A DNA stretch of 64,000 bases from Cudoniella acicularis. Taxonomy: Eukaryota; Ascomycota; Leotiomycetes; Helotiales; Helotiaceae. The translations under genes and the position numbers were made by a program. The DNA is taken from positions 1 to 64,000 of the forward strand of contig JAAMPI010000079.1 in the NCBI GenBank assembly GCA_013054445.1, written 5' to 3'. The notes under the pieces are model-generated. The model had not been told where the DNA came from, did no database searches, and saw nothing but the letters and a program-made list of their open reading frames with translations. Below are positions 1-64,000 of the stretch, in pieces; the first letter of the stretch is position 1; every line of letters begins with the position of its first letter.

Positions 1-224
1 ACAAGTCAGGCAAAGCGTTAAAACAAATCAGTGCTGCACCACTCCGCCAGCACCAGTTCCGGCACCAGCAGCAACCCCCCTGCCACGGCCGGCCCTCTAA
101 AATCTCGTGAAGAGCACTGTTTGTCGCCAAAGTCGCGCACTTTGGAGGGTTGCTTTCGTCGCCTTGATTGCGCCGTTTTTCTCTTCTTGTCGCTTGCGCT
201 CCCGAGTCTGCAAGTCTTATCGTC

Positions 225-1351
225 ATGTCAACAGCCTCGGTAAGTCTTCTCATCCAAAAATTCATTCGTCGGGAGCAGCGCGCTGCAATAAAATGCTGTG
301 CTTGGCAACTCCTCTTTCGTTTCGCACGCCCGCTATGATTCTACATTCATAACTTTAGCTGATGACAAACAAGGAGAAAGCAAATCTTGCCCGAATCCGC
401 GATAACCAGCGACGCTCGCGAGCGCGGAGAAAAGAATATCTGCAGGAGCTGGAAGCCAGACTGCGCCAATGCGAATTGCAAGGGATCGAGGCCTCCGCAG
501 AGATTCAACTAGCCGCGAGGAGGGTGGCCGATGAGAACAAGAAGCTGCGGGTATTGTTGGCGCAAAATGGGATAGGGGAGGATAGTATCGATGCGTACTT
601 GAACTCGTCTCCGACAGCCGACGGGCTAACGAGTGGTCAATATGGGGCAAGCTCTGGCAATGCTGTGCAAATTTTGGAACAATTATTACAGACGCGAAAG
701 ACCTGTTGCGTCGATGGAAGTGTGCCAATACAACACACCGTGACGAGAAGTAGGGATAGCTCGGCGAGTATAAGCACGATACAATCGCCGTGGGACTCAG
801 TCCATCCACAAAGTGCAGATGGCCGACGACTATCTATGGCTCTTCCAACATCCGGCAAAGCGGCCTCCTCGGCACAACAGTTCATGACTCCTAGTACTAC
901 CGCAAGTCGGACAAGCAGCATCAGCGCCAGTCACAATCCCAACCGTGGAGTTTCACATCATCAGCGGATCGCCCCGGTACAACAAATGCCTCGGAATCCA
1001 AGCCCTGCGTCAAATTCATCCAGCCGGCAATCGCAGATGTTTGACTTTAATACTGGGTATTCTTTACACCAATCCTCATCATACGATAATAACTCGGTTC
1101 TGGGAACTGCGCAGAAACATTTGCAACCATATTCTGCACCCCAGCGGTCTTCAGTATATATCCCCACGACCACAACCAGCGCAAATGTCAACAGTTGTGA
1201 TTATGCAACAGACATGATCACGACAATGGCGGGAGCCGACCCCGCTTCTGTTAGAGCCGATTTAGGGTGCACACCCGGAATGGATTGTGATGTAGACAAT
1301 CATTTAGTTTTTAACGTGCTTGATCGATATTCGGGAGGTGTTGGTTTATAA
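225..1351 (+). CDS. bZIP transcription factor-like protein
   Basis: Two exons, 225-239 and 359-1351, joined over a 119-nt intron (donor GTAAGT at 240, acceptor TTTAG at 358), give about 335 residues starting MSTASLMTNKEKANLARIR. Residues about 10-40 form a bZIP basic region (RDNQRRSRARRKEYLQELE) running into a short heptad-like zipper with a DENKKLRVLL segment. The rest is long, Ser/Thr/Gln-rich and probably disordered, as in the Yap/bZIP-like regulators of filamentous fungi. The first exon was chosen because it has an ATG and a consensus donor and keeps frame; a start at the ATG at 362 would also keep the whole bZIP. A DNA-binding regulatory role is inferred from the family. The target genes cannot be read from the sequence. 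Confidence 0.85.
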
Positions 1352-2013
1352 CGACTACAGACATGCTGACATAAGTTGGCGATAATGGGATCCTCGATAA
1401 TATGACGCAAACCATAGAGTGTGGTTCTAGGAGAGCTAGGCGAGTGGCCTACAACGAGCTCCAGCAAGGCTGTCAGTTTCAAACGGTGTTTTGGGAGATG
1501 GTGGTGGCGGCTTCGTCCGAATTGTTAATTCCCGTTCACGGCGGCGGTTTCAACCTGCATTTGGTGGCTTATTTATTGTGGCGTTCAAGTGTACAAAGCA
1601 TAGTGGCATTTTTGTCTATTGTTTGCTACATGTATTTGCATAGCTCTGAACTTCTAAAGAAGTGCTACATTTTTAGATAGATTTGGTCTTGAATGCCAAT
1701 GGCGTCCCATCAAGTAGATGAAAATCTCAAGTCTATATTAAAAAAAAAGTCCGATTTGCAGATCCCTAGTTGAGCATTCCACCATTGTCAATAGCTGGTG
1801 GCAGGAATTTCGCGGATTCCCAATCGGGTTCGTCTCATTCCTGTGGCCTCTCCTTTCATGTCAATACGAGCATTCTTTGGGGCGGATTTCTACGATTCTT
1901 CTTCTGAATTATGACCACAACACCAAGTGTGCATCACAAGCCGTTGTTTTGCAAACCTCTTACGAAGTGAATTCTTATTTTTATTGAAGAATCCGTGGTC
2001 GCAATATTCCATC
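1352..2013. other. intergenic, tandem genes
   Basis: There is no supported gene here. The stretch holds the 3' flank of the bZIP gene and the probable promoter and leader of the next gene. An A-run near 1740-1748 is the only notable low-complexity feature. Confidence 0.6.
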
Positions 2014-5000
2014 ATGGCGGCCAATGCTCCCGTAACAGAGGAAACTGCATTGACCCTCAGCAATCAAACAACATACGACCTCGAAGCCTTTAGTAAAGCG
2101 CCTGCCATTGCGGGGGCTTCAAAGAATGCCGAGATATACGTGGTTACCATTCCGGATAATTATCAAATACCAAGTCCGTTTGCGGACAACATTACCCCCG
2201 AGCAACTTGAACAACTTAGGAATTTTCTCTTGAAGCCTACTAAGGGAAATGGCAAAGAAATTTGGGCCAGTTGGAAACGAGCATGGGATTTGTGGAACAA
2301 TTACTACATTAAGGGCCGCGTGGACGTGAAATGGCTAAAGCATGAGTATGAGATCCAGGTGATTCAGAGGAAGGAGGAGCTTGCAAAGCGGCCCAGGAAA
2401 CGTCTTCGTCTGGATCCACCGAGTCCAAAAGCACCAAAATTTTATGGCACTTTCGTGGGCACTGATCCCCCTGAGGCCGAGCCAGGGCGAAAATGGGTTA
2501 GAGCTAGAATGACTTTACGACCAGGACAGTCAACAGGGCGAAAACGAAAAAGAAAAGTGCCAGCGCCCGGAACAGAGACTACGCAGCATAAAAGGTTGAA
2601 GCCCAACCAACCACCCCTCGTCTTCAAAACTGGTGCTAGACGTCGGTTATTGAAACCTTTGCCTATCTGGGAGGAACACGAGGAGGAATTGATAACGAGG
2701 GCAAGTCCGCGTTCCGTTAAGCCTTGGAGCTTATCTGTGAAGGCTAGACAAGATGGTACTACTTCTGCCCCTCCAGCCGACGAAAGTATCGAACCCGAAT
2801 TGACTGCCACCAATGAAGAGACTGTCAAGACTCGAAGGATTAAAATGGACAGCAAAATCATCACTGTCCAGGACAAAAAGCAGAGCAAGTTGATTGGATG
2901 GAACGACTTGAAGGAACTGAGGATGAAAGACGAATCTGTCACGGCTCTGGATGAAAACACTGTCAATGCACCTTCCACGAAAAGGCGCCAGAAAGTATGG
3001 GTACCCAGGGAAGAACTTGGGCGGACCGATGTGTATGAGTATTTTCAGAAGGAGGTGGAACTGACGAGTGGAGACTTGGCAAACGAAGGTGAAGAGATTG
3101 AGGTCGAGGAGCATGAGCTTGCTCAATTTTTTACACCGGTATGGGAATTGGTTGACGATTTCGACAATCCTGCACCCCAAAGGAAAAGTACATCAACCGA
3201 GGGCTCCGAAAATGCCACAGTGGGTTCTTCGCAGCCTCATGGAGAAATGATTACCACCCAACACGGTGGCAATGAGGATGTTGAGATAGGCAATCAGTCC
3301 AATCCACCAAATGATCCCTCGACCTCGAAAAGACCTCGGGAGCCATCAGGTGAGGATTCTGAATATGAATCTGAATGGCGCCCGACTGTTTGGGATGAAA
3401 ATGGCTGCAGTGGAGGCTTCCTAGCATTGAAAGATACGGAAGAGTTCAAGGATACTACCCTGCGTGACATTGTTAATAACACAATTTGGAGGCCGCGGAG
3501 AGTGGGGGAGAAGACCTTACAAATTGACGCTGATCTGGACTATGCGGAGTTCCGCAAGAAGAGTGAGCTTTTTGTTGATGATGGCGTTGACTGTGGCCAA
3601 AACCCCTATCCTGTAAGTAAACATCAGCGCAATCAAAAGAACATGCAGCTGACTTGCTTACGAAGGTTCTCCGACATGTCATAATATATGTTCGTACCCA
3701 AAATGGGCTTATCAAGAAAAAGAAGGTGTGGGACGGGGTGACGGGAACAATCTTCAATATGCCTACAGAACCACTTGAGCCAGATCCTGAGAAAGCCGAT
3801 CCGCACGTACAACTCATAGAAAGAATCTACGAAGCCTCCAGCCGTCTCACTGGGGCATTTGTTCCTGAGGCTGATAGGAAGATATTCCCGCTTGATATCC
3901 GTCGTGCTATTCGGCGAGACGCAAAACCTTGTATTCCCATCACTGAAGACGGGGAGACTGTGGTCGAGAATGAGTTGGATAACCCAGCAAAAGCTTACAG
4001 GGTCATGGCACAAAATGACCCTTGGTGGGTGACGCACGATCAGGAAAGAAAAAGAGACATACCACCTCGCGAATATCCCCCGGAGGAAACACCACAAATC
4101 CTCGAGACTTATATACCATATGATGACCTCAATTGGCTGGATAACCAGGTGATGGATGACACTTGTGACGCAAGATACTTTATCACCAATCTTACTGGAC
4201 TGAGCTTGGTGATTAACGGACAGGAGGTCAAAAAGGGGCGCGTAGCTGGGCCACTGCCAAAATTTGCTGTGATCGAAACGCCTGGTGGCCAAATCTCCTT
4301 CTGGTGGGGCGCGGATGGGAGAAACTGGGGCACAAGAGGTAAAGAGCCGGCTCCAGAGCTGAGATGGGAGATGTTGAGAGCGAAGCCGGAATGGAAGCAT
4401 GTCGCGCGTGTGGCCGGTGAGGTGTGGTGCAGGATGGTTAGAGATGCGGGTTGTGGAAGAGCTTGGAGGCGAAGATGAAGGAGGTGATGTGTGGAATATT
4501 TATGACGATGAGCAGTGGGATAGTTGGAAGAACTGGCAGGACCCCAAAGATATCTTGCAGGAAGAACAACAAACTAGTAGGTTTTTTCCAATACAGTATG
4601 CCACCATACTAACGAATGCTTCTAGTTGGGAAGAAACGTGACTATCAAGTCGTTCCATTCAACGCTCCTCGACGGAAAGATCAAATCGAAGTTCCGTCTA
4701 TTCCAACATTTGGCAATGAGGAATGCGAACTCAAATGGCTGGCTATTAAACTACCTTTGCTTCAAGCGGCAACATCCCAGATCCAGGGAGACCTCGTTAT
4801 TGAGCCAACAAAGGAGAATTTCTGGGAAGGGCCTTTTAGAGAAGATCAGTTTCCTTCTCTCGGAACGGTTACGAATCAACAGAGCGAGGATGTTTGGCGA
4901 GAACAGCAGGATTTTTGGAAAGCACGTCAAAAGGAATTAGTGAGGACGACAAAATCGGCGAGGGGTAAGACGAGAGAAGAGATTTTGAAAGGGAGAGTGA

Positions 5001-6765
5001 AGAGATGTGATAATCGACCTATAACTGAGCAAACCGCTGGAAAGGCTGCAGATGATCAACAGAATTTGGCGAACTTACAAATGATCTTCAGCGCTCAGAA
5101 TGCGGAGGCAGAAAAGCGTCAAAAAGATCAGGAAACCATTCAGAAAGCAGCTGAGCGACGATCGCAATACCGAGCCATCATTGCAGCATACTCGCGCCAA
5201 GGTGTTTCCAGCGAGGATGCTCGAAAGAGATATCAAGAGTGGCGGGGAAGTCAGACTCAGTCATCTACACCCTCGCCGACTCTTGAAACCAAGGAGGGCA
5301 AAGCAGATTTGGAGAAGAAGTGGGCTGAGTTGAAAGCGAAGGAGGGAAAACAAAAACGAGAAGAGAGAGAAAGAACCAAGGCGGAAAATGCTAAGAAGCG
5401 TAATGAGGCTGAACAAGCTGCTGTACTCGCTGCGCTAAAAGAAGCTGCTGACGCGGAAAGAAAACGTCGTACTGAAGAAGAGGCAAAGCAAAAAGAGGCA
5501 GCAAAGACTAAGTATAACATACTTGAAGTGGCAAAGGCTACAACCGCCGGATTTGGGGAAACCTGGGCTACTAGAACGAAAATGAATGAGGATCTCCAAA
5601 AAATGCTGTCTGGGCTGAAAAGTAGCACATTCGCTGGTTTCCCATTTGTCGATACAGATCAACTTCTAGATGAGATTGAGAAAAACATGGGCTTGCTTTC
5701 CAAGGCAAAGAAGGTTGCAGGCAATGTTTTCGGCTCTGATTATATCGGCTTGTAAGTCTCAACTTCTCGGCGCTAAGTTCCCTTTTTATGCTTGATTCAA
5801 GAGTCTAGAGACATGCATATTCTCCTAAAAATTTTTAGATGAGGTATACTGACTCCGAGACGTTGACCTTTAGGAACCAGACCACAAAGGACATCTACAA
5901 GGCATTTGAGGTGTTGAAAGCTTTGGGCAAGGAATTCAACCCGGAATCGATGACTGAGAGTCAACAAATCGAATATGCGATGTACGATAGTTGGTTGTCG
6001 GCAAATTTGGGAAGATGGGAACGTGATCACGACGCAGACACAATCCATGCACACAATACCCGCCAAGATTTTAGGGAGATGTTAGCCGCGCAGGCATCGT
6101 CAAAGGAATTAACGCTTGAGGAAGTTGCTTTTGAGGGAGGCGGCTTCAAGAATGTTGAAGACTGGCTCGACATGATGGAGAGTTTACACGACGATACATT
6201 CAAAACCGTTGATGACTGGGAAGGAAGCGATAACCAAGACAGCATGTCAAAGCATCCAAGACCAACCGCGAAAGATCTTAACAATATGACCCCCATCCAA
6301 CGCACGAATGCCACAATGCGCTTATATGCCGAAACGCAAGCCAGGAAGGGAGTTTACTCCCAGGCTCGCGTCGAGAAGCGTCCACGGGCAGACTTGCTGA
6401 GGCAACACCCTCTCTACCATGCCAAAGATGAGGAAACCTTCATGGAAAAGGTGCGTACGTCGAAGAGGCTCAAGGACCTGCCGGAGAATCCGCCAGATCT
6501 TCCTGAAGAGCCTATAGATCCTGGCCCCGGAGCCTCTAAGATGGAGAAGGATATATATAAGGAGGACAAAGACCTATATTTTGCAATGGTCAACTCTGCG
6601 AGAGATGCGGAGAAGGCTATTATGGATCTGAATTGGAAACATATTTTTGACCTGGGGGGTTGGGAGTATAGGACGCGCGAGGCGGAGGGAAAGGCTGGGA
6701 CCGAATGTGAAATCGTGGAAAAAAAAAGGTCAGCGTTGCACTTATTTATAAAGTCGCTTGAGTAA
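2014..6765 (+). CDS. large hypothetical protein, five exons
   Basis: The proposed model joins 2014-3612, 3666-4416, 4469-4576, 4626-5751 and 5844-6765, giving about 1501 residues in one frame. I do not recognise the family. The N-terminal third has a basic RPRKRLRL-type patch and a KRKRKRK patch that could be nuclear localisation signals. Exon 2 has a globular Trp-rich stretch (SFWWGADGRNWGTRG). Exon 4 is a long charged coiled coil (Glu/Lys/Ala rich, about 5050-5520). Introns 1 and 3 have CTGAC and CTAAC branch sites. The second intron is the weakest: donor GTGAGG at 4417 is clear, but acceptors at 4459 and 4468 both keep frame. The last intron requires the second of two AG acceptors. It could instead be two genes, with the first ending at 5755. 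Confidence 0.6.
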
Positions 6766-7450
6766 AGATGGGAGAGCTGCCGAGTTGATCTGGAGCGGTC
6801 TGAAACGGGAAGAGTTGATGTAGGTTTGTGGTGTTCTCGAGAGGAAGAAAGGTCTTTGTTTGAGGTATTCAATTCTTATCTTGTAGTTCATCGACTGTTT
6901 TTTTACTGTTACAAGTTGATTGAATTGAGAGTATATTTATCTTGTTGTTTCGATTTAGGTTAACTTTAAGAATAATTTGGTCTATGTTGAATCTTTTGCT
7001 ACATGATTATGAGCGACATGACAATATTTACTTCAGGGTCTGCTGGGAAAAGGCTGATTCGTAAACGAGCACATTTCGGTGCTTAGGCAGACTGAATGCA
7101 TAAATTTTCAAGATTCGCAGTCAAAACAAGATAAAGGGATGAAAAAGCTGCTTTAGGAAGAACCCAAGTGATAGGCACTCTGCAAACATCCTTTTCCGGA
7201 AGCGTAAAATGTCGTGCAGTTTATTGTTGCCCGGAACCCAAGGCTCACGCTCTATTCAGGGGTTGCAGAGAGATCAAGAGAGAAAGATTGCATACACAAG
7301 AAGTCTCGCATATCTTACACGTTCTATTGAAAGTTGCCAGGCGCCATATGTCCATACTAGCAACCAAAAGCACAAAGTCCATATCCCATCATCATAAAGG
7401 CATCATAGCTACAAAAAGTAATCCGCAACAGGGTTTTTGGTGTTTTGCAG
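6766..7450. other. intergenic
   Basis: 3' flank of the large gene and upstream part of the zinc-finger-like gene. Short frames at 7168-7548 show no recognisable domain. An upstream exon of the following gene may lie here, since that gene appears to start at an acceptor (TTTTGCAG at 7443-7450). Confidence 0.45.
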
Positions 7451-8202
7451 CTTGTACAGTGTGGGAAGGCCTTTGCAGATCGAAAGGGATTTGGGATGCA
7501 TGTCAGCAGTCACCTCAACGGCAAAAAATGTCAGATGATTTGCGATGAGGATAATAATTGGGTTCCAAGCTGCTTTCATCCACCTTGTGCGCAAGTCCCA
7601 TTAGCTGGCCGTGTGGGTCAATCTCGTACTGGCATTGTGTTCCAGTCAAGAGAAGAACGCATGTCTCTCATGATGATCTAGCATCAGCTTATCTCGACCA
7701 CTTCCCCGAAGCCAACTTTTGTGAATTCTGTTACGAGTTTGTTCTGCCTCATGAATTTGATGCTCACTTTGAGCTCCATATGGACGCCGTCGATTTATTC
7801 GTTAAAGCCAATGGATATACAGGGCTCATAGGGCTTGGTCGAACCCTCAAGCCTCGGCTATGTATATTCTGCTACCATAATAAGACCCTCTGCGCATCTC
7901 AACGCCTCGAGGCTCAATGTAGTCAAGGAATTGACAGGTTCCATAGGCACATCAATATGCATATCAAGGCTATGAAGCACGCTATTCCGTGCCCTGCCTT
8001 TCCGGACCTTTGTACATTGTCGGAGCCTTCCGAGTCTACACAAATGAGAGATCACCTGGCCTGCGTCCATGGTATCATAGTCAAAGAGAGGACGAAAAGG
8101 AAGAGAAAGGAGGAGGATGGGGATAAGGATGAGGATGGGGATAAGGATGAGGATGGGGACAAGGATGAGGATGGGGATAACGATGAGGATGAGGATGAGT
8201 GA
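7451..8202 (+). pseudogene. C2H2 zinc-finger-like protein, incomplete or frame-shifted
   Basis: Two overlapping frames both look coding. The first (about 7451-7681) begins after a good acceptor and has a half finger (CGKAFADRKGFGMHVSSH) and several Cys (CQMICD, CFHPPC). The second (to 8202) has a full C2H2 pattern, C-x2-C-x11-H-x3-H in CEFCYEFVLPHEFDAHFELH, then more Cys/His pairs and an acidic EDGDKD repeat tail. The first frame stops at a TAG near 7679 inside apparently conserved sequence, so either a small indel or an unseen intron separates them. The 5' end is not determined. A DNA- or RNA-binding role is plausible but unproven. Confidence 0.4.
8113..8184 (+). repeat. 18-bp minisatellite, four units
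   Basis: Four head-to-tail copies of gaggatggggataaggat at 8113-8130, 8131-8148, 8149-8166 and 8167-8184, with one or two substitutions in the last two. GAGGAT hexamers follow. The unit length is a multiple of three and encodes EDGDKD repeats in the acidic tail of the zinc-finger-like protein, so copy-number changes would not shift the frame. Confidence 0.95.
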
Positions 8203-8376
8203 TTGGAAGGAGAGGTTTTGCTATGAATTGCTCTGACAAGTACGATTAGACAGTGTCCATTCGATCTTTGCTGGGTATGTTTAAAGGTGCTAGTGGCGGC
8301 TATTGCAAAAGCTTTTTTTGGTACACTTTGATGCTCGTTCGCGACTATTAAACAACACTCTATACTAACTATCGCG

Positions 8377-9783
8377 CTATAGGAAATATTCGGCCTGAGG
8401 CTTCTTGGCCGGCATACCTCTTGAATCCTGTGGCGCGGCTTGGAATACTCTGTACCTCCTTGCTGGCCCAGCCAGAAGAACCTGACTATCCTCTTTTGTC
8501 ATACCGCCATTGCTTCTGTTGACGTCGCCGTTGCTCCGGTTTATGACACTTTCGCCGCTGGCGTCTTCACCAAGCTCTAGAATTGCAGCAACATTTCCAC
8601 ACCGGTAGCAATAATTGGGTGCTGACCAGACGGTGACAATGCTGTGGTCAAACATTTCCTTAAAGCCTTCCATCACAAGTTGATGAGCTCGCGCAATCAT
8701 AGAGAGATTATTCCGGTGGTTGAAGACTTTAACAATATCGGCTCCGAAAAGGAAACCTGCTCCACGGGGCGAGAGGCCCCATCCGTCTATTTCATCAGGA
8801 TCTGACCAGAGGAGATCACACATTGCTCCTTCATGAGGAACTTCTTGTTTGCGGTCTAGAAGGCGAATTTTGTCGACGCCATCGATCAAGGGTGATAATC
8901 CGCCATGGACGCAAAGGATAGCACCGCTGCTGCTTCCCGCTGTACCTCTACTCCATCCCGATGCCCCAGTCCCTGGCGGCCCTGTTTTTGCTGCTGGAGA
9001 TGAGCTTTTCGCAGCAGGACTTGATTGCATTGCGCTCTTTATCTTTCCTCTGGAAAATCTCGATATAAGGGTTCCATTACCCAACACTTCGATTTCCGTA
9101 TCCGGGTCATCAAATTCCTGGGTTGAAGTTCTGCTAGACGGTTCCTTTTGTCTTGACGGTTCAAGGGCGGTAGATGCTCCTAGCACTATAGCTCCCAGCG
9201 CAAGATAGTCAAATACTTCGCAGCAATATCTCCACACATTAGCACTTCCGTATTTTCGTAAACATTCGTCGTAAAAGCCATAAACTGTCGTAATTTGTCT
9301 GGATTCGTGATTCCCTCGTATTAATGTCATTCGATCTGGGTAACGTACTTTGAGGCACAAAAGGAGGAGGAAGGATTCGAGTGAGTAAAAACCTCGGTCA
9401 ACAAAATCGCCTGGAAAAATCAGTGATTGTTTGATACTCTGGGAAGCACGGCATACCCATAAACAGGTAGTTCGTGTCTGGTACATCACCCCCGACTCGA
9501 AAAAGTTCCATCAAATCATGAAATTGGCCGTGAATATCCCCGCATATCTGTAGTATCCCATGAGCGTATGTCAATTGTAATGACAATGTTGGCATACCGT
9601 CACGGGTGCTGTTACAGTCACCACATTACCCTCTTCAATCAACAACTCTCTGGCCTTATGACATAATTCTCGAACTTGTGCTTCGGGGATTGGTCGACAT
9701 GCTCGCAGCTGCGCAATCGCTCTATGTTGGTTAGCTTGATATTTGAGGAACCAGCTGAGTTCATACCTATCCAAATCGCTCAT
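8377..9783 (-). CDS. ppg1: PP2A-like serine/threonine phosphatase PPG1
   Basis: The complement of 8377-9410, 9457-9547, 9598-9721 and 9767-9783 gives 421 residues. All PPP-family metal and catalytic motifs are present: [23 protein letters not shown], the second-half HGGLSP, and [11 protein letters not shown] near the end. The N-terminal region and the VWSDP-like motif (LLWSDPDE) match PPG1 better than PP2A proper. The C-terminus is EYFL, the PP2A-type tail carboxymethylated on the last Leu. Introns have GTATG donors and a CTAAC branch site. The first coding exon is only 17 nt. An insertion of about 84 Ser/Pro/Gly-rich residues separates the VLGAS strand from ILCVHGG. In yeast Ppg1 works with the Far/STRIPAK-like complex; that role is assumed from homology. 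Confidence 0.95.
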
Positions 9784-10348
9784 GGCTAGTGCTGCTGGAC
9801 CCGAAAGTCCTCAAGAGCTTATTAACGCGTAAAATTACTAGAGAAGCAAGTGCAGGTTGCGCTAACAAGAGACTGTTTGAAGGGGATCGCTGAGGTCTAC
9901 CGGCGCATCGAGTGGGGCAGAGTTGATAAAATCTAGGTGGATGGCGGGTTGCTTCCGCGGAGAGTGATATAATAGCACTTGTGATATCGAAGAGTTTCTC
10001 GCATACGCGAACCAAAACAGAATTATGGCGCGAATGTTCGTCTATTTGAGGTGAATCAAAGGTCGTGTATTGTTACTCTGGATTTCCCTAGCCTCGGGTT
10101 TTGACTGACGAAAGCCGCGTTGAAGTGACACGCTAAAAATATCGGGCGCGCTAGCCTGATTAGATGTTGAGCTACAAAGTACCTCCATCGTCACACTACC
10201 TCTCCTCCCTCAAATTCCAAGCCAGGTCAACATTCGTTTTGTGACGGTATGTTTTTCGCACTTGTTCTACTAATAATTTTCGAGGCTCAATGCTAATTCA
10301 TAGTTACAGTACCAATTGGCCTCCCGGCTGAGCGGGCTTCAAAAAAAC
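9784..10348. promoter_or_regulatory. divergent promoter region with a leader intron
   Basis: This stretch separates the minus-strand phosphatase from the plus-strand small gene. It must hold both promoters and leaders. A GTATGT donor at 10247 and a TTACAG acceptor ending at 10309, with a TGCTAAT branch-like site, suggest a 63-nt intron in the 5' leader of the plus-strand gene. Confidence 0.5.
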
Positions 10349-10735
10349 ATGCCACCACATCTCCATCCTCGAAGTCGATTCACCTCCTCTTTATTCGCGA
10401 CTACTCTCTTTGCGAGCTTTTTCGTCGTCGCTTTACCGCATGCATTGCCATGTCCCGCGCCAAGGGTAGCATACACAGATGGTGAAATGCCAGATGGGAC
10501 AACACAGAGGAGACGGAGGCGGCGGCGATGTGAAGGAGAAAAGACCGATCCATTGAAGGGCAAGGCATTGATGGAAGAGAGCGGGGATGATTGCGAAGGC
10601 AGTGTTGAACCACAAGGTGTGTTGAGGAAGCCAAAGCGGGAATGCCCAGTGCCAAAACCTGGTGGGCTGGTGGGGGAGATATTAGGGTTCAAGCCATCGA
10701 GTAATGAGGAGAAGGGATCTTCGAGGCCGCCTTGA
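10349..10735 (+). CDS. small conserved-type protein with N-terminal hydrophobic segment
   Basis: A 128-residue frame whose ATG follows the proposed leader intron. Residues about 9-32 are Ser/Arg then hydrophobic (SSLFATTLFASFFVVALPHA), consistent with a signal anchor, signal peptide or mitochondrial presequence. A run of Arg residues follows, then an acidic and Pro/Lys-rich tail. The start was chosen at the ATG rather than upstream because the spliced leader has no earlier in-frame ATG. I cannot assign a function. Divergent placement next to PPG1 gives no functional clue by itself. Confidence 0.55.
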   Translation: MPPHLHPRSRFTSSLFATTLFASFFVVALPHALPCPAPRVAYTDGEMPDGTTQRRRRRRRCEGEKTDPLKGKALMEESGDDCEGSVEPQGVLRKPKRECPVPKPGGLVGEILGFKPSSNEEKGSSRPP

Positions 10736-11630
10736 CACGAATAAGAGTGCTGTGGCATGTACACACTGTACCATAATCACTGCTCAATTTATGGCATTCG
10801 GTTAGGAGCTTCTGGGAGCGCAAATTGTACGACAAGTATGATTATTTCAGGATACCATAACTAGGTAGGTTGAACTTATGATGGGAAAGAGGCATTCGTG
10901 TCCCTACTATCACGCTTTCCCGGAAATTACAAAGCTACTAGTGAAATAGTCAAATTTTTGCTGCCGAATAAGCTGTGTAAGCACGTTCATATTAAGAGAA
11001 GATCCTGTAAGTGACGGATCAGGATGAGAACAGGGGCGGTTCTGAAGGAGACTATTTTACAGCATTCATGACAAAGGTGGAACGCTCACATTGTCGTTAT
11101 ATAGGCAGTTATTACCGATTTTTTAAATTTCAAGGATTATGACTTCCGCCAGCAGTTAGGCACGATATCCTCGCTCTTTCCTAAACGGCCCAAATCTTCC
11201 TCGATTCTTTATCTCAGAGACACTACTTCGGCCTCTTTACCTCATTTGATCTGCATTCTCATCAATATTTCCCAAAAACTGGCTAGCCAACATTGCAATC
11301 ACCAATGCTTCTCGCAAAGCCTTTTCAACATCATATATTCCATCAAGTCTGAAACCGGTGAAGCCCCATCAGTCAGATGAGGGGGACAAATAACATGTGT
11401 ACCGCTCCCATTTTTTGGGTTTTTTAGCTCTGGTTTCAAGCACAATGCTGCCCCAAAAAAGGAAATTCCATTAACAATATTGAGTAGTCCTCCATTCTTC
11501 TCTATATAAATCCCGTATAATATAGCCTAGCGGAGTCGCTCTTAATCTAACACGTATAATCCCTATTCTTAGTACAAGGTGCCCTCCGATCAATTTGTTA
11601 AAGCTGACTTGTGTTAATACATTCTCGCTG
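10736..11630. other. intergenic between convergent genes
   Basis: I see no supported gene in this 0.9-kb stretch. It is somewhat AT-rich and carries no recognisable domain in either direction. Confidence 0.55.
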
Positions 11631-13423
11631 CTAGGAGCCATGCCGGAAGAATCCAGGCTTGGGCCAAGACGGTGCCTCGAAAACGCCTGGCGGTGCGAAA
11701 GCAAGATTGGCATAAAACTCAACTGTAATGAAAAGCCTTGCTGAAACCCAAACACCGATGACAAAATAGGTAACCACCGTGAAGGAAAATTCCTTGAAAG
11801 AAATATGGCTAGCCCAAGAAATACCGCAAATGTCGAGTGCGAAATATCTTTTGAGCGAGTAGAGGAACCCAAACAGCGTCATTACGACCGTAGACCCACG
11901 CCAGACGGCTTGCTCTCCGTGCTTGAGAAGCGGTGCGTTCCATGCTACCGTGTGCAAAACGCCATTTATTCCGAAAATAAAGAGAACTCCTAGGCAATGC
12001 AAGAATCGATGTAGGATTTCGAATTGTGCTCTGTTGAGAGTTCTTTCCCCAAGCGGCTCCTGTTCCGCCGATTGAATTTTGTGGATAGATTCTCGTGGGA
12101 CTCTGGCAAGCCTTCTCACCTGCCGCCATCTTAGTCCGTCTTGTTCTGTTATGCTCATTTCGCAGGTATGCAATTGATCGTCCTCTACCCTTCGAAGCTG
12201 CCTGGCCCATTCGTTTCCTTTCCAGTAGGTAATCGTTTTAAAATTAGCTTGAGTAATGCCCTCCACTCTTCCGGAAGCCGCGTATGCATCGGTATGATCC
12301 TCTTCCGCGATTTTGGCGAGGTGAAATTTTGACTTTGTTCCTTCTACGGGCTGTTCCCAAATCCTAAGGTCAGATCTCAAAGAAACACCGCCGTCTAGAA
12401 CGAGCTTACTCTATCTATCAGTAGTGAAATCCAACAGTTCATATTCGAGAGGAACTTCAGAGACCTCTTTGTTGAATCTTATGTTACTCAGTCCCGATCG
12501 CATATACATAAAAGCAAGTGGTGGCCCTAGTTCCTCTTCCCTAAGTATGATCGGCTTGGCGACATCAAAGGGTTTATGCCACCAAAGAAAATAGACAAAC
12601 ACGATACAGATAGCGCGCCCAAAAGTTTCAAGCTCCAAAAGCGAGAGTGGGAGATCTTTAACCACTCGGGCGATGCATTAGATGCAGAAACAGGCTGCCT
12701 GAGCACAGGCGAGTAATTTCACAAAACCATTTTGCTTGCTTTTATCGTTAATCTCATCGAGCGAGAAAGCGAGAAACTCTGGGTATGACTCAAACAATAT
12801 CCGAAATCCTTGTGGAAGAATGGCGATACGTGTGCCAGACGGGGGAAAGTTCAATTCGCTCTTTTTTTTGTCGTTTTCAAGAGCAAAACCTCCCATGATG
12901 ACGTAAAAGGTATGCTTCAATGTCCATTTCGAATCGTTTATTTGCTGTTCCATTTCTGAATTTGGTTCTTGGCTTGGCTCTGGGTTTGGTCTCGAAAACT
13001 AAGGGCACTGTCCGCTCCTCTCTACCTCCATAGGTAATGTGTACATACCAAAGTTTTCCGACAAAAGAGACCTGAAAGAAAGCTGTGACAACATTTGAGT
13101 ATTCTTAAAATCAGAGGCAGCGACCTGTGGCGTTCCGGGACAACCTTGAGCAAAAAGCAGTATGCTTCTTTCCATTGTATAAACGCCATATAGGCTAGTA
13201 CCTCTGGGACAAAAAGTCCTATCAGGAAAAGGCCCATCTGTGGCCAAACTTAGTTTCGGGATCGGCCTCGCACTGGTATGTTGAGATGAATGGCTGTCCA
13301 TGCGCAGAGCCACGTAGTAAGCACGCAACTAGAAAGAATATCCCATGTTCCGCGTTGCGCCGCCGTGGGACTAAACTGGGGACTTTGAACGGTGGCATTA
13401 CCGAAAGGAGGGGGAAACATCAT
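11631..13423 (-). pseudogene. decayed fungal multi-pass membrane protein
   Basis: Two exons (complement of 13049-13423 and 11631-12998, joined over a GTATGT...CTTAG intron) give 581 codons in one continuous frame interrupted by exactly three stops: TAA at 13247-13249, TAA at 12678-12680 and TAG at 12411-12413. The translation matches a large uncharacterised fungal membrane family. It has the N-terminal GTWDIL and TAIHLNIP segments, the KWTLKHTFYVIMGGF block, PLSLLELETF and LWWHKPFDV, and a C-terminal TFLD-less VFEAPSW ending. In the family the Cys-Ile pair before CIAR is normally followed by Gln, so the second stop fits CAA to TAA. Otherwise the gene keeps its length, splice sites and hydrophobic segments, so inactivation looks recent. 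Confidence 0.8.
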
Positions 13424-15157
13424 GTATATGGTGCCTTGTTATGTTAAGATGGAGTTTCGATTGGAAGTCATCTTCACCAGGACTACTCCATCCATCCTCA
13501 TTTTATGGACCAAACTTTTATTGAGCATCTTAAAATTTCATAATTTGAGTATCGATGTAATAAACAATGAAGTACGAGACAGCGAGTATGCAGCGGCTGA
13601 AACAATCAAGTCAATCTCTCCAACAATACTCTCATTGAGAACCGTTTCGAGAATGCGCCAAAAATCTTGAGATGTCTTAAACGTCAAAAGATTAATTCTA
13701 CATTAAATAAATAGAACGTATCATCAGGGACACATTGGATCTTTTGCAAGGTCAATCCTGTGCATGTAGTGTATTATGATTCGAAATTTCTCTAATCAAA
13801 ATTCTCCCGTGCCAAATTATGTTCTCAGCCTTTCTCCAGACTTCCACCGTTCAAGATTGTCTCAACCGCCTTTGACTTTCTGCTAAGTTTTAGAAATCCA
13901 CAAATAACTCTTTTTCCCCCGTAACTATTATCGAATTGTGGAATACTAGGCTTTGCCCTCTTTCCCATCTCGCTTATCATTCCCAGCCTCATCACCATCC
14001 TTATTCCGCGTCTAAATAATCCTTTACAATTTATTGCACATCGCTCTGTAGTATTGACATCAATGCCCTACTATGGCTCTTACGCGCTTTTGGACATCTA
14101 TACTTAATTTTTTCGAATTTATTGGAAAGGACGGAAATTCCTGTTGAGGCGGTTCTTAAACTTTTTTGAGACGTAGCGGGTTACTCGCCAAATTACAGCG
14201 TGTCGCACGCTGGACTTTAGCAGTTGCCTGTTTGTACAATTGTGAGCTCACGCTAAACGGCGCAATCCCTATTTCGTGCTTAGGATTCACCACAGCAAAA
14301 TAATCTTCAAATTGCATAATTGAGTAAAGTTCATAAATAAAGGTTCGTTTTTAAAGTAATCGTTTTTGTCTTGTCACAAACTCGCCATTGCCTGGACAGT
14401 TAAAGCGTGCGATCGCTAACTCACGAGTTACAGCGTGCTAAATGCTGTAAAATTAGCGAGCTGCACCCTGTACTATGGCGAGTACCCACTAACCAACAAC
14501 GGCTCAGCAACACGGGCAACCTATTCCACTCCAACACCCTAACACTTCAAATTCTTTGCTTCTGTGAGATATTATTCAAAAACCCGCCAATTCTCCCCTA
14601 ATTTAGCTTTTCGTTTTATTTTAGCACTCTAAGTATAAACACGTTTAAATTCGTGGTTGTTTGACACATTTTAAGTGTTCGAGGCGACATTCCCGGTACT
14701 CCGAGCTGAGTGACAGAAGAGTGAGCTCTGCACTTTATGAGTATCTGTCAATGATTATTAAATGCTCCCTTCCATTATAATTGATCTAGAGTTCTGTAAT
14801 AGTGAAAGAAGTAGCACCAGGTATAGTGTCCTAAATTTGCGTTTGATTTTACTTACAAAGTAAGACTATATTAAGTTCGCATTCGCACTGTCCCGTCCTA
14901 ATTTAGCGAATAGCTAATTTCAGACTATTATCTATCTACGCATATCAAAATCATTTCCTTTCCACATTCCATTGCACACACCAGACATGTGCTCCAAGCA
15001 CTAATGTATATTAAGCGGCCGTGGCATCCTTTCAAAAAAAAAAGCGTTCCTGGTATATCCCATTCCGAAAGTTTCCCCTTCCAATTTCATCAATGCCGTG
15101 ACTAGAATCTCCGGCTCGCAAATTACCGTATCTACTCCTGATGGATCACGAAGATGA
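13424..15157. other. AT-rich gene-poor stretch
   Basis: About 1.7 kb without a supportable gene. It is AT-rich and has several small palindromes, such as CAGCGTG-tcg-CACGCTG near 14200 and ACAGC...GCTGT near 14430. The word TTACAGCGTG occurs at both. This could be a worn-down repeat, but I recognise no element ends. Confidence 0.5.
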
Positions 15158-17990
15158 TTAATAGTAGACCTTTGGTTCCCAAAGGGGTGGTCTAGCGCCT
15201 TCGCTGTCCCAGACCAAGTTATTTTTGTCATCCACGGTACAGCCCTCGTCCGTAATTGCAATAACCTTGCTTGTGTGTAAAACCTCTTGTTGGCTGATAC
15301 CGGTTGGGTCCCTAGGAATCCAAAGCAGTGGCGTCTCGCTCGTTACCGAAGGAGGATAGTAGGCGTTTTCGGCAACATTTTCTTCGTACATATTCTCTGC
15401 ATCTAGAAGGCCATGAGGGACGAGTTGACGGAGAGTGGCGTAGTCGGTGTAAATATGTGGCTTAAAGAACTTGGCAAACAAATTTGGCTTGATAGATTGC
15501 TTTGGCGCAGCAACAACCTCAGCAGCATCACCGTTCTTCTCCTTAACTGTGCTGTCTTGGGAGCCGACACGGTCACCAGGGACAACACCACCTTCCATTC
15601 CTTCGCGCAAAGACTCTTCTTCAGCCTCAAGGGACTTGGGAAGGTTGTATAGGAGTGGATCCAAGGCGGCGTTGAGCGAGAAGTGGTATAGAATAGTGAA
15701 GATCAAGAAAGCAATCATGCAAATAAGCGGGCCAGGAGTGGTTGCAATTGCGAAAAGTCCAATAAGGCAGATCTCAGCAATGTAGACGCCAGTGAGTATG
15801 TGCTGGAGTGCACGGGGATATATAAGACCCTTGGTGTCGATCTGGCTGTCCGTGACGAAGAGGATGTTATAACGAAAGGCAAGATAGAAGAGGGCCATGC
15901 CAATTGTCGCGAAACCGAGAACAAGGGGAGCGATGCACGAGTAGGTAATGCCTATTTGGGATTAGCTTTGTTGGAAAATCTGCAGAAAATACTTACCAAT
16001 GACAGCAATGTTTGCGAACACTGGAAGAGTGCTGCCCCATGAGATGCCGCTCAGACTAGACAAGTTAGAATTTAGGTTAATCAAATTGGAACGGAAGAAC
16101 ATACTTTGCCCACTTTTGATACATCTTTCTTGGCGTACCGGCCATGAATTTGTAGAGAAGCTTGAAAACAACAAAGCCAACGACTTGGGAAAGTACCCCA
16201 GAAGCAACTGTCAGCCCCTGAACAATAAAGTATGAAATGTAGAAGTTCGAGGCTGTAGGTAGGCGACTTGCTAAGAGGGACGTAATTCCGGTAGGGTCGT
16301 GAATGATAGTCGCAACGACTGACGATGCGGCCGAGGCAATCGTCACCACGAGGAAAACTTGAACGACTTGGAAAACAAAATATGCGTTCTGAGTGAAGAG
16401 CTCGACACGTGCTAGCGATGGTTCTCCAGCAATTTTTGCGCAAACTAACTCAAGTTAGTTTAAGATAAAAATCCGAGCATGACACAAACTTACGTCTCAT
16501 GATGACGGGGACGAGAGACATGAGGATAGAGAGCGCAACTGCAGGGAGAAGACCAGTCACGACACCCATAATGACGTTGGGAATCTTTGTTAACCAGTGA
16601 AGCCAAGAAAATGTCTCAAGGTAGGGGACGTTTGAGATAAAACCAACGGCTGCGACGGGAATGGCCCAGAAGACGACCAAAGCCGTAATGAATGAGAGAA
16701 CTCCGATTCTGCGAACAACTCGTTGCCACCAAGAGATCTTGAGAGACTTCCAGACAATTTCGTTGGGTTGGACACCGATGTATCGAGGAGACACTGAAAT
16801 AATTAGCACTTGATGGGGTAGGTAGGAATGCTAACGTACTGTGGAGAGCTTGATGATGAGACAAGGTTTGGAAAGCAGCTTGGGCATCAGATTGATGGGC
16901 GAACTCGATAAAAACACTTCCGATCAATTCGGTCTCACCAGCTCGATAACTTGCTTGAGCGGCATCAGTCTCGGGAATGAGCTTTTCAAGTTGCTCGCGG
17001 GACCAGTTAATGGTGTCAACCTTCTTGCCATATAGCCCGAATTTACCAAGCTTGTGTGTCGGTCGCTTCTTCGTGGGAATCCAACGAGCAGCCAGGGATC
17101 CAGATTCAGCGTCACCCTCGGGAACAGGTTCATCGTCTGGCGATGCAGCTCCCTTCTTGATGGCCTTTAATCTCTCTCCATTTGCCAATTTGATAAGCTT
17201 CACCTCAGCGGCTTCCAAGTTGTAGGCCACTTTGTCACGCTCCTCAACCAACTCGTCAACCTTGGTGGTGTCTCGTGCAATCCAGATGCTGCGTACGGCG
17301 CTACCAAATACCTTTCGAAGCCTTGCTTCATTCAAGTAGTCCTTGGGAACTGAGGTGAACAAAACAGTTCTAGCTGAGATGCGATTGGCATATACTGGCG
17401 ATAGAAGGAAAGCTTGACGAAGGTTGACGTAGAAAATGGTTTCCCGAGTAACTAACATTAAAACAAATCCGAAGAAAATCCATCCGCAGAAGCAGGTCGC
17501 AAAGTATCGGTATTTCCCTCCTGATTTACTGGTGCTGATATTGCTCATGGAGAGTAAGTCGAGTTGCACGCCTGGTCCTCCACCTGTTATATAAACGGGA
17601 AATAAAACTGGCCAAGTGATGCAGGCACCAACAAACATAATGACCACCGTCATGCGAAGGAAGCGAAGGAATAGATATGCGTCAAGAGATTGATGTTGGA
17701 GGGCCCAAGTATCAGGGATCTTCCAAAACGGCCCAATCCAGTTGAATAAGCCAGTAGGAAGGGACGTAGTTCGCTCCCTGCGAATGTTAGCAGATTATCG
17801 CCAATTGTGCAATGATTTTTACTTACTCCTCCCTAATCGTCCCCAGATATGTTCTTGGCGCGTACCATCTTCGCTGGGATCTCCTGAGAACCAGAAATAT
17901 CACGATGTATACAGCAGAAATGAGCGCGACTGGGGCCAGGGTCGCAACCAGTCCTGACAGCGATGAATTGGCGGTAGTGGTAGAACTCAT
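15158..17990 (-). CDS. CSC1/OSCA-like (DUF221, RSN1-type) membrane channel
   Basis: The complement of 15158-15951, 15997-16055, 16105-16444, 16494-16793, 16840-17777 and 17827-17990 gives 864 residues, with every exon phase closing. Order: N-terminal RSN1_TM region (first helix in exon 1, then YAPRTYLG and the NWIGPFWKIPD stretch), a cytosolic PHM7-type domain with two RRM-like halves (VPKDYLNEARLRKVFG ... GSVFIEFAHQSDAQ), then the seven-helix RSN1_7TM domain with SPRYIGVQPNEIVW at its start. The C-terminal tail is hydrophilic with a Gly/Ala/Glu-rich part. Family members are osmosensitive or mechanosensitive cation channels or lipid scramblases; yeast Csc1 and Rsn1 are relatives. The start at 17990 (MSSTTTANSS) was chosen as the ATG directly preceding the first helix. 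Confidence 0.93.
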
Positions 17991-18323
17991 GATGGTGGAG
18001 TCCTGGACCACAATTGAGGACTTGGTATGAAAGAATGGCTCGCACTCGAGCTCGGGTTTGGGTTTGTGGTCGTTTGTGTAGAGTTGACAAAGGATCCTCC
18101 AACAGAAGCTTCAGGTGATCTGGGAAAAGCAAAGTATTATTGACGCGCTATGAGCACAGACCAGGATAGGACCCCTTCTTTTTTTTTAGCGACTTGGTCT
18201 TAGGTGGGTACCCTTGCTAGTGACGTACTAGCCAACGAGCACAACCCTGCTACGATGGCTCAGGGAAGTGGAGTGACGGTAACAGGTTTGCTGGGGGGTC
18301 GCGATCGCCAACTGTCGACTGCC

Positions 18324-18350
18324 GGTTCTGGTGCTGGTGCTGGTGCTGGA
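18324..18350. repeat. GGTGCT simple repeat
   Basis: Short run of GGTGCT hexamers upstream of the channel gene; no coding role seen. Confidence 0.8.
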
Positions 18351-18407
18351 TGAAGCAGAGTGCCGTGGAACAGCTGTTTCTCTGCAATCTTACGGAGTGC
18401 CTAGGTA

Positions 18408-18436
18408 GGTGGTGATGATGATGATGATAATGATGC
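18408..18436. repeat. GAT trinucleotide run
   Basis: Short imperfect gatgatgat run with one AAT interruption, in the intergenic region. Confidence 0.75.
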
Positions 18437-20346
18437 TTTCAAGTTGTATTATTTCACTCGCACCACCCACAAACAGGAGAGAGAGACTTGTATTTATTGA
18501 AAATGACTACAAAGGTACCCTGCATGCGATAGCGCACTGGGTGGGACAGACAGACGTGGTGATCTGCGAGTCAATGAGACCACCAACCCGCTACTTGCTT
18601 GTGAGGAGAGACGGCAACCCGTCAAGCTGAAATCGCTGCAGCGTGATGAAGTTGCAGCGCCCGTCTACTGTTGCATCCCTCTGGTTCATCATGCTCAGTG
18701 CCTGGCCCCTCACTCCATAAGACTGAGGTTTAAGCTGAGATGCAATTTCAGACAGAAGACGACAACGCGATGCATAGATTTGTGCAATCTGAGATACGCG
18801 ACGGGAGGAGCATTCGCAATGATTGCAGGCATAGGCCCGCACCTCCAAGCTTCCTCCCTGTCGAGCTGAACTCAGGCCTGGAGCTTTCCGAGAGGCACCT
18901 GATTCGCTGAAACTTGCAGCGCATGCGCGGTTATCGCAAGTGAACTTGGGATTCTAGAACTTCCCGCATCTACTTCAAACATCTGAAGCCTCCACACCTG
19001 GTCCCTTAACCAGCTTAAGAAGTTGAGCTCTTCATATGAGGCTGTAAACAGTGTGGAGTCTAGATGAGGTGTCGTCGACTTGTCTATAGATTTTTTCGGC
19101 GGGGCCAGCCGACAGCTCGAACTGCCCGGAGCGAATCGTACCGGCCGCCAATTTAGGGTGGCAGGTTCTGCTTTTTCGTGGAAACCCAGAGGTCGGAAGC
19201 AAAAGCTTGACCAGACGACATTTCAAAAGTGGACACGTGAATAATTACTAATTTTACATCATTAATCCTCTACAAGTCTCTCTTCTGTCCACTCTCATAC
19301 AATTCGAAGCGCTTTCGGTATGGGCTGCTGGGGATTGGCCCACGTTGAAAGCCTCTGTTCGGTATCGCACCCTTTCATCGTATCGAACTGAAGCCCCGCA
19401 TCATTACGATCTGCTCTGCAAACAGTCTCGGATCATGAGCAGCATTCCCCGTTGGCTGAACAACCAACTCGGCGAGATCAGCTCCCCGAGACAACTAGCG
19501 CTAATGAAACCTGCAAGTCTCAAAAGGGTGTTATTTGGTGGTGATCTCACAAGTGCCGCCAATCTCAAATACTCCATTGGTTTCTTTTCATTCGAGCTTT
19601 GAACGAGAAAACCGGTTTATCACATCTCCTAATGTCTTGTAAGTGCGTAAAAGAGTTTCCGAAGAGAGTGCATAATTTTTGGGAAATGTGAAAGATCTCT
19701 TAAATCGACATCTGGGTACATCGACAACCCCTCTGTGTCTTGGCGGCTAATAGAAAATGAACCAGTGCTTCAGCGTCTCTGTTCTCCTCGTGCCTGAATC
19801 TTGCAAGCTTTATGGATTGAAAGGGAGTTCTTCAATCAGTATACATGTATTTTTAAGAGTCTCAATTTTGTCTATCTATTAAAGCAGTGATCTCTGTATG
19901 GTTTTCAAGTTCGCGATTTGTCGCTAATCCAAGTTGGCTTGCGTAAAGCGCAGCCGCATTTTGTGAATGACTGCCAGGAATAAATCAGGGTATTCAACCT
20001 CTAACGATTCGCGAACCTTGGGGCATAAGATTTCTGCAGTATTTCACTTTCTGACCATGGCGTCAATTCAAATGGTATCAACGGGGTTTGTTAAGGGAGA
20101 ACCCCGCTTGCCTTTCCTAATTCGGTGTCAGTCCCAACTACCTACATTCCTCAAAGCCCCTCCTTTCAACACTCGAAGAATGCAATTCTTGGAGATTCTC
20201 ATTCCCCAATATAACTGCCAATTGTTTTACATATTTCGCAATTCCCAAATCTGAGTCGAAAACTTTCTTTATTTCCCCTCTGCGAAAATAACGTTTTTCT
20301 TTGCCTCGTTTGAGCTTCAAGGCGCAAAAAACTCACTTCACACTTT

Positions 20347-22354
20347 ATGGACAACATGCAAGAAATGGATCTGGATAACCAGTATGGCGACGACGGGGAC
20401 AACGACGATATGGTCTTGACCGACGATACGGAAGAGTATTCCGACAATCAACCCTACACTACTCTCGCCGCCGCTCCTCCACGCCGAAAGCCCCAAGAGG
20501 TCATCGCTTCTACACCCTTCGCCCCCATCTACCGCTCCATTTTCACCCTCACACCTCCCGGTGACCGACTCCTCCCCCTCCTCGGGCATGTCAACTGTTC
20601 CTACCTCTCGACGCCCGGCTTGCCCCCAACCCTCCTCCAATTAAAACAACACGCCCAATCCCTCATCATCCTCATCAAATCTCTCACCGTCAGCACCCTT
20701 CCCGGAGTCATCGACAACGCCAATTCGGGCCTGGACCAGACCCTGAGCTTCAACGATGGAGAAACTTTTGATTTCTTGAATGATTTGAGAAAGCCGTATT
20801 TCGGCCCGCAAGGTAATCACTTGAGAGCACATCATGGTATGCCACTTACCTCTCTCCTGAACGTCCTTGAGGAGAAGAATATTCCTGCCGATGGAAGTAA
20901 CCCCGCTAAAGCCATCTACCGTGATATTTGTCCCCTCCACCGTGCGCAGCAGGAACTCCCGCCGACTGGGCAGAGCCGACCGTATGCTACGCATCAGGCG
21001 CTGATCCAGCATGCGAACGAGGTATTGGAGCTGCTGGATCATGAGTACAGCGCCAAGGGAGGGTTACTAGGCATCCTCCCAAAGAAAGAAGAGAAGGAGG
21101 ATAGGGAGAAAGCAGAGAGCACACTGTTAGGACAGATGATTCTCTACATCCAGCGCCTCGTTCAGCGCCTTCACGATCTGGAGCGCCAACACGCAAACGC
21201 CATGGATGTCCTTGCCGGCGAAGCTGCCGTCCCCCACCAAACTCTTTCCCTCCTCGGTCCAGATGGGAGGCGAGGCCGTGAGATGGTCTACCCTCAAGAT
21301 CGCTTCGTGCTTGTGAACGCGGGCGAAGACGTCTGGGACTTCCTGAATTCGCAGTTCGAGAAGAAAGAAATAGTTGATGAACAAGTGATGCAGAGCTATA
21401 AACGCATGGGTGTGACTGGAGAAGCAATCTGGGAGAAGCGTGGAGGGAAAGAGATGAGTCGAGGCATCACCGCCTTGGATGTAACAACTCGCTACTACCG
21501 CTTGAGAAAAGATCCTCTGAAGACCATTTTCGTCATTCCAGCACACGCGGAACACCCTGGCACCAAGGTGACACGCGAGATAGAGAAGCAACCGACGGTT
21601 GTTAGTGTGGTGAAGCCGGTGTGGCCGGAGAGGATGAGCATGGTGGAGATGAAGCATCGAAGTGACATGGCTGAATTGAAGCGGTTCAAGTCCGAGAAAG
21701 ACAGGCTGGAGAACAAGGTGGAGTGGATGACCCAGGAAAAGATCGTCCTGAACTTCCAAGCCGAGACTCTTGGCAAAGAGGTTCGAGACTGGAAAAAGAA
21801 ATACGAAGAAATCGACAATCTGCTGCGAAGTCCCGAAAACGCTGGCAGGCAAAGGCTCCATGAACAGACGAATCGTTACCAACCCTTGCAGCAGCAGCTA
21901 GAAGATTTGAAGAAGCAGGCAGAAGACAATGAGAGAGAAACGAAGCGACTGAAAGATGCACAAATGGAAGCCGATGCAATAGCTCAGCTTGCGAGAGAAG
22001 CCAGAGATCGAGAGTATGAGAATAGAAGACAAGAGCTCGAGCGTGAATTTGAGGAAAAGCGCCGCCAAATTGCGGAGATGGATACAATGGCAGGATTAGC
22101 GACAACGCAGTTGGCAGAGTCGATGGAGAGTGCTTGGAGAACACAGATTGTGGAGACGCAGATTCTGGTCGAGCATTTAAAAAAAGAAAAATGTTGAGTT
22201 GGGTCCCGAAGCTATTTCGGATGATCTGATAGAGCAGGGTAAGCAGGCTGGAAAGGAGAAGGCTGAACAGGCCGCTCGAGACGCCAAAAGCAGTGCCGGG
22301 CAACCACTAGGGTCTGGAGTCGTTGAAACGGAAGAACTATATGATGATGTATAG
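20347..22354 (+). CDS. coiled-coil hypothetical protein, split by a poly-A frameshift
   Basis: The open frame runs 20347-22197 (616 residues). It has an acidic N-terminus, a globular middle part (FDFLNDLRKPYFGPQG, YPQDRFVLVNAGEDVWDFL) and a long C-terminal coiled coil from about residue 430, rich in Glu, Lys, Arg and Gln. It ends just after a run of seven As at about 22177-22183. Removing one A continues the reading into a clearly coding stretch (NVELGPEAISDDLIEQGKQA and on) that ends at TAG 22352-22354 and keeps the same charged composition. The annotated end therefore includes that extension. Function unknown; the coiled coil suggests a structural or scaffold role. Confidence 0.7.
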
Positions 22355-22664
22355 TAATAGGACCAAAAGATTTGGAAGAAAGTAGTTCGAGCTTTGTAAG
22401 GCAGAGATGTGTGTGGTTTTAGCGGCATATGGGGTATTCAAGCTTCGATCCATATTGGCTACCGAGTAATTTGGAATTTAATCATTTGCAACAGCAAGAT
22501 TATACACTGACCTCTCTTGCCTGCATATCTGAGAGCGTAGAAGTAAATCCCAATTAGCTAATGCATAATTCTCGATTTATATTTAATCTGATTGCACACT
22601 ATTAGCAAAGAAATCCCAAAGAGCCCCATTGAACGCCCTGATATGATATGTGAATGCGATACCA
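22355..22664. other. convergent intergenic spacer
   Basis: 310 nt between convergent gene ends; only 3' flanks expected, nothing else seen. Confidence 0.6.
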
Positions 22665-23420
22665 TCAACCGATAGGTTTCGTCTTCTTCTTTTTCTTCTT
22701 CTCGCCACCTTTCTGAAAGTCCCTCCAACTACCAATCCTCTGCTCCCTCGTACTCTCCCAATCTTGCTCATGTTCTCTTTTCCTCTTCCTAGCCTCCAAT
22801 TCCTCATCCGCCTTCTTCTGCTCTCTACCCTCTTCCTGCATCTGCGCCTTCACTTGTCGTCTTCGCCTATGCTCGTTATCAATCAGCACCATCTTGGTCT
22901 TCTCCCTCCAATCTTTCGCAAACTGCTCCGTCTTCAACTCTTCACTGTCAACGGTCCATTTGTTCTCTCGGATCAAGAGCATACGCGCGTCTGCGATGGC
23001 CTCGTCGAGACGTTCGCGATGTTTCTCATCCATGAGTTCTGTTTGTGCTTTCTTAAGGCGATCGAAGGCATCTGGGGCTTGAGGGTTGCGAGTCTTGTCC
23101 GGATGGATCAGGAGCGATTTGACGCGGTAGCATTTCTTGATATCCGACTCGGGGACACCAGGCTGTAAATCAAGGACTGCGTATCTAGAACGGAGATCAG
23201 TACGTGGCGGGAAGGCCCAATTGTAGATAATACTTACGCATCTAAACGGAAAGCTTTCAAAATACGATCAATTTCTGCATCCTGCAAAAGAGATAACGCG
23301 TTAGTATCTGTTGATAAATTATGAAAAGAGGGACCTCACCTTATTGAATTCCTTTTCTTCAGATTCGAGGGCTTCAAGTGCATCGAGATCATCGTCAGTC
23401 TTTTGGGGCTTGGTAGTCAT
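22665..23420 (-). CDS. spf31: DnaJ-domain protein, DNAJC8/Spf31-like
   Basis: The complement of 22665-23184, 23238-23281 and 23340-23420 gives 214 residues. The N-terminus (DAEIDRILKAFRLDAYAVLDL) leads into a J-domain with the diagnostic His-Pro-Asp in LLIHPDKTRNP, followed by KKAQTELMDEKHRERLDEA. The remainder is a highly charged helix ending in a poly-Lys tail (KKKKKKTKPIG). This layout, a central J-domain flanked by short acidic and long basic helices, matches human DNAJC8 and fission-yeast Spf31, which associate with the spliceosome. The J-domain would stimulate an Hsp70. Exon 2 is only 44 nt, and all junctions are GT-AG. The splicing role is from the family and not visible directly. Confidence 0.9.
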
Positions 23421-24658
23421 AGCTCACCGAATGATGCCACTGGAAGACGATGCCTCCAGGTTAGCTGTGTGAGGTTGGGCTAGAAGATAAATCTGTTGTT
23501 GTAAATTGAGGTTGGTGCTCGCAATCAGTTTGCAAATGGAAGCGGCGATAAGGTAATGTTGAGGCCTCAGGAAGGAACAGGTTGTGAGCACGTGCCATCC
23601 CCCCTTTTGAGGCGGCGAGGTTCAGATAGCTTTTCCTCGAGTAAAAATACGCTCGGAATCAAGTGAATGCTTCATAATCAAAATAATTCAATAATTGATT
23701 TTGTATGTAACTATTTAATGAAAGATAAATGTAATCTCAGATTATCGTTAACTTTGCAAGGTCCGTTTTCTATAGAAGTTATATAACACTACAAATTCTC
23801 AACTTTGGGGGTATTTTTAGGTTTTCTAATCTATTCACTTTTGTGAAACTTCGTGAATTTCTGCTATGTTGGGCGATCTTTTTTTCCATACACATTCAAC
23901 AAAATCCAAAAGAATTTTCCCGTAACTTGAGCTTTGAAGTCTCGATCACAACAAGTATTAACAAGACGAATTGACATTAAATACATACAGTGGTAGTCTG
24001 GTAGAGGAGTAGTATTACATCGTTGCAGAATATGGTACCTGTGTGCTGTCTCATGAGAACTCCTTTCCCGCAAAAAAAAATCAAAAGCCGTAACGTCTAT
24101 CCTAACATTATTTCTCCTCCAGCACCCTCTCATAGAGGCAACAATCAAATTCCCAGATCATGAAGCCAGTTAAATAGACATAGACATTCTACAAATTAAA
24201 TCGAAGAAAATAATACTTAAAGATATCAGTTAAGCATCATTTAATGTATTAAAGCCCGGCAATTACCAGAAGTGCCACTTGAACTAAATTCAATACCTGA
24301 AATACTACTTCAGCAAGGGCATGACAATCTAAACTAATGGCGAGATAGTCTATAATCAGTTTATAGTTTTGAATTACTCAAAACAACAAAGATACTGAAC
24401 TTTAAAAGTACCTATTTAGGGTTTCGTCCGAAAAAGTTATTCCACGAACCTTTTCCTATTATTTTAATACCAAAGAAACAGATGCATTTCGTAAAGCAGT
24501 ATGAAGAAGGATATCTCGGGTATTTATATATTTGCAAGTGGCATTGAGGTATTTGACAATTAAAGCTAGATCTTAGATAATGCAGGAAGACACAACCTTG
24601 TACTCAACTCCATGACTAATTAGAGAGTATCATCCCCGGCACAAAAGAATTCTATCGC
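23421..24658. other. AT-rich intergenic region
   Basis: 1.2 kb between the J-protein promoter and the 3' end of the peptidase gene. It is strongly AT-rich from about 23640 on, with no supported gene on either strand. Confidence 0.55.
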
Positions 24659-27178
24659 CTACAAGCTCAAGAAAAGCTTCAACATAGCTGGGTAATTTGG
24701 GGTTCCAAGACCAGTAACTGGGTCCCATCCCGTGGCAGCGGAGAAACCGTTAGTATTGCAACCTGGGTTGTTTCCTACTGTGATATCGTGCAGCACCGAA
24801 GGGTTTGCATACTACGATTGAGTTAGAAAAGTTTCTTGTGCTGGACATGATGAATAGGACTTACAAGAACAGGGTTAACAAATCCAACAGTTGGTTTCCC
24901 AACAGCAAGCAACTCCTCGTTGATACGGGTAAGAATAGCTCCGAAGGTAGGAGCAGCAGCCGAGGTACCACCAATTAAGCCGGAGGAGCCTGCGACATAG
25001 ACAATGACGTTATCTCCAATAGCGGAAACGTCGGGATAGCCACGACCAGCGCTATTGTAGACACCGTTGTTTGCGCCGATATTAGTAGCGTTAACCGTTT
25101 GATATGCTGTATAGGGCGGAGGGTTGTTCTTTAGGTAGGCTGCAACGGCAGAGGCTTGATAGCTCGGGATCTCATAAATGTTGGAAAACCCGCCACCACT
25201 GCCAAATCGAGTCTGGAAACAAATTAGTGCTGTGATCTTTTAGGAGTAGCTAGCCGTGAGGATGAAACATCGTCTTGAAATGGAGAATTTGAGGGAAGTG
25301 ACAGTAAACAAGTTGCTTACGACGGCGACTTCTGCATCGATATTGGCGTTGGCGCCAGGTGGGAGTGTAGTACCACCGACTGTGGTGATATAGGGGCAAG
25401 TTGCTGGAAAGTCTGGAGCAAAAACATTTCCTAGATTCCAGGATGTCAGCTTGTATACTTGGGAAATACCAGATCTGACACTTACCGTTGGTGCCAAGGC
25501 ACCCGCCGTTCCCAGAAACACCCGAGTCTCCTGAGGCTAGAACAACGGAAACCCCTTGCAAGCCAAGCTTCATAAACTCAGCACATTGGCGTCTCTGGTA
25601 TGCAACCGGCAAACCACTTTCATCTCCTCCATACGAGATAGAGATCACATTGGTCTGTCTTCCAGTTAGTACATAAGCTGACAGCAAGAGACAGGTACCT
25701 ACGGCGTTGTAGACACCACATTGAAGAGCACCTTTGTAAGCACCTGAGGCGGTCGAAGGATCAGGGTATGGACTGCCAACAAATCAGCACTATTTTTTTC
25801 TTTCGAGGGGGAGAGGAGCCGAGAGGATGAAACTTCTTCCAGACCACCTAAAAAGGTAAATTAAAAGGGGACAAGGAAATAATTGCTTACGGGTCGAGTG
25901 GGTCAACTGTGCTGCAATAAGATCCATCAAGAGCATCTAAGAAAGTATTAAGAAAGCCGCTAAATGTGTAGCTTGCTTCGTAGACAGGATCATCGCTTTG
26001 AAAGAGGACGGTTCCTTGAGGGTAGATGATTGGGTAGGAAATTTGGAAATCCAGGTCGGACTCCGCACCTGCTGAAGCCACAGCAACTGGAGCGGTCCCA
26101 CCATCTACACCCGAAAGCTTTGGGGCGGTGCCTTGGGGAATGTTGCTAAAATCATCAGAAGACGCTTAATGTTGTGCTTCAAAGGGACTTACCTGGCGAA
26201 ACTTTTAAAGAAAGAGTTCAAATCTGCTTGGCTGTATACATCTCCCAGATCTTCAAAGATGCCCAAAGCGTTGGTTTTGTTTGCCTTTGTTGGCGTTGTG
26301 ATGTTGTACAAAGCTATAAAATTAGCGTTGGAGCCAACTCATCCTAATATAGATGACTCACTCTTGATACAAGCCGGTGTGATCTGAGTATCACATCCGG
26401 TGGCCAAAGGATGAGCGAGAAGTTGTTCTTCGGGGATAGGTCTGAACTTGGGGGGTGTTATTTGCCCTCCCTTAGTCACACCAAAAGTGCGTTTATCAAA
26501 CCCAGGGGTTGCACTTCGCCTTTGAGGTGCAAATAGCTTGATACCAGGAGTTACATAATCCACATGTTCCTGAATATGGGCTGGCACGTGATAGCTGATT
26601 ATTGTTAGTAATGAATAAGAGAAAGGGAGAGAGACGAACCTGTCACAAGCAATCGTGGATTTTCCTGTATCAGCATGCTCATAGACGTGGTATTCTGTCT
26701 GCAGCAGAGACTCCAGTTCAGCAGTCGTAGCATCAAATTGCATCCATTGCTTGTTTGTCGATTGCGAAATTGATTCCCCAGGAATGCCAGAAGAAACAAG
26801 CCAATCATAAATTGCCGAAGTTGTGGCCTTGGTTGGTGCAAATATCTCCGCAACTTCCTCGGCTGTGTAGTGCTTTCCGTATTTAGGAGAATCATGCATA
26901 GAACTAGATGATAATGGTCAATTTCAATTGTATTCTTGTGGACAGTGGGTCCTAGCATACACTTCCATCAAAAGATCGTGGCCCCTGTCAAGGTTATTTT
27001 GAGCCATACCAATGCGGACAGGGACTCGGGCAGTGGAATCAAGCCTGTCACGCTTGACCCAGGCTTGCGGGACGAAATCTCGACGTTCGTGAACGACATG
27101 ACTAGCCGGGAATGGGACAGCGGCAGCTCGAAGAGCAAGTGCCAAGGCACCCAAGAGGCTGATACGGGAGAAATGCAT
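24659..27178 (-). CDS. secreted S53 peptidase (sedolisin / tripeptidyl-peptidase type)
   Basis: Ten exons (complement of 24659-24811, 24865-25212, 25321-25430, 25486-25654, 25703-25772, 25891-26145, 26193-26313, 26362-26594, 26640-26903 and 26961-27178) give 646 residues with all phases closing. The first about 20 residues (MHFSRISLLGALALALRAAA) form a signal peptide. A pro-kumamolisin prodomain follows (HDSPKYGKHYTAEEV; YHVPAHIQEHVDYVTPG). The catalytic domain keeps the S53 triad: Glu and Asp in GAESDLDFQ and Ser in GGTSAAAP, with the oxyanion Asp in SGDSGVSGNGG. The C-terminal NPGCNTNGFSA...GWDPVTGLGTP block is the calcium-binding region. It should act outside the cell at acidic pH. One intron uses the less common donor GTTCGT (26639). 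Confidence 0.95.
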
Positions 27179-29660
27179 TTTGGGGATATTGCAATCACTA
27201 TGGCTATATCCAAGAAGAGAGGGTGAGGGGCTCGACTTTATAGCCAAAGTACCCAGGAGCGGGAGCTTTAATTGTTCAAAATGCGCAGGTGGGTGGAAGC
27301 ATTACGGACGATTCAACTCAGCCCAAATTTGACCAACAAGGATGAAGAGCTTTGGGAGGTATTGGTCAACATGACAAAATACCTCAACAGCTTCCTCCTT
27401 GAGGCATCGTGTAACGGAGGAGAATATGGCGAACAGACACCTTCCTGCACGTATTGAGGAGGTAAGAGGGCGGGCGCACTGAGTTCTCAACCACATGCCG
27501 CATTTGGCCCTGAATTCCCCACGATAGCAGCAACAGTACCAGTTAATATAAAGGCTAGGTAGTCAGAACTTCGCTGGTGCTTTCTGACTCGCTCTAATCG
27601 ACCAGGGGTCTTGCACTCCTCGTCACGAGAGGAGAGCCAGTGAGAAGAGATGGCAGTAGAAACTGGAATTACTCGCTCCGATCATCGACAATGTTCCCTC
27701 TTGCAGCGCAGTGCAGTCTTGACCAGCTTATCTGCAAATAGCGATCCGTAAGGCTGCCTGACATGAATATAGCACAGCCTTGCCTGGGAAGACAAGGATA
27801 TATTGAAAATGCCGGGGCTTCGCTGGAGAGGGACGGGTATTTGTCTGCCATCCGAAAGGTGCCAAGAAGTGACTACTGCAGGCAAACAACAAGATCACAG
27901 ACGCTGGCTGCCTTCTGTGACATGCCGTTATCAACGCTCTGGGCTCTCTTCAACTCATTCTTCAGGCTTTGAGCACACTTATGCCAGCTTAGAAGCTCGT
28001 GTTGAAGGTGGGCAGCCTCCTTGGACCTTGAGAATCGAAACATGCCGACATTCACAACCGCAACCGCAACCTCATGGTTCGCCGACGCAGACTTCTGCAT
28101 ATACTATTTACCAAAGTTCGAGTGAGGAGCAGCACATTGAAGCATGGAAGCATTATCGAAGCTTGCTAGCGCTCGAGGAAGCCAAGGATGGTGAAGAAAG
28201 GGTGACTGTAGTTCCTAGGTACATGCAGGCAGGCAAGCCAAAGGTTGAAGATTGGTGAAGCTCTAGGTTAACGTTGTGTCCCTATGGAGTTGTGGTTATG
28301 ATGTGATGTGACTGCCGTCGTGATGCACGGACCAGCTTGCGCAAACAGCGCGTGATCATGCCTTTTCAGGACTAGCGTTTCGCAAACCTGACCAATCCTG
28401 AGGTTCCCCTTGATCTCACCCAACGACTTCAACCCAGCAGGCTCCACCAGCAAACAGACGACGCACAGCTATCGCCACAGAGATTGCCGAGAGCACCTTC
28501 TCGATTTGATCCCACTGCTGCTCTTCCACCCCTCCAGAGTCCATCCCCTACCCCGCGCTCCGCGATAGCTGTTTATCAGCATTTTCCCTAATATCCAGGG
28601 GCCACGGCCAGCACTGCTTCCCTACACTCCTTCCTCTGTGGGTATTGCCCGAGGCCGAGTAGATGCCAAGATACTTTAATTACCATGTCTGCGTTCTTCA
28701 TTGATATCACCTCATCATTCCAAACATTGAAACAGCACCTTGCTTCAAGTCTGCCTGCTACCTTCCACGCTGAGCGCGGCCTTATAGTGCTCCGCCGACT
28801 GGCTATGACAATATTCTCAACGAGGCATGTGAGAATTTACTAGTAGCCTGATAGTTGAGTGTTTCCAATTTGTGATTTGGGAAATTAAGATACATTGCAC
28901 AGACATATGAAATACGAAGTCAATGTCTCCTGGGTCTCCTTTTATGCAACACCCTCGATTTGAAATATCTGTTTGTTCAAATGTCACTATCTTCTCGACT
29001 GGAAGACTACCGTATAGATAGATTGACGAGAGTCGGTTTGCGCTCTACCTAAAACGGAGGGTGAGAGTTCTAAATTATCCACAGATACAGAGATATTTAA
29101 AAATTAATAGCCTAACTAATCTTTTTATCTGTACTCTAGGGATAGGATTGCGTTTTTATTGTATAAGATCCTATATTATCTCTCGTCAATCTATATGGTA
29201 TGCAGACTCTAAAAAAGGGTTTTGTTTCTACTTGTATGCATAAGAACATATTGAATTGAAAATCGAGTTATTTTATTCTTGATTTTGGTTTCGAGGCAAT
29301 TACTGAGTTTCTGTCTAGGAAACCTATGGCATGTTTTTATCATTCATCTGGCGAACTTATTAAGAGAAGCACTATAGCTGACAACGTGGGAGAAATTTCC
29401 AGGGAAAAGCTCCCTACAAGAGTGAAGGCTGCGTTCTTGACAAAATGCATTGCTATTCTTTTGCTAGAAGTACAGTTGGAAGGCCCTTGCCCTGGATGTT
29501 CTCCATTATCCATACATCATCCTCGAAATTCTGAGGTATTTGAGAGAGCCTTTGTTCTTTGACGATCCTAGGTCTTTCTCCCAAAACTAGTTTCTCTCCA
29601 CCGTCATGGCCGCTGGTGTTGAATTGTGCGATTTTATAGGTCTGGAAATTCAGTGTCTGT
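27179..29660. other. long intergenic region
   Basis: About 2.5 kb with no confident gene. A plus-strand frame ending at 28258 has a protein-like tail (EEQHIEAWKHYRSLLALE, then VPRYMQAGKPKVEDW) and could be the last exon of a small gene or a fragment, but I see no start or domain. Sequence from about 28850 to 29300 is AT-rich. Confidence 0.45.
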
Positions 29661-30782
29661 CTAAACTTTCCTCCTCTTTTCAGACGGCGCTCCAGCAACC
29701 ACATTATCCGAGGCTTGATTCTCGGAGTCGGCCATCTCTTCAGGAAGCAATATCGTATTTCCGAGACGGAGAAACTTGATATATGCCTCATTCAGAGTCC
29801 ACAAGCGTTCGCGGCGAGTTATCCGGTCAGTCATCTTAAGCTGGTTTACCCAAAACTTAAGAAGCTCAAATACACGATTCAACCTCTCCTCCGATACTTT
29901 ATTGCCAGTGTCTCTGAAAACCTCGACTGTTGGCTCGATGAACACGAACATAACCCTTCCATGTTGCACTTTGTATTTAACAGACAGTCCAAGGATTTTT
30001 ATTAAAGTCGACTCTCGGCCTGCCTAAAGGTGTACAGTCTTGCTCGCGGATAAACTTCACGACCCAGGTCGGCTCCAATTTGACCTGAAACTTCGAGATT
30101 CCCCGCTCATCATCGGTTATCTCAGCGCGTGCCATCCTGAGCTTCTCTCTCTCTAGACCAGACATTGTCTGCCGCTTCGCCTTCTTGAGTATTTGTTCGT
30201 AAACTTCCGGTTTCGACTCCTTCAACTCTTGTGCGTTTTGTGCTCTAATAACTTTGGTTTATTCCCAGGTTCGGTGCCGAATGGGCTCGGTATAGACAGG
30301 CACCGCTTGTGTCTCGGAATTCTCTTTTTTGCATTGCATGGCCGACTCGATGTAGTAGGGAAATTCTTTGCTGACTGAAGTAGTTAGCACTTGGATCAAG
30401 AGCTTTTTTGATGTTAAAATTACCGACAGACTCTTTCTCAAAGCTTGCTTTCCATATCCATGATCAGCTCATCGCTTGTAATGTCTCCGGCCCTTTGTTT
30501 GAAGAGGACTTCCTTCTCGAGCTCTTGTTGAATCGCGTGGAAAATGTCCATGTCGAAACCCTCCGTCTTGGCTTTCTGGACCATTTCCCAGTATCTGCTG
30601 ACGTATGCCGTGGTGGAGTTAAGGTTGGAGTGTTGGTTTGGTGCTGAGATATGTTGCGTCAACTGCGGGTTTGCGGGCGTTTGTTTTAAGAGCAAGTACT
30701 TCGTTTGCGAGGCCGTCGTGGTTTTTATACTGCTGCAAAGTGGTGTGGGAGCCAACCGACTACCATCGAAACAAGCGAACAA
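29661..30782 (-). pseudogene. unidentified decayed gene
   Basis: Adjoining minus-strand frames read as one protein interrupted several times: an N-terminal part (YVSRYWEMVQKAKTEGF ... DITSDELIMDM), a middle part (KEFPYYIESAMQCKKEN ... RHRTWE), a third part (SKPEVYEQILKKAKRQTMSG ... PTWVVKFIREQ) and a C-terminal part (VMFVFIEPTVEVFRDTG ... PSEKRRKV). An intron with a GTGCTAACT branch site is plausible near 30420-30370. A TAA follows RHRTWE (about 30259-30261) with the same frame continuing, fitting CAA to TAA. Near 29990 one extra A in a five-A run shifts the frame. I do not recognise the family. Assembly error could explain the shifts but not the stop. Confidence 0.5.
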
Positions 30783-32149
30783 GACCTAGAGGCCTTATTG
30801 GTGTATTTAGTATAGTGAATTAGAGGAGGGGTCCAATCACAGTAAGTTCACGCTTAAAGAAGGGGAATTGAATATGAATATGCATGCCAAGACGAGGCGG
30901 CAGGCATATGTCTATCTTTGTAACACTATCTCAAAGTAACACAGTGTTTATTCTTTAGACTGCTATCCTTAAATATGAAGCATGTGTCATTACACGGTCG
31001 AAGTAATAGAAATGGCATCCCCTGAATGCACTACAAGACATAAGTTACCGAGTCCAAAAACCGAATTCCCTCATTCTCGAAGCTTTAAAGAATTCAAGAA
31101 AATTCCCATTGAAGCTTAGCTGACCTTCAATCAAACTCAATTGTATAACACGAAGGCTCAAGTCTGGATGATATTTCTTTCTTGTTTTCTCAAGTGGGTG
31201 CAAGTGTAATTGCCAATTGCTTCGTCACTTCTCATCGAACTCTTTCAAAGAACAACAAATACCCCAACTCCACTTGAAAATACACCAATACCCGAGATGC
31301 CCTTCTTTATTCAACCGTGTAGAACATATGTATCTGTTTCGTGGCGTTGAGAGAACAAAAAAATGCTCGTAGAAGGATTTTCCGGATGAAACCTCATATG
31401 AGTTCGTTTGACACTAAATATCAGTCACTGTGAGCAATTCAAGTCTTTAAAAGAGTTATAGACCACCTCGCTATTATATCCTGCCCTTGTTGAAATAGCA
31501 CTTTAATTATTGGATTTAGTTCAGGTGGCATTTGGGGTATTTGCTGTTCAAAAAAATATCAAGATATTGCAAGGCGTTTCGCAATTGCTCTCCAAGACAT
31601 GATGTTCCGATACATGACGCCCCAGAGCTGCATAGGCGCATGCTTATGCTCGCCATTCATACCGTTTGGTAGTTTTATCGATGATGGGTTAAAAGAAGAG
31701 AGAGAGAAACATTTCAAAATCAAAACAGATAACGAACGAAAGCTATGGCCTCAGTGACTGTTTTTCCGCCTTTAAAGTTACGAAATAATTTAATGATGTC
31801 CAATGTTCGCATCTGATAATTTTCCACTGAGCAGAGACAATGCGAGCATTCTTCAGGGTCCAGCAGCGAGACACCTTGGTCTCAAAGCAGTTCAAAGCAT
31901 TCAGACAAAGAGCATTGATGACGAGCCTCTAGAAAATTTTTGCTGACTTGAGGTCCTCACAGAAACTTTCAGACCGAAGATAGGAGAATGTGAGGTTTTG
32001 CAGGTAGGGATGAGGTTGGAGCAAATGTGGACCACAGCACGTGATATTCCATTAGTCCCGATTCGGTAGGCACTTTACACGGACGCGCCAGAACGCGTCT
32101 CCTGTCAACAGTTTTCTCGACAACACCACCACCACCTAGCAAACTCAAA
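30783..32149. other. intergenic
   Basis: 1.4 kb without a supported gene; holds the RPA32 promoter at its right end. Only short uninformative frames occur. Confidence 0.55.
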
Positions 32150-33212
32150 ATGGGTACGACAGCTCATCTTTTCATATATGTTCGTGACTGACATCTCTAT
32201 AGCAAATTTCGGTTACGGCGGTGGCTATACGACGACGACCTACGGCGGACAAAATGCTGCGACTGATGGCGGGGGATTCATGGCTGGATCGCAATCGGGC
32301 AGCCAGGAGAGTCCAAGCAATTCGAAGGTACCACGCCTGCTTTCCTTGAATTGGTAAATACTGATACGCTTTCAAGGTATGGGGAAAAGAAACCCTGAGA
32401 CCAGTCACCATCAAGCAAATCATTGATGCGTAAGTCACCCCTCCTTGATGAAAGATGCCCAAGTTCTCACTTCCAGACAGGCAACAAGCCCACCCCGAAA
32501 GCGAGTTCAAAATCGATGGCTCAGACGTTACTCAAGTAAGCATCTTATGCCACCGTGGTCTATAAAATCTGCCAATACATGCTGACAAAACTTCAAGATC
32601 ACCTTCGTTGGCCAAATTAACAGCGTCTACCCGCAAGCAACGAACATAACCTACAAACTCGATGACGGCACTGGTATCGTCGAAGTTAAGCTATGGATCG
32701 ATGCCGAAGCCGCGGAAGAGTCTAAAGCGCCGCAATCAAAAGAAGGTGAATACATTCGGGTCTGGGGTCGTCTTAAAGCCTTTAATACCAAACGCCATGT
32801 CGGTGCACAAATGATTCGTCCTGTTACCGATTTCAACGAAGTCAGCTATCATCTGCTTGAGGCCACAGCTGTACACTTATATTTCACAAGAGGGCCGCCG
32901 AATGCAGAAGCTGTTGCCGTTAAGGGTGAAGCAGGTACGGGGATGTTTGTTGAAAGTTATGGTGGCACAACTAGTAATGCTGCTCTAGCAGGAGGCAAGA
33001 AACTCCCACCCAAGATCAGTTCCGTCGCGAGAAAGGTCTACGACCATTTACAATCGGCGCCGCAGAATAACGAGGGATTACATGTGCATATGATTGCGGC
33101 CCAACTGAATATGCCGGTGAACGATGTTTTCAAAGCCGGCGATGAATTGTTGGCCGAAGGGGTTATCTACACAACTGTTGATGACGAGACATGGGCTGTG
33201 CTGGAATGCTAG
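32150..33212 (+). CDS. rfa2: replication protein A 32-kDa subunit (RPA2/RFA2)
   Basis: Exons 32150-32153, 32203-32327, 32377-32429, 32481-32535 and 32598-33212 give 283 residues. The Gly/Tyr-rich N-terminus (MANFGYGGGYTTTTYGG) is the phosphorylated region of RPA32. The OB-fold follows (TLRPVTIKQIIDA, QITFVGQINSVYPQATN, YKLDDGTGIVEVKLW, YIRVWGRLKAFNTKRHVGA), and the C-terminal winged helix begins near VARKVYDHLQ and ends WAVLEC. It binds single-stranded DNA within the RPA trimer in replication, repair and recombination. The first coding exon is only ATGG, and exon 4 must start after the second AG (at 32480) of a CCAGACAG acceptor to stay in frame. Confidence 0.96.
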
Positions 33213-33583
33213 TTGCATGAAGCGGAGGTTGGGCTTTCGGCGTTTGGGGTGGGTTCGGACCAGTATTTACAGATATCATGAGTAGATGCCTGTTCATGCC
33301 GTTGAGAGCAATGAAAAATGCGAATATTGATGAATGTCATTCTATGGGCGAGCTAGTCTTAAGGAAACCAACGCACTGCAGACCCAAAACCTTCGACTAT
33401 ATCCAAGCTCCGACTCGCTCGAAATAAATGACCATGAAAAGAAGCTGCCATCCAAAGAACTCGGTATCACCCAAGAACTTTGTGGGATAGAATTGAAGTG
33501 ATTCGCAGCCACCGAAGAATCATATACGACAAAATACCGATGAGGGAAGATCTTCGGCCATGTGTTCATGATTTCAAACCCAT
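33213..33583. other. convergent intergenic spacer
   Basis: 370 nt between the ends of RPA32 and the acetyltransferase gene; nothing else seen. Confidence 0.6.
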
Positions 33584-34513
33584 TTAAAGAGTTTGAATCT
33601 TAACACTGGAGCCCGTTTCCTTCTTGGCATCCTCCGCAGTGGGCTTTGGCTCTCGAACCATGATGTGCAGCTTAATGGGCTTCGGGCCTCTCTCAAGTTC
33701 GATGTCCATCGTATGTTCGAAACCATATTTCTTGTAGTAAGAAACGTTGACCTCCGCGCTAGATTCGAGGTATGTTGGTTTTCCCTCTTCGTCTGCCTAC
33801 CGATACCAAAGAAGTTAGTACTATAGTTTCTCATTTGGTTCTTACGACTTGAGACTTGGAATGTTTGAGATAATGGAAGATAAAAAGGGAGGACGAACTC
33901 TAGAAGTCATATGCTCAATCAACTTCCTGGCATAACCTTTTCCGCGAGCGCTGGGCTTGCTACCAAGGTAAACTAGGTAGTAGCTATCCTCATCTCTCTC
34001 GCCCAAAACATCATGTTTCGTGTCATGGAGGAGTGGGAAGAACTCAGTGAAGAAGCGTTTCCTGCCTTCAGAAGACAACTGGTAATACAATCTCCACATA
34101 CCACTACGGAAGAAGGTCCACCAGTCATCTGTGTTGGTGTGTGGGGGAAGCCTGGATTCATGTTAATCATCGGTTTTTTGACGGTAACGAGGCAGGAGGT
34201 CACACCAGAGGGCAACGGCGTCATAATTCGGTCCAATTGTGGTCACAATGCCTTTACAGATATGACCAGCGGTAAGGTAACGAATTATGTCACAATGTAG
34301 TTTCCACTTGCGCTCCTCAGAGCATTTAGCCATATCATCGGTGTCGAGGAAGTAGCGGGCTACCTCATCAACTGCGAAGGCTTCATAAAGGCATTGAGAA
34401 GCCTGCTCGCATTCGGAAATGTCGACGATGCGGACTTCTTCAATGGCTTCAGGAGAGAGACTACGTTTTTTCTCGAGAGTCAACGTGCCGTTATTATTAT
34501 AATTCTGCGCCAT
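33584..34513 (-). CDS. GNAT-family N-acetyltransferase
   Basis: The complement of 33584-33796, 33899-34151 and 34206-34513 gives 257 residues. The N-terminal ISECEQASQCLYEAF helix, the middle SGMWRLYYQLSSEGR segment and the acetyl-CoA-binding motif with the diagnostic GKGYARKLI (preceded by YYLVYLGSKPSARG) are present. The C-terminal half (NVSYYKKYGFEH) is the motif-B region. Intron 1 has a GATTAACAT branch site; intron 2 uses donor GTTCGT (33898) and a TACTAAC branch site. The substrate cannot be predicted. Similar fungal proteins are annotated only as acetyltransferases. Confidence 0.88.
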
Positions 34514-35845
34514 GATTGCGATTTACTAGCTGCAGTAATTAAATCTGTTTGGAATGGTATTTCTATTACATGTTAGTTTCATTGATGGAACAGTTAAATT
34601 GCACACGGACAGGATGGTTTTTCACTGGGCCTCGTTAAGTCTCCTGTATGTTGCTTAGAAAGCTGGGTTCTTGATACTGTTTCGTATCGAGATGGAAAAC
34701 GCAAACAATGAAGTGACTGGCGTATATCAACCGACATCAATGTTGATGATCAGAAAATTCCTTTCAAGGAATTCAGTGAAGGAATCGGATCGTTTGATCC
34801 GTTCAGAGTGCTGAGAATTCTGGAGCTGGAGTGGTTGAAAGGTAATGCTGTTTTGTATGAGTTTGGAGAGCAATGTTTGTTTGGTGAGGGCAAGATGTGC
34901 AATTGAGTAGCCAACTATGGGGTCTTGAGGTGGTTCTTGATAGTATTGGATGATCGATGGGACTTTGCGGATTGAGTGCTGTGAAAGAAGAATCAAGGGA
35001 GGCAAGAGCGGAGGGCTGCAGCTTATGTACGAACATAACGTGGAAATCGTGGAACATCGTCTTCCCAGCGATAGCCGCAGGATACGACCCCACTTAGTCA
35101 CTAGAGAAGCCTTTGTGGATTGGCGTCCAACCGAATGGATCCCGAGCAATCAAGATAGGGACGGGGCTGCTGCCGAGTGGCCGTCTGTCTCGTCCCGTGA
35201 GCAGCGGATGTCAAAAAACCGCGAATAACCAATCCGAAGTAACATTGGCTGTGTTGCAGTGTGTAGGACAGGGTTTACCATGAAGATCGAGAAGCGGAGT
35301 ATGCCATACTTGAGCAATCGTTTTGTTGGATTGTCGGGAAGCGTGGGGTCTTGTCTCGCATGGACATTCCTCAAGGAGTTTAGGGGCCAAGACCCCTCAG
35401 AAAAGCGAAACCGGGCTTGCTTTCGCCCGCCACCAAAACTGCGGAATGGGAGCAAACAAACGGGAAGATCAGGTACGGAGCTACATCGAACGGCCAGTAT
35501 TAAACAAGAAGCTCACTGCTGTGGGAAGGCTGGGGAAGAAAAAAAATAGAATTGGGAAAGAACCATCTCAGAAACGCAGCATGGGGATGATGAGAGTCAA
35601 TTGCCAGCCTCAACATTCACCGCTCCAGTGAAACATTGAGAATTTGAGATAGGGGAATGCGAATGGACCACTAGTCGCATCCATACATGTGCAATGTTTA
35701 ATTGCTGCACCTGCCTGTAAGGGTATCCGTTCACTCCGTACATGCCGAAACTAAACCTGCCATCACTCGCAATGGCTTCCTCTATCGTATGCAACCCTGC
35801 ACGTGTCCAAAGCCATCTGCACAGACAGGGCTTGATATCCCACGC
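34514..35845. other. intergenic
   Basis: 1.3 kb between the acetyltransferase promoter and the 3' end of IDI1. Short frames on both strands show no domain. Confidence 0.55.
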
Positions 35846-36712
<867 letters not shown>

Positions 36713-37428
36713 GGTGGTGGGAGATGAGAGCTCTTAAGGCACAAGAGAAATCGCGCAGAGTAATTAATACCTCAGCGCTCTTTATCAACTTTCTCAGGGG
36801 CCGGTTGGGCTACATGACCCCGATGATCCCTGTGAGTTGGCGGGGTTGATATTCCCGAAGCTTAAAGTGGCAGGCGATATTAGCCGTAAGTACTTCTCAA
36901 AACCACGGTTTATTTGGGAGGTTTTCGGGGCTCATCTCATAAGCAGAATAATATTCTTGTTTCTAGTGCCTTTTAAATTGTTACCTGATACCGATCTTTA
37001 GTGCCTTTGTAGAGTTTCGCCCGAATTCCGACTGCAAAGTCCCAGGTGAGATAGATTATCATGGCATCTTGAATGGCTATGCTCTATTTTAATTCTTGAG
37101 CCATTACCATTTCTCGGCTACTGGAGCTGTAACTCCTATGGGAATGTGTAAGCTTACCACGGACTTTTCTATTTTCAATTTGTGTATAATACTTCACGGA
37201 TTAATGTGGAAGTCCTGCAAAGCTTACTCGGGGAAGATTAAATCCTCTTCCTCCTTCGATTACTGAGTCCGGATAGCTGACAGTGATAACGGTGGTCGGT
37301 CATGCTGCTTTAGTGGAACGGCCTGCCACCTTGTGGACCCAAGCAAAATAATTCTCGAAAATATTAAGACAACACAAAAATTATCTCGAACTCGAGCACC
37401 AAACAACACAGAATTTTATCGAGACGCA
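36713..37428. promoter_or_regulatory. divergent promoter of IDI1 and SYO1
   Basis: 716 nt between two divergent housekeeping genes; no further gene. I see no operator I can name. Confidence 0.5.
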
Positions 37429-39465
37429 ATGGGGAAATCAAAATCAAGAAACCGTCAGAAAAATAGGCCTGGTCCAACTTCGAAGCCAATCAAGCCGCCG
37501 ACGGACCCAGAGCTTGCTGCAATTCGGGAGCAGCGAATCTTGCCAGTTTTGAAGGACTTGCAAAGCGCCGACTTGAAGACCCGATCAGCGGCCGCCAGTG
37601 CGATTTCAAATATTATTGAGGACACGAAGTGTCGGAAGCTGCTATTGCGGGAGAAAATTGTCAAGATACTATTCGAGCAGACCCTTACGGACTCCAGCTT
37701 GGAAACCAGAAGTGCGGGGTGGGGTATTTTGAGAAATTTGGCTTTAGAGGAGGAAGCGGACTTCTGCATACACTTGTACCGACAGGATATATTGACTGCT
37801 ATTGAGGGGACTGTCAAAACGGTGAGCAATAATATTCTACCTACTCTTTGTGTGGTCAGAGGTACTCACATTTACTAGATTATTCAAACTATTGAGTCAC
37901 AAGATGTTCCATTTACGAAGCTCCCGAAACCTCAACAATCTCTTGCATGGGGCCTTACAAGCTCGATAGTCAGCTTAATATCGTCGCTATCAGAAGCGCA
38001 AGACGAGATTGTCGAAGCTATATCCAAACTCTCCACAATTACCAACTTCCTTTTCGGCCTTCTATCATTCGACTCGACGCCTAATGACGTCCAAAACGAA
38101 GTCCTTTCTTGCCTCATGGCCTTGACAGAAGATAACAAGCCTCTTATACAACAGATCACAGAGAAAGACGCTTGGTTAAAGAAGCTCATGACGCTCAAAG
38201 CTTCGGGGGTTCTCGCTGTTCCTGCTTGTGGTGTGTTGCACAACATTTTTACAGCAATGGGTTGGTCAGATCACAATATGCCATTTGAGGGTGTCTCGGA
38301 TGCAGCCTTGATTTCTACATTAGTGACTTCTCTGGAAATCGACAGGTCGCATAATGGAACTAATGGAAACGCTTCTTATTCCAGCCCCGACCAGATCTTG
38401 CAGTTGGCTTTAGAAATTACAGCTTCAATTGCCACAAGTCTACAAGAGGCATTGGAACATTCACATGAGAAGGCATTCGAAGGCTTTGACGATCCCCCGG
38501 AAGATCTAGACGAGATAGATGCGGACGAGGATATCAATATTGACGGAGAAGAGGGCGATGAAGAGGGAGATCATGAGATGAACGATGAAGACATTGAAGC
38601 AGATATGGACCTAGTAACAGGAGGTGGACCCGAAGATGACGACTCTACTGGCGAAGAGCCAACTCTCGACCTCCTAGTACGAAATGCGGCCCCCAAAATA
38701 CTGGCTCTTGCTCTGCCGGATGGCTCCGGTAGCGAGGGAATCAAGAATGCTGCTCTGTCAACCCTAAACAATATTGCCTGGACTGTATCTAGCATCGACT
38801 TCTCTACCGGCCACCTTGACAGCCTCAAGAAATTCTGGTCTTCGTTGGCTCAACAAACGTGGGATCAAATCATCAGCCTAGTTTTAGCATCCAACACCGC
38901 GGATATTGAACTCGCCTCCACAGTTACAAGCCTGGCCTGGGCAATTTCTCGGAGTGTTCAGGGAAAGATAACACTCAAACCAGAAGAACCCCAGAAATTT
39001 ATGGCCCTATACCAGGCTTCGAAAACCCTCCCTCCAACCTCGACTGGCGACTCGAAGAAAACAGACACAGAAGACGCGTTTCAATCTCTCGGTGTAAAAT
39101 CCATCGGCGTCCTCGGCAGTCTGGCCCTCTCACCAGCACCCATCCCATTGAATCGCCAAATCGGTGTATTCCTACTCACCATCCTCTCTGCTCTCCCTGA
39201 AACACCAGCCGCCGACACAGTCGAAGCACTTAACCAACTCTTTGATATTTACGCCGACTCGAGCTATGCATTCGACGAGCCTGTGTTCTGGGGTGACGAT
39301 TTCTACAAGCATTTAGAGGACATAGCGCCAAAAGCGAAGAAGATGGCAAAGAGCATCGATAAGAGAAAACATGAAGAATTGCGCGCACGAGCAGATGAAG
39401 CCGTGTTGAACCTAGGCCGATTTCTGCGATATAAGAAGGGCGAAAAGGAAAAAAGTAATTTGTGA
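37429..39465 (+). CDS. SYO1: SYO1-type nuclear import adaptor (HEATR3 homolog)
   Basis: Exons 37429-37821 and 37879-39465 give 659 residues. The N-terminus MGKSKSRNRQKNRPG is the basic import signal, followed by PPTDPELAAIREQRILPVLKD and ARM then HEAT repeats (DTKCRKLLLREKIVKILF, EEEADFCIHLYRQDILTAIE). A long acidic loop at about residues 290-350 (DLDEIDADEDINIDGEEGD and on) sits in the middle, as in Syo1, where it receives Rpl11. Syo1 carries Rpl5 and Rpl11 together into the nucleus to build the 5S particle. The start was set at the ATG before GKSKSRNR because upstream in-frame sequence is leader-like. Confidence 0.95.
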
Positions 39466-41396
39466 ATAGTGGCATTGTCGGAGTTGGGGATACCAAAAAT
39501 TTGCTTGTGGCAGGACATATATGTTACTGTGACGCTCTCGGAATCAAAATCCAGGATTCTTGTGTATCCTATGATGCTTCCCAGATACCCGTGTTTTGAC
39601 ATAGGTTTCTGGTATGATCACTTTTCTCTGCTCTGACTCTCTAATTCCAAATTGAGGGTTTAGAATACACTTTGCCGGTATATGATAAAGCCGCAAGATC
39701 TCAGCCTCTTCACTTCAACATATCCCTCTTTCAATATTAACCTAGCTAGCCTCCTTGCTATACAGCTCGAGTGACTGCTTATTGAGCCAAGCTTGTCGAC
39801 ATCCATTTCACACAAGTAAACATTTTCATCCTTCCCCGCGAAGTTCCAATGTGAAGTGTTCCTCTTACCTGCTTTTCCCAACAGCGCGGTCCGTGCCACA
39901 GACTCATTCACAACACTTCAAAGAACAAACAGTCTGCAACTTTGAGATATTTTAAAAGCCATGAGATATGAGTTAATTAGTCTTTTCGTCTCATCCGGCT
40001 ACTTAAATAGGATTTTTATTAACGGGTTATTTAATTATTTTCAAGTGTTATTCGTGATTTTGTGATACGCATACCTGTCAAATATACCTACTCTGCATAC
40101 ATCAGCTCCTTGCTTCTCAAGTTCTTTTGAATCTTTCGCCGCAAATTAAGCCGTGTTTTATTATGAGGTCGTAGCAAGCATTTATCAGGTTCACAAAATC
40201 TTCCTTTTCCAACCTCGCCATTTCACTCTCTCGTGGAACCCACTACCAAAACCTAGCGCTCTAGCGTCTTGCCTCTTTCACACATCCTCCTTGCAAGTAA
40301 AACTCTCCCAACTCCACGTCATCTTACCTCCTATTACCATCCTCAAAATTCGAATTTCCACACCCTCTTGCGCGTGATTTGCCTATTTTCCCCTTTGAAC
40401 CTAGTCCTCTATCTCTCGCTGATTGCAGTAGTTCCCTCAGCCATTCTAGTAGTAGCAGACTAGTATTTGACATTGTAATGCATCAATCAATCATCAATCA
40501 TCATAGTTGCTGTCAATGAAGCATTTCCATTCTCGACAGGGGTACGTAACCCCTTTCTTCTCTCGCCAAGGGCTTTGTCAGAAATCGGTGAAAAGTAAAG
40601 CTGGACAAATACAGAGTTTTTGGAAGATGAAGTACTGCTCTTTGATCTTGTTAGGAGTGAGAGAAGACGTAAGAGGGTTTAAAAAGGTAGCAGAGCGAAC
40701 CTAAAATCCCCTTTAATGCGGGCAATCTGTTTCGAAAGTTCGTGGAGGTGAAGTCGCGAATTGAGGTTGAGAAATAGATGAACCACCGAAAACGCAAAAG
40801 GCAGAAGTAGAAAAAACGAGAAAATAATCGAAACATATTTCCAGTACGGCAATAGCTTATAATAATAAATTAATTGTTTTTGAAGCCTGTTAAGTGATTC
40901 TCATGCTAGCGAGGTTGCCACTGATGCTACAATAACCAAAAGCACCGTGACAGTATTCACATCAAACAACTTCATGACAATGAACCACCTAAGATGCATC
41001 TGCTCTGGTATTTCTACATACAACTCGACATGGTATCTACAGTCAGCAATGTGCTACCCACACATAAAATGCAAACGCCGTTGATGCAGTCCGGGTCCGT
41101 AGACGCTCCGAAACAAAACAAAGGCCCACCCTTCATAACATGCCTATGCTAATGACGCCATTCCAATGCCGCTAAATTCAAAACCCCTGAGGGCCCTCCT
41201 TCTGATTTTCCAGGTTATGTACTTGATGCTGTACCGGTCTCAAATGGTACAGATTTTTGTGGTGGCTGTGAATCCCGTCTTTCCCTAGAGCCAGCTGTCT
41301 CGATAAACGCCAAGGGCCTCTCGTCGTCGAACTCCCTTTCGTTGTCAGATATTTCGATGCCATCCATGGGGTTCGATATCTCCTCTGCGACTGGAC
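39466..41396. other. convergent intergenic region
   Basis: 1.9 kb between SYO1 and the receptor gene. No supported gene was found, apart from a possible receptor C-terminal extension at 41215-41396 (see findings). Confidence 0.5.
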
Positions 41397-43406
41397 TCAT
41401 TCCCCCAAGATCACCTTGGCCATCTCCTCTAGCACGATCCCACCAATCCATCTCTCCTCGTCGGGAACACTCTCAGGTCGTGGTCCAGACTCTGCAGCAA
41501 TTCGTCTCTGCGCTATCTCTTCATCTCTTCTGCGGTATGCCTCCCGAGCTTCTCTCACCATCTCCTCTCTTGTCTTTCCGGGACCATGAATGACTACTCT
41601 CCTTTTACCTACTCCACCCCACCCTGTCCAAAATTTCAAGCTACCGAAGAAACTGCCATCAGTGCCAGGAATGTGTCGCCAGGGCTTTTCTCGGGTGGAA
41701 AATAACCAGCAATCGACTGCAGCTTGCGAACAAACGAAAACAGTCATGCCACAAGTCAGGCCAAAAGGAGGATTGATTGCAAATCTATCATCGTACTGTA
41801 AAACATGCGTGACAAACGGCACTATCCACATTCCAATATACACTAAGGGGTATATAAACAAGAATCGGAGTTGACGTCGGATCTTGTCGCGAGTGCGAAG
41901 CATCTCCACGTCTGCCAGGTTCTGGCCTCGAGAATCGACGAGCTGAAGTTGTGATATTGGTATTGGCACGTCGCTACCGTCAGGGTGATGGCGCAGAATA
42001 GTGAAGATATCAACAATTGATGGCCGGCCACTGACTTCGGGAGAAAATCGTCGAACAAAATTGTCTCGCCAGGAAGTATTCGAGGATGATTCATGCCCAT
42101 GCAACACCGCGGGTCGTGGAGATACCGGCATGGAGACACTATATCGAGGGAACGGTGGCGATGTCGATGTCGATAATCCCACAAATGAATTGTCATCTGA
42201 TGCAACTGTGTCCGCTGAATGAATAGGAAGGGTGGGATTTTTATTTCTCAAGATGAAACTTGACAACGTGAAACGATGAGTGCCAGCTTTCGTTTTGCCA
42301 TCGAGGCTCCCGTTTCCATTCCTGTACGAGTCCATTGTTGTAAGACCTAATTTGAAAGGGTCGCTTTCATGGATGGATGCCTGTCTAGAATCTGGAATGA
42401 GGCCATGGCAAGCAAGCCTTGGCGTGGGAGGAAGGCTATGTCGTTGGGGAGGTCGTCTTGCCCCTTCTGCGGAATATATCGAGCCATTATTCGTCCCAGA
42501 ACGAATTCCTGCTCTATTGAAACCATGAAATTTATAGCGAACATAGTAATATATCGATGCATATATAATAAGGATGACGATGAAAATGATATATCGAGGG
42601 ATCCAACTCAGAGCTAGTCGGTACGTGAGAGGGCGAACTGGCAAATAACAGTACGTTCCTTGCGAAACATATGCATCGTGGTCGTTGATGAAAGCGAGAG
42701 AAGCCATCAAAAGAGGAAAGACAACCCATCCGATGTATGCGAAGTGGCGATATGGATATAGACCTCCTTCGCCAAGAGTGGCTTTGGGTTTGAATATATA
42801 TAGCGCGGTGTGAACAGCGATTTGTAGGACAGCAAAGTCTTCAGCATGTTAGATTTAAACTTGGAGAGAGGTTAGGAACCAACCTGATGCTTCTATTCCC
42901 AAGGAAATGAAGAAACCATTGACTTGGCAAAATTTGGAATTGCTGGGAACAGGGCCATAAGAAAAGACGACGATCGGGTAGATCATGAACCAGAGTGCCT
43001 TTTTACAAATTAGCACTGGAAGTTTTGAAGAGGGCTGAGCCGAGAGAGCGAAAGTCACCCTGACTACTTAGAATCGGGACCAGAGAGGAGGGCGAAAGAA
43101 ACAGGTTGCTTACCTTAAACATATCCGACTGTATAAGGAGCATGATGAGACTACCAAATATTAGCAACAGCTGACCTCAAAATATTGGAGTACTTACTCG
43201 TGCCGGAAAGTCCTTCGCATTTTAACAAACCAATAAAAGGCAAGAATGGCCGAAGCCACGCTGATGGTCGCGAAAGTAAGAGCAATACACTGCAATATGT
43301 AACCATCGTGAGGAGTGATGTTGGGGGTAGTCCCTGTGGAATTTTGGGTTAAACTCCTCATATCGAGTTGGACACCGTCCAGAGTGGATGTTGGAAATGG
43401 CGCCAT
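41397..43406 (-). CDS. GPR1-like G-protein-coupled receptor
   Basis: The complement of 41397-42838, 42884-42998, 43114-43150 and 43198-43406 gives 600 residues. There are seven hydrophobic segments: helix 1 in exon 1 (CIALTFATISVASAILAF), helices 2-3 across exons 2-4 with DFAVLQIAVHTALYIF, helix 4 WVVFPLLMASLAFI and helix 5 YIIFIVILIIYASIYYYV. A third intracellular loop of about 250 Ser/Pro-rich residues follows, then helix 6 FIYPLVYIGMWIVPFV and helix 7 ending CWLFSTREKPWRHI. This long-loop layout is that of the fungal GPR1/cAMP-receptor-like class used in nutrient and carbon sensing. The last about 20 residues may be frame-shifted. The ligand is unknown. Confidence 0.88.
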
Positions 43407-45805
43407 TATTGCTGGGTTGAATTGACTTTCGCTGGCCGTCGGTGCCTTCCCATGTTAAGGCGGCTGTAAATTATGTATTTGGCTGGTTGCTCCTTCCTAA
43501 CACCAACATTTTCTCAACATCCGCCATACAAAATCTCAACGTGAACGATACAGCAGGACTATGATGGTGGTTAATTCATAGAACAATTGAGAGAACTTGT
43601 CGGTGTGTTTAAAATCAAGTTCAATTGCAATCTCTGGAGTTTGTTTTCGGGCTAGGCTCGAGGTGCGCTGTCGTCGCGAGTGGCGGGCGGTGTGTGACCG
43701 GCAGCTGCTGGAGTGGGACGTGGAGACTGCAGCGGGCGTCAACCGGAGTCATTGGGCTCAAGAAAGCCGCTTTGTTGACCAAAAATACGAGGGCGAGGAG
43801 ATACACGACTGTAATGATCGTGGCAGCTGGAAGGCCTGGAGAAGAAGAAAAGAGTGATAAGACGGAGGGTGTACGTGAGATGATGAGAGGACCCATTCGG
43901 CCATAGCAAATATCGAAGCGCTGTCGATCCATCTAAATTTTCCTCTGCACACGAGAGCATGCTTATAACGGCAATGGCAGCCGCACGCAGAATAGACAAA
44001 TAGCTTGCCAAGTTAGCTGAGTCTTTCAGCACAGTGTGCAGCGCGGCCTCCACAGCGAAAGAGGAGCCAGGAGAGTACAGCCACGCGTGAGGCCATCCTT
44101 GTCGGTAACACCAATGGCTGCCCAGACAGCCGCTCGAAGCGTTCAAGCCTTGCAGCCGTAGCCGTCACCGTCACCGTCACGGTCGAGCAAACAAAAAAAG
44201 CATGAATGATGTCGTCGACTCGTCGCGGACTGTCGCGCTCTCTCTCCGCTGCCCGGATACTCAGTTCCAAGCTTGCACCCCTGATATTGCCCATGGCGCT
44301 GCATTGTGGAAATCCCGTTGCAGGGGGCAGAGGGTGGCATAGGGTGGCATTTGGGGGCGTCTAGTTGGCCGTGGGCAGATAATCTCGGGATTGCACGGTT
44401 CACACTTTGCCCTTGTTGCCGTGGTCGTCCCAAGGAACTGGCTCAGAGGGCTTAAAAGGGTTCAGGTGGAAACATGGTGACAATATGTGCTGCTTTTCGC
44501 AGCAGCCAAAGGGATGAAACTTTGAAAGAGGTTGCGTAACCTACTAACTTGACGGCACTTTCTTCCAGATTTCCAGCAGTCGACGCAATCTGGCATGAAC
44601 TGATGGCCAAAGGGACGGCGACAGCGTCGAGTGACTCGACGATGAATGAGCCTTTCTGTCTTAGAAGGCGCAACAAGCCCGTCGCCCCAGCGCCTCACGC
44701 GCGGGATTTCCCAGCCTGGACGTATGCCGCACCTAACCACCGAGTTCCTCCTTTTTTGCCCGCAGCGCCAGAAATCTTTTCTTTTTCCGCGGATGAGGTT
44801 ATCTAGTCATGCTGAAATCAGGCAAGCATGAAATCTCCACGCCCTGCATTGAGAAGAATCACTGCATTACGCTGTTCAACCAAGTTTTGCCTGATCACGT
44901 GGTCATTTTTTGTTGCTTTTGAGGGCCAGTCCTTTAACACGTTTGTTTGCATTGCTTTCATAGTTGATATCCTAAGACGCTGGAATGGCGCCTGTCAGTG
45001 CACTCCTGGCGTTAATAATTGCTTCTCGGAATATATCAGAATAAAAAATCATAACTGCAGGCCATATGATGGAAACTAACTTATCTGAAACATGGAGGTT
45101 ACGTGTTGGATCATCCCCAAACATCCTTATTTAGGTCATCGAAAAGGGGAATGAGAGTACCATTTATCCGTCGATTATGGTCCAGTTTTTCCACCAACAC
45201 GAGGTCGGTCTGTGTCATGAATTTGTTCTTTTTATTCAACAACGCAGCCTACATATCGAATTGTGAGGCGAGATCAAAAATGAGAAGCTGAGGTTCCCTC
45301 CCCCTTACTAGAGAGTGAGTTGTTGCCTATTTAAATAATTCTCAAAATCAACAAAACGCAGTAAAGATCATTGAAAACATTACACGTCGTGATGAACTTC
45401 AACTAGGACACTGTCCCGAAGTTTTGCTTTTCGGTGCAGGCGACTTTTAGCACGCTTGGCACGGGATAACATTCAAGTTACTAGAACGGGGAGTACATTC
45501 ATACATGCGTCGCTCTATCCATCGATCTGAAGATGGAAGACGAATGTATCTGTCAGCTGATGGGCTAGCTAAAGCCCTATTCGGAACAGAAATAGCAACC
45601 CCCTTTATTAAGCGAGGGGTATTTGAACAAGAAGACAAAAAAACAGTGCGCCGTTCAGAACCTCATTTTGTCACGACAACCTTCTCACTGGGTTTTCTCC
45701 GAGAAAAATAGCCTATTTCGATCCAGGGAATTTTTTAAATATACAGAAACGCTACCAAAAAGATAATAATTATTACATGGTCTCATTACTCATTAACCCA
45801 AATAC
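43407..45805. other. long intergenic region
   Basis: 2.4 kb between the receptor promoter and the PPX1 3' end. It includes a GTCACC tandem at about 44164-44180 and several short frames without domains (for example 44549-44806 and 45505-45711). No gene is supported. Confidence 0.5.
44164..44181. repeat. GTCACC simple repeat
   Basis: Three consecutive GTCACC hexamers, the last with one change. Confidence 0.75.
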
Positions 45806-47088
45806 TTATTTTATCGCCTCTCTCAATAACGGCGCTACCTGCTTTCTACTATTCTCCACTCTCTCTTGAACCCAACACCTCCTGTACCCCTCTCCCTGTT
45901 CACCATCTAACTTACCCCCCTCCCAGACCTGCAACCCCAGCTTTTCACCAGCCCCCTTCTCAAACTTCTTTAGGGCCTCAGCACCTTTCCCATCAATACC
46001 CCAGACCAACAATTCCCTCCCAAACTTTCCACCCTCATGACTTGTAGTCATTATAGCCACCAAACTCAGCCCCTTTTCAATTGCCCAGTCCTGCACAACC
46101 TTCAAAAATCCCTCCTTACCACCTGCCTTTGCTACTAAAAACTCCATATTTTTAACCACGGAGCTAATCCCCAGCTCCACCCTACCTTCACTCCACTGCT
46201 TATAATCCTTCCTCAAAATATCCCTCAACCCCAAAGACGCAATATCTTCCTTCGCCCTCGAAATCTCATCATAATACTCCTTCCGATCAAACTCCCTACC
46301 AACAATACCCTCCAAGAAAGCCACAGCCTCAACATCAGTCTTCGTAATCTTCTCCTTACTCGTCAAATTCGCAGTATCAACAAGCACAGGGGCCAACGCA
46401 ACTTTCCCTACCTCAACATCCCATTGCTTTTCTTCCCCTTCCCCCACATTTTTATTGTTTTCCCTATAACGCCGCCATTCTTCCACCACAAGACTAGCAC
46501 AGCTCCCACACGTTCTAATCACCCTCCCTTCACCTGCTGCATCCTCAGTGGAAGACACATGTATCCTCTCATCCTCATGATGGTCCAGCACTCCCACAAC
46601 ATTTTCCCCATACGCCTTCCCCAACTCCCCAAGCAAAACATTATGATCCACGAGTATCCATCTCGTCCTCTCTGGCTTCAATTCCTGCATGAGAGTATGC
46701 GGGTCCGAGGACTGGGAAGGCAGGTCTGAAAGCGTTATCAAATCGCTAGGTTTGAGATTTGCTTGCTTAAGCACGGGTAGGAGCTCCGGTCGAAGAGAAA
46801 GGTCTGCGCGTAAGAGATTCGAGAGCGGTATGTAGAAACCATTATCTTTTTTCGACGAATAGGTGCGAAGGTAGGCGAGGACGACGGTGCTGCAGAGAGA
46901 ATCGAGATCTGTTTTAATCCTCCAGAATTAGGCTCACTGAAAAATGGTACAAGAGAGGAGTGAAGGGTACCGGCTGATTCATTGCCCACGATAAATGTCA
47001 ACGGTGTGGCTTGTTGAGTTGGGTTCGCGAGGAGGGCTTTCGCGGAGGAGAGGAAGGATCGGAGGGAGGCGCGTCGTAGAAGCGGCAT
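45806..47088 (-). CDS. PPX1: exopolyphosphatase, DHH family (PPX1)
   Basis: The complement of 45806-46908 and 46971-47088 gives 406 residues. DHH-family motifs occur in order: GNESADLDS (motif I Asp residues), RWILVDHN (motif II), VVGVLDHHEDE (the name-giving DHH motif) and VLVDTANLTSK (motif IV). The C-terminal DHHA2-type domain follows (YDEISRAKEDIASLGLRDIL ... IMTTSHEGGKFGRELLVWG). Such enzymes release orthophosphate from the ends of polyphosphate using Mn or Mg ions. The N-terminus MPLLRRASLRSFLSSAKALL is basic and hydroxylated and may be a mitochondrial presequence. The intron is 62 nt with a GTACCC donor. Confidence 0.93.
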
Positions 47089-47510
47089 GCTTGCTGTTGT
47101 GTGCCGTGAAATTGCTATCGAAGTTGGTGTTCGAAGATACTTTTGAGCGCCAGCACCCTTCAGTCGTGACCGACGCGTTGAGAAGAAGTGCAAACGAAAG
47201 TTAAAACTTTGCAACGCGTCTCGCTTATGACGTCACTGAAGCAATTTAATTCAACGTCCTCCCTATTTACAGTGTTCTCAATCGTAGCATCACAACATGT
47301 TTTGTTCTGGTCACCACGTTGACACCAAGAGGGTTCTCAAGAAATCCTTGTTTCATAGCACGAGAGCTATAAATTCAGACCTCTGCAGAAACATACATTT
47401 ATTTTATCATTTAACCCGTTCTTTTTTTCCATTCCTGAATTGATGCTCCACCGACACTGCACAACGTTTTGAGTAACCATCTTCCTCCGAAGTCCAATTT
47501 CAGTCATTCT
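47089..47510. other. intergenic spacer
   Basis: Promoter of PPX1 and 3' flank of the NRPS-like gene; no gene seen. Confidence 0.55.
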
Positions 47511-50500
47511 TTACGTCTCTGGTCCCTCTGCAAGTCTTTCACTCTCCATCCAAGTCCATATCTTTGCGACAAGTTGCTGATCAATTCGAGGGACATGCGA
47601 CATGATAGGCAACTCCCTTTTAGTATTTTCCGTTGCGAATATGGCGTATGGCTTCTTTAGTTTTAAACCGAGATTCTTTGCGTAATCATGAATGTAAGTT
47701 CTCCTCCAAAGTCGTGCCAGAGCTTGCGCGGGGTCATCCTCAAGGTTTTCCAGTTTATCGAGCCAGTCTTTCAACGGAATTAAACCGAAAGGTTTAAAGT
47801 CTTTAAGCCATTGCAGCAAATGTCTCCATTCAGGCGAGTTTGAATTATTGACAATGTGTCAGACGGTGCATGCCTCTTTGTTAGAAGATGTACTTTCGGA
47901 CCCAATACTCTCAACAATCGCAGCGGCAGCAATGTCTAGGGGAAGCCATGATAGCGTTTCCTGGAGATGGGGAAGAAATCCTGTTCTGTGTACACTTCTG
48001 ATCATGAGGGGCCAAGTTTCTGACTTATTCCACACACCATTTTGCGTATCCCCAGTTAGTTGACCAATTCTGGCAATGGTAACCCGTCCTTTGAACTGGG
48101 AGGTTTGGCTGGCATTATTGCATATTGCCTCAGCCACCCACTTACTTTGTAAGTACCCCAGATCATCGGTTTCTGCGGCGTCGATAGATATTTTTTCTGG
48201 AACGGGGTCACACCGAGAGCCTAAGACACTAGCCGTTAAAGAACAAAACAACAATGTTGGCGGTTGCCTACAAGCCATGGCCACATTGATGAGGTTTCTT
48301 ATTCCAACCAAATACGGTGCGAAAGCTTTGAGCGGCAAGGAAAAGTTGACGACCCAGGCTGCCTGGAGGATTCGTTACTACACGCGTATTTTGTAGGTCC
48401 CAAACTCACATGAATGATCGTTACTGAAGTAAATTCGCAGACCTGTTTGAGAAGAGCAGAGGAGATGCCCAGATATCTGTGATCTAGTCTAGCAGGCACG
48501 CAAAGTACCCTCTTGTTGTCCATGTTCAATGGTTGCTTTTTTCGTCTCGTAAGGCTTTTACATACTCGTTCCTGAGCTGCTGTGGCGTCTGAAGCCCGAA
48601 CGAGACAGATAATGTGTGAAATCGAAGAGCACTTTTGCATTTTATCGAGAATATTAGCTCCCAACGCCCCGGTAGCTCCAGTCAATATCTGGCAACATCA
48701 GTTGGGAATCGCTGACAATCCTGAAAACGACTTACCACTGTATTTCCATGAAACCCTTCTTCCAACCGTTCTTCTATCGATGTGGTAGGGAATGTGACAG
48801 TCTCAAATATGGAATATTCGTGTACATGATCCAGAATTTCCTTGATCTGATCCGTTTTCGCTGAGGCTTCTCCGCGGCAAATTGAACCATGTACTCGCCA
48901 AGTCTCGACGGTTAGCTGCGGAACAAACCGGTCTTTTGACTTTTTTTTCTTGTCAAGATTCTTACTTGCTTATGTTTCCGCAATCATATACAGTATTCCA
49001 TGGCAAAGGTGGACCCGTTGGGAGAAGTTTCTGATGGACAATTAGCAAGATCCCGACTTTGAACAATGTAAGGGATAAAGACCTTTTGTAGCAAAGCTCT
49101 GATTTGAGTTACTTTCATCGAATCGACTCCGTGGCTATAAAAGTCCAGCTCATCCTCGAGATTCGTCTCTCCATCAAGGACTTCAGCAATAATTTTTGCC
49201 ACTGTACTTATAATCCCCTCGGCATCCGTTGGAGCTCGAATAGTGGGTGACGTGGTAGGCTCGTCTTTACCCATCTTTTCGTAATTATAAGCGCTGTTGA
49301 TGTCGATCCTAAACATTTTTTCTGCACGTCCCTTCATTATTGTCCCTTTGCTGCTCCTGGGCAGTTCAGGTTCTGACGAGTTGATAATTATTATCATGGC
49401 TTTAGAAATTCTCGTGTAATTCTCGCCTCGACTGTTTATCGTCTGCAATTTTTGCCAAGCATAGTCCCGTATCTTCCTTATTTGGGTCTCAAGATGGACC
49501 GGCTTGATCGGGAAGACAAGAATACCAGGAAATTGTTGCCCGTTTCCGAAAACAAGAACCTCGCGAATCAATTTCTCAGAATCATCGAATACTCCCTCGA
49601 TCATTTCAGGATCGAACTTCTTTCCTGTGGCCAAAGTAATTCTGCTGTCAATTCTTGAATGATCTCTCCAAGCGTTGACTATAGTTGGGTGAGGTTCGAA
49701 TAAATCGCCAGTATGGAAGGTGCCATCAAGCCGATTCGATATTGCTATATGGGGCCACCCTTGGAGTACTATAAGTTCTGATAGTCCTGAGCCATCTTCT
49801 TGCTTCTTGAATTGTAAATAGGGTGAGCCGGGGAGCGGGCAAAGATACTGCCATGCTTTGTCGGACTCATAGTCACGGTGTGAAGATAGTAGAAACCCAC
49901 ATTCTGCATTCCCAAATCTGGATACCAAGTTCACGCCTTTGGAAGCAAGATCGTTGCCAACACCTTCTGAGAGAGAAGCGCCACCAACACCAACCATGTT
50001 CAAGGATTTCAACCACAAAACAGCAACTTTTTTCTGGGCCAGATATTGAAGTACAAATGGGACACGAGAAATACTTGATGCGGTCCTGCTTGAAGTCCAT
50101 TCCAATAACACGATCGCAAGCGCGAAGGCAATTGAGAATATTCGTAGTCGTCGTTGGCAAATCAGCTTCTGGAAACAGCATTATCGTAGAGTTACTTGTC
50201 CAAGATCTAAAACAATCTGCAATACCGCCGTGATATAGTGGAGTTGTCGTGAATGTCGCCTCCGTTGGTTGGTTGAGGCAAGGAAGTACCCCCACACCCG
50301 CTCGATGACTTTGGGGTATTGGCTTTGGACTTCCCGTAGAAGCACCTGACGTGTGATGGATGTATGCCAAGTCCAGTTCATTAGCTAGGGGCCATTTCGA
50401 TTTTCTTGAAGTGATATTTTGCGCAGTTTTAGCAAGGGAGACGAGTGTCACTTCAGATGCCTGCCAAGGAAGTTCCATAGACTCATTCAGTGCTGATGGC

Positions 50501-51143
50501 TCTGCACTCGACTTGATAGCTAATTTACTGTACCTCTTATCATAAAGTAGTATTTTTGCGCCACATGATCTTCAAAGCTGTGCAATTGCTATTGGCTGAC
50601 ACTAAGGCCTAGAAATGATGTGGTCACCCAAAGTGGTCACAATTATGGGAGAAGTGATACTCAGAGCTTTACTTACGCGATGAGCAATACTTGAAATCCG
50701 GCCCGCAATAGGCCAAGCCAGCTAAAAAGAAAGCCTGTAGATGTTGGACACAAGAGCGCCACACAATATTTAGGTTTTCTTCTCGGCATCCCAATTAAAT
50801 GGTCCAGAATACGTGCACTGTCGATTGAACCATCTCCCATTTCTCGAAAAGCTGAAAACGATTAGAATATGTCACAAGATATCCTGGAAACAAAACTGGT
50901 ACTGCTCAGGTAAGGATAAGGAAATCACGAACTGATCAACTCGAAGCCCCAGTCATTTTCCTCTCCTACGAGGTGGAAACGTGGAAATACAACCGCGAGA
51001 TGGGATCCATGTTCTTCGGCCTGGAAATCTAGAAACTCGTTGATTGTCTTCCAAGAATGGGGATTGATAACATTCCGCCAAGCCGCGTGGTCGAGGGTAC
51101 AGGTGAAGTGGCTAGAGTGATCCTTCTCGGGGGTTTTAGACAT
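47511..51143 (-). pseudogene. NRPS-like adenylation-thiolation-reductase enzyme, inactivated
   Basis: Order from the start at 51143: an AMP-binding domain (HHTSGASTGSPKPIPQSH core; NLVSRFGNAECGFLLSSHRD; LDGTFHTGDLF), a carrier domain with the phosphopantetheine Ser in DFYSHGVDSMKVTQ, and a thioester-reductase domain with NAD-binding ILTGATGALGANIL and catalytic Tyr/Lys in YLQSKWVAE. Recognisable exon ends include 51143-50933, 50851-50677, 50608 onward to 49083, 49030 onward, 48736, 48688-48410 and 48362-47511. In-frame stops lie at 50602-50604 (TAG, in place of Gln in the usual APQCQP), 50572-50574 (TGA) and 47859-47861 (TGA). A one-base frame change lies near 50.1 kb. Such A-T-R enzymes reduce carboxylic acids bound as thioesters. 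It is neighbour to a cyclase, a methyltransferase and an ATP-grasp gene. Confidence 0.85.
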
Positions 51144-52091
51144 ACTGTATTTAAGGCCTCGGGTCTTTCAATTTGACCGACAAACAATGCGTGTTTATCG
51201 CTGCAAATCAAGATGGATCAAAGAATGAATGAAATATGGATCGGGGAGTACTTTTTGGACGAAGAAAATGATGAAGGTGGCTTTGCGAAAAGGAGGGCCA
51301 CTAGTGCCCCTGCCTGTTGTGGAACGCCCGAGACCAGCACAACCAGTTATTCTTTCCTCAAGGGCAGAAATGCGCTCATCGATATTGAAAATATCTACCA
51401 TGCAGCAGGTCTTCCCGATGGGCACGTGCCGATATAAAATTTGAGTACTCGATGCAGTATTTTCTGAGTGTCGGGCTCGCAGGGTTCCTATTCTGGCCAA
51501 ACTTATAATATATCACAGTAGTAAAATAACTCAGCTTCGTTAACTAGAAATTATATACCGGATATTTGTTTAAAGGGAGAGCTCTATAGATGACAAGGTC
51601 CAAATCACTATCATATTGTGGGTATATTCCCTTCTTTTAAACAACTCATTCGGATTTTCGTTTGTCCCCGGCACTCAGAAAATACCGGACCGTGTAGCAC
51701 AAGTTCAAACAATACTGTGTTTGCAAATTTCTTCAACGTCATGACGTTGTAGACTCATGAGCTTTCCTTGGCACCAACCCGTAATCAAATCATCTATACA
51801 GGTAATTTTCCGTCTACATTCCGTCGTGCGACCCTCTGACGCTCAGATACACACCGCTTTAGGGGGTTTCACGTGATTACCCCTTTCCACTCGCGTAATC
51901 TTGATCATCTCATTGCAGTATTGACATCTGGTACATTGAGGTACGGTTGTAATTCAAAACTCCATTTATCTCTAAGCCCCACTACATCGGAAATGAATCC
52001 AGTGCCATCACCATCCGTCAAACTCAAAAGCTCAATGACTGCCTGTACCGTTGCTCAAAGCACTATTCCCGTTAAGTTGGCCTTTAACATG
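51144..52091. other. intergenic
   Basis: 0.95 kb. A minus-strand frame at 51195-51500 has a protein-like middle (VDIFNIDERISALEERITG) but no recognisable family. Otherwise this is the NRPS-like gene promoter and 3' flank of the cyclase gene. Confidence 0.45.
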
Positions 52092-53656
52092 TCAGTTGAC
52101 ACTGGCGGATCCATTGATGCGCCCGTTGACTTTGCTGCTTGTATCTTGGATGCCGTCAACACCATTTTCGATGTGCCCGCTGGCATAATTTTGCAGACCA
52201 GCCTTTTTTGCAGCATTCTCCACGACCCTTCCCTCTTCCATCTTTGGGTTCTCAGTATAGCCAGTGTCGCTAGCATCGACATAGGCTTCCAGACCTTCCC
52301 CATTTCGTGGATAATCTTTCATAAGCTCCTTGTGTCTTCTCAAAGCGGAGTTCATTTCCTCGGCAGACACGTCGTTCAGAAATGTACAAGATTCGAGTGG
52401 ACTTGGCACAGCTGATCGAAGAGGTCCATCACGGGTTCTGAGAAGTGCAGCGGTCGCTTTCTCAAGCAGTGCCTCACCGAATTGATGGTAGTCCATCGAG
52501 AGGCCGGCACGCGAAAACAGGTTCAACAGTCATCGATGCTCCTCGTCGCTGATGATCTTTCGGTTGTTTGCAAGGGTAGCAGAATATGCCATGTCGATGG
52601 AAATGGCGTGCCCATGACGGAGAGGAGTTTCGGGTACCAATTCGTGAAGTGGCGACCAGGTATGACCGTAAGCAATCACTCGATCTAGACCGATTTCGTG
52701 AAAATTTGGTGTCTCCAACTTCAACATCTCGTGTATACCTTCCCGGTTGATTTTGTCTGCTGCGTCGATCAACTCTTGAGATGAGTCCTTAGCTCTGCCG
52801 GAGCTCAGATCAATGAGCTGTTCACAATATTTGTCGAGAAGATTGAAAGTATTCAAGTGCGAGCAAGTAGATATCTTAATCAACTCTGCGAAGCCATTTC
52901 GAATCTGGGCCGTGGGGAGAGTTTGAAGAAAGGCGAAATCAAGGAAGGTATGAATTGGGGTATGATATGCACCCAAGCGATTCTTGTAGCTGCCGTAATT
53001 TACAGCAACCTTGATTGACACAGAGGCATCAATCAAACCGATAGTGGTGGTTGGGATTCGAATGAAATTGGTATTGCGCCTGTAAGCCGCACATGCAAAA
53101 CTGTGCACAAAAAGTTAGCTTTGAGTTGAGAAACGTTCACCGGCCATAGGAAATTTATGGGAGAGTGCCTTGATATGATCTCTGGCTTCAAAAGCAAATA
53201 TTTTACTCGGCAACATCAGTGACTAAACTACCTCTAACAACAAGGACGGGTTCCTGAACAGAAGTTAGCCAAAGCAATAGCCTCTGCGGCTGTAGAGGTC
53301 AGAGTACAAACTTTGCGATAGATCCCAAATTCGTTCATGGAATCCACAATGCTCAACAGAGCGGGTATCGTCTTGGCCTTCTCTCCGACCTTGGTCTTGT
53401 GTATCTTTAACTCAAGTTTGTAATGCTAGAAGTATCTTTCCATCTGCTTGCCATAGACATTGTAAATGTTCAAATCGGTTACAGCCAGGCACCTCTTCCA
53501 TTTTTTATAGCAATCTGCCAAATTTGGATTCTCCACATTAAAGACACCATCAATGAAGGTAAAATCATATTCGATTCTCTCATAGTCTTCAACATGGAAG
53601 CCCATATGACAGGAAGACGTCTTGATCTCGGAAACAGTTGCCTTGAGGTCAGACAT
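52092..53656 (-). pseudogene. sugar-phosphate cyclase, demethyl-4-deoxygadusol synthase type, inactivated
   Basis: Three exons (complement of 52092-53100, 53207-53253 and 53312-53656) give 467 codons including the stop, a family-length frame with two premature stops: TAG at 53426-53428 (codon 77, after MERYF) and TGA at 52530-52532 (codon 321, after SDEEHR). The family is a 3-dehydroquinate-synthase-like cyclase: FHVEDYERIEYDFTFIDG, YRRNTNFIRIPTTTIGLIDA, KLETPNFHEIGLDRVIAYGH (metal-binding His) and PLRHGHAISIDMAYS. Its neighbours identify it as the mycosporine enzyme acting on sedoheptulose 7-phosphate rather than the 2-epi-5-epi-valiolone type. The NAD-binding glycine-rich segment reads VVRGSLVTDVAD, where the family has Gly at three of those positions. 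All three changes fit G-to-A. Confidence 0.85.
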
Positions 53657-53733
53657 TTCGTCGTATTTTTGACTTGGAAATGAGGATTTGCTTGTGTTTG
53701 ATTCAACGGGGAGAATCTACAATAAATACTCCC

Positions 53734-54830
53734 CTAAAAATGAGGACTCAAGCTATTCTTGACTTCACCAACCATCTTAGGATATGTGAAATAAATTGCA
53801 TCATATTCGTCCCGCTCTCCTGGAGGCCAATTAGGAAGAGACCGGAGCCTTCTCCGTAGAAAGGTAGCGCGGCCAACAACGCCAACACACAGGGCAACAT
53901 TCTCGAGGTACCAAGAGGTATCCACAAGCTCGATATTAATGTTACAATTTTTGATGATTTAGTCGGGACGAAAAGAAGTTTGAGAAAGTGGAGATATCAA
54001 ATTTGCAGCAGGAAGTATTTGCCGCAGATGTCGTACGTAAGTATGACTCGAACACGACATGGGAAATGCAAATTCCATAGCGGGAAGAGTAGCTGAGCAA
54101 GAAAATGCACCAGAAGTAGTGGATGTAAAGTACTGGTGAGAGGTAGTCTAGCCAGTCCCGCGTCCTGGTCCCTTGGAAAACCCCGCGACCCTCTAGTGCC
54201 AGATCTCGGGTACCTAGATCTTGCTTTGAGTACACTTGAATCTGGTGATAGCTTTCTTCTGCTCATTCAAAAAGTGGATATTCCGTCGGAAGCCATTAGT
54301 GCTTTTGTGGAACACCTGCTGAAGGTTTGGCTAGGGACAGCGACATGGACGAAAATGTCGGGGCCAGATCGGTGTGATTCGGGCACTTGCTCGAGCCTAC
54401 AATTCCACAGCACCCAGATGAAGCCAGTAACCGTGCTTTGAAAAGGTCATCAAGGGAGAGAAAGTCATAACCTCAGTAGTGTTGCGAGGTGCGAGGTAGT
54501 TGTAGTCCAAGAGCTTGCCAAGGGGCACGACTCTAGCGTGTCAATGCCCACTTCGCATGCCTCCAGGGCTTCAATCGCCAACGAATCATTCAATTATCTT
54601 TGTCAAATATTGTTGTCCGGCTCGTCGCAGTGACCTGCTGTACCATATCCAAGCATGGATCGAAGGCTGGTATTCGAGAGCAATTGCCATTCTACGTTCC
54701 CGAGGTGACTGGTCCCAGGTCAATTACGCGCACATTATCTGCGCAATCTGAACGCCGTGGAAATCGAGGCCTCCGATGGAAGCCGGGTAGAGAGCATGTT
54801 ACTTCCGCTGTAGTGCCAACTTAGATCGCA
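53734..54830 (-). pseudogene. possible remnants of an unidentified gene
   Basis: Between the divergent cyclase and methyltransferase genes the minus strand shows scattered protein-like pieces. These are HARVVPLGKLLDYNYLAP then NTTEVMTF (about 54440-54540, preceded in frame by a TGA at 54541-54543), KHGYWLHLGAVEL (about 54400) and LRSLPNWPPGERDEYDAIYF (about 53800-53860). Stops and shifts separate them. I recognise no family, and the pieces may not belong to one gene. The region also has to contain the two promoters. Confidence 0.25.
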
Positions 54831-54929
54831 GGTAGACTAATCGAAAGAAGCGGCGTTTGGTAATACTCGGTCAAGGTGAGTGTTTTCGAATTGGTTGTTC
54901 CTCAAAGTCACAAAGATCTGTAGTTGGAA

Positions 54930-55684
54930 ATGCCTGAATTCGACGAAGGCAAGGCATGTGTTGGGCAAGAAGAGGGAGTCTTCGTGAGTATGTTCTGAGT
55001 CCTGTGTCAGGTTCTGCCACTAAATACCTGCAGTTTGATGATGGTCGTGAAGGAGACTCTGTCGATTTTGTCACAAAGCATCCTAAACGAGACGAAATTA
55101 GAGGATCTCCAACCAAGGTCCTCTGAACAATTGACGAATATGGTCGGACGAAAAAATACCTCATGAATGTCGGCGAGGAAAAGGGCAAGATTGTGACGGA
55201 CCTCATTCTGGAACACAAGCCGCAGACGCTGGTCGAGTTGGGCTACTGCGGATATTCAACCATACTATTTAGTGCCGCAGTCCGAAACGCTGGTGGGAAA
55301 CAATACCTCTCGTTGGAGCGCAACCTGAAATTTGCGAAAGTCATCGAGATCCTGGTAGAATTTGCTGGCCTAGATGATATAGTGAAAGTCATCGTCAGAC
55401 CAAGCAACGAAGGCATTAAAAAGCTTCACCACGAGAGACTGAGAACTATTGACGTGATGTTCTTGGACCACTACAAGCCTGCATACACAACAGACCTGAA
55501 GCTCTGCGAGCATTTAAGGTTGATCAAGAAGGGAACTGTTCTTGCGGCAGACAATGTGATCAACCCGGGAAATCCACCATACTTGGAATATGTCAGGAGC
55601 CCAGTTGGAGAAGATCATGTTCAGGCATATATTGTACGGCAAATTTTAGAGTTTTCTCTCAGATGTCACCTAGCCCTTTACTAA
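54930..55684 (+). pseudogene. class I O-methyltransferase (COMT-like), inactivated
   Basis: Exons 54930-54983 and 55034-55684 (50-nt intron with a CACTAAAT branch-like site) give MPEFDEGKACVGQEEGVF then FDDGREGDSVDFVTKHP in one frame to 55684. A TGA at 55124-55126 interrupts it just before TIDEYGRTKKYLMNVGEEKG. Downstream, the SAM-binding motif (TLVELGYCGYSTILF, with one Gly where relatives have two), metal-binding Asp in MFLDHYKP and Asp-Asn in LAADNVINPG are present. The C-terminus departs after YLEYVRSPVGEDH and looks truncated. In mycosporine pathways this enzyme methylates the cyclase product to 4-deoxygadusol. A start at 55163 would bypass the stop but lose the N-terminal helices. Confidence 0.8.
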
Positions 55685-56343
55685 GATGTTCTACTATGTA
55701 GGTGAGGCGTGAATCAAGACAAAAAGGCGTTGCCATTCCTCAGCACTTCAGGGCAACATAGCGAGAAGGATAGGTTCTTTGAACTTTTCTTGCAGCCTAA
55801 AAGGCTTATCCGTTGCGCTGCCATCAGCATTGCAGTTCATGATCAATTGTACGCGCAAAATCGTAGCAAATCAGAAGGCTCAAACCCAGATCTTGGCTCT
55901 CTGGTTTGCTGGATTTCCTCGCTTGGAAGTGCACGGTCCAGTGCAATGCTGGTGGCAGCGCAACGGATAGAGGCCAAGATAAAAGGCCTTTCTATAATAG
56001 CCTGTCTCCAGCTTCTCGCGGCGAAGGCTTTAATGTGCAAAATGTAAATATGTTAAGCGTGATAATAATTCCTAAAGTCTTATAAAAGGTAATAATAATA
56101 CTATTCTGAGCTAGAAAATCCCTCTAGGGTTGGACTTCATTTTCTACCTCTGGAATCCCCAAGGGGACTAAAGACTTCTGCAGCTATTCTTGGACTTGTA
56201 GCTAAGCCGAGAATTAACCGCTTTGAGGGGCAACTCTACCGTTAGCCAATGAAAGCCACCGCTTCTTGAAAGTCAGCCCCACTTATCTAGTGTATTTAAT
56301 ATAGTTAAATAAGCAATTTTGGGCTACAAACTATTAGTTTAGA
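55685..56343. other. intergenic
   Basis: 0.66 kb between methyltransferase and tRNA copy. A plus-strand frame at 55709-56047 has no recognisable domain. The rest is AT-rich. Confidence 0.5.
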
Positions 56344-56447
56344 GCCCGCTTGGCTTAGGGGTAGAGCGTCGCACTCGTACCGTGTGGTTTTTCAAACGGA
56401 TCAAGAGCATAATGCGAAGGTCCGCGGTTCAATTCCGCGAGGTTAGC
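56344..56447 (+). tRNA. tRNA-Thr(CGU) with intron, acceptor stem broken (probable pseudo-tRNA)
   Basis: The D-arm (GCTT-AGGGGTAGA-GC), anticodon stem TCGCA/TGCGA with loop CTCGTAA (anticodon CGT at 56376-56378), variable loop AGGTC and T-arm CGCGG-TTCAATT-CCGCG are all well formed. A 32-nt intron (56380-56411) sits at the canonical position one base after the anticodon. The 5' acceptor strand GCCCGCT needs AGCGGGC opposite, but the sequence after the T-arm is AGGTTAG; only two pairs form. AGCGCGC appears five bases further on, as if a short insertion displaced it. It is therefore probably not functional. Confidence 0.75.
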
Positions 56448-56957
56448 GCGCATATCACTCTCTTTAATCTTCACTATAACTAACATAATTAGTGGGCATA
56501 TTACGCATCAAACTTTTTTTTTATTTTTTAAATAACTTTTGCAGTGGGCTTGTGATACCCGTACTCGTTTACCCTAGTCTCCGTTGTTATTCCGCCACAA
56601 AAACATTATTTATTAATTTTATTTCTGCTGATAAATTTTTCTATGTGGTTACATCTGTGATTTCCCTTTGATTCTAGGTTCTCACACAGAAAGAATCATG
56701 ATCAAGAGCATCCTAGTCAGGTACGTTGTAGCAAATAGCCGTTCGGCCGCGAAAATAATTGGCGCATGTGATGATGACGTGTAATCTGCAAGCTGCAGAA
56801 GCAGTCCAACCAAAAAAAAAGTTATGGTGTTTTCAGAGAAGGATGAAACACTTTTGAACAATAATTTTCCATTGGGCATTGTCTATTCTCCCTTAAGCAA
56901 CAGCAATGCTTGAGAAAATGAAACTTTAAACCCTGTCGCTCAATTGGCATTTCAATC
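56448..56957. promoter_or_regulatory. upstream region of the ATP-grasp gene
   Basis: A T-run at about 56512-56529 could serve as a Pol III terminator for the tRNA copy. The rest is the ATP-grasp promoter and leader. No gene seen. Confidence 0.45.
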
Positions 56958-58544
56958 ATGCCTCTTACCATCACCTCCCCAACCTACTTTCACGTCCTTC
57001 AAAACCTCTCCTTGATACTTCTAGCTGTCTTTTTCGCTCCATTCTGCACTGGGTTCGCTATCTCGAGTACCCTGATATCGCCTTTCACCAAAACTTCAAA
57101 ACATATCAAGCACCACCGACAATGGCGGCAGAAATCTTCTTCAACCTTCAAGCCTCGAACTGTGCTGGTCACAGGCGTAGGAATGAGCAAAGGCCTCGCC
57201 CTTGCGCGAGCATTCCACCGCGCTGGCCACAATGTTATCGGCGCTGACTTTGAGCCTTACCTTATACCCGTTTCTGGTCACTTCTCTCTCTCCATTTCGA
57301 AATTTTATCGACTCTCCAAGCCCACAGGCTCAGTAGGCACGGCGACCTACATTCGGGATCTTCTTTCGATTATATCCGAAGAAAAGGTCGAACTCTGGGT
57401 CAGCTGTTCTGGAGTGGCATCCGCCCTTGAAGATGGCGAGGCCGCAGAGGTTGTTCTTAAAGAAAGCAAATGTGTGCCCATCCAATTTGGGGTGACCCTC
57501 ACGGAGACTCTCCATGAAAAGGACTCCTTCATATCCAACACGCGCAAACTCGGTCTGAACGTTCCAATTACACACCTCGTAACCTCTGAAACCGAAGCTC
57601 TGCACTCCCTCTACCCAACTTCTCCGCGTCTTGAGAAACCCCTTTCTCCAAGGGAGAGACACAAATACATCATGAAGCCTGTGGAAATGGACGACAGTAC
57701 GCGAGCAGACATGACTCTCCTACCTCTGCCAACCCTCAAAGAAACAGAATTGCACATTCGACGTCTAAATCCCACTCCATTCCGCCCCTTTGTTCTACAG
57801 CAATTCATCTCTGGTCCAGAATACTGCACACACTCGCTCATCCTCAGAGGGAAAGTAAAATGTTTCGTCGCGTGCCCTTCCTCCGACTTCCTGATGCGTT
57901 GTGTCGCACTTCCCACCACCTCAGCGCTTTCCCTTTCTATGCAGCGATACACCTCTATATATGCCGAAAAGACAGGAAAAAACATGACAGGACATTTTTC
58001 TCTGGACTTTTTGGTCCCGGAACACATAGCGAGGAGAGCGAAGAACATGTTTGGAGTCTCTGAGGATGAGGTGAGAGACATCATGAAGTATTTGTATCCT
58101 ATTGAATGCAATCCTCGGGCGCATACAGCCGTAGTACTGTTCTCCGATGAATCGGAAGATTTAGCTAGTAGCTACCTTTCGATCCTCCCCTCACACGAGC
58201 CTGCTGGCATCACAAATGGCCACCGCGACACTACGCATATTGTTGTTCCGAAACCTTCAGTGCCTGGTTATTATTGGATCTCCCATGATATTGTGGCGCT
58301 ATTCTTCTTACCAATGTTGGCTTTAGTGAGAGGTGAGATTGATATAGGCAAATTGCTAGGGAAGTGGGTGGAGTTCTTGGGCCATGTATTGTTCTGGAGA
58401 GAAGGAACTTGGGAAATATGGGATCCGTGGCCTTGGTGGTGGAGTTGTGTGGGGTACTGGCCCGCAATGTTTGCAGTGAGACTTTGGGAGAGGAGATGGT
58501 GGAGTAGATGTAATGTGAGCACTGGGAAATTGTTCGGCTGCTAA
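56958..58544 (+). CDS. ATP-grasp ligase of the fungal mycosporine type
   Basis: A single uninterrupted exon of 528 residues. The N-terminus is a membrane segment (LSLILLAVFFAPFCTGFAI), followed by a basic stretch and the fold start TVLVTGVGMSKGLALARAFH. ATP-grasp elements follow: KYIMKPVEMDD (nucleotide-binding Lys), FVLQQFISGPEYCTHS, and the metal/ATP site YPIECNPRAHTAVV. The C-terminal hydrophobic and Trp-rich part (IWDPWPWWW and on) is typical of the fungal branch and may sit at a membrane. In mycosporine biosynthesis this enzyme joins an amino acid to 4-deoxygadusol. It is the only gene of the local set without a stop or shift, so it may still be expressed or may have decayed last. Confidence 0.88.
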   Translation: MPLTITSPTYFHVLQNLSLILLAVFFAPFCTGFAISSTLISPFTKTSKHIKHHRQWRQKSSSTFKPRTVLVTGVGMSKGLALARAFHRAGHNVIGADFEPYLIPVSGHFSLSISKFYRLSKPTGSVGTATYIRDLLSIISEEKVELWVSCSGVASALEDGEAAEVVLKESKCVPIQFGVTLTETLHEKDSFISNTRKLGLNVPITHLVTSETEALHSLYPTSPRLEKPLSPRERHKYIMKPVEMDDSTRADMTLLPLPTLKETELHIRRLNPTPFRPFVLQQFISGPEYCTHSLILRGKVKCFVACPSSDFLMRCVALPTTSALSLSMQRYTSIYAEKTGKNMTGHFSLDFLVPEHIARRAKNMFGVSEDEVRDIMKYLYPIECNPRAHTAVVLFSDESEDLASSYLSILPSHEPAGITNGHRDTTHIVVPKPSVPGYYWISHDIVALFFLPMLALVRGEIDIGKLLGKWVEFLGHVLFWREGTWEIWDPWPWWWSCVGYWPAMFAVRLWERRWWSRCNVSTGKLFGC

Positions 58545-58960
58545 CGAGTATATTGGGGGGAGGAGGAAGGGGAAGGGAGCTGCTTGTTGTCTTGAATCGA
58601 GGTGAAGGGGAGGTGTATTCCAATGCCATTATACATGGTCTGACTGCCCAGTATTTTTTTCCTGCATTGCATAGAAAGGCAGTTCTGGAGCATTTATTCA
58701 TCATTGATTGAGCAGCGAAGTATACCATATCGACTGCGTAGAAGTAACTTTTGTGATGTGATTGCATTCGTGAATATCGTTACAACTAAGTTCAAAGCAT
58801 CGCAAACACTATTATACAGCTTCGATATCTCAACGCCTGTTTGACTGCCTTCTAAAACCCCACCCACCATACAAGGGTGCATAAGTCCAAAGATATCGCT
58901 AATTAGATTGCATTCATTAAATCATCCTCGTTCCCACTCTCTCCCATAAATTTACGCTTT
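58545..58960. other. convergent intergenic spacer
   Basis: 416 nt between convergent gene ends, with a G/A-rich stretch at about 58554-58580; nothing else seen. Confidence 0.6.
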
Positions 58961-61900
58961 TTACTCGCCAGGACTTGAGCTCTTCTGATTTTGCTGCAGG
59001 TATGCACTTGGAACTTTGGGCACTCTTGGGCTCTTTGGTGGTTGACTCAAGCCCCTTCTATCCACTCTCAAGTTCTCTCTCAGTCGTTCATTGTCCTTTG
59101 TTCTTCCCCCAGTTAATCTTCGCATACTAGAGCGTGTACCCTGTGCTATGGGTTTGATCATGTTTTCGAGGAAAAAAGACCCTTCTCCAGATATTGGAGC
59201 ACGCTCGTCATCTCCATCTGAGAATACCTCTTCTGTGTTATCTTCATCGGAAAGATAAGTTGTGATGTTGCTTTGGAAGCTTGCTGGCGCCGATGGCGAG
59301 GTAACAGAACGGGAATGCATGCTAGGCCGAGATGAAACGACGTTAAAAGCTCCGGGATTCATGGCGTTCGAGGTGGCATCCCGGCTTCCTGGAGCTGGAC
59401 GCATGTCGGCAAAGCCATTTTGAAAGGACGCGCTACTTGATGTCCGAGCTAAGGATTGGTGCAGTATGGGAAGAGTCTGCTCGTCGTAGAGTTGCGCACC
59501 AGATTCGAAACCGTCTGCCGAAAATCCAACTTCAGTGATGGTGCGAGACGAACGGCCGTCGCTTCCGGGGCTGGCGAGACTGTCTTCAAAAAAGTCGTCT
59601 AAACTATCCAGCTTCATTACCAAATCACCAATGTTCCCATCGCCGCGGGCTTCGTCTGACATCATGGTCTCAGTTCTCTCTGTGCCTGGAAAATACCCGT
59701 ACTGGAAATCATCAATATGGAATTCAACCTCTGGAGTAGGCGCCGGTTCTTCGCTCATATTCTCTGTACTCTGGCACATATAAAATGCAGCGTGCACATT
59801 AGCTCGCGTCGTTTCCGCATGTTTCGCGGGCACCGGAATCGACCATCCAGATTCTTCGGGGATACCAAATAGACTCTGTGTTCGTTCATACTCTTTTCGG
59901 ATAGCTTTCGATGAGCCTTTGGTCATGCTCATACGCAGGTGATGCTTGTCCATAGATGTTCCTGCCATGGTCATGATTTGATCTAGGACTTCCAGGGCTT
60001 GCATACAAAATTCTGTCTGCAGCAATCTCAGGAGAGGCGAGATGAGATCTGGACCGTGCGATGCAATTTCTGGTTTTCGCATGTCGATATCCGGAATAAC
60101 AGTGCAGAGTATGCGCATGGTTTTTACTCTGAACCATGGCGTGCTATTTGTCAACAAACCCATGAGGAAAGTCAAACTGCCAAAGTCCCATTGCGGGAAG
60201 AACGATTCGCGCAAAGCTGACACAAGTTGTGCTAGAAAGTCTTTACTAGAGCGATATCGAGACGCAGCAAAACCACTCAGTGCCCGGGCAATAGTTGCAC
60301 ATCCTTGAGCGTCCGCGACTTCAGCAAGAATACCAGCGCTTGCAATGCATTGGGGATCTATCGTTTCCTGGTCCATTGCGTGAAGAAATCGGGGGAAATT
60401 CGCCAACGAAGCGAATAGCAAACGGCTGTCGTCCCCAATAAGCTCATCGTTTGGAAGTTGGATGAGCTCGTCAAGTATTTTCAGTGTCAGGTCAAAGCAG
60501 ACGGAAGAACGAAGTCCTTTGTAAACCAAAGGTTGAAGTCCCTCAAATCCACCCTCCCATTTTGGTGGCCGACCATCCATGAGTAAGGTACGGACAGCGG
60601 GATCTCCCAAGTCAAGTTTGGCCAACAATTCCTCTAGCATACCTAGACCTCCAAAAATTCTCGCTCATTAATCGTATCCAGGCAAGCGCAAGTAGTCCAG
60701 AAAAGTTGTGGGAAGTTTAACAACTGCGAATGTTCAAGCTTGCAGATGAGGGTTTTGAGTGTAGTCAATATCTCCATGGAGAATGTCTGAACATCGGTAT
60801 CGTCGTCGGCAATTGTGTTCGACAAACGAGCTAACATATCTGCTAACATGGGCTGATCTAAGGACGTTAAGATGCAACGGAATATTTGAAACGAACGGCA
60901 GGCAAGATGACGAACAGGACACGAAGTTGCCCAAGTTAAGGAAAGTTTTCCCCATTGTTCTTGAATGCCTGGATATGTGACCTCAAAATTCTTCACCACT
61001 TCTGTTGTTAGAATCTCCATCCCAGTTGGAACTTTGTTGTCTTGGTCGTCAACTTTGCCATTGTTGTCTTCATATGCCCAAATGACTTTTGCGTTGTGCC
61101 GACGAATGGACTCAATGAAATCTTCGATTGAGCTTTTCGAGGGTACGGTATTCTGGTCGTCGATTCTGGATATAACCAATTCGTGCATAAGATGAATTAG
61201 CATCTCTCGAGCTTGCTCTTGAACAAGTGGGATATAGTGATCCCAAAGCACCGTAACAACCTGTAGAAGCAATGGTACATTTTCATCAACAAGTTGCACA
61301 GGCGATACCATCAAATCAACCAGAAGGATCAGCGACAATTGACCCAGAGAAAATCCAGCTTGTTTGGTCCCAACCGGCAAGGCTTCCGAAAGTTCTGCGA
61401 CATATGGTAGTAGTTTGATAGCATCAGCTGGTGGCGGTACGAGCTCCCGTTTCTCATTTGGAATCATTGCTTTCGGCGTGATTTGCATAAGGAGAAACTC
61501 AACGACCTTGACTCCTGCAGGAGTGCTTGACAAGAAAACCACTATCTGTTTTGCGAACTCGACGAAGTTCTGCTCACGTCTATCCAGGCATAGGGACATG
61601 ATAAAGTCTAAGACGAGCTGAACGTTTCCAGCATGAGGACCAGTCGCAAGTGCTTGCCACAATGCTTGAACTTCATTGTGCAAAGTGCTGCTAGACTTGA
61701 TTGTTATTTCGAACAAATTTGCTAGCAAGACATAAGATTGTGCTGTCGGTCCTCCATTCGGATCCAGTTGCAATTCGATAATCTGAATCCAAGGAAGTAT
61801 GACAGCTACCATATTACGCTGTGCACTGGCCTGGAGGTCTTTAAAGTAGGCTGTAAATTCGGAGAATATGAGGAAGGCTAATTCGGAATGTTGCTTGGAA

Positions 61901-64000
61901 AGTCGCTTAGAGATTTCGAATTGTGCTAGCTTGTAGACTGCTTTCGTCTTATCCGAGATGCTAATGTCGTAGTCTTGAATTTTCGAGCTCTTAAGCTGCC
62001 TCTCCTCAAGTGCTCTCAGAACATGGGCCGATTTCGATCTAATCTCGCTCTGTTCGCTGCCAAGTGTGTAAAGTCCAACGCTCAGAAGTCTCCAAAATGG
62101 CATTGGATAGTCTGGGTGCTCAAGAAGTACCTGCGTAACAACCTCGAAATAACTTTCGAGAACTTTGGCTTGCTCTGCGAGATAGCACCTCGAGATTGAG
62201 TGCTCTAGCAAGTATGTAAAATCCGTATTGTGCACAATCAGATTCTTCAAAGCTCTTCTGCCTATTGCGTGTATCTTGTCACTTCCTTGACCGAAAATTG
62301 TATCAATCCAAGATAACATCCGTCGAATATCGAATTGGAGATTGGCTCTACTTTCGGTGGTAACGCTGACCGGTCCGCCGCACAGCGCAGCCATGGCACT
62401 CAGCGCAGCAGTTCGCAGGTTTCGTTTTTCAATCTCCATTGCGGCAGTAACAGTGCCTCTTTCTCCCAGACTCTGCTGATCAATCATCGACTGTCTCATG
62501 CTATCTTCTCTCTGACGTATCTGTGTTTGATTAGGAGAGTACCCGCACCAGTCTTCCATCAAAGCGAATGAGGACTTTCGAGATTCGAATGTCATCCACC
62601 TAGAGGGATCCTTCGTACGATTTATACCTTCAAATAGTTCTTCCATCAAGCCACAATAATGTCGACGAAGCTTCTGAAATTCCCAGTCCATCTGGACTTC
62701 TCCGTCCATAAGGAACAACTTCAGATCTTTCGTGTATACTACCAGATTGTTCAGGATCCAATCGTCTTGGTATATATCTGAATCCTTTAGAAAATGCGAT
62801 GTCAACCTGTAGACATGCGTAATCTCGGTCCTCAACAAGTCTGTCCGACGATTCCTCCTCGGGCTGCTGGCAGTTCGTTGGTGTATTCGGGCCCTTGCAT
62901 CGTCGTTGCACCGAGCTACCGCGCCTTGCAACTCTTCAAGCAATGTCTTGTATATGTTGACATTAATTGACCCTAGGGCCACAACAACGGCGTCCCGTAT
63001 TGAAGCTGGACTAACTGATAGAAGAGGGATGATGTATTTAAACAAAGATCGGGCAGATGCGATTTTTTCTTGCGCCTGTGTCGGTTTTGACCCTTTCCGA
63101 AGGTGTTGGGTTGGAGGCAATGTTTGCTGCTGACCACCTTTATCTGACAAAGTTGTGCAGGCCACGATCAAGTACAGTTTCCATTGCTCAATCAACACTT
63201 CTGGTGGGGTGGTGGATGTTCTAGACAGTAGGCGCCCACTACCAGGCTCGATACGATCGAAAGAGCCATATTGAGGACCTCTGGTTGCCTCTGACAGAGC
63301 GACAATTCCTTTATACATTTGGAGAATTCGATTGCAGATCAACTCTCGTCCAAGTGTGACAGCAAAGGGACAGCGATCATAACTGATGCGGATGAGGTTC
63401 GGAAATGTTTTGAACCATAGCGTTGTATCGTAGGACATTTCGCTACTGCATAGCTCGATTAAAGCACTTTGAGAGTTACTTCTTTTCATTCCTCGTTGCA
63501 ATCTGCTACGCTCAGCAACAGTTAGTTGTTCGTCATTGAAATCCATCACACTCATTGACTCTTTTTCAAGGATATGGATCAATCGACCATTGTCTTTGCC
63601 TAGCGCGGTATCAAACTCAGTAATGAGACGTAGGACGGTGACAGCGAAAGCTCGCACCCTTCTAGATTGAGAGCAGAGAAAGAATAAACCATGCGACTCG
63701 AGTTCGTCTACTTGAGCCCAGATACCCGACAAGTCCAGCTTCATGCCGCGCTTGTCGGGATTGCTATCTTCACTAGCATCTGCAGCTGCCTCCCTAGTTT
63801 TATGCTTGATCTCCTCAATCCATATTTGCAACAACTCAATGTAAAGTTTGAGGGTGCTCTCAATATGACCAGGTCCGAGCATACCGCCATCCGACATTGT
63901 GGAGTATCTGTCGTCGAAATTGAAGATAAACCTTGCAAATCCGATAGTGACTTGTTGAGCTTGTGATTGTCGGGCTATAGACTTCAGTGACTGTGCAGAA
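58961..64000 (-). CDS. TAO3: TAO3/Mor2/PAG1-type cell morphogenesis protein (partial, frame-shifted)
   Basis: Two abutting frames read as one protein: 60643 to beyond the right edge (open through position 64000; at least 1118 residues) and 58961-60640 (559 residues). The first has long HEAT-like helices (KLYIELLQIWIEEIKHK; SLMQQ-like DSMRQSMIDQQSLGERG). The second continues with LAKLDLGDPAVRTLL and PPKWEGGFEGLQPLVYKGL, then a disordered Ser-rich tail. This is the C-terminal half of the Furry/Tao3/Mor2 scaffold, which works with the NDR kinase (RAM/MOR network) in polarised growth. The frame breaks at 60640-60646. Adding one G to the GG after GAG gives E-G-L-G-M-L-E-E-L without a stop, so the true gene is probably continuous. 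The 5' end lies outside the window. Confidence 0.85.

Follow-up and report, generated by a model that had tools for sequence, protein, structure and literature searches.

A decayed four-gene mycosporine-type locus with a putative carboxylate reductase gene in Cudoniella acicularis

Gene content and organization of the locus

The window, i.e., the entire 64,000-nucleotide stretch of Cudoniella acicularis DNA that was analyzed, contains four genes at positions 47511-58544, encoding, in this order, an NRPS-like adenylate-forming reductase (A-T-R; minus strand), a desmethyl-4-deoxygadusol synthase (DDGS; minus strand), a COMT-type O-methyltransferase (OMT; plus strand), and a MysC-type ATP-grasp ligase (plus strand). 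A preliminary description had claimed such a four-gene set within 11 kb, which is confirmed by Pfam and NCBIfam matches, MysC homology, and the ATP-grasp fold. As a correction to that description, the methyltransferase, cyclase, and A-T-R genes are all broken, and the ATP-grasp gene is intact. The following features were assigned:

47511..51143, minus strand: A-T-R pseudogene (Pfam pieces; tblastn against P0140, P0121, and P0128; internal stops)
47859..47861, minus strand: in-frame TGA stop, A-T-R reductase domain (genome search: one TGA in 47535-48371)
48876..48903, minus strand: probable second A-T-R frameshift, thiolation/reductase interval (hinges on the intron model)
50063..50095, minus strand: frameshift, A-T-R adenylation domain (interval in which frame -2 overlaps frame -3)
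50572..50574, minus strand: in-frame TGA stop, A-T-R adenylation domain (genome search: one TGA in 50062-50694)
50602..50604, minus strand: in-frame TAG stop, A-T-R adenylation domain (genome search: one TAG in 50062-50694)
52092..53656, minus strand: DDGS pseudogene (exons 53656-53312, 53253-53207, and 53100-52092)
52530..52532, minus strand: in-frame TGA stop, DDGS exon 3
53426..53428, minus strand: in-frame TAG stop, DDGS exon 1
54930..55684, plus strand: COMT-type O-methyltransferase pseudogene without a recognizable C-terminus (exons 54930-54983 and 55034-55684)
55124..55126, plus strand: in-frame TGA stop, methyltransferase
56349..56441, plus strand: tRNA gene (Rfam RF00005, 34.7 bits), a landmark outside the pathway between the methyltransferase and ATP-grasp genes
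56958..58544, plus strand: MysC-type ATP-grasp ligase, intact (528 aa, single exon)

ARAGORN reported no tRNA at 56349..56441. The DDGS and OMT genes are separated by a 1.2-kb spacer in which no gene was recognized; its interpretation as a repeat was rejected, since a genome search found no other copy.

On the minus strand, Pfam matches were obtained to AMP-binding, AMP-binding_C_3, PP-binding, and two pieces of NAD_binding_4, followed by DHQ_synthase and DHQS_C, and on the plus strand to Methyltransf_24/Methyltransf_3; the ATP-grasp ORF gave no match in the Pfam search. The A-T-R gene has approximately 7 exons (counted by eye), and its adenylation, PP-binding, and thioester reductase domains are present in order in the pieces of the window as well as in the intact relative P0140. 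The AMP-binding piece scored 27.7 bits, slightly under the Pfam cut-off of 29.9, NAD_binding_4 was above its cut-off, and the thioester reductase match TIGR01746 was below its cut-off. The carrier Ser and the reductase Tyr-x-x-x-Lys, which we take to be A-T-R motifs, were found in a composite reading of the gene and in an alignment. Fungal adenylate-forming reductases and Lys2 share the A-T-R layout; P0140 scored far under the cut-offs of the Lys2 and carboxylic acid reductase models.

The best solved relative of the cyclase is 5tpr (E 7e-132; next cyclase 8e-57), which is presumably the Anabaena DDGS and is labeled 3-dehydroquinate synthase in its structure file. Moreover, the window cyclase matches 23 of the 30 residues of the DDGS signature of Phaffia rhodozyma given in the excerpted report (PMC10057719), and the earlier proposal of a DHQS-like sugar-phosphate cyclase of the mycosporine type is thereby substantiated, the enzyme being DDGS-like. 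The adjoining, divergent O-methyltransferase was assigned at the level of the COMT family, being near animal COMT (E 1.1e-34) and weakly MysB-like (22%, Nostoc sp. HK-01). The ATP-grasp protein matches NCBIfam PRK06849, below its cut-off, and shares 30% identity over 382 aa (E 6e-45) with MysC of Nostoc sp. HK-01, a protein named by place and homology (hypothetical protein in the AP018319.1 record). Its predicted model (pLDDT 76) adopts an ATP-grasp fold, with the L-amino acid ligase 3vot as top match (E 9.1e-14).

Decay of three of the four genes

Eight lesions, i.e., six in-frame stops, one clear frameshift, and one probable frameshift, are distributed over the DDGS, OMT, and A-T-R genes, and the absence of intact reading frames for these three genes makes the locus a pseudogene cluster. 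No further copies of the three genes, intact ones included, were found in the genome. In a comparison of invariant alignment columns, for which rows were picked by hand, the window DDGS departed in 14 of 209 columns versus 5 of 215 for the worst of 25 others, and the window A-T-R in 17 of 174 versus 11 of 185 for the worst of 21 others; the ATP-grasp protein had no departures in 49 columns (rank 11 of 25). RIP was rejected as the cause of decay, as the indices of the broken genes resemble those of the rest of the window.

The assembly is fragmented (1836 contigs), which could favor the explanation that the lesions arose in sequencing or assembly and that the cluster is functional. However, most of the lesions (six of eight) are in-frame stops rather than indels, the lesions are spread across three of the four genes, invariant-column change is raised in DDGS and A-T-R with a clean ATP-grasp protein, and the neighboring ORFs are open, so that such errors are a highly improbable explanation. 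Judged from the sequence, the functions of DDGS, OMT, and A-T-R are lost, and the pathway is dead in this C. acicularis genome; with these three genes non-functional, no mycosporine would be expected from this species via this route.

Known systems and gene linkage in relatives

The MYC cluster of Phaffia rhodozyma, as described in the excerpted report (PMC10057719), contains DDGS (minus strand), OMT (plus), and ATPG (plus) in the same order and on the same strands as the window, OMT and ATPG being matched by annotation. This experimentally proven layout agrees with the earlier designation of cyclase, methyltransferase, and ATP-grasp ligase as the mycosporine core. In contrast to the window, in which three of the four genes are broken, the Phaffia cluster has functional genes and lacks an A-T-R gene in that account (PMC10057719). 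Moreover, Phaffia DDGS, OMT, and ATPG alone led to mycosporine-glutaminol in yeast, as judged by HPLC comigration (PMC10057719), so that a clustered A-T-R is not needed in that lineage and hence not everywhere, which speaks against the reductase step as a general rule. The mys cluster on the Nostoc sp. HK-01 plasmid AP018319.1 has homologues of DDGS and MysC in common with the window, from which it differs by a D-Ala-D-Ala-ligase-like gene located farther along and by the lack of an annotated A-T-R within 13.2 kb. Bacterial mys clusters were not found by a single-protein search of genome contigs, and an alignment search yielded one weak alphaproteobacterial locus among 123 stretches. For Hypoxylaceae, mycosporine-like clusters formed by NRPS-like genes are reported, homologues being present in most genomes of the family, so that the presence of an NRPS-like gene in such fungal clusters is already on record (PMC8403587); in the excerpted text this gene is called NRPS-like, not explicitly A-T-R, and is given without gene order or reaction.

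Relatives were collected by three protein searches, with the best 120 matches listed per search. The earlier expectation that A-T-R is conserved beside the other genes was borne out in several of them: DDGS (M1818_002762) adjoins A-T-R (002763) in Claussenomyces by locus tag, both genes lie on a 17,182-base contig in Lachnellula occidentalis, and A-T-R and ATP-grasp carry the tags ONS95_010804 and 010807 in Cadophora gregata and 6783 and 6786 in Oculimacula. In Venturia inaequalis, DDGS (BLS_008717) is near ATP-grasp (008719), and in two Venturia species A-T-R linkage is seen at the level of one contig. The window A-T-R falls inside the clade that includes the A-T-Rs with tight linkage (27 rows, support 100). 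Elsewhere the linkage is loose or absent: among the matches listed, 21 organisms occur in both the A-T-R and the DDGS list, of which 9 do not have the two genes on one contig and 12 do, with tags that differ by 23 to 112 in 4 of these 12. Some lichen and Dothideomycete genomes show such distant tags or different contigs. Botrytis makes mycosporine-glutamicol and is not named among the best 120 A-T-R matches listed. Taken together, the sequence identifies the locus as a decayed representative of a known pathway, with a putative reductase partner that is conserved.

Proposed role of the reductase and fate of the ligase

Fungal mycosporines often carry amino alcohols, and the excerpted publications on them do not name the enzyme that forms these compounds. 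In intact relatives, DDGS would cyclize sedoheptulose 7-phosphate to desmethyl-4-deoxygadusol, the methyltransferase would convert this to 4-deoxygadusol, and the ATP-grasp ligase would link an amino acid to it. The A-T-R would most likely then activate the carboxyl group of the mycosporine-amino acid, load the conjugate on its carrier domain, and release it reductively as an aldehyde or alcohol. We infer every one of these reactions for these species, the reductase step above all. The interpretation in the preliminary description is supported in part, its link between the reductase and the amino alcohol staying a hypothesis. With moderate confidence, we consider the window a decayed four-gene ascomycete mycosporine cluster, the A-T-R of which most likely reduces the mycosporine-amino acid carboxyl in intact relatives.

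The order of ligation and reduction may be reflected in the adenylation domain. The Asp of the C. acicularis Lys2 (His-Asp-Pro) and NRPS (Phe-Asp-Met), which we assume to bind the alpha-amino group, aligns with the His of Tyr-His-Gly-Gly in the A-T-R; aligning the His residues by hand puts a Gly opposite this Asp, and neither alignment places an acidic residue there. Tyr-His-Gly-Gly is nearly invariant among 32 aligned A-T-R relatives. The predicted structure (pTM 0.46) has too low a confidence for the substrate pocket to be read. As the A-T-R lacks the Asp of Lys2 and NRPS, reduction after ligation looks likelier than prior formation of a free amino alcohol. The latter route, in which A-T-R would make serinol, glutaminol, or glutamicol for the ATP-grasp ligase to join to 4-deoxygadusol, agrees with the occurrence of such groups in fungal mycosporines and with the incorporation of glutaminol by the ligase as described by the Phaffia authors in the excerpted report (PMC10057719), but the conserved non-acidic residue argues against it and we regard it as unlikely. 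Somewhat less doubtful, though still improbable, is that A-T-R is a neighbor with another product, linked by ancestry rather than function. Its absence from the Phaffia cluster as reported (PMC10057719), the loose linkage described above, and its lower conservation (best identity 50% versus 80-83% for DDGS among the matches listed) would fit this; the tight linkage in Claussenomyces, Lachnellula, Cadophora, and Oculimacula, the shared contigs in Venturia, and the decay of A-T-R along with DDGS and OMT speak against it.

The intact ligase may not be that of the cluster. By tree (22 rows), it groups with Oculimacula 13805, encoded on another contig, apart from the cluster copy 6786 (96/98), and thus belongs to a paralogue clade outside the ligases adjoining the cluster in relatives. 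Its unbroken invariant columns, and the presence of the ligase in Halenospora and Tricladium, neither of which is named among the best 120 DDGS matches listed, also fit a paralogue that does a job of its own and lies beside the dead cluster by chance. On the other hand, the gene holds the place and strand of the ligase in the reported Phaffia layout (PMC10057719), a Tricladium ligase of the same clade shares a 1.77-Mb contig with A-T-R, and a second, cluster-type ATP-grasp remnant was rejected, none being found in the window or the rest of the genome, where no other ligase was found. We regard a chance neighbor as a serious possibility, somewhat short of probable, and one compatible with the decayed cluster favored above; the ligase was probably kept through another use, or is a paralogue never tied to the pathway.

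A more far-reaching proposal, put forward tentatively, is that the A-T-R conserved beside DDGS in various ascomycetes acts as a dedicated mycosporine carboxylate reductase on the already ligated mycosporine-amino acid, and that the window represents a case in nature where the entire route was lost, with a MysC paralogue left under constraint for another purpose. If true, such a dedicated reductase would answer the origin of ascomycete amino-alcohol mycosporines, and a conserved A-T-R beside the pathway offers a single gene to delete or express. Moreover, the locus suggests that Helotiales can lose the sunscreen route and retain its ligase-like paralogue, which raises the question of the job of this paralogue.

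Gene content of the locus

The locus is a genuine, decayed member of the known mycosporine pathway, in which the NRPS-like adenylate-forming reductase (A-T-R; adenylation, thiolation and thioester reductase domains) is a conserved extra gene with a plausible, putative role. Its interest lies in the relatives that carry an intact set and in the surviving, probably paralogous ligase. All four genes of the preliminary description are present between the DHHA2 and MOR2-PAG1 genes, in a genome assembly of 53.2 Mb and 1836 contigs:

45806-46927, DHHA2 gene, flanking the set on one side
51143 to 47511, minus strand, A-T-R
53656 to 52092, minus strand, desmethyl-4-deoxygadusol synthase (DDGS)
54930-55684, plus strand, COMT-type methyltransferase
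56349-56441, tRNA gene separating the methyltransferase pseudogene from the intact ATP-grasp gene (Rfam match only, 34.7 bits; not reported by ARAGORN)
56958-58544, plus strand, ATP-grasp (MysC-type) ligase
58961-60664, MOR2-PAG1 gene, flanking the set on the other side

No gene was recognised in the approximately 1.3 kb separating the DDGS and methyltransferase pseudogenes (53660-54930), and no second copy of this spacer was found in the genome.

Read with X at its stops and compared with structure chains, the DDGS best matched 5tpr (E 7e-132), which we take to be the Anabaena DDGS and which is labelled 3-dehydroquinate synthase in its own file; the next cyclase was 4p53 (E 8e-57), and DHQ synthases scored 1.7e-27 or weaker. 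Moreover, 23 of the 30 residues of the DDGS signature published for Phaffia (excerpt of PMC10057719) agree in the window. The methyltransferase is a COMT-family protein, matching a catechol O-methyltransferase at E 1.1e-34, and is 22% identical to Nostoc HK-01 MysB; its recognisable match ends short of the COMT C-terminus. The A-T-R pieces match Pfam AMP-binding (just below cut-off), AMP-binding_C_3, PP-binding and NAD_binding_4, as well as thioester reductase, in pieces and below cut-off.

The ATP-grasp protein has no Pfam match, matches NCBIfam PRK06849 below the cut-off of the model, and is 30% identical over 382 aa to MysC of Nostoc HK-01, a protein named by its place after the DDGS and O-methyltransferase genes. 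Its structure model (pLDDT 76) most resembles the L-amino acid ligase 3vot (E 9.1e-14). The enzyme may be membrane-bound, because the model places long helices of seemingly hydrophobic sequence in the N-terminal region (9-43) and close to the C-terminus. Among the best 120 of 1164 matches, the closest relative is from Halenospora varia (73%), followed by Tricladium and Glarea; Halenospora varia and Tricladium are Helotiales. The ATP-grasp protein P0063 is named catechol O-methyltransferase by a source, a name perhaps drawn from a fused or neighbouring gene.

Decay of the cluster and the retained ligase

In-frame stops were found in the DDGS (two), the methyltransferase (one) and the A-T-R (three), the last also bearing a clear frameshift, plus another that hinges on the intron model. 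Departures from columns invariant in relatives were counted by leave-one-out, using relatives hand-picked from the 120 matches listed for each protein (25 for DDGS, 21 for A-T-R, 24 for ATP-grasp). The window departs at 14/209 columns in DDGS (worst other 5/215) and at 17/174 in A-T-R (worst other 11/185, Tricladium), and at 0/49 in ATP-grasp, where it ranks 11 of 25. In an assembly that may be incomplete, no other DDGS was found besides the AROM enzyme, no other methyltransferase or ATP-grasp of the same type was found, and other A-T-R or A-domain pieces were more distant (at most 37% identity). No RIP signature was found. Given the lesions, the departures and the lack of other copies found, the mycosporine pathway looks dead in Cudoniella acicularis, as judged from sequence. 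Its loss may be common to the Tricladium/Halenospora group, because the Tricladium varicosporioides A-T-R (P0121) departs more often than the other 20 relatives and neither genus is named among the best 120 of 3215 DDGS matches.

In a 53-row ATP-grasp tree rooted on Nostoc MysC (bootstrap not quite settled, outgroup branch very long), the window protein falls in a 22-row clade (96/98) together with Oculimacula 13805, encoded on a different contig from the Oculimacula cluster, and outside the ligase rows that adjoin A-T-R or DDGS by tags; a 118-row tree gave the same placement, with a weak deepest split (57). This grouping with an off-cluster protein, apart from the cluster-linked ligases, suggests that the window ATP-grasp may be a paralogue and not the cluster ligase, although it occupies the ligase position of the Phaffia layout and a Tricladium ligase of the same clade lies on the A-T-R contig. 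A paralogue retained next to decaying neighbours probably serves a purpose of its own.

Linkage of the A-T-R in relatives

Linkage was assessed among the best 120 of 1164 ATP-grasp, 120 of 557 A-T-R and 120 of 3215 DDGS matches; a shared contig was assumed from the same species name and the same size of the longest contig, and locus tags were assumed to run in contig order. At least 12 A-T-R/DDGS pairs (from 120 and 111 matches having a contig), at least five ATP-grasp/A-T-R pairs (119 and 120 matches) and at least one ATP-grasp/DDGS pair share a contig, which by itself is weak evidence where the contig reaches a megabase.

Gene pairs in relatives, among the matches listed
A-T-R and DDGS, shared contig: Claussenomyces (002763, 002762); Lachnellula occidentalis (17,182 bases); Phialocephala subalpina (167 kb); Coleophoma cylindrospora; Rhexocercosporidium; Venturia effusa; Pycnora; Xylona
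A-T-R and DDGS, shared contig, tags 23, 54, 76 and 112 apart: Xylographa bjoerkii, Lecanora helva, Oleoguttula, Neophaeotheca
ATP-grasp and A-T-R, shared contig: Oculimacula (6786, 6783); Cadophora gregata (010807, 010804); Venturia nashicola; Tricladium; Stipitochalara
ATP-grasp and DDGS: Phlyctema (shared contig); Venturia inaequalis (ATP-grasp 008719, DDGS 008717)

The three-tag gap between A-T-R and ATP-grasp fits the four-gene order of the window, and the gaps of 23-112 tags may reflect the loosening of a formerly tighter linkage. Among the matches listed, 9 of the 21 organisms named for both A-T-R and DDGS are without a shared contig: Xylographa soralifera, Lambiella, Pseudocyphellaria, Sclerophora, Circinaria and Aplosporella, together with Meristemomyces, Cryomyces and Diplocarpon rosae, in which the two proteins may stem from different assemblies. 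In a FastTree phylogeny a 27-row clade (support 100) unites the window A-T-R with the tightly linked A-T-Rs; the join of the window A-T-R with Tricladium may reflect long-branch attraction. Tag neighbours, shared contigs and this clade thus support conservation of the A-T-R beside the other genes in these relatives (Venturia and Leotiomycetes), so that the non-conservation named in the preliminary description as refuting its proposal was not the outcome there; outside them the linkage is weaker.

Possible reaction of the A-T-R

The preliminary description had suggested that the A-T-R turns an amino-acid carboxyl into an alcohol. A Tyr-His-Gly-Gly motif is nearly invariant across 32 aligned A-T-R proteins (alignments of 17 and 16, one row common). 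When six A-T-R rows were compared with Lys2 and one NRPS of the same genome, the Asp of their His-Asp-Pro and Phe-Asp-Met, respectively, aligned with the A-T-R His; hand-matching of the His residues placed it opposite Gly, and the A-T-R residue is thus non-acidic under both alignments. In Lys2 and NRPS this Asp presumably binds the free alpha-amino group. Because the A-T-R is without it, a substrate with a tied-up amine, such as a mycosporine-amino acid, would seem likelier than a free amino acid, as read from the alignment, the structural model being too poor to refine this picture. The genome has two Lys2-like (alpha-aminoadipate reductase) loci (C994:29667-32772 and C1736:19831-23037; L019-L022), both with stops within the matches that may be introns.

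A search of openly licensed PMC papers found no proposal that mycosporine amino alcohols derive from an A-T-R. Yeast carrying the Phaffia DDGS, OMT and ATPG yielded mycosporine-glutaminol, by HPLC comigration (excerpt of PMC10057719), which counts against the A-T-R as a general rule for fungal mycosporines. The Botrytis cinerea product is given as mycosporine-glutamicol (excerpts of PMC9318770, PMC4665425); a Botrytis DDGS is present among the best 120 of 3215 matches. The best 120 of 557 A-T-R matches, many of them lacking an organism name, include none labelled Botrytis, which does not imply absence from the genus. NRPS-like genes can form mycosporine-like clusters, with homologues in most Hypoxylaceae genomes (excerpt of PMC8403587).
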